This document shows, piece by piece, positions 1-64,000 of a stretch of DNA of 64,000 bases. The notes below the pieces were generated by a model that had not been told where the DNA came from, did no database searches, and worked only from the letters and a program-made list of their open reading frames with translations. A program made the position numbers and the translations under genes. How positions within the stretch are numbered: position 1 is the first letter of the stretch; every line of letters starts with the position of its first letter. The DNA is taken from positions 33,434-97,433 of the forward strand of contig SIAM01000002.1 in the NCBI GenBank assembly GCA_009691785.1. Direction: 5' to 3'. This stretch comes from Phycisphaerales bacterium (GTDB lineage: Bacteria > Planctomycetota > Phycisphaerae > Phycisphaerales > SM1A02).

Positions 1-935
1 ACGATGAACTTGTTTTATACGGCGATCGACGCGTCATTGAAGAAACATTCAGTGAGCGCGGAATTTCCGACAAGCGCCTGACCATTGTCGCCACCACCGA
101 AGTCATTGGCATGGAAGAGTCACCTGTTGAGGCGATTCGTTCCAAGCGCGACGCGAGCATGGTTGTGATGGCGAAAGACGCCAGCCCAAAAAATGAAAAT
201 AAACTGCACGCCATTGTGAGCGCGGGCAACACCGGCGCCATGGTGAGCGCGGCGCAAATGCACATGCGTCGCATTCCAAATGTGGTCCGACCTGGCATTG
301 CCGTCACCGTTCCAACTTTCGCTGGCGCCGTGGTGCTGATCGATGTTGGAGCCAATATCGAGCCAAAACCAGTGCATTTGGCGCAGTACGGAGTGATGGG
401 CGCCATCTACGCCAAGATTGCGTGCGGCATTGAAAATCCGCGCGTGGCCATTATGAATGTGGGCGGCGAAGAAGCCAAGGGCACCGATGACATGCGACTT
501 GCGCGCGACATGCTGCGCGCCGCCGCCGGTTTAAATTTCACCGGCTTTGTTGAAGGTCGCGGCGTGTTTGATGGCGAAGCCGATGTGGTGATCACCGATG
601 GCGTGGTTGGAAACGTCATGATTAAACTTGCCGAAGGACTTTCCAAAGGCATCTTCAAAGCGCTGGCGCGTGAAGTGTTGGCGATTGATCCAGAACTTGC
701 GGCGCGCCTTGAGCCCGTTGTAAAAAGTTTGTACGCCAAACATGACTATCACGAGTTTGGTGGCGCGCCTCTTCTTGGCGTGAACGGCATCGCGCTGATT
801 AGCCATGGCTCCAGCCAAGCGCGCACAATTATGAACGCCATCACGCGCATGAAGATGTTCGCGGCTTCAAACATCAACGCGCAAATGAGCGAGCAACTTG
901 GTCTTATGCGTATTTCGGACGAGGTCTCTGCGTGA
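1..935 (+). CDS. plsX: Phosphate acyltransferase PlsX (5' end outside window)
   Basis: PlsX makes acyl-phosphate from acyl-ACP for phospholipid synthesis. The ORF track starts at base 111, but the same frame is open back to base 3 and encodes family sequence (DELVLYGD, then TEVIGMEESPVEAIRSKRD), so the gene is cut by the window edge and 111 is not its start. The SAGNTGAMVSAAQ and EGRGVFDGEADVVITDGVVGN segments are typical of PlsX. The stop overlaps the GTG start of fabH by four bases, indicating translational coupling. It is the first visible gene of a plsX-fab operon. Confidence 0.96.
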   Translation, partial: DELVLYGDRRVIEETFSERGISDKRLTIVATTEVIGMEESPVEAIRSKRDASMVVMAKDASPKNENKLHAIVSAGNTGAMVSAAQMHMRRIPNVVRPGIAVTVPTFAGAVVLIDVGANIEPKPVHLAQYGVMGAIYAKIACGIENPRVAIMNVGGEEAKGTDDMRLARDMLRAAAGLNFTGFVEGRGVFDGEADVVITDGVVGNVMIKLAEGLSKGIFKALAREVLAIDPELAARLEPVVKSLYAKHDYHEFGGAPLLGVNGIALISHGSSQARTIMNAITRMKMFAASNINAQMSEQLGLMRISDEVSA

Positions 936-1936
936 TACAGCCCTCCGGCGCATGCGGCGTCCGGATGGCGGGCACTGGGTCCGCTGTTCCGGAAAAAATT
1001 CTCACCAACGACGATTTGTCGCGCATTCTTGACACCACGGACGAGTGGATCACGCAGCGCACTGGCATTCGTTGCCGCCGCGTGAGCGATCAATCAAAAG
1101 AAGGCACATTTACGCTGTCGCGCGACGCTTTGTGCCGTGCGCTTGATGCCGCCTCCATGAAGGCATCCGACCTGGATTTGCTGATCATTGGAACATGCAC
1201 CGCGGAAATGCGCTGCCCAAGTTTGGCCTGCCGAGTGGCCGGCGATGTGGGCGCCATCAACGCCGGCGCATTTGATGTGACCGCGGCCTGCAGCGGATTT
1301 GTCTACGCGCTGAATGTCGCCGAGACAATGGTGCGCTCGGGTCGATATAAAAATGTTGGCGTGATTGGCGCCGACGCCATGAGCACCATGGTCGACTACC
1401 AAGATCGCTCGGTCAGTATTTTATTTGGCGACGCCGCGGGCGCCGCAATTCTTGTGCCCGACCCAGACTTGAACCGCGGATGCATTTATCAAACGCTGGG
1501 CTCGGATGGCCGCGACTGGACTGGTTTGTACATTCCAAATCGCGCGCAGGAAGTTCCAGAAGCCGACAAGGACAATCCAATTCGTCTTGGCTATTTGCGC
1601 ATGGATGGCCGCGAGATTTTTAAATTTGCCGTGACCAAATTTCGCGAAGTGATCGCCGACGCGCTGGAGAAGACCGGACTGACCGCCGACGACATTAGTC
1701 AAATTGTGTGCCACCAAAGCAACGCGCGCATTATTGAGAACGCCATTGAAAAATTAAAATTGCCGCGTGAAAAAGTTTTGATCAACATTGATCAATATGG
1801 AAATTCCAGCTCTGGAAGCGTTGGCTTGTGCCTGGATCAGGTGTGGCGCGCTGGCAAAGTTCCCGCGGGAAAGCCCATGATTTTGGTGGCTTTTGGTGGC
1901 GGCGTGACTTGGGCTAGCAATGTGTGGAATGTTTAA
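932..1936 (+). CDS. fabH: 3-oxoacyl-ACP synthase III (KAS III)
   Basis: FabH condenses acetyl-CoA with malonyl-ACP to start fatty-acid chains. The 334-residue length is normal for the family. The catalytic triad is visible: Cys120 in VTAACSGF, His261 in VCHQSNARI and Asn291 in QYGNSSSGS. The DTTDEWITQRTGI stretch near residue 35 is the family N-terminal signature. The start is GTG at 932, in a GTGA overlap with the plsX stop. It sits directly upstream of fabD in the usual fab order. Confidence 0.97.
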   Translation: MIQPSGACGVRMAGTGSAVPEKILTNDDLSRILDTTDEWITQRTGIRCRRVSDQSKEGTFTLSRDALCRALDAASMKASDLDLLIIGTCTAEMRCPSLACRVAGDVGAINAGAFDVTAACSGFVYALNVAETMVRSGRYKNVGVIGADAMSTMVDYQDRSVSILFGDAAGAAILVPDPDLNRGCIYQTLGSDGRDWTGLYIPNRAQEVPEADKDNPIRLGYLRMDGREIFKFAVTKFREVIADALEKTGLTADDISQIVCHQSNARIIENAIEKLKLPREKVLINIDQYGNSSSGSVGLCLDQVWRAGKVPAGKPMILVAFGGGVTWASNVWNV

Positions 1937-2015
1937 TTTTTCACGGTCCGTCGGGTGGCGTGGCTAATGTCTTTCTTTCAATTCGCGTGGAGCATTTCCA
2001 CCTAGGAGCGTTTCA

Positions 2016-2984
2016 ATGAGTCTTAATGCAATTTTCTTGGCGCCAGGTCAAGGCGCGCAAAGCGTGGGCATGGGCAAGTCGTGGCACGACGCAAGTCCGG
2101 CCGCGCGCGCCATCTTTGAAGAGGCCAATGACATTGCCCACTTTCATGGCGACGGCACGCTAAGTCAACTTTGCTTTGAAGGTCCCGCTGAGCGGCTGAA
2201 TCAAACAGATGTCAGCCAGCCCGCGCTTTTAGTGTGCGGCATTGCCTGCCACGCTGCGCTTGTGGAGCGACACGGTGAGATTGAAATTTCCGGAACGCTT
2301 GGACTTTCGCTTGGCGAGTACACGGCGCTGGCATTGGCGGGCGCGTTCACCTGGCAAGACGCGCTGCGACTTGTTCTTATTCGCGGCCGTCTTATGCAAG
2401 AAGCTGCCGTTGCAAGCCAAGGTGGAATGGTTGCTCTGATTGGCGCCGACGAGGAAAAAGCCAACGCGGTGTGCTTGGCCGCGGCGCAAGATGGAGTGCT
2501 TGTGCCCGCCAACTTCAACGCGCCGGGACAAATTGTGTTAAGCGGTCACGCTGTGGCATGCGATCGGGCCTGTGTTGAAGCCAGCAAACTTGGCCTGCGC
2601 GCCAGCAAACTGACCGTGGCGGGCGCGTTTCATAGCCCACTCATGCAACCCGCCGCACACGGCATGACCAAGGCCTTGGCGGATGTGCATATTCACCCGC
2701 TGAAATGCCCAGTGTGGAGCAATGTCACGGGCAAGCCGCACCACATGAATGAGCCGCAAAGCGTGCGGAAATTGTTGGTGGATCAACTGGTGCAACCCGT
2801 GCGTTGGGACGCTTGCTGCGCCGATATGATTGCATGGCGCGCATCCAAGGAACTGGAAGGCATTTGCAAGGTGTATGAACTTGCGCCAGGCACCGTGCTG
2901 CGCGGATTGATGCGACGAATTCACAAAGCCACTGAGGTCACGACACATGATTCAATTGCGGAAACTCACAATGCAAAAAGTTAA
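2016..2984 (+). CDS. fabD: Malonyl-CoA:ACP transacylase
   Basis: FabD moves malonyl groups from CoA to ACP for chain elongation. The protein has the N-terminal APGQGAQ motif, the nucleophile Ser98 in GLSLGEYTAL (the more common form is GHSLGE, so His is replaced by Leu) and the catalytic His206 in GAFHSPLM. Its 322 residues match the family. A good ribosome site (TAGGAG) precedes the ATG at 2016. The last 38 bases overlap the next ORF, a lipoprotein, in another frame. Confidence 0.96.
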   Translation: MSLNAIFLAPGQGAQSVGMGKSWHDASPAARAIFEEANDIAHFHGDGTLSQLCFEGPAERLNQTDVSQPALLVCGIACHAALVERHGEIEISGTLGLSLGEYTALALAGAFTWQDALRLVLIRGRLMQEAAVASQGGMVALIGADEEKANAVCLAAAQDGVLVPANFNAPGQIVLSGHAVACDRACVEASKLGLRASKLTVAGAFHSPLMQPAAHGMTKALADVHIHPLKCPVWSNVTGKPHHMNEPQSVRKLLVDQLVQPVRWDACCADMIAWRASKELEGICKVYELAPGTVLRGLMRRIHKATEVTTHDSIAETHNAKS

Positions 2985-3750
2985 TTTAGTTTCAACATTG
3001 CGCGCCACGCTTTCATGCGCCTCTCTCTTGACACTGGTCATTGCGTGCGGCAAGACCGAATCCAACCAGCAACCCGAGGCCGCAGAAGCGCAGCCGGTGG
3101 CGGTGGTGGAAGAGGCGCCCAAAGAATCACTCAACGACATGATGAAGCGCCTTGGCATTGATAAGCGCGTTCGCGTTGAGGATGGCGACAAAGCCCCAAG
3201 CAATCCCATTCAAGCCGAAGTTATCGTTGTGTTTTTTGACGCCATGGTGCACGGCAACGCGGCTAAATTAAAGCCGCTGCTCAGTCCACAAGACCAAGCC
3301 GTGTTGGCTGATATGCAAGCAAGCGGCCAATGGAAATCCGCCACAGAAAATATCAACCGCGTGAACGTGGGTTGGATCACGGGCACTGAACCAGACACGC
3401 TTTCAGTGTTGGGGTTTTTCTCAACTGGCGATACATTCGCCGCGCAACTGTGGTCACTTTCATCTGGAGCAAATGATCAGCCTTTGGTCATGACCGCTCT
3501 TGCGTCGCCCCAAAAAATTGAAGAAAAACTACAAGGAAGCAAGACTGCCGATCGCATCAAGCAATGGTTAACATTGAATAAATTAGAGCTAAGCGAAGCC
3601 AAAAAACCCGACGAAACAATTGAGGTTCCTCAACAAGATCGCTCGATCAAGGGGGACGCGCCCGGCCGTTCAGGTTCGGACGATGATCCGCCGCGCCCCT
3701 CTTCACGCCCAGGCAAGAGAGCCCCCAGCGACCCTGTTGAAAAACCATAA
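2947..3750 (+). CDS. Lipoprotein of unknown function inside the fab operon
   Basis: I do not recognise this 267-residue protein. It has a positively charged N-terminus, a hydrophobic stretch and a lipobox ending LVIAC-G, so it is probably a lipid-anchored envelope protein. The mature part starts with a Gln/Glu/Ala-rich linker, has a globular middle (about residues 90-210) and ends in a Pro/Arg/Asp-rich tail that looks disordered. The ATG at 2947 lies within fabD and has a GAGG element at usable distance; a second in-frame ATG at 2971 is possible. Lying between fabD and fabG, it is likely co-transcribed with the fatty-acid genes. Confidence 0.75.
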   Translation: MIQLRKLTMQKVNLVSTLRATLSCASLLTLVIACGKTESNQQPEAAEAQPVAVVEEAPKESLNDMMKRLGIDKRVRVEDGDKAPSNPIQAEVIVVFFDAMVHGNAAKLKPLLSPQDQAVLADMQASGQWKSATENINRVNVGWITGTEPDTLSVLGFFSTGDTFAAQLWSLSSGANDQPLVMTALASPQKIEEKLQGSKTADRIKQWLTLNKLELSEAKKPDETIEVPQQDRSIKGDAPGRSGSDDDPPRPSSRPGKRAPSDPVEKP

Positions 3751-3877
3751 TAATTTTGCGCGCAAATTAAATAATTCATGCCTGCGTTGCTTTATGTGTT
3801 GACATCCATATGAACTCATAAATAATTTTATTAGCTACACTTCTGCACGAATTGAAATTTCTTCAACAGGAGATTGC

Positions 3878-4615
3878 ATCATCGAAAAGCGAGTAGCCAT
3901 TGTCACTGGCGCCAGCCGAGGAATTGGAAAAGCCATTGCGCAACGCTTGGCAAAAGATGGCCGCCATGTTGTTGGCGTGGCGCGCACCGATGCCAACCTT
4001 GCCGGTGTGATAGCCGCCGTGCAAGCCGATGGCGGTTCCATGGAAGGCATGGCTTGTGATGTGGCCGATGGCGTTGCGCTTGCCGCGTTGGTTGAGGCTG
4101 TTGCGGAAAAGCATGGTCGCCTAGATATTTTGGTGAACAACGCCGGCATTACCCGCGACGGATTGCTGCTGCGCATGAGCGATCAAGATTTTGACGAGGT
4201 GATTCAAGTGAATTTACGCAGCGCGTTTGTCACCTGCCGCGCCGCCGCGCGCCCCATGATGCGCGGACGCTGGGGCCGCATTGTGAATGTCGGCAGCGTG
4301 AGCGGTTTGATGGGAAATGCGGGGCAAGTGAACTATTCCACCGCCAAAGCCGCGCTTGTTGGCATGACCAAATCAATCGCCCGCGAGCTTGGTTCCAAAG
4401 GCTTAACCGCCAATTTGATTGCGCCAGGATTTATTGAAACCGACATGACCGCTAGTTTGCCGCCACAAGTGAAGGAGGCTGCCCTGCCAAGCATTCCGCT
4501 TCGGCGCTTTGGTCTTCCCGCGGATATCGCCGCTGCGGTGGCGTTTATCACTAGCGAAGAAGCGAGTTACATCACGGGGCAAGTCCTTGCCGTTGACGGC
4601 GGCATGTCCATGTGA
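3878..4615 (+). CDS. fabG: 3-oxoacyl-ACP reductase, apparent ATC start
   Basis: FabG is the NADPH-dependent ketoacyl-ACP reductase of fatty-acid elongation, a classical short-chain dehydrogenase. Visible motifs are TGASRGIG (cofactor loop), NNAG, the catalytic Ser in VGSVSG, Tyr in NYSTAK and Lys four residues later. The ORF track begins at a TTG (3947), which would cut off the cofactor loop. Reading back, the frame stays open to a TGA at 3800 and contains no ATG, GTG, TTG or CTG before the conserved N-terminus. A strong AGGAG (3868-3872) stands five bases before ATC ATC GAA AAG, so initiation at ATC 3878 (or 3881) is the best model, giving 245 residues. A sequence error changing ATG is the alternative. 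Confidence 0.9.
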   Translation: MIEKRVAIVTGASRGIGKAIAQRLAKDGRHVVGVARTDANLAGVIAAVQADGGSMEGMACDVADGVALAALVEAVAEKHGRLDILVNNAGITRDGLLLRMSDQDFDEVIQVNLRSAFVTCRAAARPMMRGRWGRIVNVGSVSGLMGNAGQVNYSTAKAALVGMTKSIARELGSKGLTANLIAPGFIETDMTASLPPQVKEAALPSIPLRRFGLPADIAAAVAFITSEEASYITGQVLAVDGGMSM

Positions 4616-4702
4616 TTGTGAAATATGATGTGTGCATGAATGTGTAATTTCCGTTAAGATCCCAAACTTCAGACCTGTCCATTTTTGATTTAGGAGAAGC
4701 CC

Positions 4703-4960
4703 GTGACCGAGCAAGAGATTGAAACAAAAGTAATTGGAATCGTCGCTGAACAAATGGGTGTTGATAAAGATCAGATCACCCGCGACACCAGTTTCACCAA
4801 TGACCTCAACGCCGACAGCCTTGACACGGTCGAGCTTGTTATGGAGCTTGAGGAGGAATTTGACACTCAAATTCCGGATGAGCAAGCCGAAAAGATCCAC
4901 ACCGTGGGTCAAGCGGTGGACTTCATCAACAAGAACTTATCCAGCGGCAAGGACAAGTGA
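4703..4960 (+). CDS. acpP: Acyl carrier protein
   Basis: This is a small acidic carrier protein of 85 residues. The phosphopantetheine site is Ser39 in [12 protein letters not shown], an exact family signature. A GTG start follows TAGGAGAAGCCC, a strong ribosome site. Its position between fabG and fabF is the standard arrangement and supports a role in the type II fatty-acid synthase. Confidence 0.97.
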
Positions 4961-5001
4961 CGCGCGAGGCTTCTTTAGTCTCGATCGCGTAAAATATTCC
5001 C

Positions 5002-6264
5002 ATGCGAACCATCACGCTTCGCCGCGTCGTGGTCACAGGACTCGGCGCAATCACCGATGTCGGTCTGGATGTCGACTCTTTTTGGGCTTCCCTTTTGGCG
5101 GGCAAGTCTGGAATTGGACCCATTACCAATTTCCCGCAAAATGAGGAGTGGACAACACGTTTTGGCGGTGAAGTCCGCGGCTTTGATTTGGAAAAACATG
5201 CGGGCATTGATGGGCGCGAATCCAGACGCATGGACAACTTTGCCATCTACGGCTTGGGCGCGGCAACTCAGGCTGCGAACGACTGCGGAATTGATTTCAC
5301 AACTGGCGATCCTGATCGCCGCGGCGTTGCTGTTGGCAGCGGCGTTGGTGGCATCAACACAATTGAGACTGGCTTGTACAAACTTTTGGAGAGCGGCCCG
5401 CGCAAAGTGAGCCCGTTCATTGTTCCGCGACTCATGGTCAACGCATGCGCTGGTCAAATTAGCATTCGCTACAACTTGCGTGGCTTCAACATTGCCACGG
5501 CAACGGCTTGCGCCTCTGGCTCGCATTCAATCGGCGCCGCGTACCATGCCATTCAACGCAATGACGTCGATGTCATGTTCGCTGGCGGCGCTGAAAGTGG
5601 AATTGGTCCCGTGTGCGTGGCGGCTTTCAGCGCCATGAAAGCGCTCAGCACTCGCAACGATGATCCACCGAAAGCCAGCCGTCCATTTGACAAGGACCGC
5701 GATGGATTTGTGCTGGCCGACGGCGCCGCCATTTTGGTGCTGGAGGAATTGGAGCACGCCAAGAAGCGCGGCGCTAAGATTTACGCGGAAATTATTGGCT
5801 ACGGTTCCAGCGGCGACGCATTTCACATTGCGGCGCCAGATGAGCAAGGTTCCGGCGCCAAGCGCTCCATGGCATGGGCGCTGCGCGATGGGCAAGTGAA
5901 TCCCGAACAAATTGGCTACATCAACGCGCACGGAACCAGCACTCCGCTAGGTGACCGCGCTGAGGTGAATGCGGTCAAGCAACTCTTCGGCGCGCACGCT
6001 TACACATTAGCTATGAGCAGCACCAAAGGTGTCACGGGTCACGCGCTTGGCGCGGCGGGCGGCATTGAAAGTATCGCCACCATCTTGGCCATTCACAAAG
6101 GCGTCTTGCCCCCCACCATTAATTTGGACAACCCCGACGAGGGAATGGATTTAAATTTTGTGGCGCACACGCCGCAAGAACGCAAACTTGATTTTGCCAT
6201 CAACAATTCATTTGGATTTGGCGGTCACAACACCAGCCTTATCTTTTGCCGCTTCAACGGCTAA
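5002..6264 (+). CDS. fabF: 3-oxoacyl-ACP synthase II (KAS II)
   Basis: FabF elongates acyl-ACP by condensation with malonyl-ACP. The Cys-His-His triad is complete: Cys170 in TATACASGSHS, His310 in NAHGTSTPLGD and His347 in TKGVTGHALGAAGG. The C-terminal NNSFGFGGHN signature is present. The 420-residue length is typical. It closes the fab run; the next gene starts 27 bases later on the same strand but is unrelated in function. Confidence 0.97.
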   Translation: MRTITLRRVVVTGLGAITDVGLDVDSFWASLLAGKSGIGPITNFPQNEEWTTRFGGEVRGFDLEKHAGIDGRESRRMDNFAIYGLGAATQAANDCGIDFTTGDPDRRGVAVGSGVGGINTIETGLYKLLESGPRKVSPFIVPRLMVNACAGQISIRYNLRGFNIATATACASGSHSIGAAYHAIQRNDVDVMFAGGAESGIGPVCVAAFSAMKALSTRNDDPPKASRPFDKDRDGFVLADGAAILVLEELEHAKKRGAKIYAEIIGYGSSGDAFHIAAPDEQGSGAKRSMAWALRDGQVNPEQIGYINAHGTSTPLGDRAEVNAVKQLFGAHAYTLAMSSTKGVTGHALGAAGGIESIATILAIHKGVLPPTINLDNPDEGMDLNFVAHTPQERKLDFAINNSFGFGGHNTSLIFCRFNG

Positions 6265-6291
6265 TCTCGTCGCCCTTACAATCCCCAACAC

Positions 6292-8307
6292 ATGCCACGA
6301 AATATTCCAGTTGGTAACGGCGACATGTTGGTGGCTTTTGACGACCTCTATCGCATTCGCGATTTGTATTGGCCGCATGTTGGTCAACCAAACCACACCT
6401 GCGGACACTTGCAACGCTTTGGCGTTTGGGCCGACGGACAATTTGCGTGGATGGATAGCCCGGGTTGGTCGCGCAGTTTTTCATACAAGCACAACACGTT
6501 GCTGACCGAGGTGCGTTTGCGCAATGAGCGCCTTGGCCTTGAGTTGCTGTGCCACGACGCGGTCGACTATTGGAGCCCCGTGTATTTTCGCCAAGTGATT
6601 GTCACGGATCTGTGGAACCGTCCGCGCGATGTGCGCGTGTTTTTTCACGCGGATTTAAGCGTGAATGAAAGCCCCGTGGGCGACACCGTGGCCTTTGATC
6701 CGCAAACTGGCGGCTTGATTCACTACAAAAACGATTTCTACTTTTTGTTCAACGGCAGCCATCCAGCCGGAGTTGGCGTGACCACCTACGCCACGGGCGC
6801 CAAAAGAATTGGCGAGGCCGAAGGCACGTGGCGCGACGCCGAGGACGGCATGTTGAGCCGCAACAGCATTGCGCAAGGCAGCGTGGACAGCGCCGTTGGC
6901 TTTCAACTTACGCTTGCTCCAAATGGCAGCGAGACATGCGTGTACTGGATCGCGGCCGGAAAAAGTTACGACGAAGTGCACGCGCTAAACCAGAAGGTCT
7001 GCGACAAAACTCCGCAACGCATGCTGGATCGCACCGAGGCGTATTGGCGTTTATGGTCGCGGCAGGAATTTTCTGGCGACGATCCGCTTCCAAAACATTT
7101 GCAGCAGTTGCAGACGCGCAGTTTGCTGATCGCACGCACGCAAATTGACAATGGTGGCGCCATTATTGCCGCGAATGATTACGACATCACACACTTCGCG
7201 GGCGACACCTATTCCTACATGTGGCCGCGCGACGGCGCGTTGGTGGCGCAATCATTGGTGTTGTCTGGGCAAAGCGAACTCAGTCGAAAATTTTTCCGCT
7301 TCTGCGAACGCGTGCGCCATCCCGATGGATATTTCCACCACAAGTACAACCCCAATGGAACGGTGGCTTCAAGTTGGCATCCGTGGCTCACGGAAAAGCC
7401 TTCGCTGCTGCCCATTCAACAAGATGAAACCGCGCTTATTCCCTGGGCTTTACGCCAACATTTTGTGAAATTCCGCGACGTGGAATTCATCAAGTCGCTG
7501 TACAACCCGCTGATTGTTGACACCGCGAATTGGATGATTTCATATCGCGACCACCACGGTTTGCCGCTTCCAAGTTGGGACTTGTGGGAGGAGCGGCGCG
7601 GCGTGCACTTGTTCACCGTGTGCGCAACCATTGGCGGCTTGCTTGCGGCAAGTCAATTTGCGCAGGACATGGGCGCACATGATCGCGCCACCGATTTCAG
7701 CGAGGCGGCGGACCGCATGCGCCTGGCCATGTTGAAACAAATGTGGGATCCAGAGCGCCGCTTGTTCGCGCGCACCGCCATCGCCGCCGAAGATGGTTCA
7801 TATCGTCTTGACTTCACCTTGGACGCGTCGGCATATGCGTTGTTCGCCTTTGATGTGTTGCCCGCCAACGACTCGCGTGTGTGCGACCACATGCGCGCCA
7901 TCCGCGATCGCCTTTGGGTGCGCACCGAAATTGGCGGCATAGCGCGCTACGAGCGCGACCCGTACCAGCAAGTTGAACACAAGGAACTGGAAAATGTTCC
8001 GGGCAATCCCTGGGTGATTTGCACGCTGTGGTTCGCGCAGTGGCTGATTGCCAAGGCCACATCCATCAACGAACTTGACGAGGCCATTCCCTATCTTGAA
8101 TGGACCAATTGGCGCGCCTCTTCCAGCGGCGTGCTGGCCGAGCAATACCATCCCTACACTGGCGCGCAAATTTCTGTGAGCCCGCTGACATGGAGCCACG
8201 CCACGCTCATCACAACCTCCATGCAATATCGCCTGCGGCACGTGGAATTAACCAACGCCCATGCCGCGGCGGCGCGTGACGCCCTGATTGATGGCGCATC
8301 CGCATAA
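6292..8307 (+). CDS. Glycoside hydrolase family 15 (glucoamylase-like) protein
   Basis: This 671-residue protein has the bacterial GH15 layout: an N-terminal beta-sandwich region (about 1-260) and an alpha/alpha-barrel. Barrel motifs include DTYSYMWPRDGALVA near residue 305, a candidate general acid at Glu433/Glu434 in SWDLWEER and a candidate general base at Glu617 in GVLAEQ. The family hydrolyses terminal alpha-glucosidic bonds in glucans or trehalose-type substrates; the exact substrate cannot be read from sequence. No signal peptide is visible, so it is probably cytoplasmic, acting on storage glucan or trehalose. It may be read through from fabF (27-base gap). Confidence 0.88.
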   Translation: MPRNIPVGNGDMLVAFDDLYRIRDLYWPHVGQPNHTCGHLQRFGVWADGQFAWMDSPGWSRSFSYKHNTLLTEVRLRNERLGLELLCHDAVDYWSPVYFRQVIVTDLWNRPRDVRVFFHADLSVNESPVGDTVAFDPQTGGLIHYKNDFYFLFNGSHPAGVGVTTYATGAKRIGEAEGTWRDAEDGMLSRNSIAQGSVDSAVGFQLTLAPNGSETCVYWIAAGKSYDEVHALNQKVCDKTPQRMLDRTEAYWRLWSRQEFSGDDPLPKHLQQLQTRSLLIARTQIDNGGAIIAANDYDITHFAGDTYSYMWPRDGALVAQSLVLSGQSELSRKFFRFCERVRHPDGYFHHKYNPNGTVASSWHPWLTEKPSLLPIQQDETALIPWALRQHFVKFRDVEFIKSLYNPLIVDTANWMISYRDHHGLPLPSWDLWEERRGVHLFTVCATIGGLLAASQFAQDMGAHDRATDFSEAADRMRLAMLKQMWDPERRLFARTAIAAEDGSYRLDFTLDASAYALFAFDVLPANDSRVCDHMRAIRDRLWVRTEIGGIARYERDPYQQVEHKELENVPGNPWVICTLWFAQWLIAKATSINELDEAIPYLEWTNWRASSSGVLAEQYHPYTGAQISVSPLTWSHATLITTSMQYRLRHVELTNAHAAAARDALIDGASA

Positions 8308-8405
8308 ACAAGCAATATTGGGCTTCAAAACAAGCAAAATACAATTTCAACCAATCCTTTGCACGGCAAGTGAATCTGACCTTTGAAATCGGCGAATAAA
8401 TCCGA

Positions 8406-9515
8406 GTGAAATCCTCCAGACTTGAAGCTGCCCATCTCATTGAATCATCCAACCGCGCCATTGCCACGTGGACGGTTGACCAACATTATTGCAAAGACAA
8501 CACCATAGAGGAGCGTTACGGCGCGAATGGCAGGCGCATGTGGAACCAAGAAGTGGTTTCACGAATCGCCCACTTGGCTGAAGCCGTGGCTTTGGATAGA
8601 GAGAAAATTTTCATTAGCAACGCGTTGTGGTCCAAGACGGCGTTCATAGCCCGTGAATTAAACTCGGCTGATCTAACCGAAAATTTAAATTGCATGGTGA
8701 GCGTCTTGATTGAGCAGCTTCCAAAAGCGATTTCGGATTTGACCACGCCCATAATTGTCCATGCCGTTGAAACGCTGCTGAACAATCAAGAATGCGTGGT
8801 CAGTCCAATGTCGATTGCGGGAACTTCACGCGACCTAGCGCGCATGTATCTAATGCATTTGCTGCGGCGTGACCGCGCTGAGGCGGAGCGTTTCGTTTCA
8901 GATCTGTCCAAAAACGGCCTGACATTTTCTCAAATATGCGAGGGAATATTCGCGCTAGCCATGTTGGAGATTGGTCACATGTGGCACATCCAAGAAGCCA
9001 GCATTGCCGACGAACATTATTGCACCAATGCGACACAACAAATCTTGGAAGTGCTTCGTTCCAAGACTCCGCGCAAGGCCAGCAATGGATATCTCATGGT
9101 TGCCGCCTCCGTGGGCGGCGACATGCATGATCTTGGCATTCGAATTTTGTCAGCCATTTATGAAACCGAAGGCTGGAACGTGGAGTTTTTGGGAGCCAAC
9201 ACTCCCGCGCAGGAAATTGCCAACTCCATTGCGCCGCAGTCGTTTCGTGGCGGCGCCGATCTTTTGGCGCTGAGTGCCACAACAAGTTTGCGCATCCGCA
9301 CGGTTCAAGAAGTCATCGCCTCTGTGCGCGCCTCGCCCAATGGAAAGCTCATTCCTATTTTGGTGGGTGGTCAACCATTTCAACACATACATGATCTCTG
9401 GCAAGTTGTTGGCGCCAACGCGCAATCCCCAACCGCCTCCGCATCTCTTGAAATTGCGCTTCAACTTGTGATTGACTCTCACTTGAAGAAACCAAAAGAC
9501 AGACGCATAGATTAA
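8406..9515 (+). CDS. Cobalamin-binding sensor protein with CarH-like cap, no HTH
   Basis: The C-terminal part is a B12-binding Rossmann domain (about residues 227-360) with the DxHxxG motif as DMHDLG (239-244), whose His is the lower cobalt ligand in base-off/His-on proteins. The preceding helical cap (about 137-215) carries W193-x9-E203-H204, the signature of light-responsive adenosylcobalamin photoreceptors of the CarH/LitR type. The N-terminal 130 residues are helical in character and are not a MerR DNA-binding domain. This looks like a stand-alone cobalamin (light or redox) sensor that may act through protein contacts. The start is GTG at 8406. Neighbours do not reveal the output. Confidence 0.82.
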   Translation: MKSSRLEAAHLIESSNRAIATWTVDQHYCKDNTIEERYGANGRRMWNQEVVSRIAHLAEAVALDREKIFISNALWSKTAFIARELNSADLTENLNCMVSVLIEQLPKAISDLTTPIIVHAVETLLNNQECVVSPMSIAGTSRDLARMYLMHLLRRDRAEAERFVSDLSKNGLTFSQICEGIFALAMLEIGHMWHIQEASIADEHYCTNATQQILEVLRSKTPRKASNGYLMVAASVGGDMHDLGIRILSAIYETEGWNVEFLGANTPAQEIANSIAPQSFRGGADLLALSATTSLRIRTVQEVIASVRASPNGKLIPILVGGQPFQHIHDLWQVVGANAQSPTASASLEIALQLVIDSHLKKPKDRRID

Positions 9516-9566
9516 AGCGATCAACGTTCGTTGCGCATAGATGCAATGAGGTGGATCAATCGCGCA

Positions 9567-11066
9567 TCACAACATGTCCGCTGCCAGGCTGGCCAATTCA
9601 CTGCGCTCGGTGCGACTTAAAGTGACATGACCTGCGATGCGCTGGCCCTTCATGCGCTCAATCAAATGCGAAAGGCCGTTGCTTGCGGCGTCAAGATATG
9701 GATTGTCAATTTGCCCAATGTCACCCGCAAGCACAATCTTGGTGCCCTCGCCCACGCGGCTGACAATGGTCTTCACTTCATGCGGCGAAAGATTTTGCGC
9801 CTCATCAACAATGATGAACTGATGCGGAATGCTGCGACCACGGATATAAGTCAGCGGCTCCATGACTAATTTTCCGCCAGCCACAAGTTGATCCATGCGC
9901 TGCTCCGCGGTCTTGCTGTCGGCCTCATTGCCGCTGCCGCCGCGGGTTGAAAGCAGGTACGCCACATTGTCAAACACCGGCTGCATCCACAGCGCCAGTT
10001 TTTCATCTTTATCACCTGGCAAAAAGCCAATATCACGACCCATGGGCATGATGGGCCTGGCCACCAGCAATTTGTCAAAGCGCTCCTCGCGCAACACTTT
10101 GTGCATGCCCGCGGCGATAGCCAACAAAGTTTTTCCAGTGCCAGCCGCGCCGATCAGCGAGACCAGGCGAACCTCATCATCAAGTAGAAGATCCATGGCC
10201 ATGGTTTGCTGCACGTTGCGCGCAAGAATTCCATAAATCGGTTTTCGCGGACCCGTCACTGGAATCAAATGTCCAGTGTCGGAAAGCACGCGCGCCAAAC
10301 CGGTGTGGCTTTCGTCGGCATCGTCTTGCAGGACCACAAATTGATTGGCCACTAGGTCGTGGGCTTTCAACTCGCCGCCTTCAATGGTGCGGAAGATCAA
10401 GCCTTCCAATTGCTCAATGCTTAGTTGACGCTCTTGATAGAGTTCATTAATGATTGCGCTGGGACAACTCAACATGGCGTAGCCGCCGTAGAGCCAATCG
10501 GCATCCACACGGTCGGCCTCAAAGTCCTCGCTTGGAATATCAAGCGCGTCGCACTTCACGCGCGCGTTGATGTCCTTGGAAATGAAAATAGTCCGCAGAC
10601 CACTCATGTGCATCCGATGCGCAACGCCAAGAATTTTGTTGTCGGCCACATCCAGGTCCAGCGCGAAGGGCGTCTTCAAATCACAACGCTCAATGCGAAT
10701 GGAACCACCCTGCTCGTTCCACACCACGCCTTCAAACAGCCGACCAATGGAGCGCATCTTGTCCAAGCGGCGAATCACGCTGCGGGCATTGCGCCCAGTT
10801 TCATCGTTGTTTTTCTTGAAATGATCCAGCTCCTCGATCACTTGAAGCGGAATGACCACCTCGTGCTCCTCAAACTTAAAGAGCGCGTTGGGATTGTGCA
10901 GCAACACATTGGTGTCAACCACAAAGTGCTTGCGCAAGTCGGCGGCGGAATCCGATCCAACTTGAATTTTTGTTGTCGGCGCAGCCGCGGAATCCGCGGA
11001 TGGCTTGGATTTGTCGGACTTGGTTTCAGACGGCGTCCGCGATGCGGAAGACGAAGAATTCTTCAA
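9567..11066 (-). CDS. PhoH family ATPase with N-terminal PIN domain
   Basis: The protein combines a PIN-type nuclease domain (begins VVDTNVLLHNP, acidic residues also in IEELDHFKK) with a C-terminal PhoH P-loop ATPase. Walker A is GAAGTGKT, Walker B is IIVDEAQ, and ARPIMPMGRDIGFLPG is the family hallmark. Such PhoH2-like proteins are RNA helicase/ribonuclease fusions. The ORF track extends to an ATG at 11243, but the extra 59 residues look untranslated and contain an AT palindrome at DNA level. A TTG at 11066 with an upstream GGGA gives a more natural Ser-rich start. The start remains uncertain; the identity does not. Confidence 0.9.
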   Translation of the reverse strand: MKNSSSSASRTPSETKSDKSKPSADSAAAPTTKIQVGSDSAADLRKHFVVDTNVLLHNPNALFKFEEHEVVIPLQVIEELDHFKKNNDETGRNARSVIRRLDKMRSIGRLFEGVVWNEQGGSIRIERCDLKTPFALDLDVADNKILGVAHRMHMSGLRTIFISKDINARVKCDALDIPSEDFEADRVDADWLYGGYAMLSCPSAIINELYQERQLSIEQLEGLIFRTIEGGELKAHDLVANQFVVLQDDADESHTGLARVLSDTGHLIPVTGPRKPIYGILARNVQQTMAMDLLLDDEVRLVSLIGAAGTGKTLLAIAAGMHKVLREERFDKLLVARPIMPMGRDIGFLPGDKDEKLALWMQPVFDNVAYLLSTRGGSGNEADSKTAEQRMDQLVAGGKLVMEPLTYIRGRSIPHQFIIVDEAQNLSPHEVKTIVSRVGEGTKIVLAGDIGQIDNPYLDAASNGLSHLIERMKGQRIAGHVTLSRTERSELASLAADML

Positions 11067-11168
11067 GAGGCAAAGTCCCTTCGAAAAGCTGAGCGAACGA
11101 GTGGCCGAACCACAAGTCAATAGACCACTCGGATGCACTAGAGTGGATTCTAATTGCCCCCAAGTCAA

Positions 11169-11201
11169 GTTCGCGTGAACTTTATATTTTAAAAATATAA
11201 A
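11169..11201. promoter_or_regulatory. Adjacent inverted repeats in phoH/Bax-inhibitor divergent region
   Basis: A 12-base inverted repeat (GTTC-GCGT-GAAC, 11169-11180) is followed without gap by a 21-base perfect AT palindrome (10+1+10, 11181-11201). The pair lies between two divergently transcribed genes, so an operator or promoter role is plausible. No consensus for a named regulator was recognised. Confidence 0.4.
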
Positions 11202-11298
11202 TTGTGCCAAAGGCCAAACGCCTTGGGGCGAGGAAAAATACATGCTAGAAGAGTCAAACTTCCCGCTTAGTGGCTAGAATGATCGCTAAGGAGAATCC

Positions 11299-12117
11299 AT
11301 GTCCATTTTAAGATCATCCAACCCAATTCTTGCAGAGGGCCGCCTAGAGGAAGCTTTACGAAGCTCTCCAAATTCTCAAGCCACCGTCACCGTTGCTGGC
11401 GTGGTGAATAAGACCACGCTTTGCCTGGCAGTGGCCGTTGTGTTTGGCGCGCTGGGAAACTCGTTTGGAAATACCCACAAGGACGCGCTGTTCATGGTGA
11501 GCGTGGCGTCGTTTGTAGTTTCGTTGGGAGTTGGATTTGCATTGTTTGGCCGCCCAAGTTGGGCGATATTTCTGGCGCCAATTTACGCGGCGGTGCAAGG
11601 GTTTTTCATGGGCGCAATCGGAGTTGTGCTTGACAATATTTTGACGGCCAAGGGAATACAACTCACAGGCGGCATCGCGCTGCAAGCATTTATTATGACC
11701 GCGGGCGTGGCGCTGACGTGCCTCATTCTGTACCGCAGCGGCGCCGTGCGCATTACGCAACGCGGCGCATTTATTTTGTGGGCATGCGTGCTTGGTATTG
11801 GCGTGACCTATTTAATTTCATTCGTGCTGAGTTTGTTTGGCGTGGCGACTCCATTCATCTCGCTGCCAAATCAAACGGGTGGCTCAACCGGCGCATACAT
11901 TGGCTTGGCTATTAACGGGCTCATTCTGGTGGTGGCGGCGTTTACTTTTATCGCCGACATTCAACAAGTTGATCAGGCATCCAAAGAAGGCGCACCCGCA
12001 AGTAGCGAGTGGTATTTGGCGTATGGCCTAACCGTGAGCTTGGTCTGGATTTATTTTGAGTCCATGAAAATTATTTTCCGCCTTGCCATGATCTTTGGCG
12101 GCGGAAAGCGCGATTGA
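11299..12117 (+). CDS. Bax inhibitor-1/YccA family membrane protein
   Basis: This is a 272-residue protein with about seven hydrophobic helices after a polar N-terminus of some 35 residues (MSILRSSNPIL). The order of helices and the final VSLVWIYFESMKIIF helix match the Bax1-I/YccA family, inner-membrane proteins linked to calcium or proton leak and, for YccA, to FtsH control. AAGGAG stands just upstream of the ATG. It is divergent from phoH and 29 bases upstream of the Nif3-like gene, so probably co-transcribed with it. Confidence 0.87.
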   Translation: MSILRSSNPILAEGRLEEALRSSPNSQATVTVAGVVNKTTLCLAVAVVFGALGNSFGNTHKDALFMVSVASFVVSLGVGFALFGRPSWAIFLAPIYAAVQGFFMGAIGVVLDNILTAKGIQLTGGIALQAFIMTAGVALTCLILYRSGAVRITQRGAFILWACVLGIGVTYLISFVLSLFGVATPFISLPNQTGGSTGAYIGLAINGLILVVAAFTFIADIQQVDQASKEGAPASSEWYLAYGLTVSLVWIYFESMKIIFRLAMIFGGGKRD

Positions 12118-12146
12118 TCGCGCGCGTTCCACATGAAGGTTGATCA

Positions 12147-12998
12147 ATGATTGGTGAACTTGTGCTGGCAATAGATGCCGTCGCGCCGCGGCGGCTTGCT
12201 GCGGCATGGGACAACACGGGCTTGCTGCTTGGTGATCCATCGCGGGAACTTCGTCGCGCGATGCTGACCATTGACCTGACAAACGCCGTGCTGGATGAGG
12301 CGATTGCGGCCAAATGCCAGGCGATTATTGCCTATCACCCGCCCATATTTGAGCCGCTGAAACACATCACGACCACGCACGCGCATGAGCACATCTTGCT
12401 GCGTTGCGCGGAGAACAAGATTGCTATTGTGTCGCCGCATACCGCGCTTGATGCGGTGTGTGGGGGCATGACCGATTGGCTAGCGGACATGATTGATGCG
12501 GGCGAACGCGTGGCGTTGGAGCCAACCGCGCAAGAAGCGCCAAGTGAGCGCAAGTTGAATCAAGCGCGAACACGCGCGCCCAATGCGGGCAAGCCACAAG
12601 TTCATGGCCAAGGCCGCGCGCTCACGCTTACCACGCCGCGCGCAACCAACGCCATAGTCAAGCGGCTTCAAACTTCGCTGCGACTTTCGGCCGGCCAAGT
12701 TTCGTTTTGCCAATTGAACAAGTCGCGCCGCCACACTTGCGTGGCGGTGGTTCCTGGCTCTGGCGCTAGTTTGCTTGCGCTGGCCTTAGAAGCCGGTTGC
12801 ACGCTCATGGTCACCGGCGAGGCCAAGCACCACGATGTGATCCACGCGCAAGAAAATGGTTGCGACATGATTTTGCTTGGCCACACCAACTCAGAGCGCG
12901 GATTTCTGCCGCACTTTGCCAAACAATTGCAGCCGCATGTGCCGCAGATTCGTTTGTTGGTGAGCAAGCGCGATCGACATCCGCTGCAAAGCGCATAG
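12147..12998 (+). CDS. Nif3-like dinuclear metal-centre protein
   Basis: The 283-residue protein has the Nif3/YbgI fold signatures: WDNTGLLLGD at the N-terminus, IIAYHPPIF with the metal-binding His, HTALDAVCGGMTDWL, and a C-terminal MVTGEAKHHDVIHA followed by LLGHTNSERG with the distal metal ligands. The family forms hexameric toroids with two metal ions. It is sometimes labelled GTP cyclohydrolase 1 type 2, a name with weak biochemical support. Residues 120-165, between the two halves, are rich in Arg and Ala and look like a linker. Confidence 0.92.
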   Translation: MIGELVLAIDAVAPRRLAAAWDNTGLLLGDPSRELRRAMLTIDLTNAVLDEAIAAKCQAIIAYHPPIFEPLKHITTTHAHEHILLRCAENKIAIVSPHTALDAVCGGMTDWLADMIDAGERVALEPTAQEAPSERKLNQARTRAPNAGKPQVHGQGRALTLTTPRATNAIVKRLQTSLRLSAGQVSFCQLNKSRRHTCVAVVPGSGASLLALALEAGCTLMVTGEAKHHDVIHAQENGCDMILLGHTNSERGFLPHFAKQLQPHVPQIRLLVSKRDRHPLQSA

Positions 12999-13039
12999 AA
13001 CAGACGCGCGCCGCAGTCATGGCGCTCAATCCGACGCGA

Positions 13040-14047
13040 TTATTTTTCTTCACTCAATGTTTCACGCGCCAGAAGCGCGGCGCCCAACATGCCGGCGTCA
13101 TCGCCCAATTGACTTGGAACAATTTCACAGCGCTGCAATGTTTGCGGAAAAACAACGCGTTCAAAACTCTCGCGCACTCGGTACAGATACGGCTTTCCAA
13201 GCGCCTCGGAAACGCCGCCGCCCAACACCACGGTTTGCAAACTCAATACCGTAATCAGATTGGCAATGGTTAAACCCAGCAATTCGGCCGAGGCATCCAC
13301 CACTTTGCGCACAAGCGGATCGCCCTTGCCATAGCACTCCGCCAGCACGCTGCTTCCAATCGCGGATGGATCGGGCTTGCCGTCGTCGTCTTTTTCTTTG
13401 TTCAAAAATTCGCGCAACATGCTGTCGGGATAGTGCCCAAGCAACATCATCATGCTGCGCACCAACGCCGTGCGGCTGCAGTGATCTTCCAGAGTTCTGT
13501 GACCTGGACCAGCGCCTGGGAAAAGCACAACATGCCCAACTTCGCCGGCGGTATGAAACGGACCGCGCCACAATTTGCCATTGAGAATCATTCCGCCGCC
13601 AATGCCTGTACCAATCCACATGGCCAGCAAGTCGCCGCGATTTTTTCCCGCGCCCAAACGGCTTTCACCAAACGCGGCAACATTCACATCGTTGTCCACC
13701 ACCACGGGCATGTCCAATTTTTTAGACATGATGTCGCGCAGCGGAACTTTTTTCCATCCAAGATTGCCCGCATGAATCACGCTGCCCTTATCCCAATCCA
13801 CGGCGCTTGGCGCGCCAATACCAGCGGCCATGATATCTTTCATGGAAAGCTTTGCGTCTTCACACGCGCGCTCAATGCCTTCAACCATTCTAGTGATGAC
13901 CTTCTCGCGACCCTCGGTGGCCTTGGTCTTGCGGCGAGAGCGCCCAACAATTTTTCCCTTTTCGTCAATCACACCAATGCTCATGTTGGTCCCGCCTAAA
14001 TCCACGCCAACAATTGGACCGTTGAAACGTTGTTTGCGATCTACCAT
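13040..14047 (-). CDS. ROK family sugar kinase (glucokinase-like)
   Basis: The 335-residue protein begins with the phosphate-binding GVDLGGTNMSIGVID and carries VVDNDVNVAAFGE with the catalytic Asp, then WIGTGIGGGMI and HTAGEVGHV, all ROK-family marks. The usual zinc-binding Cys cluster after the GEVGH motif is not seen; the region reads GPGHRTLEDHCSR instead. A glucokinase or related hexokinase role is likely but the sugar is not fixed by sequence. It is divergent from gatC with a 48-base gap. Confidence 0.88.
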   Translation of the reverse strand: MVDRKQRFNGPIVGVDLGGTNMSIGVIDEKGKIVGRSRRKTKATEGREKVITRMVEGIERACEDAKLSMKDIMAAGIGAPSAVDWDKGSVIHAGNLGWKKVPLRDIMSKKLDMPVVVDNDVNVAAFGESRLGAGKNRGDLLAMWIGTGIGGGMILNGKLWRGPFHTAGEVGHVVLFPGAGPGHRTLEDHCSRTALVRSMMMLLGHYPDSMLREFLNKEKDDDGKPDPSAIGSSVLAECYGKGDPLVRKVVDASAELLGLTIANLITVLSLQTVVLGGGVSEALGKPYLYRVRESFERVVFPQTLQRCEIVPSQLGDDAGMLGAALLARETLSEEK

Positions 14048-14095
14048 GCGCGGAATCTAGCCGACATTGCGCCACGCTTGGTTACACTCAATTGC

Positions 14096-14407
14096 GTGAC
14101 AGAGAAACATACGCTTTCGATCGAGGAAACAGCCCATGTGGCCAAATTGGCGCGGCTTGAAATTGCGCCCACACAACTGGAACAATATCGTGGCGAACTA
14201 GCCAACGTGCTGAGCCATGTGGCCAAGTTGAAGGCCATCAACGTGGATGGCATTGAGCCGCTGACTAGCCCAGTGGACTCCACCAATCGCCTTGCGGCTG
14301 ACCAACCAGGCGCCACGCTTTCACTGGAAGAATTATTCATGAACGCCCCCGCTGTCGAGGGCCGCTTCATCGCGGTTCCAAAAGTTCTGGCGGAGGAAAT
14401 TTCATGA
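14096..14407 (+). CDS. gatC: Glutamyl-tRNA(Gln) amidotransferase subunit C
   Basis: GatC stabilises the GatCAB complex that amidates mischarged Glu-tRNA(Gln) or Asp-tRNA(Asn). The conserved ETAHVAKLARLEI opening and the later VDGIEPLTSPVD segment identify it. The ORF track starts at 14030, but family length and alignment point to GTG 14096, giving 103 residues. The stop overlaps the gatA start by four bases (ATGA), a coupled pair. No gatB lies in the window. Confidence 0.93.
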   Translation: MTEKHTLSIEETAHVAKLARLEIAPTQLEQYRGELANVLSHVAKLKAINVDGIEPLTSPVDSTNRLAADQPGATLSLEELFMNAPAVEGRFIAVPKVLAEEIS

Positions 14408-15882
14408 GCGCGCCAATAATGGACGTCGTCTCCATTGCCGACGCGGTGCGTTCTGGAAAAATGTCCGCCGAGCAAGTGGCCAAAGATTTTGTGCGCCGCG
14501 CTCAAACTGCCAACGCGTCACTGAATGCGTTTCATGAACTCTTTGAAAATGAATCCATGAATGCCGCGCGCGCCGTTGACGCAAAAGTCAAAGCGGGAAA
14601 AGATCCAGGACCACTGGCGGGCGTGCCCGTGGCCGTAAAAGATAATTTGGCTACCACGGTTGGTCGCACAACGTGCTCAAGCAAGATGCTTGAAAACTAT
14701 CGCTCACCTTTCACCGCCACATGCGTGGAGCGCCTTCAAGCCGCGGGCGCGGTGGTGATTGGAAAAACAAATATGGATGAATTTGCCATGGGCTCCAGCA
14801 CCGAGCATTGCGCGTGGGGGTGCGTGAAAAATCCCTGGGACACAACGCGCGTTCCCGGTGGTTCAAGTGGTGGAAGCGCCGTGGCCGCGGCCGCTGGTTT
14901 ATGCGGTTTTTCCATAGGAAGCGACACCGGCGGCAGCATTCGTCAACCCGCTTCATTGTGTGGCTGCGTTGGGTTCAAGCCAACCTACGGCCGCATTAGC
15001 CGCTACGGCTTGGTGGCCTTTGGCAGCAGCCTTGACCAAGTTGGTCCGCTTACCCGCAGTGTGCGCGACGCCGCGCTCACCTATCAAGTGATGGCTGGCC
15101 TTGATGATCGTGACAGCACCACCGCTGATCTCAAAGTGGAAGATCCAATGAAGGATTTGGAAACTCCAATCGCGGGGATGCGCGTTGGCGTGCCCAAACA
15201 ATATTTAAGCGACGCCAATGACGCCGCGGTGAACGCATCCGTAAACGACGCGCTGCAGCGGCTGCAAAAATTAGGCGCCACTTTGGTTGAAGTGGATCTT
15301 CCGTTGACGGACATTGGCATCAGCACCTACTACGTCATCGCGCCCGCGGAGGCCAGCGGAAACTTGGCGCGCTTTGACGGCATTCGCTATGGCTACCGCG
15401 CCGCGTTGAAGACGGGCGAAAGTTTGGACACGCTGTACTCGCGAAGCCGCGCCGAAGGATTTGGTCCTGAAGTGCAGCGGCGCATCATGCTTGGAACATA
15501 TGTGCTCAGTTCCGGTTATTACGACGCGTACTACGGCCGCGCTTTGCGCGTGCGTCGGCTCATCAAGGCGGAGTTTGACAACGCCTTCGCAAAGTGCGAT
15601 GTCATCGCGGGTCCCGCAAGTCCGTCGCCCGCGTTTGCCTTTGGCGGTATGGCTGATCCGCTAAAAATGTATCTGTGCGATGTCTACACGGTGAACACAA
15701 ATATCGCTGGTTTACCCGCTATTTCTGTGCCAATTGGCTTTGCCACAGAGGGCGCGAAGTCGCTGCCGATTGGTCTTCACCTGCAAGCGCCAGCGTTCGC
15801 CGACGCAAAATTATTGCGCGCCGCGCGAATGGTTGAAAAACTTTTCCCTGATCTGGCGCGCCAAGCGCCGCATGTTTCCTAA
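14404..15882 (+). CDS. gatA: Glutamyl-tRNA(Gln) amidotransferase subunit A
   Basis: GatA is the glutaminase subunit that releases ammonia for transamidation. The amidase catalytic triad is complete: Lys79 in VPVAVKDN, Ser154 in PGGSSGGSAV and nucleophile Ser178 in GSDTGGSIRQPA. These positions equal those in well-studied GatA proteins. The length of 492 residues is standard. It ends 18 bases before the convergent lipoprotein gene. Confidence 0.97.
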   Translation: MSAPIMDVVSIADAVRSGKMSAEQVAKDFVRRAQTANASLNAFHELFENESMNAARAVDAKVKAGKDPGPLAGVPVAVKDNLATTVGRTTCSSKMLENYRSPFTATCVERLQAAGAVVIGKTNMDEFAMGSSTEHCAWGCVKNPWDTTRVPGGSSGGSAVAAAAGLCGFSIGSDTGGSIRQPASLCGCVGFKPTYGRISRYGLVAFGSSLDQVGPLTRSVRDAALTYQVMAGLDDRDSTTADLKVEDPMKDLETPIAGMRVGVPKQYLSDANDAAVNASVNDALQRLQKLGATLVEVDLPLTDIGISTYYVIAPAEASGNLARFDGIRYGYRAALKTGESLDTLYSRSRAEGFGPEVQRRIMLGTYVLSSGYYDAYYGRALRVRRLIKAEFDNAFAKCDVIAGPASPSPAFAFGGMADPLKMYLCDVYTVNTNIAGLPAISVPIGFATEGAKSLPIGLHLQAPAFADAKLLRAARMVEKLFPDLARQAPHVS

Positions 15883-15899
15883 AGCCAAACGCAAGAATA

Positions 15900-16457
15900 T
15901 TATTGCGTTGATACTGCCGCGATTGGCGCCGCTTGAGTCGGTCTTGGTATCGCGCACAGTACGTGAAGTTGTGAATAAAAGGAACTCACAAGCGCCTTCG
16001 CGTCCTTGGTGCGCTCGCCAAACAATCCCAATGTGGCGCTGGCGCTAAGCACACCTTGCGCCGCGTCGCCCTTGACCACAAGTTCGCCTTGGTCATTATT
16101 CAAGGTCAGAATGGTGAAACGCAATCCGTCTGGTTGCACAAACTGCTCCACCACGGCCATTTCAACTTTTCGAGATCCAATGACCGCGGCCATGTACACA
16201 TCCGACCAACGCCCCACGGTTGATGTCTGCAAGGGCCGAGTGTCGTCTATGTTTTTCTGCGTGCGCGTGGATGCCATTGCTTTCAGAACGCGCTGTGACT
16301 CCGCTGACGTCAGTTCGCGGTTGACACTGGCAAGATCGCCAGGAAAAACTTCGTTGGATTGCACGATTGGCTGTGGCGTGGAGCAGGCCGCGCACAACAG
16401 AGCCGCCAGGAATACGACACGCTTCAACAATGTTTCAAACTTGTTCACGCGTACCAC
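15900..16457 (-). CDS. Putative lipoprotein of unknown function
   Basis: The 185-residue protein has a short basic N-terminus, a hydrophobic segment and a lipobox ending LCAAC-S, so it is probably an envelope lipoprotein. The mature part has no motif I recognise; it includes a polar region and a beta-rich middle (EMAVVEQFVQPDGLRFTILTL). The start is GTG at 16457 or a second GTG three codons on. It follows mutY on the minus strand with an 18-base gap, so it is probably on the same transcript. Confidence 0.65.
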   Translation of the reverse strand: MVRVNKFETLLKRVVFLAALLCAACSTPQPIVQSNEVFPGDLASVNRELTSAESQRVLKAMASTRTQKNIDDTRPLQTSTVGRWSDVYMAAVIGSRKVEMAVVEQFVQPDGLRFTILTLNNDQGELVVKGDAAQGVLSASATLGLFGERTKDAKALVSSFYSQLHVLCAIPRPTQAAPIAAVSTQ

Positions 16458-16475
16458 TTTAGCGAGTTCGCCAGT

Positions 16476-17531
16476 TTATTTTTTCGCCGCCGCGTCGGCA
16501 ATTCGCAATACCGCATTGCTCACAGCGTATTTCTTTAATTTTTCCAACTCAATCCAGCGCAATTTGGCTTGGGAACAAAACTCCACCGCATAAACACGAA
16601 TTCGAATTGTGCGATGCGTTGTGAGAAACTCAAACTCTCCACGGAATTGTTCTATGCGTTTTATTTCAGGTCGTTCGCGCAGCAACTTGCGGGCGTTGCA
16701 GACAGTTGCAGATTCAAATACCGGTGGCGACAACATTCCCGCCCACAATCCTTTCGCGGGCCGCGTTTGAACACCCATGGTGCCTTTGCGGATTTCCACA
16801 AACGCGTGATGCACTACGGTCCGTCGTGGCACGGCGGTTTGTTTCAACGGAACAAACTCCTGGGAGTTGGCCTTGAACGCGGCGCAACACACACGCACCG
16901 GACACACCATGCAACGCGGATTTTTTGGAACACACACGGTCGCACCCAATTCCATTAACGCCTCATTCAGCACCGCCGGAGATTTCGCTCCGCAAACAAA
17001 TTTTTCCGCCGTGCTCCACAGCCACTCATTTGCAATGTTGCCTTTGGTGCTTTCGCGCCAATCAGCGAGCCGCGACAACACGCGAACAACATTGCCATCG
17101 ACAATTGGCGCCGCTTGACCAAACGCAATGCTGGCAATGGCCCCCGCCGAGTAGCGGCCAATTCCTGGAAGCGATTGCAACTCGTGCGAAGTCTGCGGAA
17201 CCCGACCGCCAAACCGCGCCGTGATTATTTTTGCCGCCGCATGCAAATTTTTCGCGCGCCGGTAATAACCCAGCCCCTGCCACAACGAAAGCACATCTTG
17301 TTCGCAGGAACTTGCCAACCGCTTGGGCGTTGGAAACCGCCTCAGGAATGCCGGAAATTTTTCCGCAACTCGGCTGACCTGCGTCTGTTGAAGCATGACT
17401 TCGCTCACAAATACGCGCCACGGCGTGCGCCGCTTTCGCCATGGAAGATCTCGCAAAACCATTGGAAACCACCGCTCTAGCCGTGAAATTACGGCTGGCA
17501 TATTTGGTATTTGTTTGGCAACCTTTCTCAT
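16476..17531 (-). CDS. mutY: A/G-specific adenine DNA glycosylase
   Basis: MutY removes adenine mispaired with 8-oxoguanine. The catalytic Glu44 lies in SEVMLQQTQVSRV, the helix-hairpin-helix is LPGIGRYSAGAIASIAFG and the catalytic Asp145 sits in PIVDGNVVRVLSR. The iron-sulphur ligands are C200-x6-C207-x2-C210-x5-C216. A C-terminal NUDIX-like domain for 8-oxoG recognition follows (about 230-351). The length of 351 is typical. The ATG at 17531 is divergent from the next gene by 86 bases. Confidence 0.96.
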   Translation of the reverse strand: MRKVAKQIPNMPAVISRLERWFPMVLRDLPWRKRRTPWRVFVSEVMLQQTQVSRVAEKFPAFLRRFPTPKRLASSCEQDVLSLWQGLGYYRRAKNLHAAAKIITARFGGRVPQTSHELQSLPGIGRYSAGAIASIAFGQAAPIVDGNVVRVLSRLADWRESTKGNIANEWLWSTAEKFVCGAKSPAVLNEALMELGATVCVPKNPRCMVCPVRVCCAAFKANSQEFVPLKQTAVPRRTVVHHAFVEIRKGTMGVQTRPAKGLWAGMLSPPVFESATVCNARKLLRERPEIKRIEQFRGEFEFLTTHRTIRIRVYAVEFCSQAKLRWIELEKLKKYAVSNAVLRIADAAAKK

Positions 17532-17617
17532 GACTTGGGCGAATGCTCCCTTGCGACTCGGAGACTACCCCTTTACCCTATCCGACCACCTCACAGCTTT
17601 AAGACCCCCACACTTTT

Positions 17618-18886
17618 ATGCCAAAAATTTTCTACACAATTGAAGAAGCGTGCGCCCAGCTTGGCAAGACAGAAGCCGAAATTATGGCTTTGATCCAGGC
17701 TGGAAAGCTTCGCGAATTTCGCGATCAAGAACAGCTGAAGTTGAAAGTGGAGGATGTCAATAGTCTCAACGATAGCGATGTTGATATTCAATTAAATTCC
17801 GACCAAATCAACTTGTCCTCTGGCAGCGGTAGTTTTGAACTGGATCTGTCCGACTCCTTGTCGCCCACCATTGCGTCTGATCCAAAGAGTGCGAGTCCCG
17901 TGGGTCCATTAGCGCCGCCCGCAATTGAAGATGATTTAGCTCTTGACCTTGACTCAATGGCAAGCGCGGAAACACCATCCATTGCTCAGAAAAATGAATT
18001 AGTTGATGACACATTCACTTTGGAAATGGATTTGGATTCATCAAGTCCCGCCACTTCTGCCGCACAATCCGCGGCGCAGTCCGCTGCCGCAAGCTCAGTG
18101 TTGCCAGAGGCCGGAGAGGATTCACTCACGCTTGAACTTGATTTAGGCGAAGACAAGAGCCCTGCGCCAGCTCCTAAAAACGTCGCGCCACAAAAAGCTG
18201 CTCCAGAAATAGATTTGAACGCTGGTCTAGACGATCTCGAATTTGAAGATAATGTGAAAGGCGATGTTGCCAAAAGTCCCGCAAAAATCGCTGCAAAAAC
18301 ACCTTTAGAAAATTTTGATCAAACCATCGAAGATAACCGCGAAGGAAGTGCGGCTGGATTTGATAGCCGAATCGATAGCGCGTTGGGTGGTTCAGCAGAC
18401 TTGGTGGCCGAGACAATGAATGTGGATCAACCCGGTTCTGGAAGCGGCTTATTAGATCTCACGCAAGAAAGTGAAGACAGCCAAATGGGCGCGGCTCTTA
18501 TGGATGAGGCCTTTCAAGGCGATGATGAAGCCCCGAAAAATGCAAGTGGAATATTTGGTGGCGCATCAAACGAAAGCGGAATCCATGAAGCTGCCGTTGC
18601 CTCCATCGGATCGTCCACTGGGTCCGTTCCCGCCTTTGCAAGTGCGACCACGGCTGGAATTGAAATTTACAGCGCTTCTTGGAGTGGCTTAACTATTGGA
18701 TTGCTTGTTCCAGCAATAGTTGGTCTGACCGCCACCGCCGCAATGCTTGTTGTCAAAACACTTGGGGGCACACCAGATCTTGCAATTATGGTGGCGCAAG
18801 ATTGGATGATGTGGACAGGTGGCTATGCCGGCTCAATCGCAATCTGTGGCGCTATTGGTTTCTTTGTTGGAAAAGCAACCGAGTAA
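17618..18886 (+). CDS. Excisionase-like domain protein with acidic middle and two C-terminal membrane helices
   Basis: Residues 1-50 resemble a MerR/excisionase-type winged helix (FYTIEEACAQLGKTEAEIMALIQAGKL). Residues 50-330 are very acidic and low in complexity, with repeated short LDLD/LELDLG-like strings separated by Ser, Ala and Pro, probably disordered. The C-terminal 70 residues hold two hydrophobic helices (GLTIGLLVPAIVGLTATAAML and a Gly-rich one before VGKATE). Proteins of this general design are frequent in planctomycetes, and their function is not known to me. The psd gene starts 15 bases after the stop, so the two are probably co-transcribed. Confidence 0.7.
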   Translation: MPKIFYTIEEACAQLGKTEAEIMALIQAGKLREFRDQEQLKLKVEDVNSLNDSDVDIQLNSDQINLSSGSGSFELDLSDSLSPTIASDPKSASPVGPLAPPAIEDDLALDLDSMASAETPSIAQKNELVDDTFTLEMDLDSSSPATSAAQSAAQSAAASSVLPEAGEDSLTLELDLGEDKSPAPAPKNVAPQKAAPEIDLNAGLDDLEFEDNVKGDVAKSPAKIAAKTPLENFDQTIEDNREGSAAGFDSRIDSALGGSADLVAETMNVDQPGSGSGLLDLTQESEDSQMGAALMDEAFQGDDEAPKNASGIFGGASNESGIHEAAVASIGSSTGSVPAFASATTAGIEIYSASWSGLTIGLLVPAIVGLTATAAMLVVKTLGGTPDLAIMVAQDWMMWTGGYAGSIAICGAIGFFVGKATE

Positions 18887-18901
18887 ACGGATCACATTTC
18901 A

Positions 18902-19585
18902 ATGCTGACCAAATACGGAATGAATCAGTGGCTGACCACTGCTGTCGTGGTCTATCCAATTATTGGCGCCTGCATTTGGCTGGCTGACAATGGTGAGCCA
19001 GCGTGGTGGATTCCCGCCGGGTTCCTTTTGATGATTTGGCTTTGTTTTGCGGCGTTTTTTCGCGATCCGCCACGTAGACCCACCTCAAATAATCTAGCTG
19101 ACTTCCTAAGTCCAGCCGACGGAACTGTCAGCGCCATAGTTCGAGTGGCGCATCATGAAGCGACCAATGGTCCAGCCCTTGTCATTCGAATATTTCTCAG
19201 CGTGCTAAATGTGCACATCAATCGGTCCGCACAAAATGGAATCGTGATCCGTTTGCGTCATCAGCCTGGTCGCTACCTTGACGCGCGCGCGTCAGCTGGA
19301 GCGCGCGTAAACGAAAATCTTTTGCTCACGCTGCAACTCGATGATGGTCGCACCTATGGCATTAGACAAATTTCAGGAGCAATCGCCCGACGCATTGTGT
19401 GTCGCGCGAACTTGGGGGATAGATTGCTGCGCGGTCAGCGATTTGGAATGATTCAATTTGGTTCCACCACTGAATTAATTTTGCCGCAGCCCGAAGAAGC
19501 CGTGAGGCTGGTGCGCGAAGGGATGCGCGTGTATGCGGGGCGAACTTCGCTGGCGCGTTTGAATCCAATCGACTCATCCAAATAA
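18902..19585 (+). CDS. psd: Phosphatidylserine decarboxylase proenzyme, short form
   Basis: Psd makes phosphatidylethanolamine. The 227-residue protein is the short type with two N-terminal membrane segments, then FFRDPPR, LSPADGTVSAI and a SVLNVHINR motif, all family landmarks. The self-cleavage site that forms the pyruvoyl group is the Gly-Ser of RFGMIQFGSTTELILP near residue 190. The last 12 bases overlap the convergent gene on the minus strand. Confidence 0.92.
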   Translation: MLTKYGMNQWLTTAVVVYPIIGACIWLADNGEPAWWIPAGFLLMIWLCFAAFFRDPPRRPTSNNLADFLSPADGTVSAIVRVAHHEATNGPALVIRIFLSVLNVHINRSAQNGIVIRLRHQPGRYLDARASAGARVNENLLLTLQLDDGRTYGIRQISGAIARRIVCRANLGDRLLRGQRFGMIQFGSTTELILPQPEEAVRLVREGMRVYAGRTSLARLNPIDSSK

Positions 19586-20653
19586 GTCCGGATCGTCTTC
19601 GCATGCCTCTTGAGGCCAGACGGGAAAAATTCGGCGATGAATGCGCGCGTCAAATGACAATTGCGCCGCCAACGCGCTGCACACATCGCCAAGACCTTGC
19701 TCCGCCTGCGTTGGGCGACTTCCCACGGGTCCCACGACCAAGATGCCCGCAAAGCATTCACCATTGGCGTGGCACGGAGCCAGCATGGCCCAGCGTCCAG
19801 CAAAAATGTCGAACTCATTTGAGCCGACAAATTGACGGACATCGTCCACCACACATGGTTGTTTTTGCTGTAAAACACGAGGAAGTTGAAGGGTTTCAAT
19901 CTCGCTTAATAGTCGCGCGGCAAGAATGGCATTGGATCCGCCATTGCCGGCGCACGCAGCCAGACCTGTTTTGTAATCTGGTCCAACCAGCCAAGACACA
20001 ATCATCGCTCCTGGTAAGCATCGCTCAATAAAATCAACCGCCGCGCGCGACGCCGTCAACGGTTCAAGCGACCGAGCCAAGACCTCAGTCAGTGTGTCAA
20101 TCTCCGGCAACTTGAGCCGTGGAAATGGCGTCCTTGGATTATGCGCTTGCAAAATGCCCAATAATTTTTCAAAATCTCCCGTCGATTGAGTTGGATCTTG
20201 CACTTGCGTCACCAAGGACTTCAGTGTCTGAATTCTATCTTTACGCTCTCGACAGAGTCGCGCAACCCGCACGGCGGTTCGCATGATTTGCATAAAGTCA
20301 TTGGGCGAAACATCGGACACAACACTTTGCAAGTTGTCATACGCCGTGAGCGTGGGTGGAACGTCGTGCGCTGACTCACACAGCACGACAATTTTTGTGT
20401 AATGAGAAACGGACCGCAGCAATCGAATCGCCTTTGAAATTTCATCAATCTGCTCGGAGAGATCAATGACGACCGCATCCACCACTTGCTCCACGCAGCG
20501 AATGCCGGCGCGCTCCACATCAGAAACCATTTCAACTTGAAATCCATGTTCCACAAGCGGCGCGACCAGGGTTGCCCAATTGGTGCAACTGCCCGCCACA
20601 AGCAGTCGGCCTGCTGGAGTATTTGAAGAATGTGGTGAGAAATTTGATTCCAT
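19574..20653 (-). CDS. Pseudo-receiver/GAF-like protein of unknown function
   Basis: The N-terminal 120 residues look like a receiver-type alpha/beta domain (RLLVAGSCTNW, then DAVVIDLSEQIDEISKAIRLL and KIVVLCES). The acidic pocket of a true phospho-acceptor domain is not convincing. A helical middle follows, and the C-terminal 150 residues resemble a GAF-type sensor (PGAMIVSWLVGPDYKTGLAAC to MLAPCHANGECFAGILVV). The ORF track begins at 20713; I prefer the ATG at 20653 (MESNFSPHSSN). It lies at the end of the minus-strand run behind tsaB. No output domain is seen. Confidence 0.6.
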   Translation of the reverse strand: MESNFSPHSSNTPAGRLLVAGSCTNWATLVAPLVEHGFQVEMVSDVERAGIRCVEQVVDAVVIDLSEQIDEISKAIRLLRSVSHYTKIVVLCESAHDVPPTLTAYDNLQSVVSDVSPNDFMQIMRTAVRVARLCRERKDRIQTLKSLVTQVQDPTQSTGDFEKLLGILQAHNPRTPFPRLKLPEIDTLTEVLARSLEPLTASRAAVDFIERCLPGAMIVSWLVGPDYKTGLAACAGNGGSNAILAARLLSEIETLQLPRVLQQKQPCVVDDVRQFVGSNEFDIFAGRWAMLAPCHANGECFAGILVVGPVGSRPTQAEQGLGDVCSALAAQLSFDARIHRRIFPVWPQEACEDDPDLFG

Positions 20654-20739
20654 ACTGTAAATGGAATCGGCGTAAATACTGGCAAACTGATGCCATTGCC
20701 CTCTTAAAATCAAGATTCAGTTCCGTCTGTGCGGGCTGC

Positions 20740-21447
20740 TCAGGGTGTTCCGTGGCGCTCTCGCCACAATCGCACCGCCTCGGCTTCCCGTGGATACATC
20801 ACAAGCGCGTGCTCTGGCGCGATTGTTCGATGCGCGGCCAACATTCGCCGAGCAACCCGAAGCACAGCCGCCGCGTTGGGCTTAAGCGCAATGATTTCAA
20901 TATTGAATTCCCGCGCTCTGTCACGCCAACTCTCTGGCAGATGTTCATCCGCAATCAGAACTTCACCGGGCTTCAATGGCCAGTGTGCGATTGTCCGAAC
21001 CGCGACATCTTCCGCGGAATTATTTTCAGAGGTCTCGTGGGAAACTTTTGCCATCCAACATCCATCACTCTTGGCCGCCAGGGCAATCCACGCTGTCTGC
21101 TTGGGCGTGACCAGTCCAGATCCGATAGCCGATTCCTTGGCGACGACGGCCGCTGAAATGTGCACAATTGGAATGGACATGGATTCAGCGATCACTTGCG
21201 CCGCGGCGTGCGCAATTCGTAGACCAGTGAAACCGCCGGGTCCCGCGTTCAACGCGACCGCGCCAACCTGCTCACGCTGAATACCTGCGCGAGTAAAGAG
21301 TCGTTCAATTGCGGGTAAAACATCCTCCACCAATCGATCACTGGTGTCGATGGATTCACTCATCAAATCGTTGGAATGCGTTTCCATGGCAAGCGATCCC
21401 ACTGCTACGGATGAATTTCTCTGCGACGTTTCAAATGACAACAACAT
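20740..21447 (-). CDS. tsaB: tRNA threonylcarbamoyladenosine biosynthesis protein TsaB
   Basis: TsaB partners with TsaD in making the t6A base of ANN-decoding tRNAs. The ASKHA-fold start LLSFETSQRNSSVAVG and the VALNAGPGGFTGLRIAHAAA motif identify it. The ORF track begins at 21489; the family start aligns with ATG 21447 (MLLSFET), giving 235 residues. It lies between the metallophosphoesterase gene (upstream) and the pseudo-receiver gene on the same strand. Confidence 0.9.
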   Translation of the reverse strand: MLLSFETSQRNSSVAVGSLAMETHSNDLMSESIDTSDRLVEDVLPAIERLFTRAGIQREQVGAVALNAGPGGFTGLRIAHAAAQVIAESMSIPIVHISAAVVAKESAIGSGLVTPKQTAWIALAAKSDGCWMAKVSHETSENNSAEDVAVRTIAHWPLKPGEVLIADEHLPESWRDRAREFNIEIIALKPNAAAVLRVARRMLAAHRTIAPEHALVMYPREAEAVRLWRERHGTP

Positions 21448-21478
21448 GTCGCGTTTCTTCTGTGTTCCATTCTTGAAT

Positions 21479-22369
21479 TCAATCACCAAGCAATTCCCCT
21501 ATTGAACCGATTGGAACGATCAACAATGCCAGTTCTGGTGCATTGGTAATTTCGCTGGCCAGTTGCACAGGCAGGACAACGCCGCGCGAATGGTCTGAAT
21601 TAATGAGCAACAATTGCGGACCAACTGCAACCGCGCCTTCGGGTACCGCCGCGTGACCCGCGATAAATACTTTCACGCCCCAAGCGTCGGCGAGTGTCGC
21701 CAACTGCTCCGGATTTTGATTTCGTCCCCACGTCATTTGCCAAGCGCTGCCATTGCAAACTGCATAGTCGTCGACTTTCAAATCACGCTCCAGAATTCCC
21801 ATGTCGAATGACTTCATGTCAAACACGCTAGGAAGCGAGTGCGAACACATAATTCCATTTTTAGTTTTCACCGCCAGCGGCAACGCGCGAATAAAAACGC
21901 GAATCGCGTCATCAACAATGACCGCCTCTTCCCCAAAGATCAAATTCAGTCCCGCACGAAAAAGCGCTGTATTTTCGCCCGCTCCCTTACTGACTGGCTG
22001 ATCAAACGCTTGGGCCAACTCATGATTGGCCAGCATTACATGCACTTGATCTGGATGTTGCTCAATGAGATTGGCTACCTTCGCCAACATGCGCCAACTC
22101 ATATCCGTTTCGTAGGTTAAATGTTCTCCGTGGATCAATTCATGAAGTATGAGGTGGTTGTTTGGGTTCTCCAATTGGGCAAATGCAACCACCTTCACAA
22201 AATGAATTGGGTTGTCATGCAAATCGCCCGTCACAAGCAGGCGCCCAACATTTCCAAGATGAACACAGGAACCGCGTCTCTTTGGATCTTTGCGCAATAT
22301 GTCCGTGGCGCGCAATAGAAGATTGGCCACGCCTTCGGCGCCCAAATGATCAATGTCAACAACTGTCAC
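21479..22369 (-). CDS. Metallophosphoesterase (calcineurin-like)
   Basis: The 296-residue protein has LLVTGDLHDNPIHF, which matches the first metal motif (GDxH), a second cluster HLILHELIHGEH, a VMLANHELA motif equivalent to GNHE, and IMCSHSLP and FIAGHA supplying late His ligands. This is the layout of the calcineurin-like phosphoesterase superfamily. Asp in the second motif is replaced by His/Glu-rich sequence, so the substrate is unclear. It overlaps the DUF1573 gene by four bases upstream. Confidence 0.78.
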   Translation of the reverse strand: MTVVDIDHLGAEGVANLLLRATDILRKDPKRRGSCVHLGNVGRLLVTGDLHDNPIHFVKVVAFAQLENPNNHLILHELIHGEHLTYETDMSWRMLAKVANLIEQHPDQVHVMLANHELAQAFDQPVSKGAGENTALFRAGLNLIFGEEAVIVDDAIRVFIRALPLAVKTKNGIMCSHSLPSVFDMKSFDMGILERDLKVDDYAVCNGSAWQMTWGRNQNPEQLATLADAWGVKVFIAGHAAVPEGAVAVGPQLLLINSDHSRGVVLPVQLASEITNAPELALLIVPIGSIGELLGD

Positions 22370-23445
22370 GAAGCCACCACGGCGGCCGCAAAAAATCTTC
22401 CGACGCCTGTGTCGGTTTGAATAAACAATGGCGCATAAATAAAATGAGAGTTTGATTTCTCTACATTCAAACGAAACTGAATGCGAACACGATCACCCTC
22501 GCGCTTGCTGGAAATAAGTTCAGCCTTGACCGATGGATCCTTTGACTCAACGCCACGCACCATGTCCCAACCAGGAGGTTGCGGCTTACCTCGTGGAACG
22601 TTGCATTCAATCTCCACTTCAAGTTCCACAGGTTTGTTCAGCGCAATTTGCCCCACAATCACAATCGCTTCTGGAATGAACCAACGCCGCTCATCCGACT
22701 TCTTATCGAAGAGAATTCCGGTGCTTTCATGGCGAATTCGAAATGGCACAATCCGACAATCCTCGACATCTGTTTCAACGCACCACCACTGTTGAAGTTT
22801 GCTGTTGGGCACCATGGCGAAATCCCAACAAACGCGGTAGGTGGATCGCGCGGCGTCCTTGACTGGATCAAAGTCGACAAATTGAGGCGTTGCCCCATCA
22901 CAGGAAAGAATGTGAAATGGCGCCTTGGTTGGGTTTGAAATTTCAACCACCCCCTTCAACTTTCCCTTGAGCGCGTCAATAAACGCTGGGTACACCGACA
23001 ATGGCAACTCCACAACGCCTTGCATCTTGGCGATGAGCGGTTGCTCTATTCCAACTATCTTGACGAAAACTTTCGCATCTTTTTCGCCAGGAGTTCGCGG
23101 CGCATCAAGCGAAGCGAGTAACTCTAATTCTGCGCCCGCTGCAATTTCTTTTCCTGCCATATCGGAAATGGTGGTGCACTTGCAACTTGGAAACGCGGAT
23201 TCAATTTTTACCATTGTCGCGCCGTTATTATGAATTTGAAACACCCCTTTTTGACGCGACCCTGGCTTAATAACCCCAAAGTCAATTAGGGGCGGAGTGA
23301 GAGTGATCGCGGAAGTAGCCACCGCAGACCCAAGCAGCGGACCAGTTCCACTGGGCACAGTTTGACCATGCACTGTTGCGCAAATGAAAACGGCAATGGC
23401 CACGTTTTGCAAAACACGATTCATTTGATACCTCATCTGCGCCAT
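22366..23445 (-). CDS. Secreted DUF1573-domain protein
   Basis: This is a 359-residue protein with an N-terminal signal peptide (hydrophobic VAIAVFICATVHG). The DUF1573 domain follows at about residues 45-130: IDFGVIKPGSRQKGVFQIHN, then the invariant SAFPSCKCTT with Cys residues. The rest is beta-rich and repeats the Ig-like pattern. The domain is common in Bacteroidota and Planctomycetota; its role is unknown. The stop overlaps the start of the phosphoesterase (ATGA), so they are translationally coupled. Confidence 0.8.
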   Translation of the reverse strand: MAQMRYQMNRVLQNVAIAVFICATVHGQTVPSGTGPLLGSAVATSAITLTPPLIDFGVIKPGSRQKGVFQIHNNGATMVKIESAFPSCKCTTISDMAGKEIAAGAELELLASLDAPRTPGEKDAKVFVKIVGIEQPLIAKMQGVVELPLSVYPAFIDALKGKLKGVVEISNPTKAPFHILSCDGATPQFVDFDPVKDAARSTYRVCWDFAMVPNSKLQQWWCVETDVEDCRIVPFRIRHESTGILFDKKSDERRWFIPEAIVIVGQIALNKPVELEVEIECNVPRGKPQPPGWDMVRGVESKDPSVKAELISSKREGDRVRIQFRLNVEKSNSHFIYAPLFIQTDTGVGRFFAAAVVAS

Positions 23446-23486
23446 ATCTTTAGTTTACGAAACTTGATGATCAATTTGATACGCAA

Positions 23487-25709
23487 TCACTGCATTATTG
23501 CATTGGTTCCTTGAAGCCCCACAAGTATCAATTCTGCGGCCTTGGACGCCCTTTGTATGGCGTTGGTGAGTCGAATCACTGCGTTATTTAATTGAATGTG
23601 TTCATGCGCTCGCAGTGCTTCTCGAATCATTGGAAATGTGCTGGCGGAATAACTATTCAATGGATCAGGTGCAATCCATATATTTTTATACCAAAACCGC
23701 TCATGCAAGCCATCATGATCCTGGAATGCTTTTAAGAATTTGCGTATGCCATCTGTAACCCGAAAATCTCCCCGTGCGTCAAGAGATTGATTTTGCGCAA
23801 GTTGATGGTCTATAATTTCGCCTTGTGACTGCAGGGTCATCAGCAATGGACGAAGTAATTCCACCGCTGACCTTTCCTCATTTGTCTTGGCAAGTTGTGA
23901 CAACTCATCAAGAGAATTTAATCCAAGACGTCCAATTTCACTGAACTGATAGGGCGGTATTTTTTGATTGGACATAAGCGCCATAAACGAAAGCGTGGCC
24001 CGCGTCACCATTAATGCGGGTTCATAATCTTCGCCAACAGTTGCTCTATACCAAGCCGTTGTGTCATAGTTGCTGTGGTAACTAGTCCCTTGCGAGCCGC
24101 CCGCGGAAATGGCTATTGCTGGAACCACCATACGACAAACAAATCCGACATGATCGCTTCCACCACCAAGCGCGCCAAAAATGGAATTCGAATTTTGATT
24201 CTTCAACATCACCGCCAATGATGTTTCCGATGAATTTCTTGCGGCTGGAACAAGTGCGGCGGCATCCTTTGCAACCTGAGTCAACTCTGGGGTGAGAGCT
24301 ATCGATAAATTTGGCCCCATTGCCGCCATGTCAAGATTGACATAGGCAACAATTTTACTGCCCAACTCGGCTTCGTGGGATTCAACCCATTCAGTGCTGC
24401 CAATGATTCCAAATTCTTCCGCGCCCCAAGCGGCGAAAATAATTGTCCGCTCTGGCCGAATTCCTTGCTTGATCAACTCCGAAACGCAATTCGCGGCTTC
24501 AAGCAAACAAATTGTTCCTGCGCATGGATCAGCCGCGCCGTAACCCCAAGCATCATGATGACACCCAACAACAATGATTTCATCTGGCCTACGCCAACCT
24601 TGCACCATAGCCATTACATTCGCAGACACACCAAGGAATCGTTGTTGCTCAATTGCAAGACGCACTTTCAAATCACTGCCGCCCGTCAATCGATAGGGAA
24701 AATTTAAACCGCCCTGCCATGAATCGTCCGGCACATTTATACCTTTCATCCGCGAAAGAATGGCTCCCGCCGCGGCATACCCAACAGGCTGAACCGGAAT
24801 GCGCGGCAAATCCAACCTGTCCGGAGCGTCGCGCAACACATTGTCCGCCGCATACACGCCTGGCGTTCCAGGATCGCCCGGATATGGCAACGTGTTCAAT
24901 GTGCCGCGTTGAATACACAAATCGTTCGCCCATCCGCCACCACTGGGCCAAGTGGCGCCTTTGGCAAATCCAGAATCTGCTGGATCGGTAAAGATGATCA
25001 AGCCGGCGGCGCCAGCTTCCTCTGCAAAACGCGCCTTGTATCCCCGAAAGTTTTTACCATATCGAGCAAGAACAATCTTGCCCGTGACATCCACGCCAAG
25101 CGACTTCAATAATTCAAAATCCTCTTGCGTTGCGTAGTTCGCATAGACCACCTCCGCGGTGACATCGCCATTACCGCTGTAGGCATTCCAACCGTAGGTC
25201 AAATCTGGATGAGCGGTTGCAGGGTCTTCCAGTAAATTTTTTTCATTAACAGGCAAAGACAAAACGCCCTTGCGCGTTGGCGGCGCGGCAGTGGTTGTTT
25301 GGTTTTTATTTTCTACTGGCGCGGATTCTTGCTTGGCCGCGCCATCAATAATTTCAAGCGTGGCGCTAATTGGCCGCGCCAAATATGCCCGAAATGGTTC
25401 CACTCGTGCTTCAAGGCCCATGGAATTGAAAGCCTGTTTCAAGCGCTCAATTTGCCGAAGATCTCCCGGCGTTCCTGCCACGTGGGGTTCTTGTGTCAAC
25501 AAATCATGCCAGCGACGCAACTCGCTTGCCTTCGGTATGGTTATTAATTTTTCGGCGTACTGCTTGGCATTGAGCTGCTTCGGCAAGTTTAAATCAGATT
25601 TTTCAGGCGTGGTAATTTTCGCAGGTTTTTCTTGTGTCTGCGACGCAAATCCAAAGGTTACGCCTATCCCCGCAAAGAGAATGACGAAACAAAGTTGTTT
25701 GAAATTCAT
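23487..25709 (-). CDS. Secreted M28 metallopeptidase, glutamate carboxypeptidase II-like
   Basis: About 740 residues with a signal peptide (MNFKQLCFVILFAGIGVTFGFA). A PA domain (about 200-330) splits the protease. The M28 zinc motifs are VVGCHHDAWGYGAADP, AAWGAEEFGIIGSTEW and GGGSDHVGF, in the same order as in glutamate carboxypeptidase II. A C-terminal transferrin-receptor-like helical dimerisation region follows. The ORF track extends to 25781 but the signal peptide begins at ATG 25709, which overlaps the msrBA stop by four bases. It is probably an exported exopeptidase for peptide scavenging. Confidence 0.92.
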   Translation of the reverse strand: MNFKQLCFVILFAGIGVTFGFASQTQEKPAKITTPEKSDLNLPKQLNAKQYAEKLITIPKASELRRWHDLLTQEPHVAGTPGDLRQIERLKQAFNSMGLEARVEPFRAYLARPISATLEIIDGAAKQESAPVENKNQTTTAAPPTRKGVLSLPVNEKNLLEDPATAHPDLTYGWNAYSGNGDVTAEVVYANYATQEDFELLKSLGVDVTGKIVLARYGKNFRGYKARFAEEAGAAGLIIFTDPADSGFAKGATWPSGGGWANDLCIQRGTLNTLPYPGDPGTPGVYAADNVLRDAPDRLDLPRIPVQPVGYAAAGAILSRMKGINVPDDSWQGGLNFPYRLTGGSDLKVRLAIEQQRFLGVSANVMAMVQGWRRPDEIIVVGCHHDAWGYGAADPCAGTICLLEAANCVSELIKQGIRPERTIIFAAWGAEEFGIIGSTEWVESHEAELGSKIVAYVNLDMAAMGPNLSIALTPELTQVAKDAAALVPAARNSSETSLAVMLKNQNSNSIFGALGGGSDHVGFVCRMVVPAIAISAGGSQGTSYHSNYDTTAWYRATVGEDYEPALMVTRATLSFMALMSNQKIPPYQFSEIGRLGLNSLDELSQLAKTNEERSAVELLRPLLMTLQSQGEIIDHQLAQNQSLDARGDFRVTDGIRKFLKAFQDHDGLHERFWYKNIWIAPDPLNSYSASTFPMIREALRAHEHIQLNNAVIRLTNAIQRASKAAELILVGLQGTNAIMQ

Positions 25710-26824
25710 GGAGCCACCTGAACGGCTGGCATTTGCTTTTCCTCCGCAAACACTGCGGGCCAAGGATTTACGCCATGGCAAGCGCGCCCAGTTCGCTCAA
25801 CATAATCCTGGTGGTATGCCTCCGCTACAAAAAACTTTTTCGCGGGCTCAATCACCGTCACAATTTTCTTGCCGGCAAACTTTGGAGAAGCTTGCAAAGT
25901 CGCTGTGAATGCCTTGGCTTCGGCAAGTTGCTGCTCATCCGTCGTGAACACAGCCGATCGATATTGATCCCCCACATCGGGCCCCTGTCGATCAAGTTGA
26001 GTTGGGTCGTGCATGCGGAAGAAACCATCAAGCAATTGTTGATATGAAACTTTTGTGGGATCAAATGTCACGCGCACCACCTCGGCATGGCCACTTTTGT
26101 GGGCGCAAACTTCTTCATAAGTTGGATTGTCGCTTGAACCATTCATGTAGCCACTTGCAACTTCCGCAACTCCGGGACATTCCTGAAACCAATGTTCCAC
26201 TCCCCAAAAACATCCTCCAGCGAAATACGCGGACTTCAATGGAAGCGGCAAACTTTCGGGCGATCGCGCCGCGCCATTTTCATAAAACACAAGCGCCGCG
26301 GAGTTCAAACAATACCGCAAGCCCGTTGGATTGGGACCATCTTTAAACACATGGCCAAGATGGGCGCGACACCGCGCGCAATCAATTTCAATTCGCTCCA
26401 TGCCCATGTCATTGTCTTTTTTATAATTCACATGATCCTTGTCAAATGGCGCAAAGAAACTTGGCCAACCCGTTCCTGAATTGAATTTGTTCTCGCTGGG
26501 AAAAAGCGGCAAGCCACAGACCACGCAGCAATACACGCCCGCTTTTTTATTATCAAGCAAGTTGCCACAAAATGCGGGCTCCGTACCCGCATTTTGCGTC
26601 ACTTTGTATTGCTCTGGCGTCAATTTTTTGGCCAAAATTTCAACCTGCTCCTTTGACAATGGAAGCGTGTTATAGCCAGAGCGTGAAAGAGTTCGTATTG
26701 AATTTTTCATGGAAGTCCCTGCTGTTTGAGTGGGGTCATCGTACGACATAGCTAACGCAAACAGTACCCCTGTGATTAAAAGTGTGGCGAAGCAAATTGA
26801 AACAAATGATGTTCTGAAAGCCAT
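25706..26824 (-). CDS. Fused methionine sulfoxide reductase MsrB-MsrA
   Basis: The 372-residue protein repairs both R- and S-methionine sulfoxide. MsrB is first (about 50-180) with zinc ligands C100-x2-C103 and C149-x2-C152 and catalytic Cys172 in LRYCLNSAAL. MsrA follows (about 198-360) with catalytic Cys205 in YFAGGCFWG. A hydrophobic N-terminal segment (ICFATLLITGVLFALAM) suggests export or membrane anchoring, so the target is probably periplasmic proteins. B-A order is one of two known fusion orders. It starts the long minus-strand run and is divergent from the FG-GAP-like gene by 72 bases. Confidence 0.94.
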   Translation of the reverse strand: MAFRTSFVSICFATLLITGVLFALAMSYDDPTQTAGTSMKNSIRTLSRSGYNTLPLSKEQVEILAKKLTPEQYKVTQNAGTEPAFCGNLLDNKKAGVYCCVVCGLPLFPSENKFNSGTGWPSFFAPFDKDHVNYKKDNDMGMERIEIDCARCRAHLGHVFKDGPNPTGLRYCLNSAALVFYENGAARSPESLPLPLKSAYFAGGCFWGVEHWFQECPGVAEVASGYMNGSSDNPTYEEVCAHKSGHAEVVRVTFDPTKVSYQQLLDGFFRMHDPTQLDRQGPDVGDQYRSAVFTTDEQQLAEAKAFTATLQASPKFAGKKIVTVIEPAKKFFVAEAYHQDYVERTGRACHGVNPWPAVFAEEKQMPAVQVAP

Positions 26825-26896
26825 AGTGAAAGCATAGTCGATGACTCAGACAGAACCCAAATAATACGACTTCAATGATGCCGATAGACTGCGGGC

Positions 26897-28462
26897 GTGC
26901 GCATGATCCTGCCATTTGAATTCCGCTGCTTCAAATGTGTGACAGCCCTGCTGGTTATGGGTTCCGTGCTTTCATGCCAGCGACAACAACCTCCACCACT
27001 CTACAAATTTGATACCGGCGTAGCCGATATTGTTGTTACCAAGCCCCCAAAGCTCTATGACGTCTCGCTTGCAACCGCCACAGAAAATAGAATATTACAT
27101 TCTCCCTCTGATCAACCGGGTGACCACTTTGGCGCTTCCATTGCAATTACACTCACAACGCTTGTCGTTGGCGCACCAAACACAACTGGTGGAGGCGCCG
27201 CGTGGGTTTTTGATCTGGCCGATGCCAACGCTGCGCCCATTAAATTAATAGCTCCATATCTCTCTAGCAGAGGTGCTTGCGGGGCTTCCGTGGCTATTTC
27301 AGATTCTGGTCGGTTCATAGCGGTTGGCGCGCCAAATTCCACAGTTCAGAACATACCGAATGTTGGCGTGGTGCATGTTTGGGAAAAGAAAGATGGGCAA
27401 TGGACGTATGAAGCAGCCTATGCAAGAGAGGATTTGCTTGAAAATTCTATGCTTGGAAAAACCGTAGCGATCAATGATGAAACGCTTCTTGCGGGCGCTC
27501 CATTTGCAACAAGACTTATCCCAATCAAAATCCCATCAAAAATGGATCCAGATGTTTACACCATCGAATATAAAAACATTCCCGCGCATGGAGTGATAGC
27601 GACTTGGATGCGCGTCAATAATGAATGGATTGAAGATGCTTTACTGAGCCCCGATAATTTCATAGATAATGCTGAATTTGGCGCAGCTATGTCGCTGAAA
27701 GGAGTGCAACTTATTGTCGGAGCACCCTGCGCACGCGCCAGTGAACAAATTCAAGCCGGAAAAAGTTATATTTTTATTAGACGCATATCGGGTTGGCCCC
27801 AATCCCCTGTGACTGATATTGCTCAAACTGGCAGCAGGATTTTTAAAGATGACTCCAATACTATTAGTGGCAACGGACCGTACAATCACTTTGGCTGGGC
27901 AGTAAATATTTTGGGAACTATTGCGCTTGCAGGAACACCAGGGGACAGCCATGGAAACTTGCAGAATTGCGGCTCGATAAATATTTATCAACGTATCACT
28001 GAAAGGACATGGATACCAAGTCAATATATTCACGCTGCAGATGGAAGCGATTATGATGCGTTTGGCTCGGCGGTTGGAATTGCGCAAACACAATTCGTCA
28101 TCGGCGCGCCAATGAAATCAGAGAATGATCTGGAAAAAGTCGGAGCCGTTTATATCTACCAATTTATTCAAAATTCCGATCCGTTCGTGGATGAATTTGT
28201 GGTGAAATTGTTGCCCTTGCAACCCGTGGCTCAGGCACGATTTGGTTCTGTTTTGGCTTGCACTTCGGACATAATTGCTATCTCCGCGCCAGGAACAACG
28301 TACTATTCGAATCAGGGTAAAATTTATATATTTAACCGCTCGGAAATTTCATGGGGCGTGCCTGGTCCCACAATAACGACCACTACCATACAGCCGCCAA
28401 GCGCAAACAGTACTACTGAGTCCGACGTGGCGCCAAGCCAAGGCGAAATTGCGGCTCCATAA
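26897..28462 (+). CDS. FG-GAP-like beta-propeller lipoprotein
   Basis: The 521-residue protein has an N-terminal hydrophobic stretch and a lipobox ending VLSC-Q. The mature part contains about six repeats of the kind HFGASIAIT..LVVGAPNT and FGSAVGIAQTQFVIGAPM, spaced some 55-70 residues apart, typical of FG-GAP/integrin-like propeller blades. The C-terminus is a Thr/Pro/Ser-rich tail. It is probably a surface-exposed binding protein of unknown ligand. The start is GTG 26897, with an ATG two codons later. It ends 37 bases before tRNA-Ser. Confidence 0.78.
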   Translation: MRMILPFEFRCFKCVTALLVMGSVLSCQRQQPPPLYKFDTGVADIVVTKPPKLYDVSLATATENRILHSPSDQPGDHFGASIAITLTTLVVGAPNTTGGGAAWVFDLADANAAPIKLIAPYLSSRGACGASVAISDSGRFIAVGAPNSTVQNIPNVGVVHVWEKKDGQWTYEAAYAREDLLENSMLGKTVAINDETLLAGAPFATRLIPIKIPSKMDPDVYTIEYKNIPAHGVIATWMRVNNEWIEDALLSPDNFIDNAEFGAAMSLKGVQLIVGAPCARASEQIQAGKSYIFIRRISGWPQSPVTDIAQTGSRIFKDDSNTISGNGPYNHFGWAVNILGTIALAGTPGDSHGNLQNCGSINIYQRITERTWIPSQYIHAADGSDYDAFGSAVGIAQTQFVIGAPMKSENDLEKVGAVYIYQFIQNSDPFVDEFVVKLLPLQPVAQARFGSVLACTSDIIAISAPGTTYYSNQGKIYIFNRSEISWGVPGPTITTTTIQPPSANSTTESDVAPSQGEIAAP

Positions 28463-28499
28463 TCAATTTGGACTTCTTCGCTATAGTGTTCCCTCCACT

Positions 28500-28586
28500 G
28501 GACAGGTGTCCGAGCGGTTGAAGGAGCAGCATTGGAAATGCTGTATACGGGTAACCGTATCGTGGGTTCGAATCCCACCTTGTCCG
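28500..28586 (+). tRNA. tRNA-Ser (GGA)
   Basis: The 87-nt sequence folds into a full cloverleaf with a long variable arm. The acceptor stem GGACAGG pairs with CTTGTCC with one G-T wobble. The anticodon stem CAGCA/TGCTG encloses TTGGAAA, giving anticodon GGA. The T-arm is GTGGG-TTCGAAT-CCCAC. No CCA is encoded. Confidence 0.97.
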
Positions 28587-28655
28587 CTTTCGTATCGCGC
28601 ATCTTTTTTGATGCATTATGTTGGCGAATTCGGCGAAGCACTCGCCGCAAAAACT

Positions 28656-28729
28656 CGGGTTGTAGCGCAGCTTGGTAGCGCGTTTGACTGGGGGTCAAAA
28701 GGTCGTGGGTTCAAATCCCGCCAGCCCGA
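28656..28729 (+). tRNA. tRNA-Pro (GGG)
   Basis: The 74-nt sequence forms a cloverleaf. The acceptor CGGGTTG pairs with CAGCCCG. The anticodon stem TTTGA/TCAAA encloses CTGGGGG, giving anticodon GGG. The T-arm contains GTTCAAAT. It lies 69 bases after tRNA-Ser and shares its downstream terminator. Confidence 0.97.
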
Positions 28730-28741
28730 CTACCAACAAAC

Positions 28742-28770
28742 AACGGAGCCTTAACCTCCGTTTTTTGTTT
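28742..28770 (+). terminator. Rho-independent terminator after tRNA-Pro
   Basis: A seven-base-pair stem (AACGGAG with CTCCGTT) with a seven-base loop is followed at once by TTTTTTGTTTTT. It sits 13 bases after tRNA-Pro and closes the tRNA transcript. Confidence 0.85.
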
Positions 28771-28811
28771 TTACTTTCTGGAAACTACCCCTGCAACTGT
28801 ATCAATGCAGA

Positions 28812-29075
28812 TCAAGAACTATTGACCTTTCTGATACGCCCAAGGAATCCCAACAGAATCATCCAAGCCATCACGAGCCCAATAACAACCAACACAATCG
28901 TGCCCCCGCTTTCAGCTTCGCGGATTAAATCGTCAACTTGTTGACTGGGAGTTTCGACGACTGGTACGGCTTGGCATGCGGTTAAAAATTGGCCGCTACC
29001 AAAAGACGCCGCCAGCAAACAACAACTTCCTAGTTGTGAGAAAATTCTACGAATAAAAATCAATATGTTTGACAT
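28812..29075 (-). CDS. Small putative membrane lipoprotein, unknown
   Basis: The ORF of 87 residues (from ATG 29075) has a hydrophobic N-terminal segment ending LTAC-Q, which resembles a lipobox, a short acidic middle, and a C-terminal membrane helix (TIVLVVIGLVMAWMILLGFL) with a basic tail. No family was recognised. The signal-like and membrane segments argue for a real gene, but it is short, lacks a clear ribosome site and could be spurious. Confidence 0.4.
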   Translation of the reverse strand: MSNILIFIRRIFSQLGSCCLLAASFGSGQFLTACQAVPVVETPSQQVDDLIREAESGGTIVLVVIGLVMAWMILLGFLGRIRKVNSS

Positions 29076-29190
29076 GGAAGTAGGCAGGAAATAAGTATTA
29101 AAGATAGCACGCAAATTGACAGAGTCATAAAAATATATCAGCAACCTGAAACTCAGGTTCCCCATATAGACTGAGAAGACAAGTTATCTC

Positions 29191-29901
29191 ATGGCGCCAG
29201 AACCCCCAACAAAAACTAGCGGAATTTTAATCATTGACAAGCCGTTGGGCGTTTCAAGTATGCGCGCCGTGGAAATGGTTCGCCGCGGCATGGGCGGCTT
29301 GCGAACGGGCCACGCTGGCACGCTTGATCCATTGGCCACGGGCGTGCTGATTATTGCCGTGGGTTCCGCAACTCGCAGCATAAACATGTTGATGGATCTG
29401 GAAAAGAAATATGAAACCACGATTGATCTGTCCGCCACAACCCCAACCCTGGACAGCGAAAGTGAGCGCGTGGAAATTGCGCGCACAACCCCGCCTCCCA
29501 ACATGCAAATCATCGAGCACGCATTGAAGCAATTCATTGGTAGCTATCCGCAAGTTCCGCCATCCTTTAGCGCCAAGCAAATCAAGGGTCGACGGGCTTA
29601 CGACATTGCGCGCAGCGGCGAGCACGTTTTGCTGGCGCCGCGCATGGTGAAGGTGCATGAACTCACCATGCTTTCGTTCGCCTGGCCCATTGTGCGGCTG
29701 GCTATTCGCTGCGACAAAGGTTTTTATGTGCGCAGTCTTGCGCATGATCTGGGCGTTGCGCTTGGTGGCGATGGATATTGCACCGCGATTAGGCGCACGG
29801 CAATTGGTCCGTACACAATCGATCGCGCTATTGAATTGAAGCAGGAGGCGCTTCCGAATCCTTACCAGCTTTTAGCGTTGCCTCTTGCCGCTGCGCGTTG
29901 A
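29191..29901 (+). CDS. truB: tRNA pseudouridine(55) synthase
   Basis: TruB converts U55 in the tRNA T-loop to pseudouridine. The protein starts with the GILIIDKPLGVSS motif and holds the catalytic Asp46 in RTGHAGTLDPLATG. The later KGFYVRSLAHDLG motif is also present. At 236 residues it is the short form lacking a full C-terminal PUA domain. The last 74 bases overlap the 3' end of lspA on the other strand. Confidence 0.95.
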   Translation: MAPEPPTKTSGILIIDKPLGVSSMRAVEMVRRGMGGLRTGHAGTLDPLATGVLIIAVGSATRSINMLMDLEKKYETTIDLSATTPTLDSESERVEIARTTPPPNMQIIEHALKQFIGSYPQVPPSFSAKQIKGRRAYDIARSGEHVLLAPRMVKVHELTMLSFAWPIVRLAIRCDKGFYVRSLAHDLGVALGGDGYCTAIRRTAIGPYTIDRAIELKQEALPNPYQLLALPLAAAR

Positions 29902-30496
29902 TCAATAAAATAGCCATGCCCAAGAGCAGCATCATGTCGGCGCCGTTGAAAATCCACGGGAACAATTCGGTGCTGCCGCCTGGCCAATGAAACTCGAAAG
30001 GCAAGTGCCAGCGTGGCATCATGAATAGAAAATCCCGCACCGCGCCGTACGCCAAACGATCGTACAAATTGCCTATTCCCCCCGCTAAAACCAGCCCAAT
30101 TCCAATATGCGCCACGCGGTTTTTTGCCCCCGTCCACCAACCAAAAATCCACATGGCCGCGGTGACCGCGATGATGGTGAAGGCAATGAACACCATTCGC
30201 CTTTGCTGACCAAGTCCAAACACGGCGCCGTGATTGAGCACCAAACGAAAATCCAGTAAATCCCACGGCAGCGCCTTGACTCCTGTGTGAAATGGAAGTC
30301 GATACGACTGGTTACCCGCAATGTCGTCGTAAGAAAGTTCAACGGGTTCTTCGGTGACGCAACGAAAGGCCCAACTTTTTGTTGTGAGATCAAGCGCGAG
30401 TCCAATGGCAAACACCACGAGCAAGGTGAGCCACGCGGATTTACTGCGACATGCGGGCACAAACGTTCTTGAAGCAAGCGTGGAATCAGAACTCAA
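29828..30496 (-). CDS. lspA: Lipoprotein signal peptidase (signal peptidase II)
   Basis: LspA cleaves prolipoproteins after lipid attachment. Four hydrophobic helices are visible. The catalytic aspartates are Asp146 in GGIGNLYDRL and Asp187 in FNGADMMLL (commonly FNxAD). The protein of 222 residues is longer than the E. coli form because of an extra loop after helix 1 and a polar C-terminal tail; that tail lies in the overlap with truB. It overlaps the DksA-like gene by four bases at its start. Confidence 0.93.
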   Translation of the reverse strand: MSSDSTLASRTFVPACRSKSAWLTLLVVFAIGLALDLTTKSWAFRCVTEEPVELSYDDIAGNQSYRLPFHTGVKALPWDLLDFRLVLNHGAVFGLGQQRRMVFIAFTIIAVTAAMWIFGWWTGAKNRVAHIGIGLVLAGGIGNLYDRLAYGAVRDFLFMMPRWHLPFEFHWPGGSTELFPWIFNGADMMLLLGMAILLINAQRQEATLKAGKDSEAPPASIQ

Positions 30497-31329
30497 CGAG
30501 CTACGCCTCGCTCGATCATGAGCGCCGCCTCAACGGTGTATTTGGCCAGTGGATTCGCATCTAGGCGCGCCTTTGGAATTGGCTTGCCTGTGAGTTGACA
30601 CACGCCATAGCTCTTATCGTCAATGCGCGAAATGGCTTCGTCAATTTCCGCCAACTTCACACGGTCCGACGCGGCCAGATTGAGCGCGAATTCTTGATCA
30701 AAGGTGTCGGTGCCAACATCGGCCATATGCAGCGGCATATTGCTTAAATTACCGCCATTTGAGCGCAGAGCCTCGTCCTCAAGACCCTCCACACGGCCAA
30801 TGAGTTCGTTGCGGCGCGCAATCAAAATGTTGCGGTGCTCGGACAATTCCTTGCTGGTCAAGCGCGTCTTGATACTGAGAATATCAATCACCTGCGCTGC
30901 TTTTACTTTGTCGGCGGCCGCCAAAATCTTGGACTTCTTTTTGCCTTTGACCATTCCCTTGCTGCTGATCATGCGCACTCGGCGACCGTTGATAAACACA
31001 TAGCCCGCATGATCAGCTTTCTGCGTAATGGCTGTCGCAGCAACGGAGCGCGCGGTGGCCATGTCAATCTTTGGAGTTCGCTTGCCCCTCTCTTCCGGTG
31101 CAGTTTGCTTGGGCATGGGTCGCGGCGCGTTTTTGCCAATAGGCGGAGGCGGCACACGGTTGGGATGTTTCTTGGTTGGCGGCGGCGATGGATAGGCGGG
31201 CTTTGCGACAATCTTGGAACTCTTAACGACCGTCACCTTGGACTTGGGTAAAGATTTTTTGGCGCTCGGCTTTGCTGAGCCAGAATTTTTCTTGCTTTTC
31301 TTTTTTTTCTCTGGCTTCTTTTTTGACAC
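30493..31329 (-). CDS. TraR/DksA-like protein with basic N-terminal tail and degenerate zinc site
   Basis: The C-terminal 110 residues match the DksA/TraR fold: a helical hairpin (LSEHRNILIARRNELIGRVEGLEDEAL, then DRVKLAEIDEAISRIDDKSYG) and the finger segment VCQLTGKPIPKARLDANPLAKY. Of the usual four zinc Cys only one remains, so zinc binding is doubtful. Residues 1-100 are Lys- and Pro-rich, histone-like. The ORF starts at TTG 31350, but GTG 31329 has AAGAGG nine bases upstream and is preferred. It is coupled to lspA by a four-base overlap. Confidence 0.82.
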   Translation of the reverse strand: MSKKKPEKKKKSKKNSGSAKPSAKKSLPKSKVTVVKSSKIVAKPAYPSPPPTKKHPNRVPPPPIGKNAPRPMPKQTAPEERGKRTPKIDMATARSVAATAITQKADHAGYVFINGRRVRMISSKGMVKGKKKSKILAAADKVKAAQVIDILSIKTRLTSKELSEHRNILIARRNELIGRVEGLEDEALRSNGGNLSNMPLHMADVGTDTFDQEFALNLAASDRVKLAEIDEAISRIDDKSYGVCQLTGKPIPKARLDANPLAKYTVEAALMIERGVAR

Positions 31330-31448
31330 GAATGAAATCCTCTTATTCAAAATTACTTAGACCGCCGCTGTTTCCACCAAAGGCCGCAATCCTCTTCAAA
31401 ATGGAGAGCGTTTAATTGTCCTTGCCACACACCCTCAAGTCAACCCCG

Positions 31449-32426
31449 TTATGCTGGTGAAGCGCACTTATGTGAGCCAACATTGCGTATTTTTTCAAAC
31501 CGAAGGCGCACAAGCGTGTCTGGCGCAAGGCGCTGAAGTTCACGAATAGAATCCACAATCCAACCTTGAAGGCGATCAGCGGTCGCTTGCGGGTCGCGAT
31601 GCGCGCCGCCATTGGGTTCTGGAATAATGGCGTCAATCAAACCATTTTTCAGATTGCACTCGGCGGTCAATGCGAGCGCTTGCGCCGCGAAATTATTTGT
31701 TTGCTCGTTGGACTTCTTCCACAGAATGGCCGCGCACCCTTCGGGGCTGATCACGGAATACCAACTGTGTTGCAACATGGCAATGCGATCGCCCACGCCA
31801 ATTCCAAGCGCGCCGCCAGAGCCGCCTTCACCAATCACAACGCACACAATGGGCGTGCGCAAACGGCTCATCTCGCGAAGATTCACGGCTATGGCTTCCG
31901 CTTGACCGCGTTGCTCGCTGTCAATTCCTGGATACGCGCCCGGCGTATCAATGAGAGTCACAATTGGCAAGTTAAATTTTTCAGCGAGTTTCATTTTAAG
32001 CAAGGCTTTGCGATAACCCTCTGGATTGGCGCAACCAAAGCGGCACTTAATACGCTCCTCTGTGGTGCGACCTTTATGATGGCCAACCACCAGGCACTTT
32101 AAACTTCCTATGCGCGCGAAGCCGGTGATCAGCGCGGCGTCGTCGCCAAAGCGCCGATCGCCATGCAACTCCGACCAATCGCGGCAAACCATGCGCACAT
32201 AATCCAGCGTTTGCGGTCGCTGCGGATGTCGCGCCACGCGCACCGTTTGCCACGGAGTGAGATTGGCGTAGGTCTTGTGCAACAAACTCTCACGCGCTTG
32301 GCGCATGGTTCGCAATTCATCCGCGAAGAGTTCGGCGTCTATTTTGGCCTCGATCACTTCAATCTGTTGATCGATTTGCGCGACGGGTTCCTCGAAATCA
32401 AGCGTGACAAAACCTGCTTTAGACAT
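31449..32426 (-). CDS. accA: Acetyl-CoA carboxylase carboxyltransferase subunit alpha
   Basis: AccA and AccD transfer carboxyl from biotin to acetyl-CoA, making malonyl-CoA for the fab enzymes. The protein has the family N-terminal LDFEEPVAQIDQQI, then ELHGDRRFGDD, VGHHKGR, TLIDTPGAYPG and IGEGGSGGALGI, all standard. The length of 325 residues is normal. It is 19 bases downstream of the heptosyltransferase-like gene and precedes the DksA-like gene by about 100 bases on the same strand. Confidence 0.97.
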   Translation of the reverse strand: MSKAGFVTLDFEEPVAQIDQQIEVIEAKIDAELFADELRTMRQARESLLHKTYANLTPWQTVRVARHPQRPQTLDYVRMVCRDWSELHGDRRFGDDAALITGFARIGSLKCLVVGHHKGRTTEERIKCRFGCANPEGYRKALLKMKLAEKFNLPIVTLIDTPGAYPGIDSEQRGQAEAIAVNLREMSRLRTPIVCVVIGEGGSGGALGIGVGDRIAMLQHSWYSVISPEGCAAILWKKSNEQTNNFAAQALALTAECNLKNGLIDAIIPEPNGGAHRDPQATADRLQGWIVDSIRELQRLAPDTLVRLRFEKIRNVGSHKCASPA

Positions 32427-32445
32427 CGCAACAATCTTAGCAAAA

Positions 32446-33468
32446 TCACTGTTTCAAAGCACGCCAATAATCAACTCGATCAAGCACGTTTTGCACTGTA
32501 ATTTGCCGCATTCGCCCTTGTCTATGCGCGAATGTCATTTGCGGCGCCTCGCCAGCATTGTGATACGCGTCCACCAATAATTTGTGATCGTTGCGAAATG
32601 GCCCAACGCGCGTTGGACTGTTGTAGCCATACAGACCAATGACAGGCTTGCCAAGCGCCACGGCCAAATGAAGCGGACCGGTGTCGGGCGAAATCACCAA
32701 GTCGCAGCCATCAAGAATGGAAACTAAATTTCGCACGCCAGAACCAAGCGCGTTCTTTGGCGCGTGTGCGCACTGCTGCGCCAACATTTCGCCAAGCGCA
32801 ATTTCGCGCGCGGAATTTCCTCCAACCAAAATTGTTTGCAACCCTTGCGCGGCAAGCGCGTCGATTAGTTCGCGCATTCGTTCAGGCAGCCAATCTTTCA
32901 GCGGATTGCTTGTGCCGGCCACAAGCGCCACACGCGGCTTGGGCATGCCTGCAAAAAATTCCGCTTGCCACGCACGCTCCTGTGTCCAAGGACCAATGTT
33001 CCATTGCAGCGGTTCGCTTGGAACTTCAATGGCGTCCAGAAATTCCAGAAAGTGCGACTGCACATGATTTAGCGGCTTGGCTGGGATTTTTGTGTTTGTG
33101 AAAAGCCAGTTCAATTCCTTGGCACGCGCGCGGTCAAGCCCAAGCTTGATTGGACTCCGACACATCGCCGTAATAATGCTGGCCTTCAAATAACACTGCA
33201 AATCAAGCACCACATCAAAGGGACGCGTCTTGAGTTGCTGGCGCAGATTCCAAAAACCGCGCCAGCCTGCTTTGCGATCAAAGATCAGAATTTCATCGAC
33301 ATCTTTGTGGCCATTCACAAGCGCCGCGCCGGGCGCCTGCAAGATCCATGTGATGCGCGCGTGCGGGCGATGACGCTTAATGGCCGTGATCACGGGCAGT
33401 GCGTGCACAACATCGCCAATGGCGCTCATCATGACCATGCAAATTCGTGGGCGCTCTGGCAGTTTCAT
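32446..33468 (-). CDS. Glycosyltransferase family 9 (heptosyltransferase-like)
   Basis: The 340-residue protein has the GT9 pattern: MMSAIGDVVHALPVITAI at the N-terminus, VVLDLQCYLKASI, and the nucleotide-sugar binding SPDTGPLHLAVALGKPVIGLYG in the second Rossmann domain. GT9 enzymes such as WaaC add heptose to lipopolysaccharide inner core. WaaC is the closest guess, since the neighbour encodes a Kdo-kinase-like protein in a four-base overlap. The donor sugar is not provable from sequence. Confidence 0.9.
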   Translation of the reverse strand: MKLPERPRICMVMMSAIGDVVHALPVITAIKRHRPHARITWILQAPGAALVNGHKDVDEILIFDRKAGWRGFWNLRQQLKTRPFDVVLDLQCYLKASIITAMCRSPIKLGLDRARAKELNWLFTNTKIPAKPLNHVQSHFLEFLDAIEVPSEPLQWNIGPWTQERAWQAEFFAGMPKPRVALVAGTSNPLKDWLPERMRELIDALAAQGLQTILVGGNSAREIALGEMLAQQCAHAPKNALGSGVRNLVSILDGCDLVISPDTGPLHLAVALGKPVIGLYGYNSPTRVGPFRNDHKLLVDAYHNAGEAPQMTFAHRQGRMRQITVQNVLDRVDYWRALKQ

Positions 33469-34370
33469 GCGTGGGACTTTAACTCAGAAATCAATGCCTG
33501 CAATTGTTGCGCAGTCAAGGCAATATCGCCTTTGCGGACACGCTTATGCATTGAACGCGCAAGGCGCGCAAGGTTTGCGGCGCGCGTGTGCTCCACTTGT
33601 TGTGGCGCCCACACCACATCCTCCACATCAAGTAGATAGGCAAGCGTGGAATGATCCGCGTTGGCCAACAAAATATTGCGCGCGTTCAAATCTTTGTGCA
33701 GCAATCCATGTTCAGCGCATTTCGCCAGCAAGCCACGCACGGCTTCAAGCGCGGCCTTGCGTTGTGGGACTGTTGGTTGCGACGCAAGAAATGCCACAAA
33801 GTCCACGCTCTGTGGCACTTGAACGGTTAGAAAATCCATACGCGTAAACAATCCTGACTTGTAGAACACAACGCCAACAATTTCGGGCGTGGCAATGCCA
33901 AGTTGTTGCATGCGATGCGAATGTTCAATTTCAATCCGCGCGCGGTGATCACCCATATATCGATCGCCCGCGAAGTGGCGCCAAAAACCACCATGACCGC
34001 AACGACGAACAACAAGCGGCGCCCTGAATGCAGCGCAGTTCCATGTTGCCACCGCGGCGCGGCCGCGGAAACTTTGGCTGCCTTTGGAGGCCAAAGCCAA
34101 CGCAATCACGGGCCCCTTGGATTGCCCAACAGCGTTTGTCAGTTGGTCAACCCATTGGGTGCGCAACCAACTTGCGCCGCAAGGAAGTGAGTGCGATATG
34201 AAACTTGCTGGTGGAGGAGTGTCTTTCAAGCGTGATTGCAAGTATGCGACCAATTGAAAAATATTTCCACCAAGGCCAATTCCAAAGACAGCAGCATGTA
34301 TGCCTTGGTGCGCCAGAATATGCGCGCTATGAAACGCCCTGAAATCCGCAAGCGTTCTCAACCACAACAA
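33465..34370 (-). CDS. Kdo kinase/WaaP-like lipopolysaccharide core kinase
   Basis: The 301-residue protein has a protein-kinase-like fold of the Kdo/WaaP group: RRCGHGGFWRHFAGDRYMG (Gly-rich region near residue 120), the catalytic loop HKDLNARNILL and a metal-binding Asp-Val-Glu in LLDVEDVVW. Such enzymes phosphorylate Kdo or heptose in lipopolysaccharide core. The ORF opens with TTG 34370, and the first 90 residues are poorly conserved, so the true start may be further in. It is coupled to the GT9 gene and divergent from proC. Confidence 0.85.
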   Translation of the reverse strand: MLWLRTLADFRAFHSAHILAHQGIHAAVFGIGLGGNIFQLVAYLQSRLKDTPPPASFISHSLPCGASWLRTQWVDQLTNAVGQSKGPVIALALASKGSQSFRGRAAVATWNCAAFRAPLVVRRCGHGGFWRHFAGDRYMGDHRARIEIEHSHRMQQLGIATPEIVGVVFYKSGLFTRMDFLTVQVPQSVDFVAFLASQPTVPQRKAALEAVRGLLAKCAEHGLLHKDLNARNILLANADHSTLAYLLDVEDVVWAPQQVEHTRAANLARLARSMHKRVRKGDIALTAQQLQALISELKSHA

Positions 34371-34419
34371 ACACGCTTGTTGCGCTGCACAAAGTCGCGT
34401 TCAACGGCACAATACAAAT

Positions 34420-35265
34420 ATGCCAAGCTCTTCCCCGCATGAACACCCATCTTCCAATGACGGCGCTCAATACACATTGGCGGTGCTGGGATTTGGAAAA
34501 CTTGCCTCGGCCATTGTGCGCGGCTGCATTTCAACTGGATTTCTAAAGGCAAATGAAATTGTGGTTTGGGCCCAAAGCGACGCGCGAATGTCGCAAGCGC
34601 ACGCGCTTGGATTGAAAATGGCTGACATGAAAACTTGCGCGCAAAGCGGCACCGCGCTCTTGCTTTCTATCAAGCCGCAGTTTTTTGGCGAGATTGCACC
34701 ACAACTCTCAGTGCCCGCAAACACAAATGTGATCAGCGTGATGGCGGGTTGGACAAGCGAACAAATTGCCACGCGACTGAAAGTGAAGCATGTCATTCGC
34801 GCCATGCCCAATGTGGCCGCCGAGGTGCAAGCCGCGGTGACCGCGCTTTCAATTTCAAAAGATTGTCCAGCGACGGCTCGTGAATTTGCCATGAAACTTT
34901 TTGCCTCCGTGGGCCGCGTGGAACCACTGCATGAATCGCACTTGGACGCGGTCACGGCAATTTCAGGCTCGGGCATTGCGTATCTCTGCTTGTTTATTGA
35001 GGCGCTTGAGCGCGCGGCTATTCAGCTTGGCCTGCCCAACGATGTGGCTAAAAAACTTTCGCTTGAAGTATTGCAAGGCGTGGCAAAAAGCGCCTCGACT
35101 GGCAAAGTTGATCTGTCGGCCTTGCGCGCCAGCGTGACCAGTCCAAACGGAACAACCGCGGCGGCGCTTGCCGTGCTTGATGCGGGCAAATTTTCTCAAC
35201 TGATCACCCGCGCGGCGCAAGCGGCGAAAGACCGCGCGGCGCAATTGGGTCAAGCAAACACATGA
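34420..35265 (+). CDS. proC: Pyrroline-5-carboxylate reductase
   Basis: ProC performs the last step of proline synthesis with NAD(P)H. The N-terminal Rossmann motif is LAVLGFGKLASAIVRG, followed by LLLSIKPQFF and VIRAMPNVAAEV, and the C-terminal helical domain carries AVTAISGSGIAYLCLFIEAL and SPNGTTAAALAVL, all family markers. The length of 281 residues is normal. About 20 N-terminal residues before YTLAVLGFG are polar and may be partly untranslated. Confidence 0.95.
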   Translation: MPSSSPHEHPSSNDGAQYTLAVLGFGKLASAIVRGCISTGFLKANEIVVWAQSDARMSQAHALGLKMADMKTCAQSGTALLLSIKPQFFGEIAPQLSVPANTNVISVMAGWTSEQIATRLKVKHVIRAMPNVAAEVQAAVTALSISKDCPATAREFAMKLFASVGRVEPLHESHLDAVTAISGSGIAYLCLFIEALERAAIQLGLPNDVAKKLSLEVLQGVAKSASTGKVDLSALRASVTSPNGTTAAALAVLDAGKFSQLITRAAQAAKDRAAQLGQANT

Positions 35266-35313
35266 GTTTCTTTGGTGGCGTTGTTTGACGCGGTGTGACC
35301 GCTGCACTCTAAA

Positions 35314-36414
35314 TTAAAAGTCGCGCCTGGAAAAAAGCCAGCAACCCAACCCAAGCGTGAAAATTTCAAAAGCCACCGAAGTGCCCAAGATCCAACCCAC
35401 GCCGCGCGATCGCTGATCAGCTTCATGGGCCAGATTCACTTCGCGTTGTTTAGCACGGCTATTCCCAAAACTAGTTTCGCCACGGCGACGCTGTTTTTGC
35501 GCCGTCGCGGCAACCTCCTCCGCATCATCGTCACCTTCATCCTTCATGTTGGAGGCCTCCAAAGTCCATCGCTGCAATAGAGAAGTGGTCTCATCCGTTT
35601 TTGGAAACACAGTCTTCACCGCAAACACAACACGGTGCCACAACGCCAAATTGCTCAGCGCGGACTGATTGCGGTCAAATTCGGATTCTAAATCAGAAAC
35701 ATCCACTTCCGGATTTTCCTTCTTGCGCTTTTCCATCAGCGCTTGGATGGCTTCGCATTCTTTGATACTGCTAATGCGGAATCCATTCAGAAGAAACTCC
35801 GCGGAATTCACCGTGAACAAGAATCCCCAAAATAAAATGGTGAGCAGCAGCGCCGCTATGGCGGAACGCGTGATGGTGCCCAACAACGCGCTCATGGCGA
35901 ACAAATATGAATACAGCAATGTGACCAATGGAATTGCAAGAAACAATCCTGGTTCCCACGCGCCGCCGCGCAGACCAATGACTAGAAAACTAGCCATGCA
36001 AAACACCGTCATTTGCAGCGATGTAAATAGCAATCCCGCGGTGAATTTGTAAATGTACAAACGCCAACGCGGTAGGGGCCGCGACAACATGTTTTCCACC
36101 ACGCCGCTTGAAACCATTTCGGGAAACATTCCGGCGCTGCTGACCAAAGCCAACAAGCACGCCAACCATCCAAGCCAAAATTTCACGCCAACGGAATTGA
36201 ACATGAGCTTGTAAAAATCCGCGGGAGTGAATATGTTTGAATTGACAAACGGAACTTCAATGGTGAATCCCAAAATGGTCACGCCCTGCTCGTTCAAGCC
36301 GCCAATTCCAATGACGGCCACCACCAACAGCGACAAGATCATGGACAGCGTGAACAAATTCTTGGCCACAAGTTCGCGGTAGCCGTCCACTAAAATCGCG
36401 GTGAATGCCGTCAT
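35314..36414 (-). CDS. ABC-2-type transporter permease
   Basis: The 366-residue membrane protein has about six helices, with a large polar insertion near residues 220-330 rich in Glu, Asp and Lys that should lie in the cytoplasm. SGVVENMLSRPLPRWRLYIYKF is typical of ABC-2 permeases. The start overlaps the stop of the ATPase gene by four bases, so they form one exporter. The substrate is unknown. Confidence 0.85.
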   Translation of the reverse strand: MTAFTAILVDGYRELVAKNLFTLSMILSLLVVAVIGIGGLNEQGVTILGFTIEVPFVNSNIFTPADFYKLMFNSVGVKFWLGWLACLLALVSSAGMFPEMVSSGVVENMLSRPLPRWRLYIYKFTAGLLFTSLQMTVFCMASFLVIGLRGGAWEPGLFLAIPLVTLLYSYLFAMSALLGTITRSAIAALLLTILFWGFLFTVNSAEFLLNGFRISSIKECEAIQALMEKRKKENPEVDVSDLESEFDRNQSALSNLALWHRVVFAVKTVFPKTDETTSLLQRWTLEASNMKDEGDDDAEEVAATAQKQRRRGETSFGNSRAKQREVNLAHEADQRSRGVGWILGTSVAFEIFTLGLGCWLFSRRDF

Positions 36415-37451
36415 GAACCCGCTCCTGGCGGCGGCGCTTTTCCGGTAAGTGGGTCCACGACAATTTTCATAAAGAGTTCTTCCAATCGTTGGCGCATTGG
36501 AATCAGTGAAATAATTTCGCCACCAGCGGCGCGCGCGGCATCAAGCGCGGGTTGCGCGGCGGCGGCATCCAAATCAGCAAACACATATTGATGCTTGCCA
36601 TCGGCGGTGACGGTGGGAGCGATCTGCATGCCGCGAAATGGCAAGCTTCTTGCGGTTGCCGCCCCATGTGCCGCAACTTCCGCGCCCACACCGACGCTCA
36701 TTGCCGTATTCGCAACCGCGCTTGCGCCGGAGCCGCCCCAGCGAACAGTCAATTCCTGGCGTGACCCTTCCTTCTGCAAATCATCCATGCGCCCCTGCTT
36801 GACAACCCGTCCTTGCACCAAAATGGCAACTCGATCGCATATTTGTTCGGCCTCGCCCAACAAATGACTATTCAAGAACACGGTGCGTCCTTCGCGGCGC
36901 ATCTGAAGAAGCAGGTCGCGAATTTCAACGCGCCCAACCGGGTCCACGCCATCGGTTGGCTCATCAAGAAAAACAATTTGCGGATCATTCATAAGCGCGG
37001 CGGCCAAACCAGCGCGTTGGCGCATGCCCTTGGAAAACACATTCACGCGCCGGTCCATCCATTTTAACAGACCAACACGATCCAACAATTCCGCGGCGCG
37101 CTTTTTTCTGGTGACACGATCCACGCCTGAAAGTGCGGCGAGAAATTCCACGGCTTGACGCGCCGTGAGATATGGCGCCAAGCGATGTTGCTCCGGCAAA
37201 TATCCAACTCGCGCCAACGTTTTCTTGTCGCCGATTGGCTTGCCCAACATTTCGCCGCGCGCCACAGTGGGCTTGACCACGGTCAGCAACACTTTCACAA
37301 GCGTGCTTTTTCCGGCGCCGTTGGGCCCAAGCAATCCAAAGATTTCGCCCGCTCCAACATGCAGCGACACATCGCGCAATGCATGCGTATTTCCACTGTA
37401 CACCTTGGAAACACTCTCAAGCGAAATCACATTTTGATTTTGGCTGACCAC
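36411..37451 (-). CDS. ABC transporter ATP-binding protein
   Basis: The 346-residue protein has Walker A GLLGPNGAGKSTLVKV, Q-loop YLPEQHRLAPYL, signature FSKGMRQRAGLAAAL and Walker B IVFLDEPTDGVDP, as in ABC-2 exporters (DrrA/NatA group). Residues 220-346 form an extension with GAxAxx-rich stretches, which may be regulatory. The start is GTG 37451. It is paired with the permease gene in a four-base overlap. Confidence 0.93.
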   Translation of the reverse strand: MVSQNQNVISLESVSKVYSGNTHALRDVSLHVGAGEIFGLLGPNGAGKSTLVKVLLTVVKPTVARGEMLGKPIGDKKTLARVGYLPEQHRLAPYLTARQAVEFLAALSGVDRVTRKKRAAELLDRVGLLKWMDRRVNVFSKGMRQRAGLAAALMNDPQIVFLDEPTDGVDPVGRVEIRDLLLQMRREGRTVFLNSHLLGEAEQICDRVAILVQGRVVKQGRMDDLQKEGSRQELTVRWGGSGASAVANTAMSVGVGAEVAAHGAATARSLPFRGMQIAPTVTADGKHQYVFADLDAAAAQPALDAARAAGGEIISLIPMRQRLEELFMKIVVDPLTGKAPPPGAGS

Positions 37452-37472
37452 TCCAATGAGAGTACATCCAAT

Positions 37473-37504
37473 ATCCCGGCGGAAACTTTCGCCTCCGCCG
37501 GGAT
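37473..37504. terminator. Perfect 10-bp hairpin between lipoprotein and ABC genes
   Basis: ATCCCGGCGG pairs with CCGCCGGGAT around a 12-base loop. It lies after the lipoprotein stop (minus strand) and before the ABC ATPase start. There is no good T-run on the minus strand, so a terminator role is only plausible; an attenuator or a transcript-stabilising hairpin is equally possible. Confidence 0.45.
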
Positions 37505-37520
37505 TTCTCCCTCCGTTGCT

Positions 37521-38189
37521 TTAGCGACAACTTTCAGTGATGTACATATTTACCTCTGGCTTATGAGAAGCTACGACCCCGCACACATTAATTATTTCAC
37601 CGTTCAAACGCGTAACAATGACAGGTAGCGGCACATCAACATGAATTGACCAATCACCAAACTCGTTCGCAAACTCCACCACACCCAAACCACGACACAT
37701 TGCCGCAATTGCGATGGTTTCCAGATCGCCGCTCACAATCACCTGCCAAGTATCCGTGTTCGCAATTTGTCCCTCTAGAACAGCGCTATCAGCAAAATAA
37801 TCGGCTGATATTCGGTACTCGGTAGATTGAAAGTCCTGCGCTACTTCCTCGTCGGGTTGGTTTTCCATATTGTGATGCAAAATTGGTCCTGGCTTGGAAG
37901 GCTTCTTTGGGACAAAAAATTGCCCCTCAACTTCATAAATATGCTCTCCACCATACTTTGAAATCCACTCTCGAATTCTCAGGCCTTCGCGTGAAAAACC
38001 CCTGTCATGCATTTCGTAATTTAACAAATTTGGAAAAAAGTTGGGCCTAAATTCCACATCCCTACGCCAATACACAGTGCCATCGGGATACGTCACTTGT
38101 TCCTCCGTGCATTTACACCCAGTCAAACTACCCAGGCCAACCGCCGCCGCCATCGCACCCATCGCAACCAACAATTTCAATTGGTACAT
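37521..38189 (-). CDS. Lipoprotein of unknown function
   Basis: From ATG 38189 the protein is 222 residues. It has a signal segment (LKLLVAMGAMAAAVGLGSLTGC-K) with a clear lipobox, then a mature domain of mixed charge with no recognised motif. GGGAGAG stands a few bases before this ATG, which settles the start; the track's earlier start at 38300 adds an implausible N-terminus. It is separated from nuoC by a divergent region of about 270 bases. Confidence 0.7.
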   Translation of the reverse strand: MYQLKLLVAMGAMAAAVGLGSLTGCKCTEEQVTYPDGTVYWRRDVEFRPNFFPNLLNYEMHDRGFSREGLRIREWISKYGGEHIYEVEGQFFVPKKPSKPGPILHHNMENQPDEEVAQDFQSTEYRISADYFADSAVLEGQIANTDTWQVIVSGDLETIAIAAMCRGLGVVEFANEFGDWSIHVDVPLPVIVTRLNGEIINVCGVVASHKPEVNMYITESCR

Positions 38190-38460
38190 TTTTCTCTCCC
38201 TGTTTAGATTAAATTTTTGCCAGCGAACGCCGCCAGCTGCCAAAGCACTTTGACATGCTTTACCCGTCCATTTGAAATTCATCCCTTTTTTACAGCACAT
38301 TTTTCCATTGTTTTATATGCCTTGTCGCACCCGAATTATGCGGACAAGTTCAAATGACAACTTCCGCGCAGATTTTCCGTTTTATTTGATGGGTTCAATC
38401 CCAAATCTTGACGCTCAATTCGCCGCCACTTTCCCCGCATCATGGCTAAACTGTGTGCTT

Positions 38461-39018
38461 ATGCCAGCCGTAACCAAACTTGATCACCCCACCCTTCCCC
38501 TTGTTAAAGAGCGCTTTGCGCAAGTTCAATTCATGGCGACGGAATTTCGCGGACAGACCTCATTGGTGGTTCCCGAAACTTCCCTGCATGAAGTGGCGCG
38601 CTTTCTGCGCGACGACCCAAATTGCCGCTACAACTTTCTCAGCGATTTGGCGGGCGTGGATTACCTGGACTATCCAGCCGAGCAACCAGCGCGCTTCGCC
38701 GTGGTCTACAACTTGTGCAGCTTTCAATTTGAACGCCGCCTTCGCTTAAAGGTGTACTTGAATGCATCCATTGACACCGCCGGCATTGAACCAGACCCAA
38801 CGCTGTTTGTTGATTCGGTCACGGACTTGTGGCCAGGCGCCGAGTGGATGGAGCGCGAAGTGTTCGACATGTTTGGAATTCGATTCCGCAACCATCCAGA
38901 CCTGCGCCGTATTTTGTTGTGGAAAGATTTTCCAGCGCATCCACTGCGCAAGGATTATCCGCTGCGTGGCCGTGGCGAACGCGAGCACTATCAAAAGCTC
39001 TCGCGCGACGTTTCTTAA
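38461..39018 (+). CDS. nuoC: NADH-quinone oxidoreductase subunit C, isolated
   Basis: The protein (about 186 residues from ATG 38461) contains the NuoC signatures LSDLAGVDYLDYP, LWPGAEWMEREVFDMFGI and KDFPAHPLRKDYPL. NuoC is a peripheral-arm subunit of complex I. No other nuo gene is present here: one side has a lipoprotein gene and the other a convergent HD-GYP gene that overlaps by four bases. The ORF track begins at 38272, but the residues before 38461 do not look like NuoC. The rest of the complex must lie elsewhere. Confidence 0.92.
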   Translation: MPAVTKLDHPTLPLVKERFAQVQFMATEFRGQTSLVVPETSLHEVARFLRDDPNCRYNFLSDLAGVDYLDYPAEQPARFAVVYNLCSFQFERRLRLKVYLNASIDTAGIEPDPTLFVDSVTDLWPGAEWMEREVFDMFGIRFRNHPDLRRILLWKDFPAHPLRKDYPLRGRGEREHYQKLSRDVS

Positions 39019-40925
39019 TGTGCGGGCGGCTTCTTGTACGGATTTGGAAATCGCTCGCGGATGGCTTTCAAATCCTCATAATTTTCCAGGAAAATATCAA
39101 CAATCCGTGGATCAAAATGCGTGCCGGAGCCCTTGCGTATTTCTTTTTTAATTTGTTCGTCATTCCAAGGTTCTTTGTAAGTGCGTTGACTCGCAAGCGC
39201 GTCAAACACATCCGCAATTCCAACAAGCCGCGCAAAAATAGGCGTCTCCTCGCCCTTGAGGCCCACATCCAAATGCTTGATGTCCTTCAACTCATCAAAA
39301 TTTCTGCCGTACGCGGGAAAATCAATCGCACCTGGATATCCATTGCCATCCCAATGTTCTTGGTGATGTAAAGCAACATCGGATGCCGCCTTCTCCAGCA
39401 CGTTCTCTGAATCATCAAACATCTTGGCGCCAATCACCGTGTGCCATTTCATTACATTTCGTTCATGCTCGTCCAACTTGCCGCGCTTCTTTAAAATGGT
39501 GTCTGGAATTCCTACTTTGCCTATGTCATGCAGAAATGCCGCGACACTCAGCACGTTAAGTTTTTGATCGCGCACATGTTGCGGAATATTCTGTTTATCC
39601 GCAAGAATTTTGTACAAATGACACGCCACGCCAGACACACGCTGTACATGAAAGCCAGTTTCGTGGGGATCGTGCACTTCGACGGTGCGCACCATCCGCA
39701 TCAATAAATTCCTGGCGGAGTTGGCGCGCTCAAGCACTTGACCCGCCAGAACCGCGAAGCCTTCAGTGCGATCGACAAGCCGCGAATTTGTCACGGTTTG
39801 GTGCCCAGCTGGATTGATTAGTTGCATGACGCCCAACACCAACCCCTGCGCTCCAAGCAGTGGAATTGAAATCATGCAGCGCGTTCGAAATCCAGTCTTT
39901 TTGTCAATTGATTGATCAAATTGAAAGGGCGAGTCAGCGGAAAGTTCGTACACGTCATCCAACACAACTTTATTCTTCCTCAACGCGCAATAACCCGCGA
40001 TACTATTTGCGGTGATCGCAATACGCACGTTCATAATTCCAGTATGCATTTTTGGCGTGCGCGACTCTAAAACAAGATTGCGGGCGTACCACAACACAAG
40101 TTGGTCTTGATCCTTAATCCAAATCGAGCCGGCTTCACATTTTGAAAACTCAAGCGAAGAATCCAGAATTTTATTGAGCAACAAATCCACATCCGTCACC
40201 TTGGACAATTGTTCCCCAAGCAGATGAATTAAAAAATCATGTTCTTCGCGCTCGACCAACGGCCGAAGTTGTCGCGCAATGATACTGCTCAGCAACACGC
40301 TTGCCAGAATGGACACAATCAACCCCGTGACTATGGAAAACAAAAACAACTTTATCAAAATAAAGTTGGTGGTTTTTTGATTCAATTCAATTACCCCAAA
40401 GCCAATACTTTTTCCGCTGACATTGATAATCGGCGCGTAGCCGATCAACCATGATCCTTCCGCGCTGTTCCACATGGTGACCGCCGCTGGCTGCCCATCC
40501 ATTTCAAATTGAATTGCGTGGTCCCCGCGTTGAAATGGAACGCGCATTGAGTTTGATTGACTCTCTGAATCGTGGCTGCTTACAAGAAAATCAAATCCAC
40601 TGGCCGCCGAGTTTTGAGTGGGAACCAAAATCGACGCGCCGACAATTGGGATTCCAAACATAGAAGTGCTCTTCACAATTGCCTGAGTGCTGCTTTGAAA
40701 TTCTTTGTAAATGGCGTTGTCCGCGGATGAATTTTTCTCAATCACCAAGCGCTCAACTTTGCTCGGATCAATGCTTTCAGCGAACACAAGAGCCAAACCC
40801 TGCGCTTCTTCTTTCTGACTTTCCAAAATCATTTTTCCCGCCAGTACAAAAACAATAATCGAGACAATCACTCCCACGGCGACCGTAATTACGATTAATT
40901 TGTTTCTGGTGCCTGTGCTGTCCAT
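39015..40925 (-). CDS. Membrane HD-GYP cyclic-di-GMP phosphodiesterase with GAF domain
   Basis: The 636-residue protein has an N-terminal membrane helix, a periplasmic sensor region (about 35-190), a second helix, then a GAF domain (about 235-400) and a C-terminal HD-GYP domain. HD-GYP marks are FLHDIGKVGIPD, HHQEHWDGNGYPG and ADVFDALASQRTYKEPW, with the metal-binding residues intact. It should hydrolyse c-di-GMP in response to periplasmic and cytoplasmic signals. Its stop overlaps the nuoC stop by four bases on the opposite strand. Confidence 0.93.
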   Translation of the reverse strand: MDSTGTRNKLIVITVAVGVIVSIIVFVLAGKMILESQKEEAQGLALVFAESIDPSKVERLVIEKNSSADNAIYKEFQSSTQAIVKSTSMFGIPIVGASILVPTQNSAASGFDFLVSSHDSESQSNSMRVPFQRGDHAIQFEMDGQPAAVTMWNSAEGSWLIGYAPIINVSGKSIGFGVIELNQKTTNFILIKLFLFSIVTGLIVSILASVLLSSIIARQLRPLVEREEHDFLIHLLGEQLSKVTDVDLLLNKILDSSLEFSKCEAGSIWIKDQDQLVLWYARNLVLESRTPKMHTGIMNVRIAITANSIAGYCALRKNKVVLDDVYELSADSPFQFDQSIDKKTGFRTRCMISIPLLGAQGLVLGVMQLINPAGHQTVTNSRLVDRTEGFAVLAGQVLERANSARNLLMRMVRTVEVHDPHETGFHVQRVSGVACHLYKILADKQNIPQHVRDQKLNVLSVAAFLHDIGKVGIPDTILKKRGKLDEHERNVMKWHTVIGAKMFDDSENVLEKAASDVALHHQEHWDGNGYPGAIDFPAYGRNFDELKDIKHLDVGLKGEETPIFARLVGIADVFDALASQRTYKEPWNDEQIKKEIRKGSGTHFDPRIVDIFLENYEDLKAIRERFPNPYKKPPAH

Positions 40926-41082
40926 GTCGAGTAGAGATTAAACTTGATTGAGGCAAGTAACAAGTGAGCGTACTGCTCCAACATATGAGGACGCGATGCC
41001 AGAAATGACTTGCTGAAACCCACAATGCACTTGGGGCTCGCACTATTACAATCATCCAAGTCCGTGACTGAAATGATCGCTT

Positions 41083-41156
41083 GTCCCGATAGCTCAGCTG
41101 GATAGAGCAGCAGCCTTCTAAGCTGCAGGTCGGTGGTTCGAATCCACCTCGGGACG
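41083..41156 (+). tRNA. tRNA-Arg (TCT)
   Basis: The 74-nt cloverleaf has acceptor GTCCCGA paired with TCGGGAC. The anticodon stem GCAGC/GCTGC encloses CTTCTAA, giving anticodon TCT (reads AGA). The T-arm contains GGTTCGAATCC. No terminator with a T-run follows directly. Confidence 0.97.
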
Positions 41157-41353
41157 TTTGTTTGCTTTTCCGCTGAAAAATGATTGCGCCGTGGTGGGCG
41201 CGGGTGACGCTACGCACTGCGGGCGGCGGATGTTGCGAATGCGGTGCAACATCAATTCCACATGCGCTGTTTGCGCGGTCCATTGGGAACGTGCGTGGCA
41301 AATTTGCATGCGCGCACACAGCTGAAATAATTGAACGCACTAAACTTATTCAC

Positions 41354-42088
41354 ATGCCCACCGATTTCGCGCTTGTAACTTTCATTGTGCTTCTTGGCGT
41401 GGTCGCGGCGCTATACGCCAGCGTTGGCCACGGCGGCGCATCGGGCTATCTGGCCATAATGGCGCTGTTTGGCGTGAGCGCCGTGTTCATGCGTCCCTGT
41501 GCGCTGGTGCTCAACATTTTAGTGTCGGCGCTAGCCTCATTCACTTTTGTGAAAGCTGGACAATTTCGTTGGCGCTTGCTTTGGCCATTCATTGTCACTT
41601 CCATTCCCTTCGCATTTTGGGGCGGCACGCTGGCAATTGATGAGATCGCGTTTAAAATTTTGGTGGCCGCAACATTGCTGATTGCGGCGGTCAGACTATT
41701 CATGCCGCAAAGAAATGTTTCGATCAAGCCGCTTGTAATGTTTGACGCGCTGGCGTGTGGAGCGGCGATTGGATTTCTTTCCGGTTTGGTTGGTGTAGGC
41801 GGAGGAATTTTCCTAACGCCCCTGCTCATTTTGTGCGCGTGGGCCACGCCACGCGAAGCCGCGGCGGTGTCCGCCCCATTTATAGTATTCAATTCAATCG
41901 CGGCTTTAAGCGGCTTAATGATTCAAAGCATCAGTTTTCCAAATTGGTTGTGGTGGGCATGCGCCGTGGCAATTGTTGGCGGTTGGTTCGGCGCTAAATG
42001 GAGCACTGGCAGCGCATCTCAAAATGGATTGCGCATCATACTTGGGTGCGTATTGCTTATCGCGGCAGTGAAATTTGTCGCTGTCTAG
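41354..42088 (+). CDS. TauE/SafE-family membrane permease
   Basis: From ATG 41354 the protein is 244 residues with about eight hydrophobic helices in two halves. The opening YASVGHGGASGYLAIMALFG and the middle GFLSGLVGVGGGIFLTPLL are the paired Gly-rich motifs of the TauE/SafE (DUF81) family, which exports sulfite, sulfoacetate or related anions. The ORF track extends to 41180, but residues before this ATG are not family-like. The stop codon lies in the first copy of the 12-bp tandem repeat. Confidence 0.9.
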   Translation: MPTDFALVTFIVLLGVVAALYASVGHGGASGYLAIMALFGVSAVFMRPCALVLNILVSALASFTFVKAGQFRWRLLWPFIVTSIPFAFWGGTLAIDEIAFKILVAATLLIAAVRLFMPQRNVSIKPLVMFDALACGAAIGFLSGLVGVGGGIFLTPLLILCAWATPREAAAVSAPFIVFNSIAALSGLMIQSISFPNWLWWACAVAIVGGWFGAKWSTGSASQNGLRIILGCVLLIAAVKFVAV

Positions 42089-42138
42089 GGCTTGGGCTAG
42101 GGCTTGGGCTAGGGCTTGGGCTAGGGCTTGGGCTTGGG
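42085..42138. repeat. 12-bp tandem repeat (CTAGGGCTTGGG x4, plus half copy)
   Basis: Four perfect 12-bp units occupy 42085-42132, with a six-base partial unit after. The first unit contains the TAG stop of the TauE/SafE gene and the last contains the stop of the convergent cytochrome gene. Each unit carries a TAG on both strands in some frame, so it can supply stops to read-through from either side. Confidence 0.95.
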
Positions 42139-43269
42139 CGGATTCACAACTTTTGCGCCTTGCCGAATCCAAGCTTCAATCAATGCAATTTGATCCGCCG
42201 CAAGCCGAGCGCCCTTAGGCGGCATGTGACCTTTGGAAGACATCGGTTTTTTAATCGCTGTCACCATGATGCTTGATTGCGGTTTACCAACATAAATTAT
42301 TGGAAAGGTTTTACTTTTAGCCAGCGGCTCTTTCACGATCAGTTCCGCCACGTGATCAAATGCCACGCCACCTTTAGCTACGCCTTTGCCATGGCAGTCC
42401 CAACAACGGGCTTCAAGTATTGGAAGAATATTTTTGTTGTACTCAAGATCATTTGGAATTTCCGCTGGAGTTGCCGCGGGCAGCGCGGGTGGCGCGGTTG
42501 GCGTTGTCGCAGGAGGCGGTGTTTGTGTCGCAGACATTGCAAAAACAACACTTATTCTCAGCACATCATTGATGAACAAAGCCGCATTCAATTTTGGTGC
42601 TTCTGTTGCTGGCGCGGTTGGCGCGTTTGGCGCGGTTGGCGCGGTTGGCGCGGTTGGCGCGGTTGGCGCGGTTGGCGCGGTTGGCGCGGTTGGCGCGGTT
42701 GGCGCGGTTGGCGCGGTTGGCGCGGTTGGCGCGGTTGGCGCGGTTGGCGTTGCGCTTTTACTTTCACTCAGTGATTTCCAACTCGCTGACAACGCTGCCG
42801 AAAGTGGCGTGGTGACGTGTCCCTCGCCCCAAACCATGTCACCACCAAAATGCGCGGTAATTCCAATACCAATTGCAACAAGAAGCGAAGTGATGCGTGA
42901 AATTTTCAACAGTCCCGGCCAAGAGTCACTGCGCACAAGCGAAGTCATAAATGCAAGAGCAACCAATCCCGCTGAACTTCCTATGCCAAACCAGCGGTGC
43001 AAAGACAATTCATTGCTGTCAGCTGTGGTGTTTCCTAAGAACCACCCGCTTGCGGCCACAAACACACTGGCCAGCGCCGCGATCCAAATGCAGTGAAATG
43101 CGAAATCGCCAAATCCCTCATGCCGACAAATCCAATGCCACACCATCGCTAAAGCCGCGACAACCGCAAGAGCAATTGGAAAATGCACTATAAGCGGATG
43201 CACAGCTGCCAGCACATGAAGCCATGCGTCAAGAAGTGAAGGAGATCCGGGGGCGTCTGCTGAATTCAT
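42121..43269 (-). CDS. DUF2231-like membrane protein fused to a planctomycete-type cytochrome c domain
   Basis: The 382-residue protein has four N-terminal helices (DUF2231-like: VHPLIVHFPIALAVVAALAM), then a linker of about 45 residues of repeating Thr-Ala-Pro, a second hydrophobic stretch (residues near ALFINDVLRISVVFAMSA), a Pro-rich spacer and a C-terminal haem domain with CWDCH and the probable axial Met in KGHMPPKGARLAADQ. This fits a membrane-anchored cytochrome exposed to the periplasm. The hydrophobic stretch after the linker resembles a signal peptide, which hints at fusion of two genes. It is convergent with TauE/SafE. Confidence 0.85.
   Translation of the reverse strand: MNSADAPGSPSLLDAWLHVLAAVHPLIVHFPIALAVVAALAMVWHWICRHEGFGDFAFHCIWIAALASVFVAASGWFLGNTTADSNELSLHRWFGIGSSAGLVALAFMTSLVRSDSWPGLLKISRITSLLVAIGIGITAHFGGDMVWGEGHVTTPLSAALSASWKSLSESKSATPTAPTAPTAPTAPTAPTAPTAPTAPTAPTAPTAPTAPTAPNAPTAPATEAPKLNAALFINDVLRISVVFAMSATQTPPPATTPTAPPALPAATPAEIPNDLEYNKNILPILEARCWDCHGKGVAKGGVAFDHVAELIVKEPLAKSKTFPIIYVGKPQSSIMVTAIKKPMSSKGHMPPKGARLAADQIALIEAWIRQGAKVVNPPKPKP
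42611..42745. repeat. 9-bp tandem repeat (GGCGCGGTT x15) encoding the Thr-Ala-Pro linker
   Basis: Fifteen copies of a 9-bp unit run without interruption; only the second differs (GGCGCGTTT). On the minus strand it reads as Thr-Ala-Pro repeats within the cytochrome gene. Because the unit length is a multiple of three and contains no stop, several other frames are open across it, which explains the antisense ORFs in the track. Confidence 0.96.
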
Positions 43270-43395
43270 TATTTGTTCATGCTATGAGCCAATTCAATTT
43301 GCACCTCTGGAAATTTCGCACGTAAACAGCAGCAAGAACGAGCCACCACCACGCCAAATTGCCTGTTTCAAAATACGAATCAGTTTGTGTGAAAC

Positions 43396-43571
43396 GTAAA
43401 AATAGAAAAGGCGTGAGTCGCTTAAGTTTCCTTAAGCGCCCACGCCCTTTTTTGCAAAATTATCCCAAACAAGATGGGGCTTTTCACACCCATCCACGGC
43501 AACACCAACCCGGACAACGGCTTACGCCGGATCAATTATAAAATATAAGAAAGTTTGGGAACACTCTTACT
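43396..43571 (-). ncRNA. Candidate structured small RNA or leader on the minus strand
   Basis: Read on the minus strand, a TATAAT (43540-43535) precedes a run of hairpins. The first is CGGC-GTAA-GCCG (43529-43518) with a GNRA loop, then GATGGG/CCCATC (43494-43473) with a ten-base loop, then a long terminator-like stem. A second promoter candidate further upstream is TTGACA (43605-43600), 16 bases, CACAAT. The RNA would be about 130-175 nt. It could be an independent small RNA or an attenuated leader of the cytochrome gene, whose ATG lies 126 bases beyond. It matches no RNA family that I recognise. Confidence 0.5.
43400..43454 (-). terminator. Strong rho-independent terminator hairpin
   Basis: On the minus strand GGCGTG pairs with CACGCC and the inner CGCTTAAG pairs with CTTAAGCG, closed by a GAAA tetraloop, with a small internal loop between. 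TTTTCTATTTTT follows. On the plus strand the stem is also followed by TTTTTT, so it may act in both directions. It ends the structured-RNA candidate. Confidence 0.8.
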
Positions 43572-43646
43572 GTTCGTATTGTGATTGGATTTGATGCATT
43601 GTCAACAAAATAATTTAAATTAAATTGGATAAACTAACAGTCATCG

Positions 43647-44897
43647 ATGCCAAAGTCCGAGAATATCATTTGTGTTTGGCAAAAATGCGTCCTGCACGCC
43701 GATATGGATGCTTTTTTTGCCAGCGTTGAGCAACTTGATGATCCAACGCTTCGGGGCCGGCCGATTTTAGTGGGTGGCGAAGGCGGTCGCGGCGTGGTTG
43801 CCGCCGCCAGCTATGAGGCGCGAAAGTTTGGTTGCCATAGCGCCATGCCCATGGCCTTGGCTCTGGCCAAATGCCCGCATGCTGCCGTGCGCGCTCCGCG
43901 CTTTGATCGCTACAGCGAAATCAGTCAGCAATTTATGAATATCTTGCGTGACCAATCGCCACTGGTTGAACCCATCAGCGTGGACGAGGCTTTTGTTGAT
44001 GTCACTGGTTCGCAATTGCTACTGGGCAGTGGACCAACCATCGCGCGAGCAATCCGCGCGCGGGTGTATGGGGAATTAAAATTAACCGTGAGCGTTGGCG
44101 TGGCTACTTCTAAATTTGTGGCAAAGATTGCCAGCGATTTGCACAAGCCAAACGGATTGACCATAATTTCATCCGAGCAAACGCGTGACATATTGGCGCC
44201 GCTTGCAATTTCTAACATGTGGGGCGTGGGTCCAAAGACGCTTCCAAAATTCATCAACGCGGGCATTCATACATTTGGTGATTTACAAAATCTAAGCGAA
44301 GAACAAGCGCGCGCGCGGTTGGGTGAATCTGGCGCGCAGTGGCGGCAGTTTGCGCTTGGCATTGATGAGCGCGAAGTCATCACGGAACACGACGCAAAGA
44401 GTGTGGGACAAGAGGAAACATTCGACCGCAATATTGGTGATATGACATTGCTGCGCGCCGTTCTTCAAGAGCAATGCGATCGCGTTGCGCTGCGGTTGCG
44501 CGCTTCCGCGGGCTATGCAAAATGCGTCACGCTGAAAGTGCGATTGGCAAATTTCGACACGTTTTCTAGGCAACAAACGCTCAATCCATGCACCGATTCC
44601 ACCAAGACAATTTGGCAAGCGGCGGATGCGTTGCTTGCGGCGTGGCGCATGGAAAGCGCGTTGCCACTGCGCCTGATTGGCGTCAGCGTGGAGCGCATCG
44701 ATCGCATGCGCGCCGAAGTGCAGCCAGAACTTTTTCCAGATGTCGCCGCGGAGGTTCAACGCAAGCTTGACTCCATTACCGACGCTGTGGCGCGCAAGTA
44801 TGGGCCAGAAGCACTGCACCGTGGAGTGGCGCGCGCGGACAGCCGTCGCAACAAACGTGACGCCACCAATGACGGACCTCGCCCCGAAGCGGGATGA
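43647..44897 (+). CDS. dinB: DNA polymerase IV (Y-family)
   Basis: DinB is an error-prone translesion polymerase. The catalytic motifs are VLHADMDAFFASVEQ and PISVDEAFVDVTG with the metal-binding Asp/Glu residues, and YEARKFGCHSAMPM and SVGVATSKFVAKIASD are also diagnostic. The helix-hairpin-helix NMWGVGPKTLPKFINAGI and the C-terminal little-finger domain are present. The length of 416 residues is typical; no clear C-terminal clamp-binding peptide was identified. No LexA box was recognised upstream. Confidence 0.95.
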   Translation: MPKSENIICVWQKCVLHADMDAFFASVEQLDDPTLRGRPILVGGEGGRGVVAAASYEARKFGCHSAMPMALALAKCPHAAVRAPRFDRYSEISQQFMNILRDQSPLVEPISVDEAFVDVTGSQLLLGSGPTIARAIRARVYGELKLTVSVGVATSKFVAKIASDLHKPNGLTIISSEQTRDILAPLAISNMWGVGPKTLPKFINAGIHTFGDLQNLSEEQARARLGESGAQWRQFALGIDEREVITEHDAKSVGQEETFDRNIGDMTLLRAVLQEQCDRVALRLRASAGYAKCVTLKVRLANFDTFSRQQTLNPCTDSTKTIWQAADALLAAWRMESALPLRLIGVSVERIDRMRAEVQPELFPDVAAEVQRKLDSITDAVARKYGPEALHRGVARADSRRNKRDATNDGPRPEAG

Positions 44898-45067
44898 ATC
44901 TTTTATTTTACTTTAAGAAGCGCTAAGAAAAGTTCTGCGAGCGAAGCGGACGAATCAAACCAGACTTCAACTGAAAGGGGAAAACTTTTCGCGTCACAGA
45001 GAGTAAAAAATTTCCGTTCTCAACTGGCTACGGGTAAATTTTCAAGCCCCTAAACGAGTTCAACATT

Positions 45068-45808
45068 TCAATCCACAAGTGGCGAGTAGCACAAGTCTCC
45101 CCAGTCATCCGTGTAGCCATGCTCCATAAGAATTTGCATGAAGCATGCAACCACATGTTCAAGCAACGAACTGGCGCGGCGCACGGCCACGCGGTTCAAA
45201 CGACTGTTGTAGGTGCTTCCGCCGTGCACAAGTTGATCGCGCACAAATAGAACACGCTCAAGAACAGCCTCCAACCACGGCTGAAATTGCGCCTGCTCCA
45301 AGATTTCCTCCATGGTGGACTTGGTGGAAAATGGCTTGCCATTTCCATCGCGCGGCTTGGCCTGTTGAGCGGGTTGGCGCGACTTAAATTGCTTGGCCAA
45401 ATACGCGTCTTCAAACAAGGCGCGTGCGGCACGGTCATTGGTTTCCAACACCATTTGCATGAGGCCATCTTGGTCATGATCCAGAATTTGTTTTATGAAT
45501 AAGCGAGTCGCGCCGGCGTCAGGTTCTGGCGCTCCAGATTTTTTGTTCCACTGACTTGTGAGCGCCGTGAACGCAATCCACTGCGCGATCAATTTGGCGT
45601 CAAGGTCGTCTGGCTCGTCGCAGCGCTCGGAAAATTCCAGCCACGTGAGCGCGCGATGAATGCGAACGCGAACTTCCTCATACAAGTGCGCTTTGGAATA
45701 CGCGTCGCGCCGAGGCTTCCACAACTTGCGCAATGTGGTCATGTTCAACGGCGCGCCGCCCCAGGCGTCAACGGGCTTTGGTCTAGCCGACTTGTTTTTT
45801 GTTGCCAT
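45068..45808 (-). CDS. HEPN-like domain protein of unknown function
   Basis: The 246-residue protein is mostly helical with no signal peptide. Near the C-terminus it has R190-DQLV-H195-GG, matching the R-x4-6-H motif that marks HEPN-superfamily domains, set in a helical context (EAVLERVLFVRDQLVHGGS). HEPN proteins often are RNases of toxin-antitoxin or defence systems, but some are non-catalytic. No antitoxin-like or nucleotidyltransferase gene lies beside it; it stands alone between dinB and the crcB pair. The function is uncertain. Confidence 0.6.
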   Translation of the reverse strand: MATKNKSARPKPVDAWGGAPLNMTTLRKLWKPRRDAYSKAHLYEEVRVRIHRALTWLEFSERCDEPDDLDAKLIAQWIAFTALTSQWNKKSGAPEPDAGATRLFIKQILDHDQDGLMQMVLETNDRAARALFEDAYLAKQFKSRQPAQQAKPRDGNGKPFSTKSTMEEILEQAQFQPWLEAVLERVLFVRDQLVHGGSTYNSRLNRVAVRRASSLLEHVVACFMQILMEHGYTDDWGDLCYSPLVD

Positions 45809-45826
45809 GCGACAAAGCCTAGCGCA

Positions 45827-46273
45827 TCAACTTGTGGCTTGACCCAGCCTTAAACCAAACGCTCCCGCCGCAAATCCAAGAACCAACGAAAGACCTAGAT
45901 TAAGCCCACATTGAAGCAAATCGCCGCGCGTGAGTTGCTGCATTAATTCTTGCGCCAGCGAACTGAAGGTGCTCAAGCCGCCCATGCATCCAGAGACAAA
46001 AAATAAATTGAACAATGGATTTTTTTTGTGAAATGGATCAACCACATCCACAAAGTGGCCACGGGAAAGAATTAAATATTTACGACCAACCCACGCGGCG
46101 AAAAAAGTGGCGAGCAAGTTCACAACAAGAACGGCGACCCAAGGATCGGCTTGAAAGATTGGACACACTTGCTCCGCGCCATAGCGAAGCATTGTTCCCA
46201 TGGTGCCGCCGCCAAAAACCACCGCAAGCATGAGCCAGATCGAAGGAAGAGTTGGTGGCGATTTGGAAGTCAT
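45827..46273 (-). CDS. crcB: Fluoride channel CrcB, second copy
   Basis: CrcB (Fluc) exports fluoride as a dual-topology dimer. The 148-residue protein from ATG 46273 has four helices and family motifs FGGGTMGTMLRYGAEQ, VNLLATFFAAWVGR and GCMGGLSTFSSLAQEL. The track start 46297 lies inside the upstream crcB; the ATG at 46273 forms an ATGA overlap with its stop and is preferred. Paired crcB genes usually encode the two halves of a heterodimer in opposite orientation. Confidence 0.9.
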   Translation of the reverse strand: MTSKSPPTLPSIWLMLAVVFGGGTMGTMLRYGAEQVCPIFQADPWVAVLVVNLLATFFAAWVGRKYLILSRGHFVDVVDPFHKKNPLFNLFFVSGCMGGLSTFSSLAQELMQQLTRGDLLQCGLNLGLSLVLGFAAGAFGLRLGQATS

Positions 46274-46653
46274 GCGCTGATCCTTTGGCCAAGCCATGCC
46301 AACGCCACCCCGCCAACAATACTGAGCGTGATGAACAACACGGCGCCGCGCGCGCGCTTATTTTGCAAGCCTTCCGTGGATTCAATCATGAACGCGCTGA
46401 AGGTTGTGAAGCCGCCAAGGAATCCCGTCAGCAGCACATCAGTGATCAGTTGGGAGTAATCCGCATGCATTTTCAGCAGAAATCCGCTTAAAAATCCAAT
46501 GGCCAGCGAGCCCAGCAAATTGATGCACAGCAATATCTTCCACTGGGGCCAGAGCCGCCCGCGGTCCAGAAAAAAATAAATCAGAAAGCGCGTGGCCGCG
46601 CCTATGCCCCCGCCAAATCCAATCATCAAAGTGGTAACAAACGGCGTTAGCAT
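46270..46653 (-). CDS. crcB: Fluoride channel CrcB, first copy
   Basis: The 127-residue protein has four helices with GFGGGIGAATRFLIYFF, INLLGSLAIGFLSGF and GFLGGFTTFSAFMIES, all CrcB signatures. The track starts with TTG 46674; ATG 46653 gives a more usual N-terminus (MLTPFVTT). It is translationally coupled to the second crcB. The chrA start lies only 25 bases away on the opposite strand, which leaves no room for a fluoride riboswitch upstream. Confidence 0.92.
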   Translation of the reverse strand: MLTPFVTTLMIGFGGGIGAATRFLIYFFLDRGRLWPQWKILLCINLLGSLAIGFLSGFLLKMHADYSQLITDVLLTGFLGGFTTFSAFMIESTEGLQNKRARGAVLFITLSIVGGVALAWLGQRISA

Positions 46654-46678
46654 TTGAAGCGGTGAGTCTACCAATCAC

Positions 46679-47863
46679 ATGAAGTTCAAACGCGTTGGCG
46701 AAATATTTTTCATCTTCCTGCGTCTTGGATGTTTTTCTTTCGGCGGACCAATGGCGCACATTGGATATTTTCAGGAGACACTTGTCACGCGTCGCAAGTG
46801 GATCACGCAATCGCGATTCGCTGACCTTGTCGCACTGTCGCATTTTTTACCTGGACCTTCAAGCAGCCAAGTTGGATATGCAATTGGCGTGGAGCGCGCG
46901 GGCATTGTTGGCGGACTTGCAGCATGGATTGGATTCACCTTGCCCAGCGCTTTGATGATGTACGCCGTGGCCATGACGGTGTTGTATCCAGGCGAACTTT
47001 CAAACGCCGGTTGGTTGCAAGGACTCAAAGCGGCCGCTGTTGCGGTGGTGGCATTGGCGGCAATACAAATGTTTGTCTTGCTTGCGCCAGATTCACGGCA
47101 CAAAATACTTGTAGTAGCCACGGGGTTGCTTAGCTTTTTATTGCGTGACACCATTGCGCAAGCGTGGGTGTTGTTCATTGGCGCGGCGGCTGGCTTGTTC
47201 GCACTGCCGCGCGATGAGCCTGTTGAGTTGGAGTCAGCGCATTCCACCAGCCCAATTTCTAAACGTTTCGCATTGATAGCACTGGCGCTGTTCGCCGCAA
47301 ACTTGTTTGTGACATGGACACCGTGGGCTCTATTTGCGCAGACTGGCTCGCTGGTATTTGGTGGAGGACATGTGGTGCTGCCACTTTTAGAAACACGCTT
47401 TGTGTTCACTGACTTGATTGACGAAAATACATTTCTTGCCGGCTACGGAGTGGCGCAAGCCATTCCTGGACCGCTGTTCACTTTCGCCGCGTTTCTTGGC
47501 GCCACATGCAATCTGCATATCCCGCCAAGCTTTGGAGCGTGTGTGGCAACAGTTGCAATTTTTATTCCAGGATTGCTGCTCATGACCGCGGCGCTTCCAT
47601 TTTGGGACACGCTCAAACACCGCACATGGGCGCGCGGCATGTTGTCTGGCGTGAACGCCGCGGTGGTTGGCTTGTTGTTCGCAGCGCTGATTGGCTCCAT
47701 AGTGCCTGCATTGGTGATCCGTCCGTTTGGGGCCATTGCAGTGGGACCAACAACAATCATGATCTTGATTTATCTGGGGGCGTTCGCCTTGCTGCGGCGC
47801 AAACTTATTCCAGTACCGGCCGTGGTGGTTTTGTGCGCGCTGACGGGCTGGCTGTTGTTGTAA
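46679..47863 (+). CDS. chrA: Chromate transporter ChrA, two-domain form
   Basis: The 394-residue protein has about ten to twelve helices in two homologous halves, as in long-chain CHR transporters. The first half has LRLGCFSFGGPMAHIGYF and LPGPSSSQVGYAIG; the second has GSLVFGGGHVVLPLLE and GVAQAIPGPLFTFAAFLG. ChrA-type proteins export chromate by proton exchange, though many environmental members have other anion roles. It is divergent from the crcB pair. Confidence 0.93.
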   Translation: MKFKRVGEIFFIFLRLGCFSFGGPMAHIGYFQETLVTRRKWITQSRFADLVALSHFLPGPSSSQVGYAIGVERAGIVGGLAAWIGFTLPSALMMYAVAMTVLYPGELSNAGWLQGLKAAAVAVVALAAIQMFVLLAPDSRHKILVVATGLLSFLLRDTIAQAWVLFIGAAAGLFALPRDEPVELESAHSTSPISKRFALIALALFAANLFVTWTPWALFAQTGSLVFGGGHVVLPLLETRFVFTDLIDENTFLAGYGVAQAIPGPLFTFAAFLGATCNLHIPPSFGACVATVAIFIPGLLLMTAALPFWDTLKHRTWARGMLSGVNAAVVGLLFAALIGSIVPALVIRPFGAIAVGPTTIMILIYLGAFALLRRKLIPVPAVVVLCALTGWLLL

Positions 47864-47894
47864 AAACTGCTTGAAAATGCTTGGAAAATTGCGC

Positions 47895-48776
47895 TCAGCG
47901 CGCGGGCTCAATGTGCGCCGTGGCGGTTCCGCCCAGCGCGGCCTCGATATTATTTTCTATTTCACTGGCCACATTGTGCGCGCTTTTTAAATCCATGTCG
48001 GGGCGAAGTTGCAAATGAAAGTCCACCCAATGGTCGCGCCCGCTGTGGCGCGTGCGAACCTTGTGAAATGAAACAATGCGCGGCAGCGGTCCATCCGCGC
48101 GCGCGTGGTCCTTTAAAATTGTTTCAACCTTTGCCAAGTCCGCAAGGTCCTGCTCATCTAGCAAGTCTCCAAGCGCGCGGCGAATAAGTCGATAGCCAAC
48201 AAACCCCACCCACACGGCCATGATCAAGGCAATGATTGGATCAAGAAACTGTTTGTCCGTCCAACGCACAAGCAAAAGTGAAACCACGGCGGCGCCGCTG
48301 GTCCACGCGTCGGAAATCAAGTGAATTCCGTCCGCGTTCAACGCGCTGCTTTTTGTTTTTCGCCCAACTTGAATCAACCACATTCCAACGCCGCCGTTGG
48401 CCATGATGGTGAACGCAAGAAGCAGCAATCCAAAATCAATTTTTTCAACCGCCGCACTGCCCTCTAATAGTTCCAGCGCGCTGCGCACCATGACCACCAA
48501 CATGGCCACGCTGATCATGCCGCCTTCAATGGCGGAACTTAAAAATTCAGCCTTACCGTGGCCATATGGATGCGTTTGATCGGCGGGACGATTGGCCATC
48601 CACACGCTCCAAATCACCAACGCGCTGGCCGCCACATTCACAACGCTTTCCATGGCGTCACCAAAAACAGCGGTGCTTCCAGTGAGGCGCCACGCCGTAA
48701 GCTTTGTAAGCAAAAGCACCACGGAGGTGATCAGCGCGATGCGCGCGGCGCGGTGCTCTAACTTTGCGGTGCTCAT
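47895..48776 (-). CDS. Cation diffusion facilitator transporter
   Basis: From ATG 48776 the protein is 293 residues with six helices. The metal site is suggested by AVFGDAMESVVN (helix 2) and HLISDAWTSGAAV (helix 5). The C-terminal cytoplasmic domain ends with ARHSGRDHWVDFHLQLRP. CDF proteins export Zn, Fe, Mn or similar ions; the metal is not decided by sequence. The track start 48839 lies too far upstream. It is divergent from the Usp gene by 65 bases. Confidence 0.92.
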   Translation of the reverse strand: MSTAKLEHRAARIALITSVVLLLTKLTAWRLTGSTAVFGDAMESVVNVAASALVIWSVWMANRPADQTHPYGHGKAEFLSSAIEGGMISVAMLVVMVRSALELLEGSAAVEKIDFGLLLLAFTIMANGGVGMWLIQVGRKTKSSALNADGIHLISDAWTSGAAVVSLLLVRWTDKQFLDPIIALIMAVWVGFVGYRLIRRALGDLLDEQDLADLAKVETILKDHARADGPLPRIVSFHKVRTRHSGRDHWVDFHLQLRPDMDLKSAHNVASEIENNIEAALGGTATAHIEPAR

Positions 48777-48841
48777 ATGTGAAATGCTACTCCTACACGG
48801 CGTGCATTGGCGTACTATCTTCATCGGAGATCGCATCAATT

Positions 48842-49687
48842 ATGAATCCACTTCGCCTTATCACTGTTGGAACGGACTTCTCGCCACCCGCCGCGACAGC
48901 GCTTGGTTGGGCGGCGGAGTTGGCGCTTGCGCATAAAGCGTCGCTGTTGTTGGTGCACGCGTACACCAAGGACGACCACGGCTTAAGCGAAGATGAAGTG
49001 CGAGTGTGCTTGGCTGGTTTGGCCGCATGTGAAATGGAACGCGGAATTCCCACCGAAGTTCAATTGCTCAAAGGCGCAACCGCGGAAGTTGTGGCAAGGA
49101 TTGCGCGCGACTCTGGCTCTGATTTGCTAGTCATTGGAAGCCGCGGAAAAAATATGCTTAGCCGAATCTTCATGGGTTCGGTGGCTGATTCAACATTGAA
49201 ATTGGCCACCACTCCAACATTGGTTGTGCATCCGTCGGACGCGGTGCGCCCCGTGTCATTCAAAAACTTGCTGGTTGGCGCCGATTTTTCACCCGAAGCC
49301 GACCGCGCCGCGGAGTTCGCCGTGCGTGTTGCGGCGCCATTTGAGAACGCCGAAGTGAGCTTGATGCATTCCACGCAAGTGGCTGGACCATTTGTGGGCG
49401 TGGAAGTTCCAGCCGTACCCATTGTGGAGGCTGGCGAAAGCGACGCCGTTGCGCGCGCGGGCTTATCCGAGCGAACTAAAAAACTTTCGGCTTTCGGTGT
49501 GCGGGTTCAAGGATTGACATGTCCAGGCTCCGCCGTTGAAGTGCTGCTTGATGTCGCTGAAGATCGCAACTCGGATGTGATTGTGGTTGGAACGACGGCC
49601 GCGACTGGCATGAGCAAACTCTTGCTGGGCAGCGTCGCGACGGACTTGGTTCATCGCAGCACGCGTCCAGTTCTGATTGTTCGCTAA
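48842..49687 (+). CDS. Universal stress protein, two Usp domains in tandem
   Basis: From ATG 48842 the protein is 281 residues with two UspA domains. Each has the ATP-binding Gly motif: VIGSRGKNMLSRIFMGSVADS near residue 115 and VVGTTAATGMSKLLLGSVATD near 255. Each also starts with a strand of the LLVGADFSP type. Tandem Usp proteins are common stress-response factors. The track start 48764 adds an implausible N-terminus. Confidence 0.93.
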   Translation: MNPLRLITVGTDFSPPAATALGWAAELALAHKASLLLVHAYTKDDHGLSEDEVRVCLAGLAACEMERGIPTEVQLLKGATAEVVARIARDSGSDLLVIGSRGKNMLSRIFMGSVADSTLKLATTPTLVVHPSDAVRPVSFKNLLVGADFSPEADRAAEFAVRVAAPFENAEVSLMHSTQVAGPFVGVEVPAVPIVEAGESDAVARAGLSERTKKLSAFGVRVQGLTCPGSAVEVLLDVAEDRNSDVIVVGTTAATGMSKLLLGSVATDLVHRSTRPVLIVR

Positions 49688-49702
49688 CGATCGCTTGCGC
49701 GT

Positions 49703-50854
49703 TCAACCTGAAACGGGTTTCGTTGTTTCAACAGGCTTGGTTGGCTCAACCGTTTGCATAGGCATGCTCGCGGGAGTGCTGGCTGGCGTTGTGGGTGCAA
49801 TCGAACCACTGTCAATGTACACATCCAATAATTGGCCGGGCAAAACTTGCGGATTGTCCTGCGTGAAACGATAAATAATTTCCATCACGCGCGTGTCAAT
49901 GCGTTCGGAATTTTCACCCGTCAGCGTGCGCTTGGGAATGACCACCGGAATAGTGCGCACATATTCAATGGGAAACTCCACGATTTTTCCACCGCGTAGC
50001 ACCGCCACGGCCTTGCCTTTGGGATCAAAGCGCCACGCGTCAAGTTCATCCACATCCACGCGAATGTGCAGCGGCGTGAGTTGCCCCACCACCACCAAGC
50101 CATCGCGCATTGCTCCAGCCATTGCAAATTCACCAGGACGAATATTCACACGCAACACGGTGCCATCAATCGGTGACTTCACTTGGCTCTGATCAATATC
50201 GGTTTGCAACATCTGCACTTCCGCTTCGCTCACTTTCGCATCGGCCACCGCCACCGCAAGATCCTCGGGATAGGTGCCCTTCATTATCTTGGCCAACTCC
50301 GCCTTGGCTTCGGCCAAGCGCGATGTGGTGAGATTGATCTCAAACATGCGCGTGGGTCTTTCGTTGGCGCTGATGGCCGTTTGATCCTCCACGGCGTTGA
50401 GGCGTTCAAGCCGCAATGTGGCGTCGTCCAGCGCCGATTGACGTTGCGCGACAATGGATTTTGCGCGATCAACATCCTCAATGCGTGGCATGGATTTCAA
50501 CTGCTCCACCTTGCGATTGGCGACATCGCATTTGGCCTTGGCGGCCGCTAATTGCGCCACAAAGTCGCGCTGATCCAGGGTGAACAAGACAGCGCCCTTC
50601 TTCACCAATTGGCCTTCGATCACCTGCACGCTTTGAACGATGCACGAAATGGAAGTTCCAATGTTCATGATTTCGGTGGCGGGTTCAACCAAGCCACTGC
50701 CGGCCACGCGATTTGAAAACGGACTCTTGGTTGGCTGGCCGCTTGGCGGAGCGTTGGGCGCGGGGCGACTTTGCTTGTAGACCGTGTAACAGGCAAGTCC
50801 AATGCCAACAATCGCGATGATGGGAAGAATGACAAAGCGAATTTTTATTTTCAT
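49703..50854 (-). CDS. HlyD-family membrane fusion protein (DevB-like)
   Basis: From ATG 50854 the protein is 383 residues with one N-terminal membrane anchor, a biotinyl-lipoyl-like domain (GSGLVEPATEIMNIGTSIS), a long coiled-coil hairpin (about 100-230), and a beta-barrel (SPIDGTVLRVNIRPGEF). The C-terminus is Thr/Pro-rich. With the ATPase and permease encoded upstream it makes a DevBCA-type tripartite exporter, which in cyanobacteria exports glycolipids. The ATPase stop lies one base before its start. Confidence 0.88.
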   Translation of the reverse strand: MKIKIRFVILPIIAIVGIGLACYTVYKQSRPAPNAPPSGQPTKSPFSNRVAGSGLVEPATEIMNIGTSISCIVQSVQVIEGQLVKKGAVLFTLDQRDFVAQLAAAKAKCDVANRKVEQLKSMPRIEDVDRAKSIVAQRQSALDDATLRLERLNAVEDQTAISANERPTRMFEINLTTSRLAEAKAELAKIMKGTYPEDLAVAVADAKVSEAEVQMLQTDIDQSQVKSPIDGTVLRVNIRPGEFAMAGAMRDGLVVVGQLTPLHIRVDVDELDAWRFDPKGKAVAVLRGGKIVEFPIEYVRTIPVVIPKRTLTGENSERIDTRVMEIIYRFTQDNPQVLPGQLLDVYIDSGSIAPTTPASTPASMPMQTVEPTKPVETTKPVSG

Positions 50855-50855
50855 T

Positions 50856-51596
50856 TTATTTTTCCTTGGCAAATGCGGCCGCCTGCAGCGCGGCAAGTTC
50901 AACATCGCTGCGCACAATACGCGTGATCAAACCGTCGTCCATATGCGCAATGCGATCAGCGAAATGATAAATGCGTTCGTCATGGGTCACAAGAACAACA
51001 AGCCTATCGGGTCGGCGGCCTTGCTCGCGAATCAACTCCATCACGCGCTGGCCCGTGGCGCCGTCAAGCGCGCTGGTGGGTTCATCGCACACCAAAATAC
51101 TCGGCTCGTGAATTAAACTGCGCGCAATCGCCACGCGTTGTTGTTGACCGCCTGAAAGTTTGAAGGGTCGACTATGCGCGCGATTGTGAAGGCCCACTTC
51201 TGCCAACAATTTCTCCGCGCGGTCCAGGGACTCGGTTCGGTTTTCACCGCGCAAAAGCAGCGGAATAGCCACATTTTCCACCACGCTGATTTGCGGAACC
51301 AAATTGAACTGCTGAAAAATAAATCCAACTTTTTCGCGGCGAAACATGGTTCGCTCTTGATTGGTCATGGCGTCTGGATCCACGCCCGCAAGGCGAAGCG
51401 CCCCGCTACTGCGCGACAAAATCGCGGCAAAAATAGAAATGAGCGTGGTCTTTCCACAACCACTGGGTCCCACCAGCGCAACAATCTCGCCAAAGTTGGC
51501 GGCTAAATCTATTCCTCGCAAAGCCTTCACAGCGGATTCGCCTTCGCCATAGGTCTTGGCAACGCCGTCGCAAAAAATTGCTTGCTGCCCAATCAT
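50856..51596 (-). CDS. ABC transporter ATPase (DevA/LolD-like)
   Basis: The 246-residue protein has Walker A ALVGPSGCGKTTLISI, Q-loop GFIFQQFNLVPQ, signature LSGGQQQRVAIARSL and Walker B LVCDEPTSALD, all of the MacB/LolD/DevA class. It overlaps the permease gene by four bases and is followed one base later by the adaptor gene, so the three genes form one transport operon. Confidence 0.94.
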   Translation of the reverse strand: MIGQQAIFCDGVAKTYGEGESAVKALRGIDLAANFGEIVALVGPSGCGKTTLISIFAAILSRSSGALRLAGVDPDAMTNQERTMFRREKVGFIFQQFNLVPQISVVENVAIPLLLRGENRTESLDRAEKLLAEVGLHNRAHSRPFKLSGGQQQRVAIARSLIHEPSILVCDEPTSALDGATGQRVMELIREQGRRPDRLVVLVTHDERIYHFADRIAHMDDGLITRIVRSDVELAALQAAAFAKEK

Positions 51597-52756
51597 CCGT
51601 TGAACACTTCCTTGGGATCAAGGCGAATCACTTTCCACATGGAAAGTCCGCTGGCGCCAAGCACAATCACTATGACCGCGAATGTTGAAATAATTGGCAA
51701 GTGCCATGTCAATTTGAACGCCAAACGATCACCCGGAATCATCAAGCCAAAGAGCGCCGTGGCGCCAAGGCCCAAACCCAAACCAAGAATGCCCGCCGCC
51801 ATGCCTTGCACCGCCACCATATTTAAAAGTTGCCGACTGGTGGCGCCCATGGCTTTCATGGCGCCGAAGTACCGCAAATTGTCCAGCGTGAAGTTGTAAA
51901 ACATTTGTCCGGCAATGGCAACGCCAACCAAAAAACCCAGCACGATTGCCATGCCAAAATTAATCGGAATGCCTGTCTGCGTCATCCAATAATCAAGGGT
52001 TTTCCAGCTGAATTCCGCTGGTGTGTAGGCGACCAAACCCGTCTGCGCTTGAATGCGTGTTTGCAATTCAAGCAGGTCTTGTCCCGGCAACGCCTTCACC
52101 AGAATAAGACTGAGCGTGCGGCGATTGGCTGGCGCAAAACCAACCGCGCGCAAATACGTTGTGTAAATAGTTGGAACATTTTGAAACGACGGCCGCGTCT
52201 CCGCAATGCCGGCGATAACGGCGCGGCGCTCATTCAACTCCAATTCGTCACCAACTTGCATTGAACGCTTTGGTCCGTTCTTGTCCGCCGTGAGTGGCTG
52301 CAATAATTGTTTGGCCGCGCCGCGGCTCTCAATAAATATCGCGTCGGTCTTTCGCAAGTCCTCAACCCTGCCTTGCAACATGACGGCCGGTACGCCAATG
52401 AGTGTGGCGTCGTCCACTCCAATCACATCGCAAATTTGGCGACCACCATTTGGCAACTTGGCCACCAGCAACCCCTTGAACAGCGGACTGGCCCACTCAA
52501 TTCCGCTGACGCTGCGCACACGGTCAAGCGCCGTCACCTGCATGGGTTTGGTGTCGTCCACAAATTGCATTGTTGGATCGGTCACCCACAAATCGGCTTG
52601 CGGAGTCTCCTCAATCAAGGCGTAGGTGCGGCTCATTAAGCCCACAAAAATGGCTGCTTGCTGCGTAATCAGCAGAGTGGCGAAAGTCAGCCCCAGCAAA
52701 ATTCCGTAGAACTTGGCGCTGTCACCAAACAACATTTTTAAGGCGATCAGGCGCAC
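51593..52756 (-). CDS. ABC transporter permease, FtsX/DevC-like
   Basis: The 387-residue protein has one N-terminal helix, a large periplasmic domain (about 40-260) and three C-terminal helices, the FtsX/MacB/DevC topology. LRYFGAMKAMGATSRQL is the coupling-helix region characteristic of DevC. The GTG start at 52756 stands three bases after the kup stop, so the transporter is probably co-transcribed with kup. Confidence 0.9.
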   Translation of the reverse strand: MRLIALKMLFGDSAKFYGILLGLTFATLLITQQAAIFVGLMSRTYALIEETPQADLWVTDPTMQFVDDTKPMQVTALDRVRSVSGIEWASPLFKGLLVAKLPNGGRQICDVIGVDDATLIGVPAVMLQGRVEDLRKTDAIFIESRGAAKQLLQPLTADKNGPKRSMQVGDELELNERRAVIAGIAETRPSFQNVPTIYTTYLRAVGFAPANRRTLSLILVKALPGQDLLELQTRIQAQTGLVAYTPAEFSWKTLDYWMTQTGIPINFGMAIVLGFLVGVAIAGQMFYNFTLDNLRYFGAMKAMGATSRQLLNMVAVQGMAAGILGLGLGLGATALFGLMIPGDRLAFKLTWHLPIISTFAVIVIVLGASGLSMWKVIRLDPKEVFNG

Positions 52757-52759
52757 GGT

Positions 52760-54721
52760 TTACAACTCCATTTGCACGCCGAATTCAACCACGCGGCTTG
52801 GCGGCAAATTAAAAGTCCGAACACTGTCGGTGGCCACGCTCGACAACGAGGCGAACAACCTCTTGCGCCACAGCGCCATGGGAGAATTGCCCGTGCTTAA
52901 CACCACCACGCGCCGCGCGAAATAGGTGGTGGTTTCTGGATCCCATACAAGCCCGTATTCGCGTGCCTTCTCCAATAATTTTGGAATGTCGGGGCTCTCC
53001 ATGAATCCACACTGCGCCGAAACTTTGTAGAAGCCGTCCGGCATCCATGTCAAACGAATTTGTCTCTGCGGTGGAGCCACGGGCAAATTGATTGACGTCA
53101 CGCTGACCAGCAACACTTGCTGATGCAAGACGTGGCTGTGCTCCACAAATGAAGACAAGGAGAACGGCGTGGAGTTGTTGGTGGCAAGAAACACAGCGGT
53201 GCCTGGCACGCGCGGAACTTCTTTCACCCATAAAGCCGCGAGAAACTCATGAATATTGCTGGATGTCTCCGCGAATTTCTTGCCCAACAAATAGGACCCC
53301 TGCTGCCAGGTGAGCATGATCATGGTTGCGCCAAGCGCGATGGTGATGGTGAACCAACCTCCTGTGAGCGCCTTGATCACGTTGGCGCCAAAGAACAAAC
53401 CATCGATGGTTAAAAAGAATGTGGCCACAACAACAACTTGCCAGCGATGCCAACGCCAACGCCTGCGCGCCATGATGCTGAACAATATGGTGGTGATGAT
53501 CATGTCGCCCGTGACCGCGATGCCGTACGCGCTGCCAAGTTTTTCGCTGCTTGGAAACAAGATCACCGTCATCACGCAACCAACCAGCATGATGAGATTG
53601 ATCGCGGGCAAATAAATCTGACCCTCGGCGTCGCTACTGGTGTGCACCATGCGCAGGCGCGGCAAGTATCCAAGCCGCACCGCTTGTCGCGCAATGCTGA
53701 ACACGCCGCTGATCATGGCCTGACTGGCAATAATGGCGGCGATGGTGGCGATAAGGACCAGCGGAACAATGCCCCAATCGGGCGCCATGCCAAAGAATGG
53801 TCGAAGCGCATGCACTGATTCGTCATCCAAGGCCCCGTGATGGATGAAATCCAACACATACGCGCCTTGTCCAAAGTAATTCAACAAGAGCGAAGGCAGC
53901 ACAATGGCGTACCAAGCAAGTTGAATTGGAAACTTTCCAAAGTGGCCAACATCGGCGTACAAAGCCTCGGCGCCAGTGACCACAAGCACCACGGAACCCA
54001 GCACCGTAAAGGCTTGAAATGGATCGCTTTGAATGAAATACCAAACGTACATTGGATTGACAGCCTTGATGATTTCCGGATTCATCTGGATCTGGTAAAG
54101 ACCCATGGCCGCAAGCAACAGGAACCACGCGACCATGATGGGACCAAAGAATTTTCCAATGCTGCCGGTTCCAAATTGCTGCACCGCGAAGAGCCCGGTT
54201 AAAATAGCCAGCGTAATTGGCAGAATCGCCTGACCAATCCATGCTGGTGGGTTGGGCAGCTCCTTCAAACCTTCCACGGCGCTTAACACCGAAATGCTTG
54301 GGGTGATCAAGCCGTCGCCAAATAAAAGTCCCGCGCCCAACATGGCCAGCAGCACAATGGTGCGCGTGCGCATTCCGCGGCCCTTGTTCAGCGATCTTGG
54401 AATCAGCGACAGCAGCGAAAATATTCCGCCCTCGCCGTGGTTGGTGGCGCGCAGAATCATGAGCAAATATTTCAGATTCACCGTGATCAACAGCGCCCAT
54501 GTCATCATGGACAGAATTCCAAAGATGTATCCCTCATCGATTGGACTGGCGTGGCTGCGATGCTCAATGCAGGCTTTCAGCGCGTACAGGGGGCTGGTTC
54601 CAATGTCGCCAAAGACAATGCCAATGGTCGCCAATGAAAGCGCGGCGGTTTGCTTGGGGGTCAATCGAATCGCATTGTGCGAGTAATGCGGCTCTGAAGT
54701 GTGTGCGGCGTTGTCCTGCAT
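52760..54721 (-). CDS. kup: Potassium uptake protein Kup
   Basis: The 653-residue protein has about twelve helices and a C-terminal cytoplasmic domain. The N-terminal GIVFGDIGTSPLYALKACIEH is the family hallmark, and GEGGIFSLLSLIPR and YADVGHFGKFPIQLAWY are also diagnostic. Kup takes up potassium with protons. It lies 60 bases after holA and directly before the DevBCA-type genes on the minus strand. Confidence 0.96.
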   Translation of the reverse strand: MQDNAAHTSEPHYSHNAIRLTPKQTAALSLATIGIVFGDIGTSPLYALKACIEHRSHASPIDEGYIFGILSMMTWALLITVNLKYLLMILRATNHGEGGIFSLLSLIPRSLNKGRGMRTRTIVLLAMLGAGLLFGDGLITPSISVLSAVEGLKELPNPPAWIGQAILPITLAILTGLFAVQQFGTGSIGKFFGPIMVAWFLLLAAMGLYQIQMNPEIIKAVNPMYVWYFIQSDPFQAFTVLGSVVLVVTGAEALYADVGHFGKFPIQLAWYAIVLPSLLLNYFGQGAYVLDFIHHGALDDESVHALRPFFGMAPDWGIVPLVLIATIAAIIASQAMISGVFSIARQAVRLGYLPRLRMVHTSSDAEGQIYLPAINLIMLVGCVMTVILFPSSEKLGSAYGIAVTGDMIITTILFSIMARRRWRWHRWQVVVVATFFLTIDGLFFGANVIKALTGGWFTITIALGATMIMLTWQQGSYLLGKKFAETSSNIHEFLAALWVKEVPRVPGTAVFLATNNSTPFSLSSFVEHSHVLHQQVLLVSVTSINLPVAPPQRQIRLTWMPDGFYKVSAQCGFMESPDIPKLLEKAREYGLVWDPETTTYFARRVVVLSTGNSPMALWRKRLFASLSSVATDSVRTFNLPPSRVVEFGVQMEL

Positions 54722-54781
54722 TGCGGGTACCCCGAAGGGTGAACGATTCTACCTTGAAATGCTTTGCGATTTCTTTATGGA

Positions 54782-55807
54782 TCAAACAGCGATTTGGCGC
54801 GCCACTTGCACGGCGAACATTTCAAATGTGCGCGCCGAATCAAGCGATGTTCCATTCTTTGTGGACTGATCGGCGGCGATGGCGGCGGCGAACATTTTCG
54901 CGGCAACGCGCGGGTGCACGCGCCGGGCGATGCGTGAAATACTGCCCGCGCTTGGCCCCCACAACTTCAGCGCCTTTGCCACATCGCCTTCATTTTTTCC
55001 GCTGGCAAGCATGCGGCTGGCGTCGTGAATTTTGCGCGTGAGATCAACCAAACTCCAGCCAATCATGACTTCGGGCACGCGGCTTACCGTGAGCAACTCG
55101 TGCAGCAATTGCAATGTCGCCGCGGCGTCGCCCGCAAGAATTGGTTGTTGAATTTCCCACGCTTGCTCCTCGCGGCTGAGTCCCGTGAATTCCTGCACAA
55201 TTTTGCGCGTTATCACCACGTCGGCATCGCCGGGTTGCGCCGCGGCGGACGCAAGCTTGCACAACTCCGTGTCAAGACGCGCCAAGTCGCAGCCAATTTT
55301 TTCTATTAGCAAATCCGCGGCGCTTGATTCAAGCGTGGCCGTGTAGGTTTGTTTGGCTCGTTGCACGCACCAATCGCGCGCCTCTTCATCGCCAGGCGAA
55401 TCGCACTTCAACACGGCGCCAACTTTGGCCACCATCTTGTCAAAGTTTCCGGGTCGCCAACCCGACGCGCTACGCATAAGAAGCGTGGACTCCGCCTGCG
55501 GATTTTCCGCGTAGCGCTCCATGGCGCGGCGGCGATCTTCGCTGCCCATGAACGCCTCCGCGTTGTCCACGATGATTAATTTGTGCGTGGCCAAAAGACC
55601 GAACATGCGCAACTCATCCAGCACCGTGGCTAGCGACGTGGTGGTGCCATCAAAATCAAATCGATCCACGCTGCCGAATTGTTTTTTCAGCTCGGCTTCC
55701 AGCGCGTGCGAGCGTTCCAAACGCAGCAGCGAATCTTTTCCAGTGAGAACCACAACGCGCATGTCGGCGTTGACTTGATTGGTGCTGGAACTTTCGCGCT
55801 TGGCCAT
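54782..55807 (-). CDS. holA: DNA polymerase III subunit delta
   Basis: HolA is the clamp-loader subunit that opens the sliding clamp. The 341-residue protein has the delta pattern: VVVLTGKDSLLRLERSHALEAELK at the N-terminus, SVDRFDFDGTTTSLATVLDELRMFGLLATHKLIIVDNAEAF, and the helical C-terminal domain with GCDLARLDTELCKLASAA. It stands divergent from astB by 71 bases. The identification rests on overall pattern, since delta is poorly conserved. Confidence 0.88.
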   Translation of the reverse strand: MAKRESSSTNQVNADMRVVVLTGKDSLLRLERSHALEAELKKQFGSVDRFDFDGTTTSLATVLDELRMFGLLATHKLIIVDNAEAFMGSEDRRRAMERYAENPQAESTLLMRSASGWRPGNFDKMVAKVGAVLKCDSPGDEEARDWCVQRAKQTYTATLESSAADLLIEKIGCDLARLDTELCKLASAAAQPGDADVVITRKIVQEFTGLSREEQAWEIQQPILAGDAAATLQLLHELLTVSRVPEVMIGWSLVDLTRKIHDASRMLASGKNEGDVAKALKLWGPSAGSISRIARRVHPRVAAKMFAAAIAADQSTKNGTSLDSARTFEMFAVQVARQIAV

Positions 55808-55878
55808 TGCCGCAAGAGTATCTTTAGAGCGCCGCGTGCGGCGAGAAAAATCAACGCGTCATCGCTTACCTTCCACAT

Positions 55879-57276
55879 GTGAATGTTTCCAACACGCAAT
55901 CTTTCAACGCCGCAACAGAAGCCAACTTTGATGGCCTTGTTGGCATGACCCACAATTACGCCGGACTTGCCGCGGGAAACATGGCTAGCCAAAACAACGC
56001 GGGTTGTGTTTCAAACCCAAAGGCGGCGGCGCTGCAAGGCGTTGCAAAAATGGAGGCGGTTGCGGCGCTGGGCGTGGCGCAATGTTTTTTCCCGCCGCAA
56101 GAGCGCCCCGCCATATGGGCGCTGCGTGAACATGGCTTCACCGGCACCGACGCCAATATGCTTGCGCAAGCGCACGCCAACAAGCCGCACCTGTTGGCGC
56201 AATGTTGCAGCTCCAGTTTCATGTGGAGCGCCAACGCCGCAACCGTGGCGCCCGCGCAAGACACGCGCAACAAACGCACGCACGTGGTGGTTGCAAATTT
56301 AAAGTCCATGACACACCGCGCCATTGAGCCGCCATGCACGCGCGCCATGTTGAACGCGGTGTTGAGCGACCGTGCGCAATTTGAAATTCACACCGCGCTT
56401 GCCGCCAGCGCCGACATGGGCGACGAAGGCGCCGCCAATCACACGCGATTGTTTGACGCGGACAACGCCAGCCAGCCCGCCACACATTTCTTTGTGTATG
56501 GAGTGGACGCGGCCAATCCGCGGCTTCAACCAAAGATTCATCCAGCGCGGCAAACGCTGCAAGCCAGCCAGCGCGTGGCCGAAGTGTTGCAACTTGATCC
56601 CGCGCGCTGCGTGTTCGCGCAGCAACATCCAGACGCCATTGATCAAGGTGTTTTTCACAACGATGTTGTCGCGGTGGGCAATGCCTCAACGCTGCTCTAT
56701 CACCAAGATGCGTGGCTTGATCATGACCGAGTCCTGCACGCGCTTGCCCAGCGCGTTGGCAATTCATTTTGTCCCATCGCCGTGAGCCACGATGAACTCA
56801 CCGTTGCGGAGGCGGTGACCACCTATTTGTTCAACTCACAACTTGTCACAACGCCGGACGGCGCAATGACGCTGGTGTGTCCAAGCGAAGTGGAGCACCA
56901 CGAACGCGCCAGCGCCGTGGCTCGGCGCATTCAACAAGATCCGCGCAATTCAATTTCGCGCATCCTGTATATGGATGTGCGCGAAAGCATGCGCAACGGC
57001 GGCGGCCCAGCGTGTTTGCGCCTGCGCGTGCCGCTTGCGCCAACATCAAGTGAAAATAAGTTGGCGGGTATTCATGCGGGTTGCGTGTTCAACACCGCGC
57101 GCGCGGCGCAACTGCGCGCGTGGATTGAGCGTTGGTATCCAGAGGAACTCACGCCCGAAGATCTTGCGGATCCTAAACTTCTCATACGCAACCGCGACGC
57201 TCTTGACGCGCTCACGCAAGAACTGAAACTTGCGGCCATCTATCCATTTCAAGGCGTTTCGCCCTTGCAATCGTAA
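55879..57276 (+). CDS. astB: N-succinylarginine dihydrolase, isolated
   Basis: The 465-residue protein belongs to the guanidine-modifying superfamily. FDGLVGMTHNYAGLAAGN at the N-terminus, AADMGDEGAANHTRL-like sequence in the middle, VFHNDVVAVGN with the catalytic His and NGGGPACLRLRVPL with the nucleophilic Cys identify AstB. AstB splits N-succinylarginine to succinylornithine, ammonia and CO2. No astA, astC, astD or astE is nearby. The start is GTG 55879. It is somewhat longer than the enterobacterial enzyme. Confidence 0.92.
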   Translation: MNVSNTQSFNAATEANFDGLVGMTHNYAGLAAGNMASQNNAGCVSNPKAAALQGVAKMEAVAALGVAQCFFPPQERPAIWALREHGFTGTDANMLAQAHANKPHLLAQCCSSSFMWSANAATVAPAQDTRNKRTHVVVANLKSMTHRAIEPPCTRAMLNAVLSDRAQFEIHTALAASADMGDEGAANHTRLFDADNASQPATHFFVYGVDAANPRLQPKIHPARQTLQASQRVAEVLQLDPARCVFAQQHPDAIDQGVFHNDVVAVGNASTLLYHQDAWLDHDRVLHALAQRVGNSFCPIAVSHDELTVAEAVTTYLFNSQLVTTPDGAMTLVCPSEVEHHERASAVARRIQQDPRNSISRILYMDVRESMRNGGGPACLRLRVPLAPTSSENKLAGIHAGCVFNTARAAQLRAWIERWYPEELTPEDLADPKLLIRNRDALDALTQELKLAAIYPFQGVSPLQS

Positions 57277-57336
57277 AATAAAAACTTCGCCAACCACGCG
57301 TCACAACAGCCGTGCCCTCGTTATCATTCCACCTCC

Positions 57337-57975
57337 ATGTCGACGCAATCGATTCAATTACCGCACGAAGTTCTATCTTCAATCATTCGCTCCAACACCA
57401 ATTCCACGAGTTACCAACGAACTCGCGAGATGACCATTGACGAGTTGCTGCTCGAAAATCGCGTCGTCTTCTTGATTGGAGAAATTGGTCCGTCAAGCGC
57501 CGCCCGCGTCATGATGCAAATGTTGTATCTCGATAGCCAGAAGCGCGGCCAAGACATCAACTTCTACATCAACACTCCAGGTGGCGATGTGGATGAGACG
57601 CTGGCCATTTACGACACCATGCAATTTATCTCCAGCGAAGTTTCCACCTACTGCATTGGGCGCGCGTACTCAGGCGGCGCGTTGCTGCTGGCGGCTGGCC
57701 AACCCAAGAAGCGCTACATATTGCCCAACGCCAAGGTCATGATTCATCAACCTTCTGGCGGAGTTGGTGGCCAAACATCCGACATTCAAATTCAAGCGGA
57801 GCAAATCATCAAGGACAAGCGCGCGCTGAATGAAATTTTGGCGCGCCACACTGGCAACCCTGTTGAACGCGTCGCCAAAGACGGCGAGCGCGACAAGTTC
57901 TTCAATGCGACTGAAGCCAAGGCGTACGGTTTGGTGGACGAGATCGCCTCGTTCCCCGACAAGTCCAAAAAATAA
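57337..57975 (+). CDS. clpP: ATP-dependent Clp protease proteolytic subunit, first copy
   Basis: The 212-residue protein has the ClpP fold with a complete triad: Ser112 in CIGRAYSGGALLL, His137 in VMIHQPSGG and Asp186 in DGERDKFFNATEAKAYGLVD. The residues around Ser are unusual (YSGG for the common ASMG). The N-terminus lacks the YDIYSRLL processing motif. It is followed 78 bases later by a second clpP, and the two products may form a mixed tetradecamer. Confidence 0.93.
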   Translation: MSTQSIQLPHEVLSSIIRSNTNSTSYQRTREMTIDELLLENRVVFLIGEIGPSSAARVMMQMLYLDSQKRGQDINFYINTPGGDVDETLAIYDTMQFISSEVSTYCIGRAYSGGALLLAAGQPKKRYILPNAKVMIHQPSGGVGGQTSDIQIQAEQIIKDKRALNEILARHTGNPVERVAKDGERDKFFNATEAKAYGLVDEIASFPDKSKK

Positions 57976-58053
57976 TTGAAGCCGTGATTGCAGATGTGAT
58001 TGACAAACTGATCTGATTTCCAAAACCTACACAAACAACGAGATCCCCCGACC

Positions 58054-58662
58054 ATGACACTTGTTCCAATCGTGATTGAAAAAACCGGACGCGGCGAACG
58101 CGCGTATGACATTTACAGCCGCCTGCTCAACGACCGAATTATTTTCGTGGGCGGTCAAGTCAGCGACATGATGGCCAACTTGGTCGTGGCGCAGTTGCTG
58201 TTCCTGGCCAACGAGGATCAGAAGTCCGACATTCACTTGTATGTCAACAGTCCAGGCGGCAGCGTGACCGCGGGCCTTGGAATTGTGGACACCATGAATT
58301 TTATTCCGTGCAACATTTGCACCTACATCATTGGTCAAGCCGCCAGCATGGGTTCGGTCATCGCCTGCAGCGGCACAAAGGGCAAGCGTTTCGCGCTGCC
58401 CAACGCGGAAAATTTAATGCATCAGCCACTGATCGCTGGTGTGCTTGAAGGTCAAGCCACCGATCTTGAGATTGAGGCGCGCCACATTCTTCGCATGCGC
58501 AACCAGTTGTACGCAATTTATTCCAAGGCCACGGGTCGCAGCGAGGAACAAATCGCCGAGGACTGTGAACGCAACAACTGGCTCACTTCTCCAGAAATGT
58601 TGAAGTATGGCTTGATTGACAGCGTGCTTGATAAATTGCAAATTCGTCCGCCCGCAGCCTAA
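58054..58662 (+). CDS. clpP: ATP-dependent Clp protease proteolytic subunit, second copy with altered triad
   Basis: The 202-residue protein has the standard N-terminus [18 protein letters not shown] and hydrophobic-pocket residues. Ser98 (GQAASMGS) and His123 (LMHQPLIAG) are present, but the residue at the catalytic Asp position is Asn174 ([13 protein letters not shown], aligning to TERDRFLSAPEAV). The same Asp-to-Asn change is known in Listeria ClpP1, which is active only in a mixed complex. So this copy may depend on the first ClpP for activity. Confidence 0.94.
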
Positions 58663-58719
58663 TTGCGATTGATCTGAATAAATTTCACGCGTGAATAAAT
58701 CCGCCGCAAGGTCAAGGAA

Positions 58720-59400
58720 TTATTCCATGTCCGCGAATGTGCCAGGATTATATTTCCACCAACACCACTGGACCACGAACGTGCTAACCAATCCTAAAAC
58801 AACCCCGACAATCACATCCGTAAGATGGTGATTCAGCGAGACAATTCGATTCATTGCAACCAGTGCGACCAGCACCAATGCCACGGGAAATATTTTTGGC
58901 CAGCGCAAAATTAAAACCGTAGCCACCGCGCAAATTGTGGACGCGTGTCCAGAAGGAAATGCAAAACTTCCGCCATCGGGTATCACGCCTTGCCAGTTTG
59001 GGCGGTTGCGCATGAAAATAAATTTCACAAGATTGACCACGACACCGCTGAGGGCAATCGAAAGGCAGGCAAAACCCGCCCAAGCGACAATATCTCGGCG
59101 CTTGCAAAGAAAGCCAATCAGAATAAATGACCCCGAAACACACAACCATGGCAACGCGTCACCTAAAATTCCTATGGATCGCAGAAATGCCCATTGCGCT
59201 ATCTCTTGCTCATTTGATTTGCCCAACAATTGTTGATCAAAATAAATCCAGGACACCAGAACCACCGGCATTGTTCCCACAAGAATGCCCGCGACCAGCG
59301 CCCTGCCCCACGCCGTTGCAAGCAGCGGTTTCAAACGCAACGATTCGCCAACATACTCTGGCCGCAACTCGCTTTGTGTATATGGTTCAATGAAAGACAT
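58720..59400 (-). CDS. PAP2-superfamily membrane phosphatase
   Basis: The 226-residue protein has about five or six hydrophobic helices. The three PAP2 motifs are KFIFMRNRP (Lys-Arg-Pro), FPSGHAST and MNRIVSLNHHLTDVIVG (Arg, His and Asp). Such enzymes dephosphorylate lipids such as phosphatidic acid or undecaprenyl diphosphate. The substrate cannot be fixed from sequence. It is convergent with clpP (second copy). Confidence 0.88.
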   Translation of the reverse strand: MSFIEPYTQSELRPEYVGESLRLKPLLATAWGRALVAGILVGTMPVVLVSWIYFDQQLLGKSNEQEIAQWAFLRSIGILGDALPWLCVSGSFILIGFLCKRRDIVAWAGFACLSIALSGVVVNLVKFIFMRNRPNWQGVIPDGGSFAFPSGHASTICAVATVLILRWPKIFPVALVLVALVAMNRIVSLNHHLTDVIVGVVLGLVSTFVVQWCWWKYNPGTFADME

Positions 59401-59502
59401 GGGTATGAATCAGCGCCAAAGATGTAAAATGCAATTGGACAAGAGTTGAGGCATGTGCGTAATCATACAAAATGTACATTTAATCTCCCCTATGATGCGC
59501 CC

Positions 59503-60531
59503 ATGAGTGATTCCAACGATGCGCAGCGCTCAATTGATATGTTTCGTGCGGATTTTGCGCGGGTGAAATCCGAAGTTCTTAAAGTGATCGTTGGACAAAC
59601 CAATGTTGTGGATGGCGTGCTCATCGCCTTGTTCGCGGGCGGACATGTGCTGCTTGAAGGCGTTCCAGGACTTGGAAAAACGCTTCTCATTCGCACGCTT
59701 AGCCAGGCGCTTCAACTTAAATTTGGCCGTATTCAATTCACCCCCGATCTCATGCCCGCCGATGTCACAGGCACCACCATCGTGGTCGAAAGCGAACACG
59801 GCCGCGACTTTCAATTTCGCAAGGGTCCCATCTTCGCGCAAATTCTTTTGGCCGACGAAATAAATCGCGCCACGCCCAAGACGCAAAGTTCACTGCTTGA
59901 AGCCATGCAAGAACGCAGCGTGACTGTTGGAGGAGTGACGCACCCGCTTGAGCCGCCCTTCCTGGTCATGGCCACGCAAAATCCAATTGAGCAAGAGGGA
60001 ACATATCCCTTGCCAGAGGCGCAACTGGATAGATTCTTTTTCAAGTTGCTTGTGGGCTATAGCTCACGCGCTGAACTCACCACTATTTTGGAGCGAACCA
60101 CAAGTGGCGTGGAAGCCAAAGTGGAGGCGGTGCTTGGCGCGGAACAAATCATTGCGTATCAAAAGTTGGTGCGCAAAGTGCGCGTGGATGCGGCCGTGCA
60201 GGATTACGCGGTGCGCCTCACGTTGGCCACGCATCCAAAGAGTGAATTTGCCACGCCCATGGTGAATCAATTCGTGCGCTTTGGCGCCAGTCCGCGCGCC
60301 GCGCAAGCGCTAATTTTGGCGGGCAAAGTGAATGCTTTGCTTGCGGGTCGCGCGCAGGTGGCCTTTGAAGATGTGCGCCCCGCGCTGCTGCCGGCCATGC
60401 GCCATCGCATGTTGCTCAACTTTGAGGCCGAGGCCGAGGGCCGAACCGCCGATGGTATTTTAGAAAATCTTCTTGAGACCACTCCCGCCGACATTCGTTC
60501 TGAAACTCAAACCGTAGGAAGCAAAAAATAA
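59503..60531 (+). CDS. MoxR-family AAA+ ATPase
   Basis: From ATG 59503 the protein is 342 residues. The Walker A is LEGVPGLGKTLLIRTL, Walker B is LADEINRATPKTQSSLLEAMQE, and the sensor and finger regions include FLVMATQNPIEQEGTYPLPEAQLDRF, all typical of MoxR. MoxR proteins act as chaperones with DUF58 or VWA partners. Here the next gene is instead a predicted outer-membrane barrel, one base overlapping. The track start 59446 adds an unlikely 19 residues. Confidence 0.94.
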   Translation: MSDSNDAQRSIDMFRADFARVKSEVLKVIVGQTNVVDGVLIALFAGGHVLLEGVPGLGKTLLIRTLSQALQLKFGRIQFTPDLMPADVTGTTIVVESEHGRDFQFRKGPIFAQILLADEINRATPKTQSSLLEAMQERSVTVGGVTHPLEPPFLVMATQNPIEQEGTYPLPEAQLDRFFFKLLVGYSSRAELTTILERTTSGVEAKVEAVLGAEQIIAYQKLVRKVRVDAAVQDYAVRLTLATHPKSEFATPMVNQFVRFGASPRAAQALILAGKVNALLAGRAQVAFEDVRPALLPAMRHRMLLNFEAEAEGRTADGILENLLETTPADIRSETQTVGSKK

Positions 60532-61577
60532 TGCGTAACTGTATGTACTTTACCGCTTTTACCTTGTTGACTGGCTCCGCCCTTGCGCAAAATATTGGCG
60601 GCGACAACAAGTCCGCGCCAAAGACGCCAGCCGCAGTTGCGCCAGCAACTACGACAACGCAATCACCAACTCCTTCAACAACTCCCCCCGATGTAAATTC
60701 AGCGACGGTGACAACGCCAGCCACCACGCCTCCCGCGCCGCCAACTGAAAAGCCCAACAACCATATAAAAATATCCGGTGGCTACAGCCATCAATTCAAT
60801 ACATCCATTGAAGGCAGTGGCTCCTATACCGCCGACCGCGCGTACTTTGGAATTTCAAGTCGCCACACGCTTACGGAAACTGTCACGCTTTCGGTCGGTG
60901 TTGCCTATGAATACGACTACTACAACTTCACGGGCAACAGCGTGTTTGCCTTGGCCGCTTGGAACAATGTGGAAACGCTTGGCATTCTTCCGCGCTTTGA
61001 CATAAAACTCAATGATCACTGGTCCGTCGGCGCCGCGCCAGTGCTGCAAATGTCAGGCGAATCCAACGCCAGCGCTGGCAAGACCATCACCGGCGGCGCG
61101 TTGGTGAATTTCCGTTACGCCTTTGACGAGACGCATGTGCTTGGACTTGGCTTGTTGGCCAAGGGTCAATTGAATAATTCCGTGCTTGTGGTTCCAGTTC
61201 CAATTGTTGATTGGGAAATTAAAAAAGGTTTACGAATTTCCAATGTGCGCGGACCTGAGGCGAATCCATTTGTGGGGTTGGAACTTGTGCAGGAACTTTC
61301 AACGCAGTTCAATGCGGCGCTTGGCGGCGCTTGGGAATATCGAATGTTTCGCCTTGACGACAGCGCTCCCCTTGCCAATGGCGCTGGAGTGGAACAGCAA
61401 ATCACTTTGTATGGACGACTTGAGTGGAAACCTGTTCCACAGTTTCGCGTTGATTTTATAGCGGGCGCGTCCGTTATGAATCAATTGAAATTGTATGACA
61501 GTTCCAACAATTTCATCGGCAGCGAGGATGGCGGAACATCGCTTGTGCTTGGCGTATTCGCTAGTTATAAATTTTAA
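60531..61577 (+). CDS. Predicted outer-membrane beta-barrel protein, unknown
   Basis: The 348-residue protein has a signal peptide ending GSALA-QN, then about 60 residues of Ala/Thr/Pro-rich spacer, then a beta-rich domain with alternating patterns ending in Phe (LGVFASYKF), as in outer-membrane barrels. It resembles the DUF6268 type by general look; I did not confirm this. The ATG overlaps the last base of the moxR stop (TAATG), so translation is coupled. Confidence 0.75.
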   Translation: MRNCMYFTAFTLLTGSALAQNIGGDNKSAPKTPAAVAPATTTTQSPTPSTTPPDVNSATVTTPATTPPAPPTEKPNNHIKISGGYSHQFNTSIEGSGSYTADRAYFGISSRHTLTETVTLSVGVAYEYDYYNFTGNSVFALAAWNNVETLGILPRFDIKLNDHWSVGAAPVLQMSGESNASAGKTITGGALVNFRYAFDETHVLGLGLLAKGQLNNSVLVVPVPIVDWEIKKGLRISNVRGPEANPFVGLELVQELSTQFNAALGGAWEYRMFRLDDSAPLANGAGVEQQITLYGRLEWKPVPQFRVDFIAGASVMNQLKLYDSSNNFIGSEDGGTSLVLGVFASYKF

Positions 61578-61630
61578 CGCGCGCGTGTTGATCGCCGAGC
61601 CCGCGCACCGGCGCCAACATGGTGGCACAA

Positions 61631-61722
61631 GCAGTCCGTGTTTGAACAAGAGCGCAGTCCGTGTTTGAACAAGAGCGCAGTCCGTGTTTGAACAAGAGCG
61701 CAGTCCGTTTCTGAACGCGAGC
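61631..61722. repeat. 23-bp tandem repeat, four copies
   Basis: The unit GCAGTCCGTGTTTGAACAAGAGC occurs three times exactly and a fourth time with a few changes (GTTTCTGAACGCGAGC end). It fills most of the 149-base convergent gap between the barrel-protein gene and dapL and ends just before the dapL stop. No spacers separate the copies, so it is not CRISPR. Confidence 0.95.
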
Positions 61723-61726
61723 GCAG

Positions 61727-62977
61727 TTAGCGCTTTGAAGCCACCGCGCTCAGCAAGGCAAGACGTCGTCCTGCTTCCTCAACATTGGCGCGCGAATTAA
61801 ACGCGCTCACGCGCACAAATCCTTCGCCACAATTTCCAAAGCCCGCGCCAGGAGTTGTGACCAACTGCGCTTCTCTCAGCAGTAAATCAAACGCGTCCCA
61901 ACTTGAAAGACCAGCCGGACATTTCAGCCACACATACGGCGCGTTCTGACCGCCCCACACTTGAAGCCCTTGCGCGGCGATGGCTTTGCGAAGAATGGCG
62001 GCGTTGGCCAAATAGAAATCGCACAGCGCCGTTATTTGCTTTTGCCCATCAGGCGTGCACAACGCGGCCACGGCTTTTTGCACCGGCCAACTCACGCCAT
62101 TGCTGCATGTGCTCCATCGGCGCGACCACAAATCGTGAAATGCAATTCGCTTGCCGTCGCGAGTGCGTCCAGTCAATTCTTTTGGCACAACAGTAAAGCC
62201 ACATCGAAGCCCCGTGAATCCGCCATTTTTAGAGAAGCTGCGAAATTCCACCGCGCATTTTTTTGCGCCCGGAATTTCAAAAATACTGCGCGGCATGTCG
62301 CCGTCGCGAATGTACGCCTCATACGCGGCGTCAAACAAAATCAGCGTGTCATTGCTTACAGCCCAGTTCACCCAGCGCGTCAGCGAGTCGCGATTCATGG
62401 CCGACCCAGTTGGATTATTAGGCGAACACAAATACGCCACATCCACTTGTTGCGAAGGCGGCTCTGGAACAAATCCATTTTCGGGCGTGGCATTCATGTA
62501 CACCAAGCCTTCGTAACGGCCGTCTTTCATTGCGCCGGTGTTGCCAGCCATGACGTTGGTGTCCACATACACCGGATACACCGGATCAGGAACCGCGATC
62601 ACATTTCCACTGCCAAGCAATTCCAAAAAGTGGCTGGCGTCCGGCTTGCTTCCATCGGAAAGAAAAATTTCGCCGTCGGCAATGTCAACGCCGCGATCAC
62701 GGAACATGCTTTGGGCAATCGCCGCGCGCACAAACTCGTGACCAGTCGCAGGTCCATAGCCCTGAAAGCGCTCGCGAACAGCCAAATCCTCGGCACCTTC
62801 ACGCAGCGCCGCCACGGCCACTTCTGGAAGCGGCTCGGTGACATCGCCAATGCCACAGCGAATCACCTTCTTCGCCAACTCTGGATTGGCGTCGCAAAAC
62901 ACCTTCACGCGCCGCGCGATTTCAGGAAACAAATAGCCCGCGCTTAATTTCAAAAAGTTTTCATTGATCCACGCCAT
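61727..62977 (-). CDS. dapL: LL-diaminopimelate aminotransferase
   Basis: DapL converts tetrahydrodipicolinate directly to LL-diaminopimelate in lysine and peptidoglycan synthesis. The 416-residue protein has RRVKVFCDANPELAKKVIR and GIGDVTEPLPE at the N-terminus, YLCSPNNPTGSAMNR, and the PLP Lys250 in FRSFSKNGGFTGLRCGF, all characteristic of DapL rather than general aspartate aminotransferases. The pathway is used by plants, chlamydiae, planctomycetes and several other bacterial groups. Confidence 0.95.
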   Translation of the reverse strand: MAWINENFLKLSAGYLFPEIARRVKVFCDANPELAKKVIRCGIGDVTEPLPEVAVAALREGAEDLAVRERFQGYGPATGHEFVRAAIAQSMFRDRGVDIADGEIFLSDGSKPDASHFLELLGSGNVIAVPDPVYPVYVDTNVMAGNTGAMKDGRYEGLVYMNATPENGFVPEPPSQQVDVAYLCSPNNPTGSAMNRDSLTRWVNWAVSNDTLILFDAAYEAYIRDGDMPRSIFEIPGAKKCAVEFRSFSKNGGFTGLRCGFTVVPKELTGRTRDGKRIAFHDLWSRRWSTCSNGVSWPVQKAVAALCTPDGQKQITALCDFYLANAAILRKAIAAQGLQVWGGQNAPYVWLKCPAGLSSWDAFDLLLREAQLVTTPGAGFGNCGEGFVRVSAFNSRANVEEAGRRLALLSAVASKR

Positions 62978-63001
62978 GAAATCACATTACCTTATGAATG
63001 C

Positions 63002-63643
63002 TCAGCCAGAACCAACCGAAGCCGTGGCTTTGCGCAAACGAACCGCAAGTGCTGGCGGCAGATTTGCCATGACAAGTTGCTGGCGCCCCTCATGCGCCTT
63101 GAACAACTCGCGGCGAATTCCGCGGATTTCCTTCAGTTGCTTCTTTCCCTTGAAGCCCACCAGAGTTCCTTTGATCACGCGCACTCCGACGTATTCAAAG
63201 TACACCAACTCGCCGCCGTCAATCAACAAGTCCATCAGGTCCTTGAAGATAGCCCGCACAAGCGTGGGCGGAAAATTATTAAATGGCAACCCACACACGA
63301 TCAAGTCGTAGTTTCCGTCCAGTTGCGCGTCCTCAATTTTTCCCTGATGCAACTCAACATGGATTTTTGAATGCGACCTTCGAAATGGCCCCAGGATTTT
63401 TTTCTCAAGGGCGTCGCAAAAAAGTTCGTTCATTTCCACAACGTCCAAGTGGTCGCCCGCGCGCAAATCTTTCAGCAATTTCTTTGTGAAGGGGCCAGTG
63501 CCTGGACCAACTTCAAGCACGCGCCGCTTGCCAATCCGCGCGGTTAGTCCCTTGGTCATGGCGCTAGCAAGCGCGGAACTGCTGGGCCACACGCTGCCGG
63601 TGTTTTTAATATCTCGAAAAGCTTCGCGGACAAATTTCAACAT
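63002..63643 (-). CDS. Class I SAM methyltransferase, phospholipid N-methyltransferase-like
   Basis: The 213-residue protein has motif I VLEVGPGTGPFTKKLL and a VWPSSSALASAMT segment before it, with GLPFNNFPPTLV after, a pattern of the PmtA/KsgA-related group. PmtA methylates phosphatidylethanolamine, which would fit with the psd gene elsewhere in the window. An rRNA dimethyladenosine transferase is less likely because of length and missing motifs. It lies 24 bases before dapL on the same strand. Confidence 0.8.
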   Translation of the reverse strand: MLKFVREAFRDIKNTGSVWPSSSALASAMTKGLTARIGKRRVLEVGPGTGPFTKKLLKDLRAGDHLDVVEMNELFCDALEKKILGPFRRSHSKIHVELHQGKIEDAQLDGNYDLIVCGLPFNNFPPTLVRAIFKDLMDLLIDGGELVYFEYVGVRVIKGTLVGFKGKKQLKEIRGIRRELFKAHEGRQQLVMANLPPALAVRLRKATASVGSG

Positions 63644-63673
63644 ATCGCTGCAAGTCTACCTAAAGCGCCGCTC

Positions 63674-64000
63674 TTATAATTGCGGCGCGAACACTTCATT
63701 GCCCTTGAGGCTCAAGGCGAAGCCGGCGAAAATTTCGGCGATCTGCTCCAAATCTTTCAGCGCCGTCATTTCAACCGTGGTGTGCATGTAGCGAATGGGC
63801 AAACTCACCAAACCGCTGGCAATTCCGCCGCCTTTGATGAAAATAGCGTCGGTGTCCGTGCCCGTGCGACCCGCCGCGCCGCCCCGCTGCACCACAATAT
63901 TCTTAGCCTTGGCCACCTCAAATATGCGCGCTGTCACTTCTGGTTGCGAGGCGCCTCCCACGGAAACTTTTGGACCACCGCCCAATTTAAAATGTCCATG
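63674..64000 (-). CDS. M42-family aminopeptidase, C-terminal part (cut by window edge)
   Basis: Only the C-terminal 108 residues lie in the window; the frame continues past base 64000 (HGHFKLGGGPKV). GRTGTDTDAIFIKGGGIASGLVSLPIRYMHTTVEM contains the M42 signature with the metal-binding His. M42 peptidases are cytoplasmic tetrahedral aminopeptidases of TET or glutamyl type. It is upstream of the methyltransferase gene on the same strand. Confidence 0.88.
   Translation of the reverse strand, partial: HGHFKLGGGPKVSVGGASQPEVTARIFEVAKAKNIVVQRGGAAGRTGTDTDAIFIKGGGIASGLVSLPIRYMHTTVEMTALKDLEQIAEIFAGFALSLKGNEVFAPQL

Follow-up and report, generated by a model that had tools for sequence, protein, structure and literature searches.

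A candidate small RNA gene with a conserved terminator hairpin in one genus of freshwater planctomycetes

The minus strand of a gene-to-gene spacer (43270-43646) in the 64,000-nucleotide stretch of planctomycete DNA analyzed here, which we call the window, probably carries an independent small RNA gene with its own promoter and its own terminator. The predicted transcript is about 175 nt long (43397-43571), promoter and terminator are conserved in 14 genomes, and the 180-nt minus strand folds with a z-score of -6.1, none of 200 shuffles folding as well. The gene appears to be previously undescribed and, so far, restricted to one genus of freshwater planctomycetes. The RNA is predicted from comparison alone, and its defined ends are open to direct test in lake metatranscriptomes.

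Locus, promoter and parts of the predicted RNA

The source contig is 97 kb long and belongs to a draft genome of 2.19 Mb that is 92% complete. The spacer lies between two divergent genes assigned by Pfam. On the minus strand, 42121-43269 encodes a DUF2231 membrane domain with planctomycete cytochrome C (PSCyt1) and lies downstream of the RNA in 14 genomes; on the plus strand, 43647-44897 encodes DNA polymerase IV (dinB, IMS family), a DNA-repair polymerase. Within the cytochrome gene, the length of which varies among relatives, a tandem GGCGCGGTT repeat (42606-42757) gives rise to an Ala-Pro-Thr linker. Farther along the window, two adjoining short membrane-protein genes (45827-46674) look like a paired fluoride-channel (CrcB-type) locus and are adjoined by a chromate-transporter-like gene (46679-47863), both being by-eye judgements from the sequences only.

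Comparative sequence places the predicted RNA start near 43571 and its end in a T-run at about 43397-43400. Upstream of the start is a predicted sigma-70-type promoter (43578-43605, minus strand) with 10 of 12 consensus matches, consisting of TTGACA (43605-43600), 16 nt, and CACAAT (43583-43578). The form TTGAC[AT]-16 nt-NANNNT recurs with constant spacing in all 14 genomes, and the -10 box has A at position 2 and T at position 6. A first-pass annotation of this DNA had pointed to a TATAAT, but that hexamer (43540-43535) lies inside the RNA and is not conserved. The interval that it gave for the RNA, 43396-43571, is a near-exact match to the transcript inferred from the comparative data, and the minus-strand hairpins and the terminator with a GAAA loop and T-run that it described are present in the sequence. 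Both of its two hairpins exist, but the one with a GTAA loop is not conserved.

Several parts can be recognized along the minus strand. A possible closing helix would join UCCCAAAC (43553-43560), inside the 5' segment GUAAGAGUGUUCCCAAACUUUC, to GUUUGGGA (43463-43470); it folds well in the window sequence, and its partner is kept only partly in relatives. A hairpin of the form GAUGGG-UGUGAAAAGC-CCCAUC, with a conserved GAAAAG-type loop, was delineated at 43473-43494 by hand structural alignment and a shuffle control. Next comes GCAAAAAA (43448-43455), which is invariant in 14/14 genomes and immediately precedes the terminator hairpin GGGCGUGGGCGCUUAAG-GAAA-CUUAAGCG(A)CUCACGCCU (43409-43447), defined by alignment of the 14 genomes and by covariation. 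The U-rich terminator tail TTTCTATTTTTA (43397-43408), seen in the sequence and the alignment, completes the RNA. On the plus strand GCAAAAAA reads TTTTTTGC, possibly a second direction of termination. No conserved open reading frame was found in the RNA; the frames shift between species, and G004 and G011 have none of at least 12 amino acids. A small peptide encoded in the RNA (ATGGGTGAGAAA...) was rejected because its frames are not kept across species.

Conservation, folding and covariation

Searching the DNA of 150 relatives, we recovered the element from 14 members of the genus, the source genome among them. These are all of the congeneric genomes in which the locus is assembled (14/14) and 14 of the 16 genomes of the genus overall. 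In the remaining two (G009 and G013) the locus is unassembled and the cytochrome match sits at most 5 bases from a contig edge, so that absence there is uninformative. The carriers are planctomycete metagenome genomes, and many are lake-derived by their isolate names.

Near the 3' end, GCAAAAAAGGGCGTGGGCGCT...GCGACTCACG is invariant in all 14 genomes, forming the terminator hairpin with one bulged A, and the terminator as a whole holds invariant blocks of 21 and 10 nt. Two groups can be told apart at the other end of the RNA. In ten closer genomes the 5' segment is GUAAGAGUGUUCCC or very similar to it. In four distant genomes (G001, G004, G007 and G011) the 5' hairpin is unrelated and GGAGUGU comes after it; the 5' half is almost wholly different between the groups. 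Where dinB is the neighbor in the four distant genomes, its protein is about 58-59% identical to that of the window, yet the blocks of the hairpin stay the same. Conservation covers the terminator hairpin, the hairpin near 43473-43494 and, among the ten closer genomes, the 5' end.

Neither 400 genomes of the order nor about 85,000 species genomes yielded a convincing copy outside the genus. The exact core pattern occurs in 12 of the 400 genomes, all in the same genus, and a reversed control pattern occurs in 0. In the one-genome-per-species collection (about 85,000) it occurs in 12 planctomycete records of the group and in scattered others, and the outside-genus matches, among those listed, are coding-like or have no symmetric hairpin with a T-run. 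The core pattern is also present at L135:2837-2877, on a contig labelled Acidobacteria, probably by chance. R1, a covariance model built on the hairpin, scores 70-84 bits within the genus and no more than 32 bits in the rest of the family. Weak DNA matches in other genera (query about 90-128) and R1 matches of 24-32 bits were taken, as a group, to be chance or ordinary terminators. Rfam 15 contains no family matching the RNA, either at the gathering cut-off or at E-values up to 10, which bears out the earlier remark that it fits no familiar riboswitch consensus; a mir-4850 match scores 23.9 bits where the cut-off is 93, and is a hairpin artifact.

The terminator stem has a probability of 1.0 in 14/14 genomes, and 97% of cells pair across eight distinct terminator sequences. 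Three pairs of the upper stem (10 cells) show both-sided changes, with a covariation score that none of 500 shuffles attains, although the shuffles overstate this significance because there are few such changes and the sequences share ancestry. The lower helix and the single bulged A are nearly or fully invariant. Nine terminator pairs show no variation and are thus silent on structure, but such constancy is in itself uncommon in a terminator. In the hairpin at 43473-43494, both-sided changes affect 6 of 10 stem positions (3 of 2,000 shuffles), in a hand alignment that was fitted to the hairpin and is biased towards it. Compensatory changes in relatives, which the first-pass annotation had proposed as a check, were thus found in both the upper terminator stem and the upstream hairpin. 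When the ten closer sequences are folded to a consensus, only the terminator and short hairpins gain support. When the terminator is left out, the 5' domain has a z-score of -3.1 for the window and of 0 to -3.6 across relatives, several of which fold no better there than shuffles.

Relation to the cytochrome gene and to bidirectional termination

The RNA might be an independent transcript or the attenuator of the gene that follows, and both possibilities had been raised at the outset. The two lie on the same strand in 14/14 genomes, with the RNA about 60-150 nt upstream. This linkage holds in G001, where the dinB side is replaced and dinB is not the neighbor. Such constancy is the strongest point in favor of a cis-acting leader, either a riboswitch or an attenuator, for the DUF2231-cytochrome gene, in which the 5' domain would sense a signal and set termination versus read-through; a cis element would show the same pattern. 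In several species the CCC on the 3' side of the upstream hairpin has an alternative partner in a GGG that follows it, comparable to switching RNAs. We nevertheless regard a leader as unlikely. In 13/14 genomes the upstream domain pairs with the 5' arm of the terminator no better than shuffles do, and the terminator is predicted to form in all of them. The 5' domain is replaced wholesale between clades, unlike an aptamer, and R1 gave no match ahead of the homologs of the cytochrome gene in other genera.

The cytochrome gene also appears to have a promoter of its own. The spacer between terminator and gene is poorly alignable apart from a TA[GA][ACG]AT box, which lies downstream of the terminator and 6-9 nt before the cytochrome ATG in 14/14 genomes. 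In the window the box is TAGCAT (43279-43284, minus strand), the predicted -10 box of the gene, 9 nt before the ATG. This spacing fits a predicted leaderless cytochrome transcript. Across the window, 17 TANNNT boxes occur at 5-9 nt before candidate ATG starts, compared with 1-8 in other 5-nt bins; this control is positional, a gene-body control being biased by composition. The excess suggests that leaderless transcripts are common in the genome, with 43279-43284, 41176-42085 and 47897-48839 as examples. An independent RNA is favored because the poorly alignable spacer keeps a -10 box for the gene, leaderless boxes appear common and no conserved antiterminator is found. Of the two original possibilities, the independent RNA is strengthened by its own promoter and terminator and by the leaderless box, and the attenuator is weakened. 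The locus does resemble attenuators and riboswitches in that a structured RNA and its terminator precede a gene on the same strand, but it differs from them in having neither an antiterminator nor a conserved aptamer core, and its downstream gene has its own predicted promoter.

A further explanation, which we consider somewhat less probable than a leader, is that what is conserved between the divergent genes is a bidirectional terminator or a transcriptional insulator, with the RNA as its by-product. The terminator hairpin is close to symmetric, and on the plus strand its invariant A6 reads as a T6 terminator of textbook form, with a T-run cleaner than the one on the minus strand. Bidirectional termination could account for part of the conservation. 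Terminators do not need an exact sequence, yet the lower helix, the bulged A and the flanks are invariant here; the minus-strand sigma-70 promoter is conserved at fixed spacing and the upstream hairpin covaries, and both speak against this explanation.

Proposed role and comparison with known RNAs

For the independent small RNA that we favor, RNA polymerase with the housekeeping sigma factor would start near 43571, make about 175 nt and stop at the intrinsic terminator (43409-43447). The RNA would keep an internal hairpin with the GAAAAG-type loop and a 3' terminator hairpin with its invariant lower helix and bulged A, and it would serve as a trans-acting regulatory RNA. The 5' stretch UUCCCAAACUUUCUU of the ten closer genomes is rich in pyrimidines and could base-pair with the starts of mRNAs, and the invariant 3' hairpin and U tail would stabilize the RNA or bind protein. 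A trans-acting base-pairing regulator is our best guess for its role, held tentatively and at a little under an even chance. No other part is as well conserved as the terminator hairpin, which suggests that this terminator has a second role. It is considerably less likely that this is a genus-specific regulatory RNA with its functional core in the terminator, the bulged-A hairpin being a dedicated protein-binding or dual-strand element, and not in the body.

As a general class, trans-acting intergenic small RNAs are alike in being short and structured, with their own sigma-70 promoter and an intrinsic terminator with a U tail. In contrast to them, the RNA described here has no sequence relative that we found and occurs in one uncultured planctomycete genus only, and conservation peaks in the terminator hairpin, where the bulged A is invariant, something that a plain terminator would not need. 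A limited literature search found no trans-acting small RNA described in planctomycetes. The Rhodopirellula-1 motif is listed for Proteobacteria and Planctomycetes in a table that gives no Rfam number (Weinberg et al. 2010, PMC2864571), whereas the present RNA is found in one genus only; this comparison covers the listed description.

A diverged housekeeping RNA (6S, SRP RNA or tmRNA) missed by Rfam would fit the size, the separate promoter, the genus-wide presence and the lack of an Rfam 6S match in the source genome, but it is highly improbable, as a family-specific 6S model matches elsewhere in the genome and not at this RNA, and the SRP RNA and tmRNA lie on contigs C76 and C35. Identity with 6S RNA was rejected on both Rfam RF00013 (no match) and the family-specific model, and identity with SRP RNA or tmRNA on the presence of both on other contigs; RNase P RNA gave no Rfam match at the locus. 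The RNA shares with 6S RNA (RF00013) its size class and a housekeeping-type promoter but not the rod with a central bubble, and the genus has its 6S candidate elsewhere.

The search for 6S RNA led to a side finding. 6S RNA has been reported absent in Pirellula and Rhodopirellula (PMC5673643). Within the family studied here, RF00013 has sub-cut-off matches in 13 of 45 genera, reaching 42.1 bits, and a family 6S model (R2) was built from six such relatives. R2 finds nothing convincing within the window. In the source genome it finds a single strong 6S candidate at G000:C27:6485-6619 (L161), and one is present in 15 of the 16 genomes of the genus. The family candidates (L141-L156) align over the full Rfam 6S model and covary as a set, in an alignment that was fitted to the model. 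Judging from these predicted sequences, a 6S RNA that scores below the Rfam cut-off is present in this planctomycete family.
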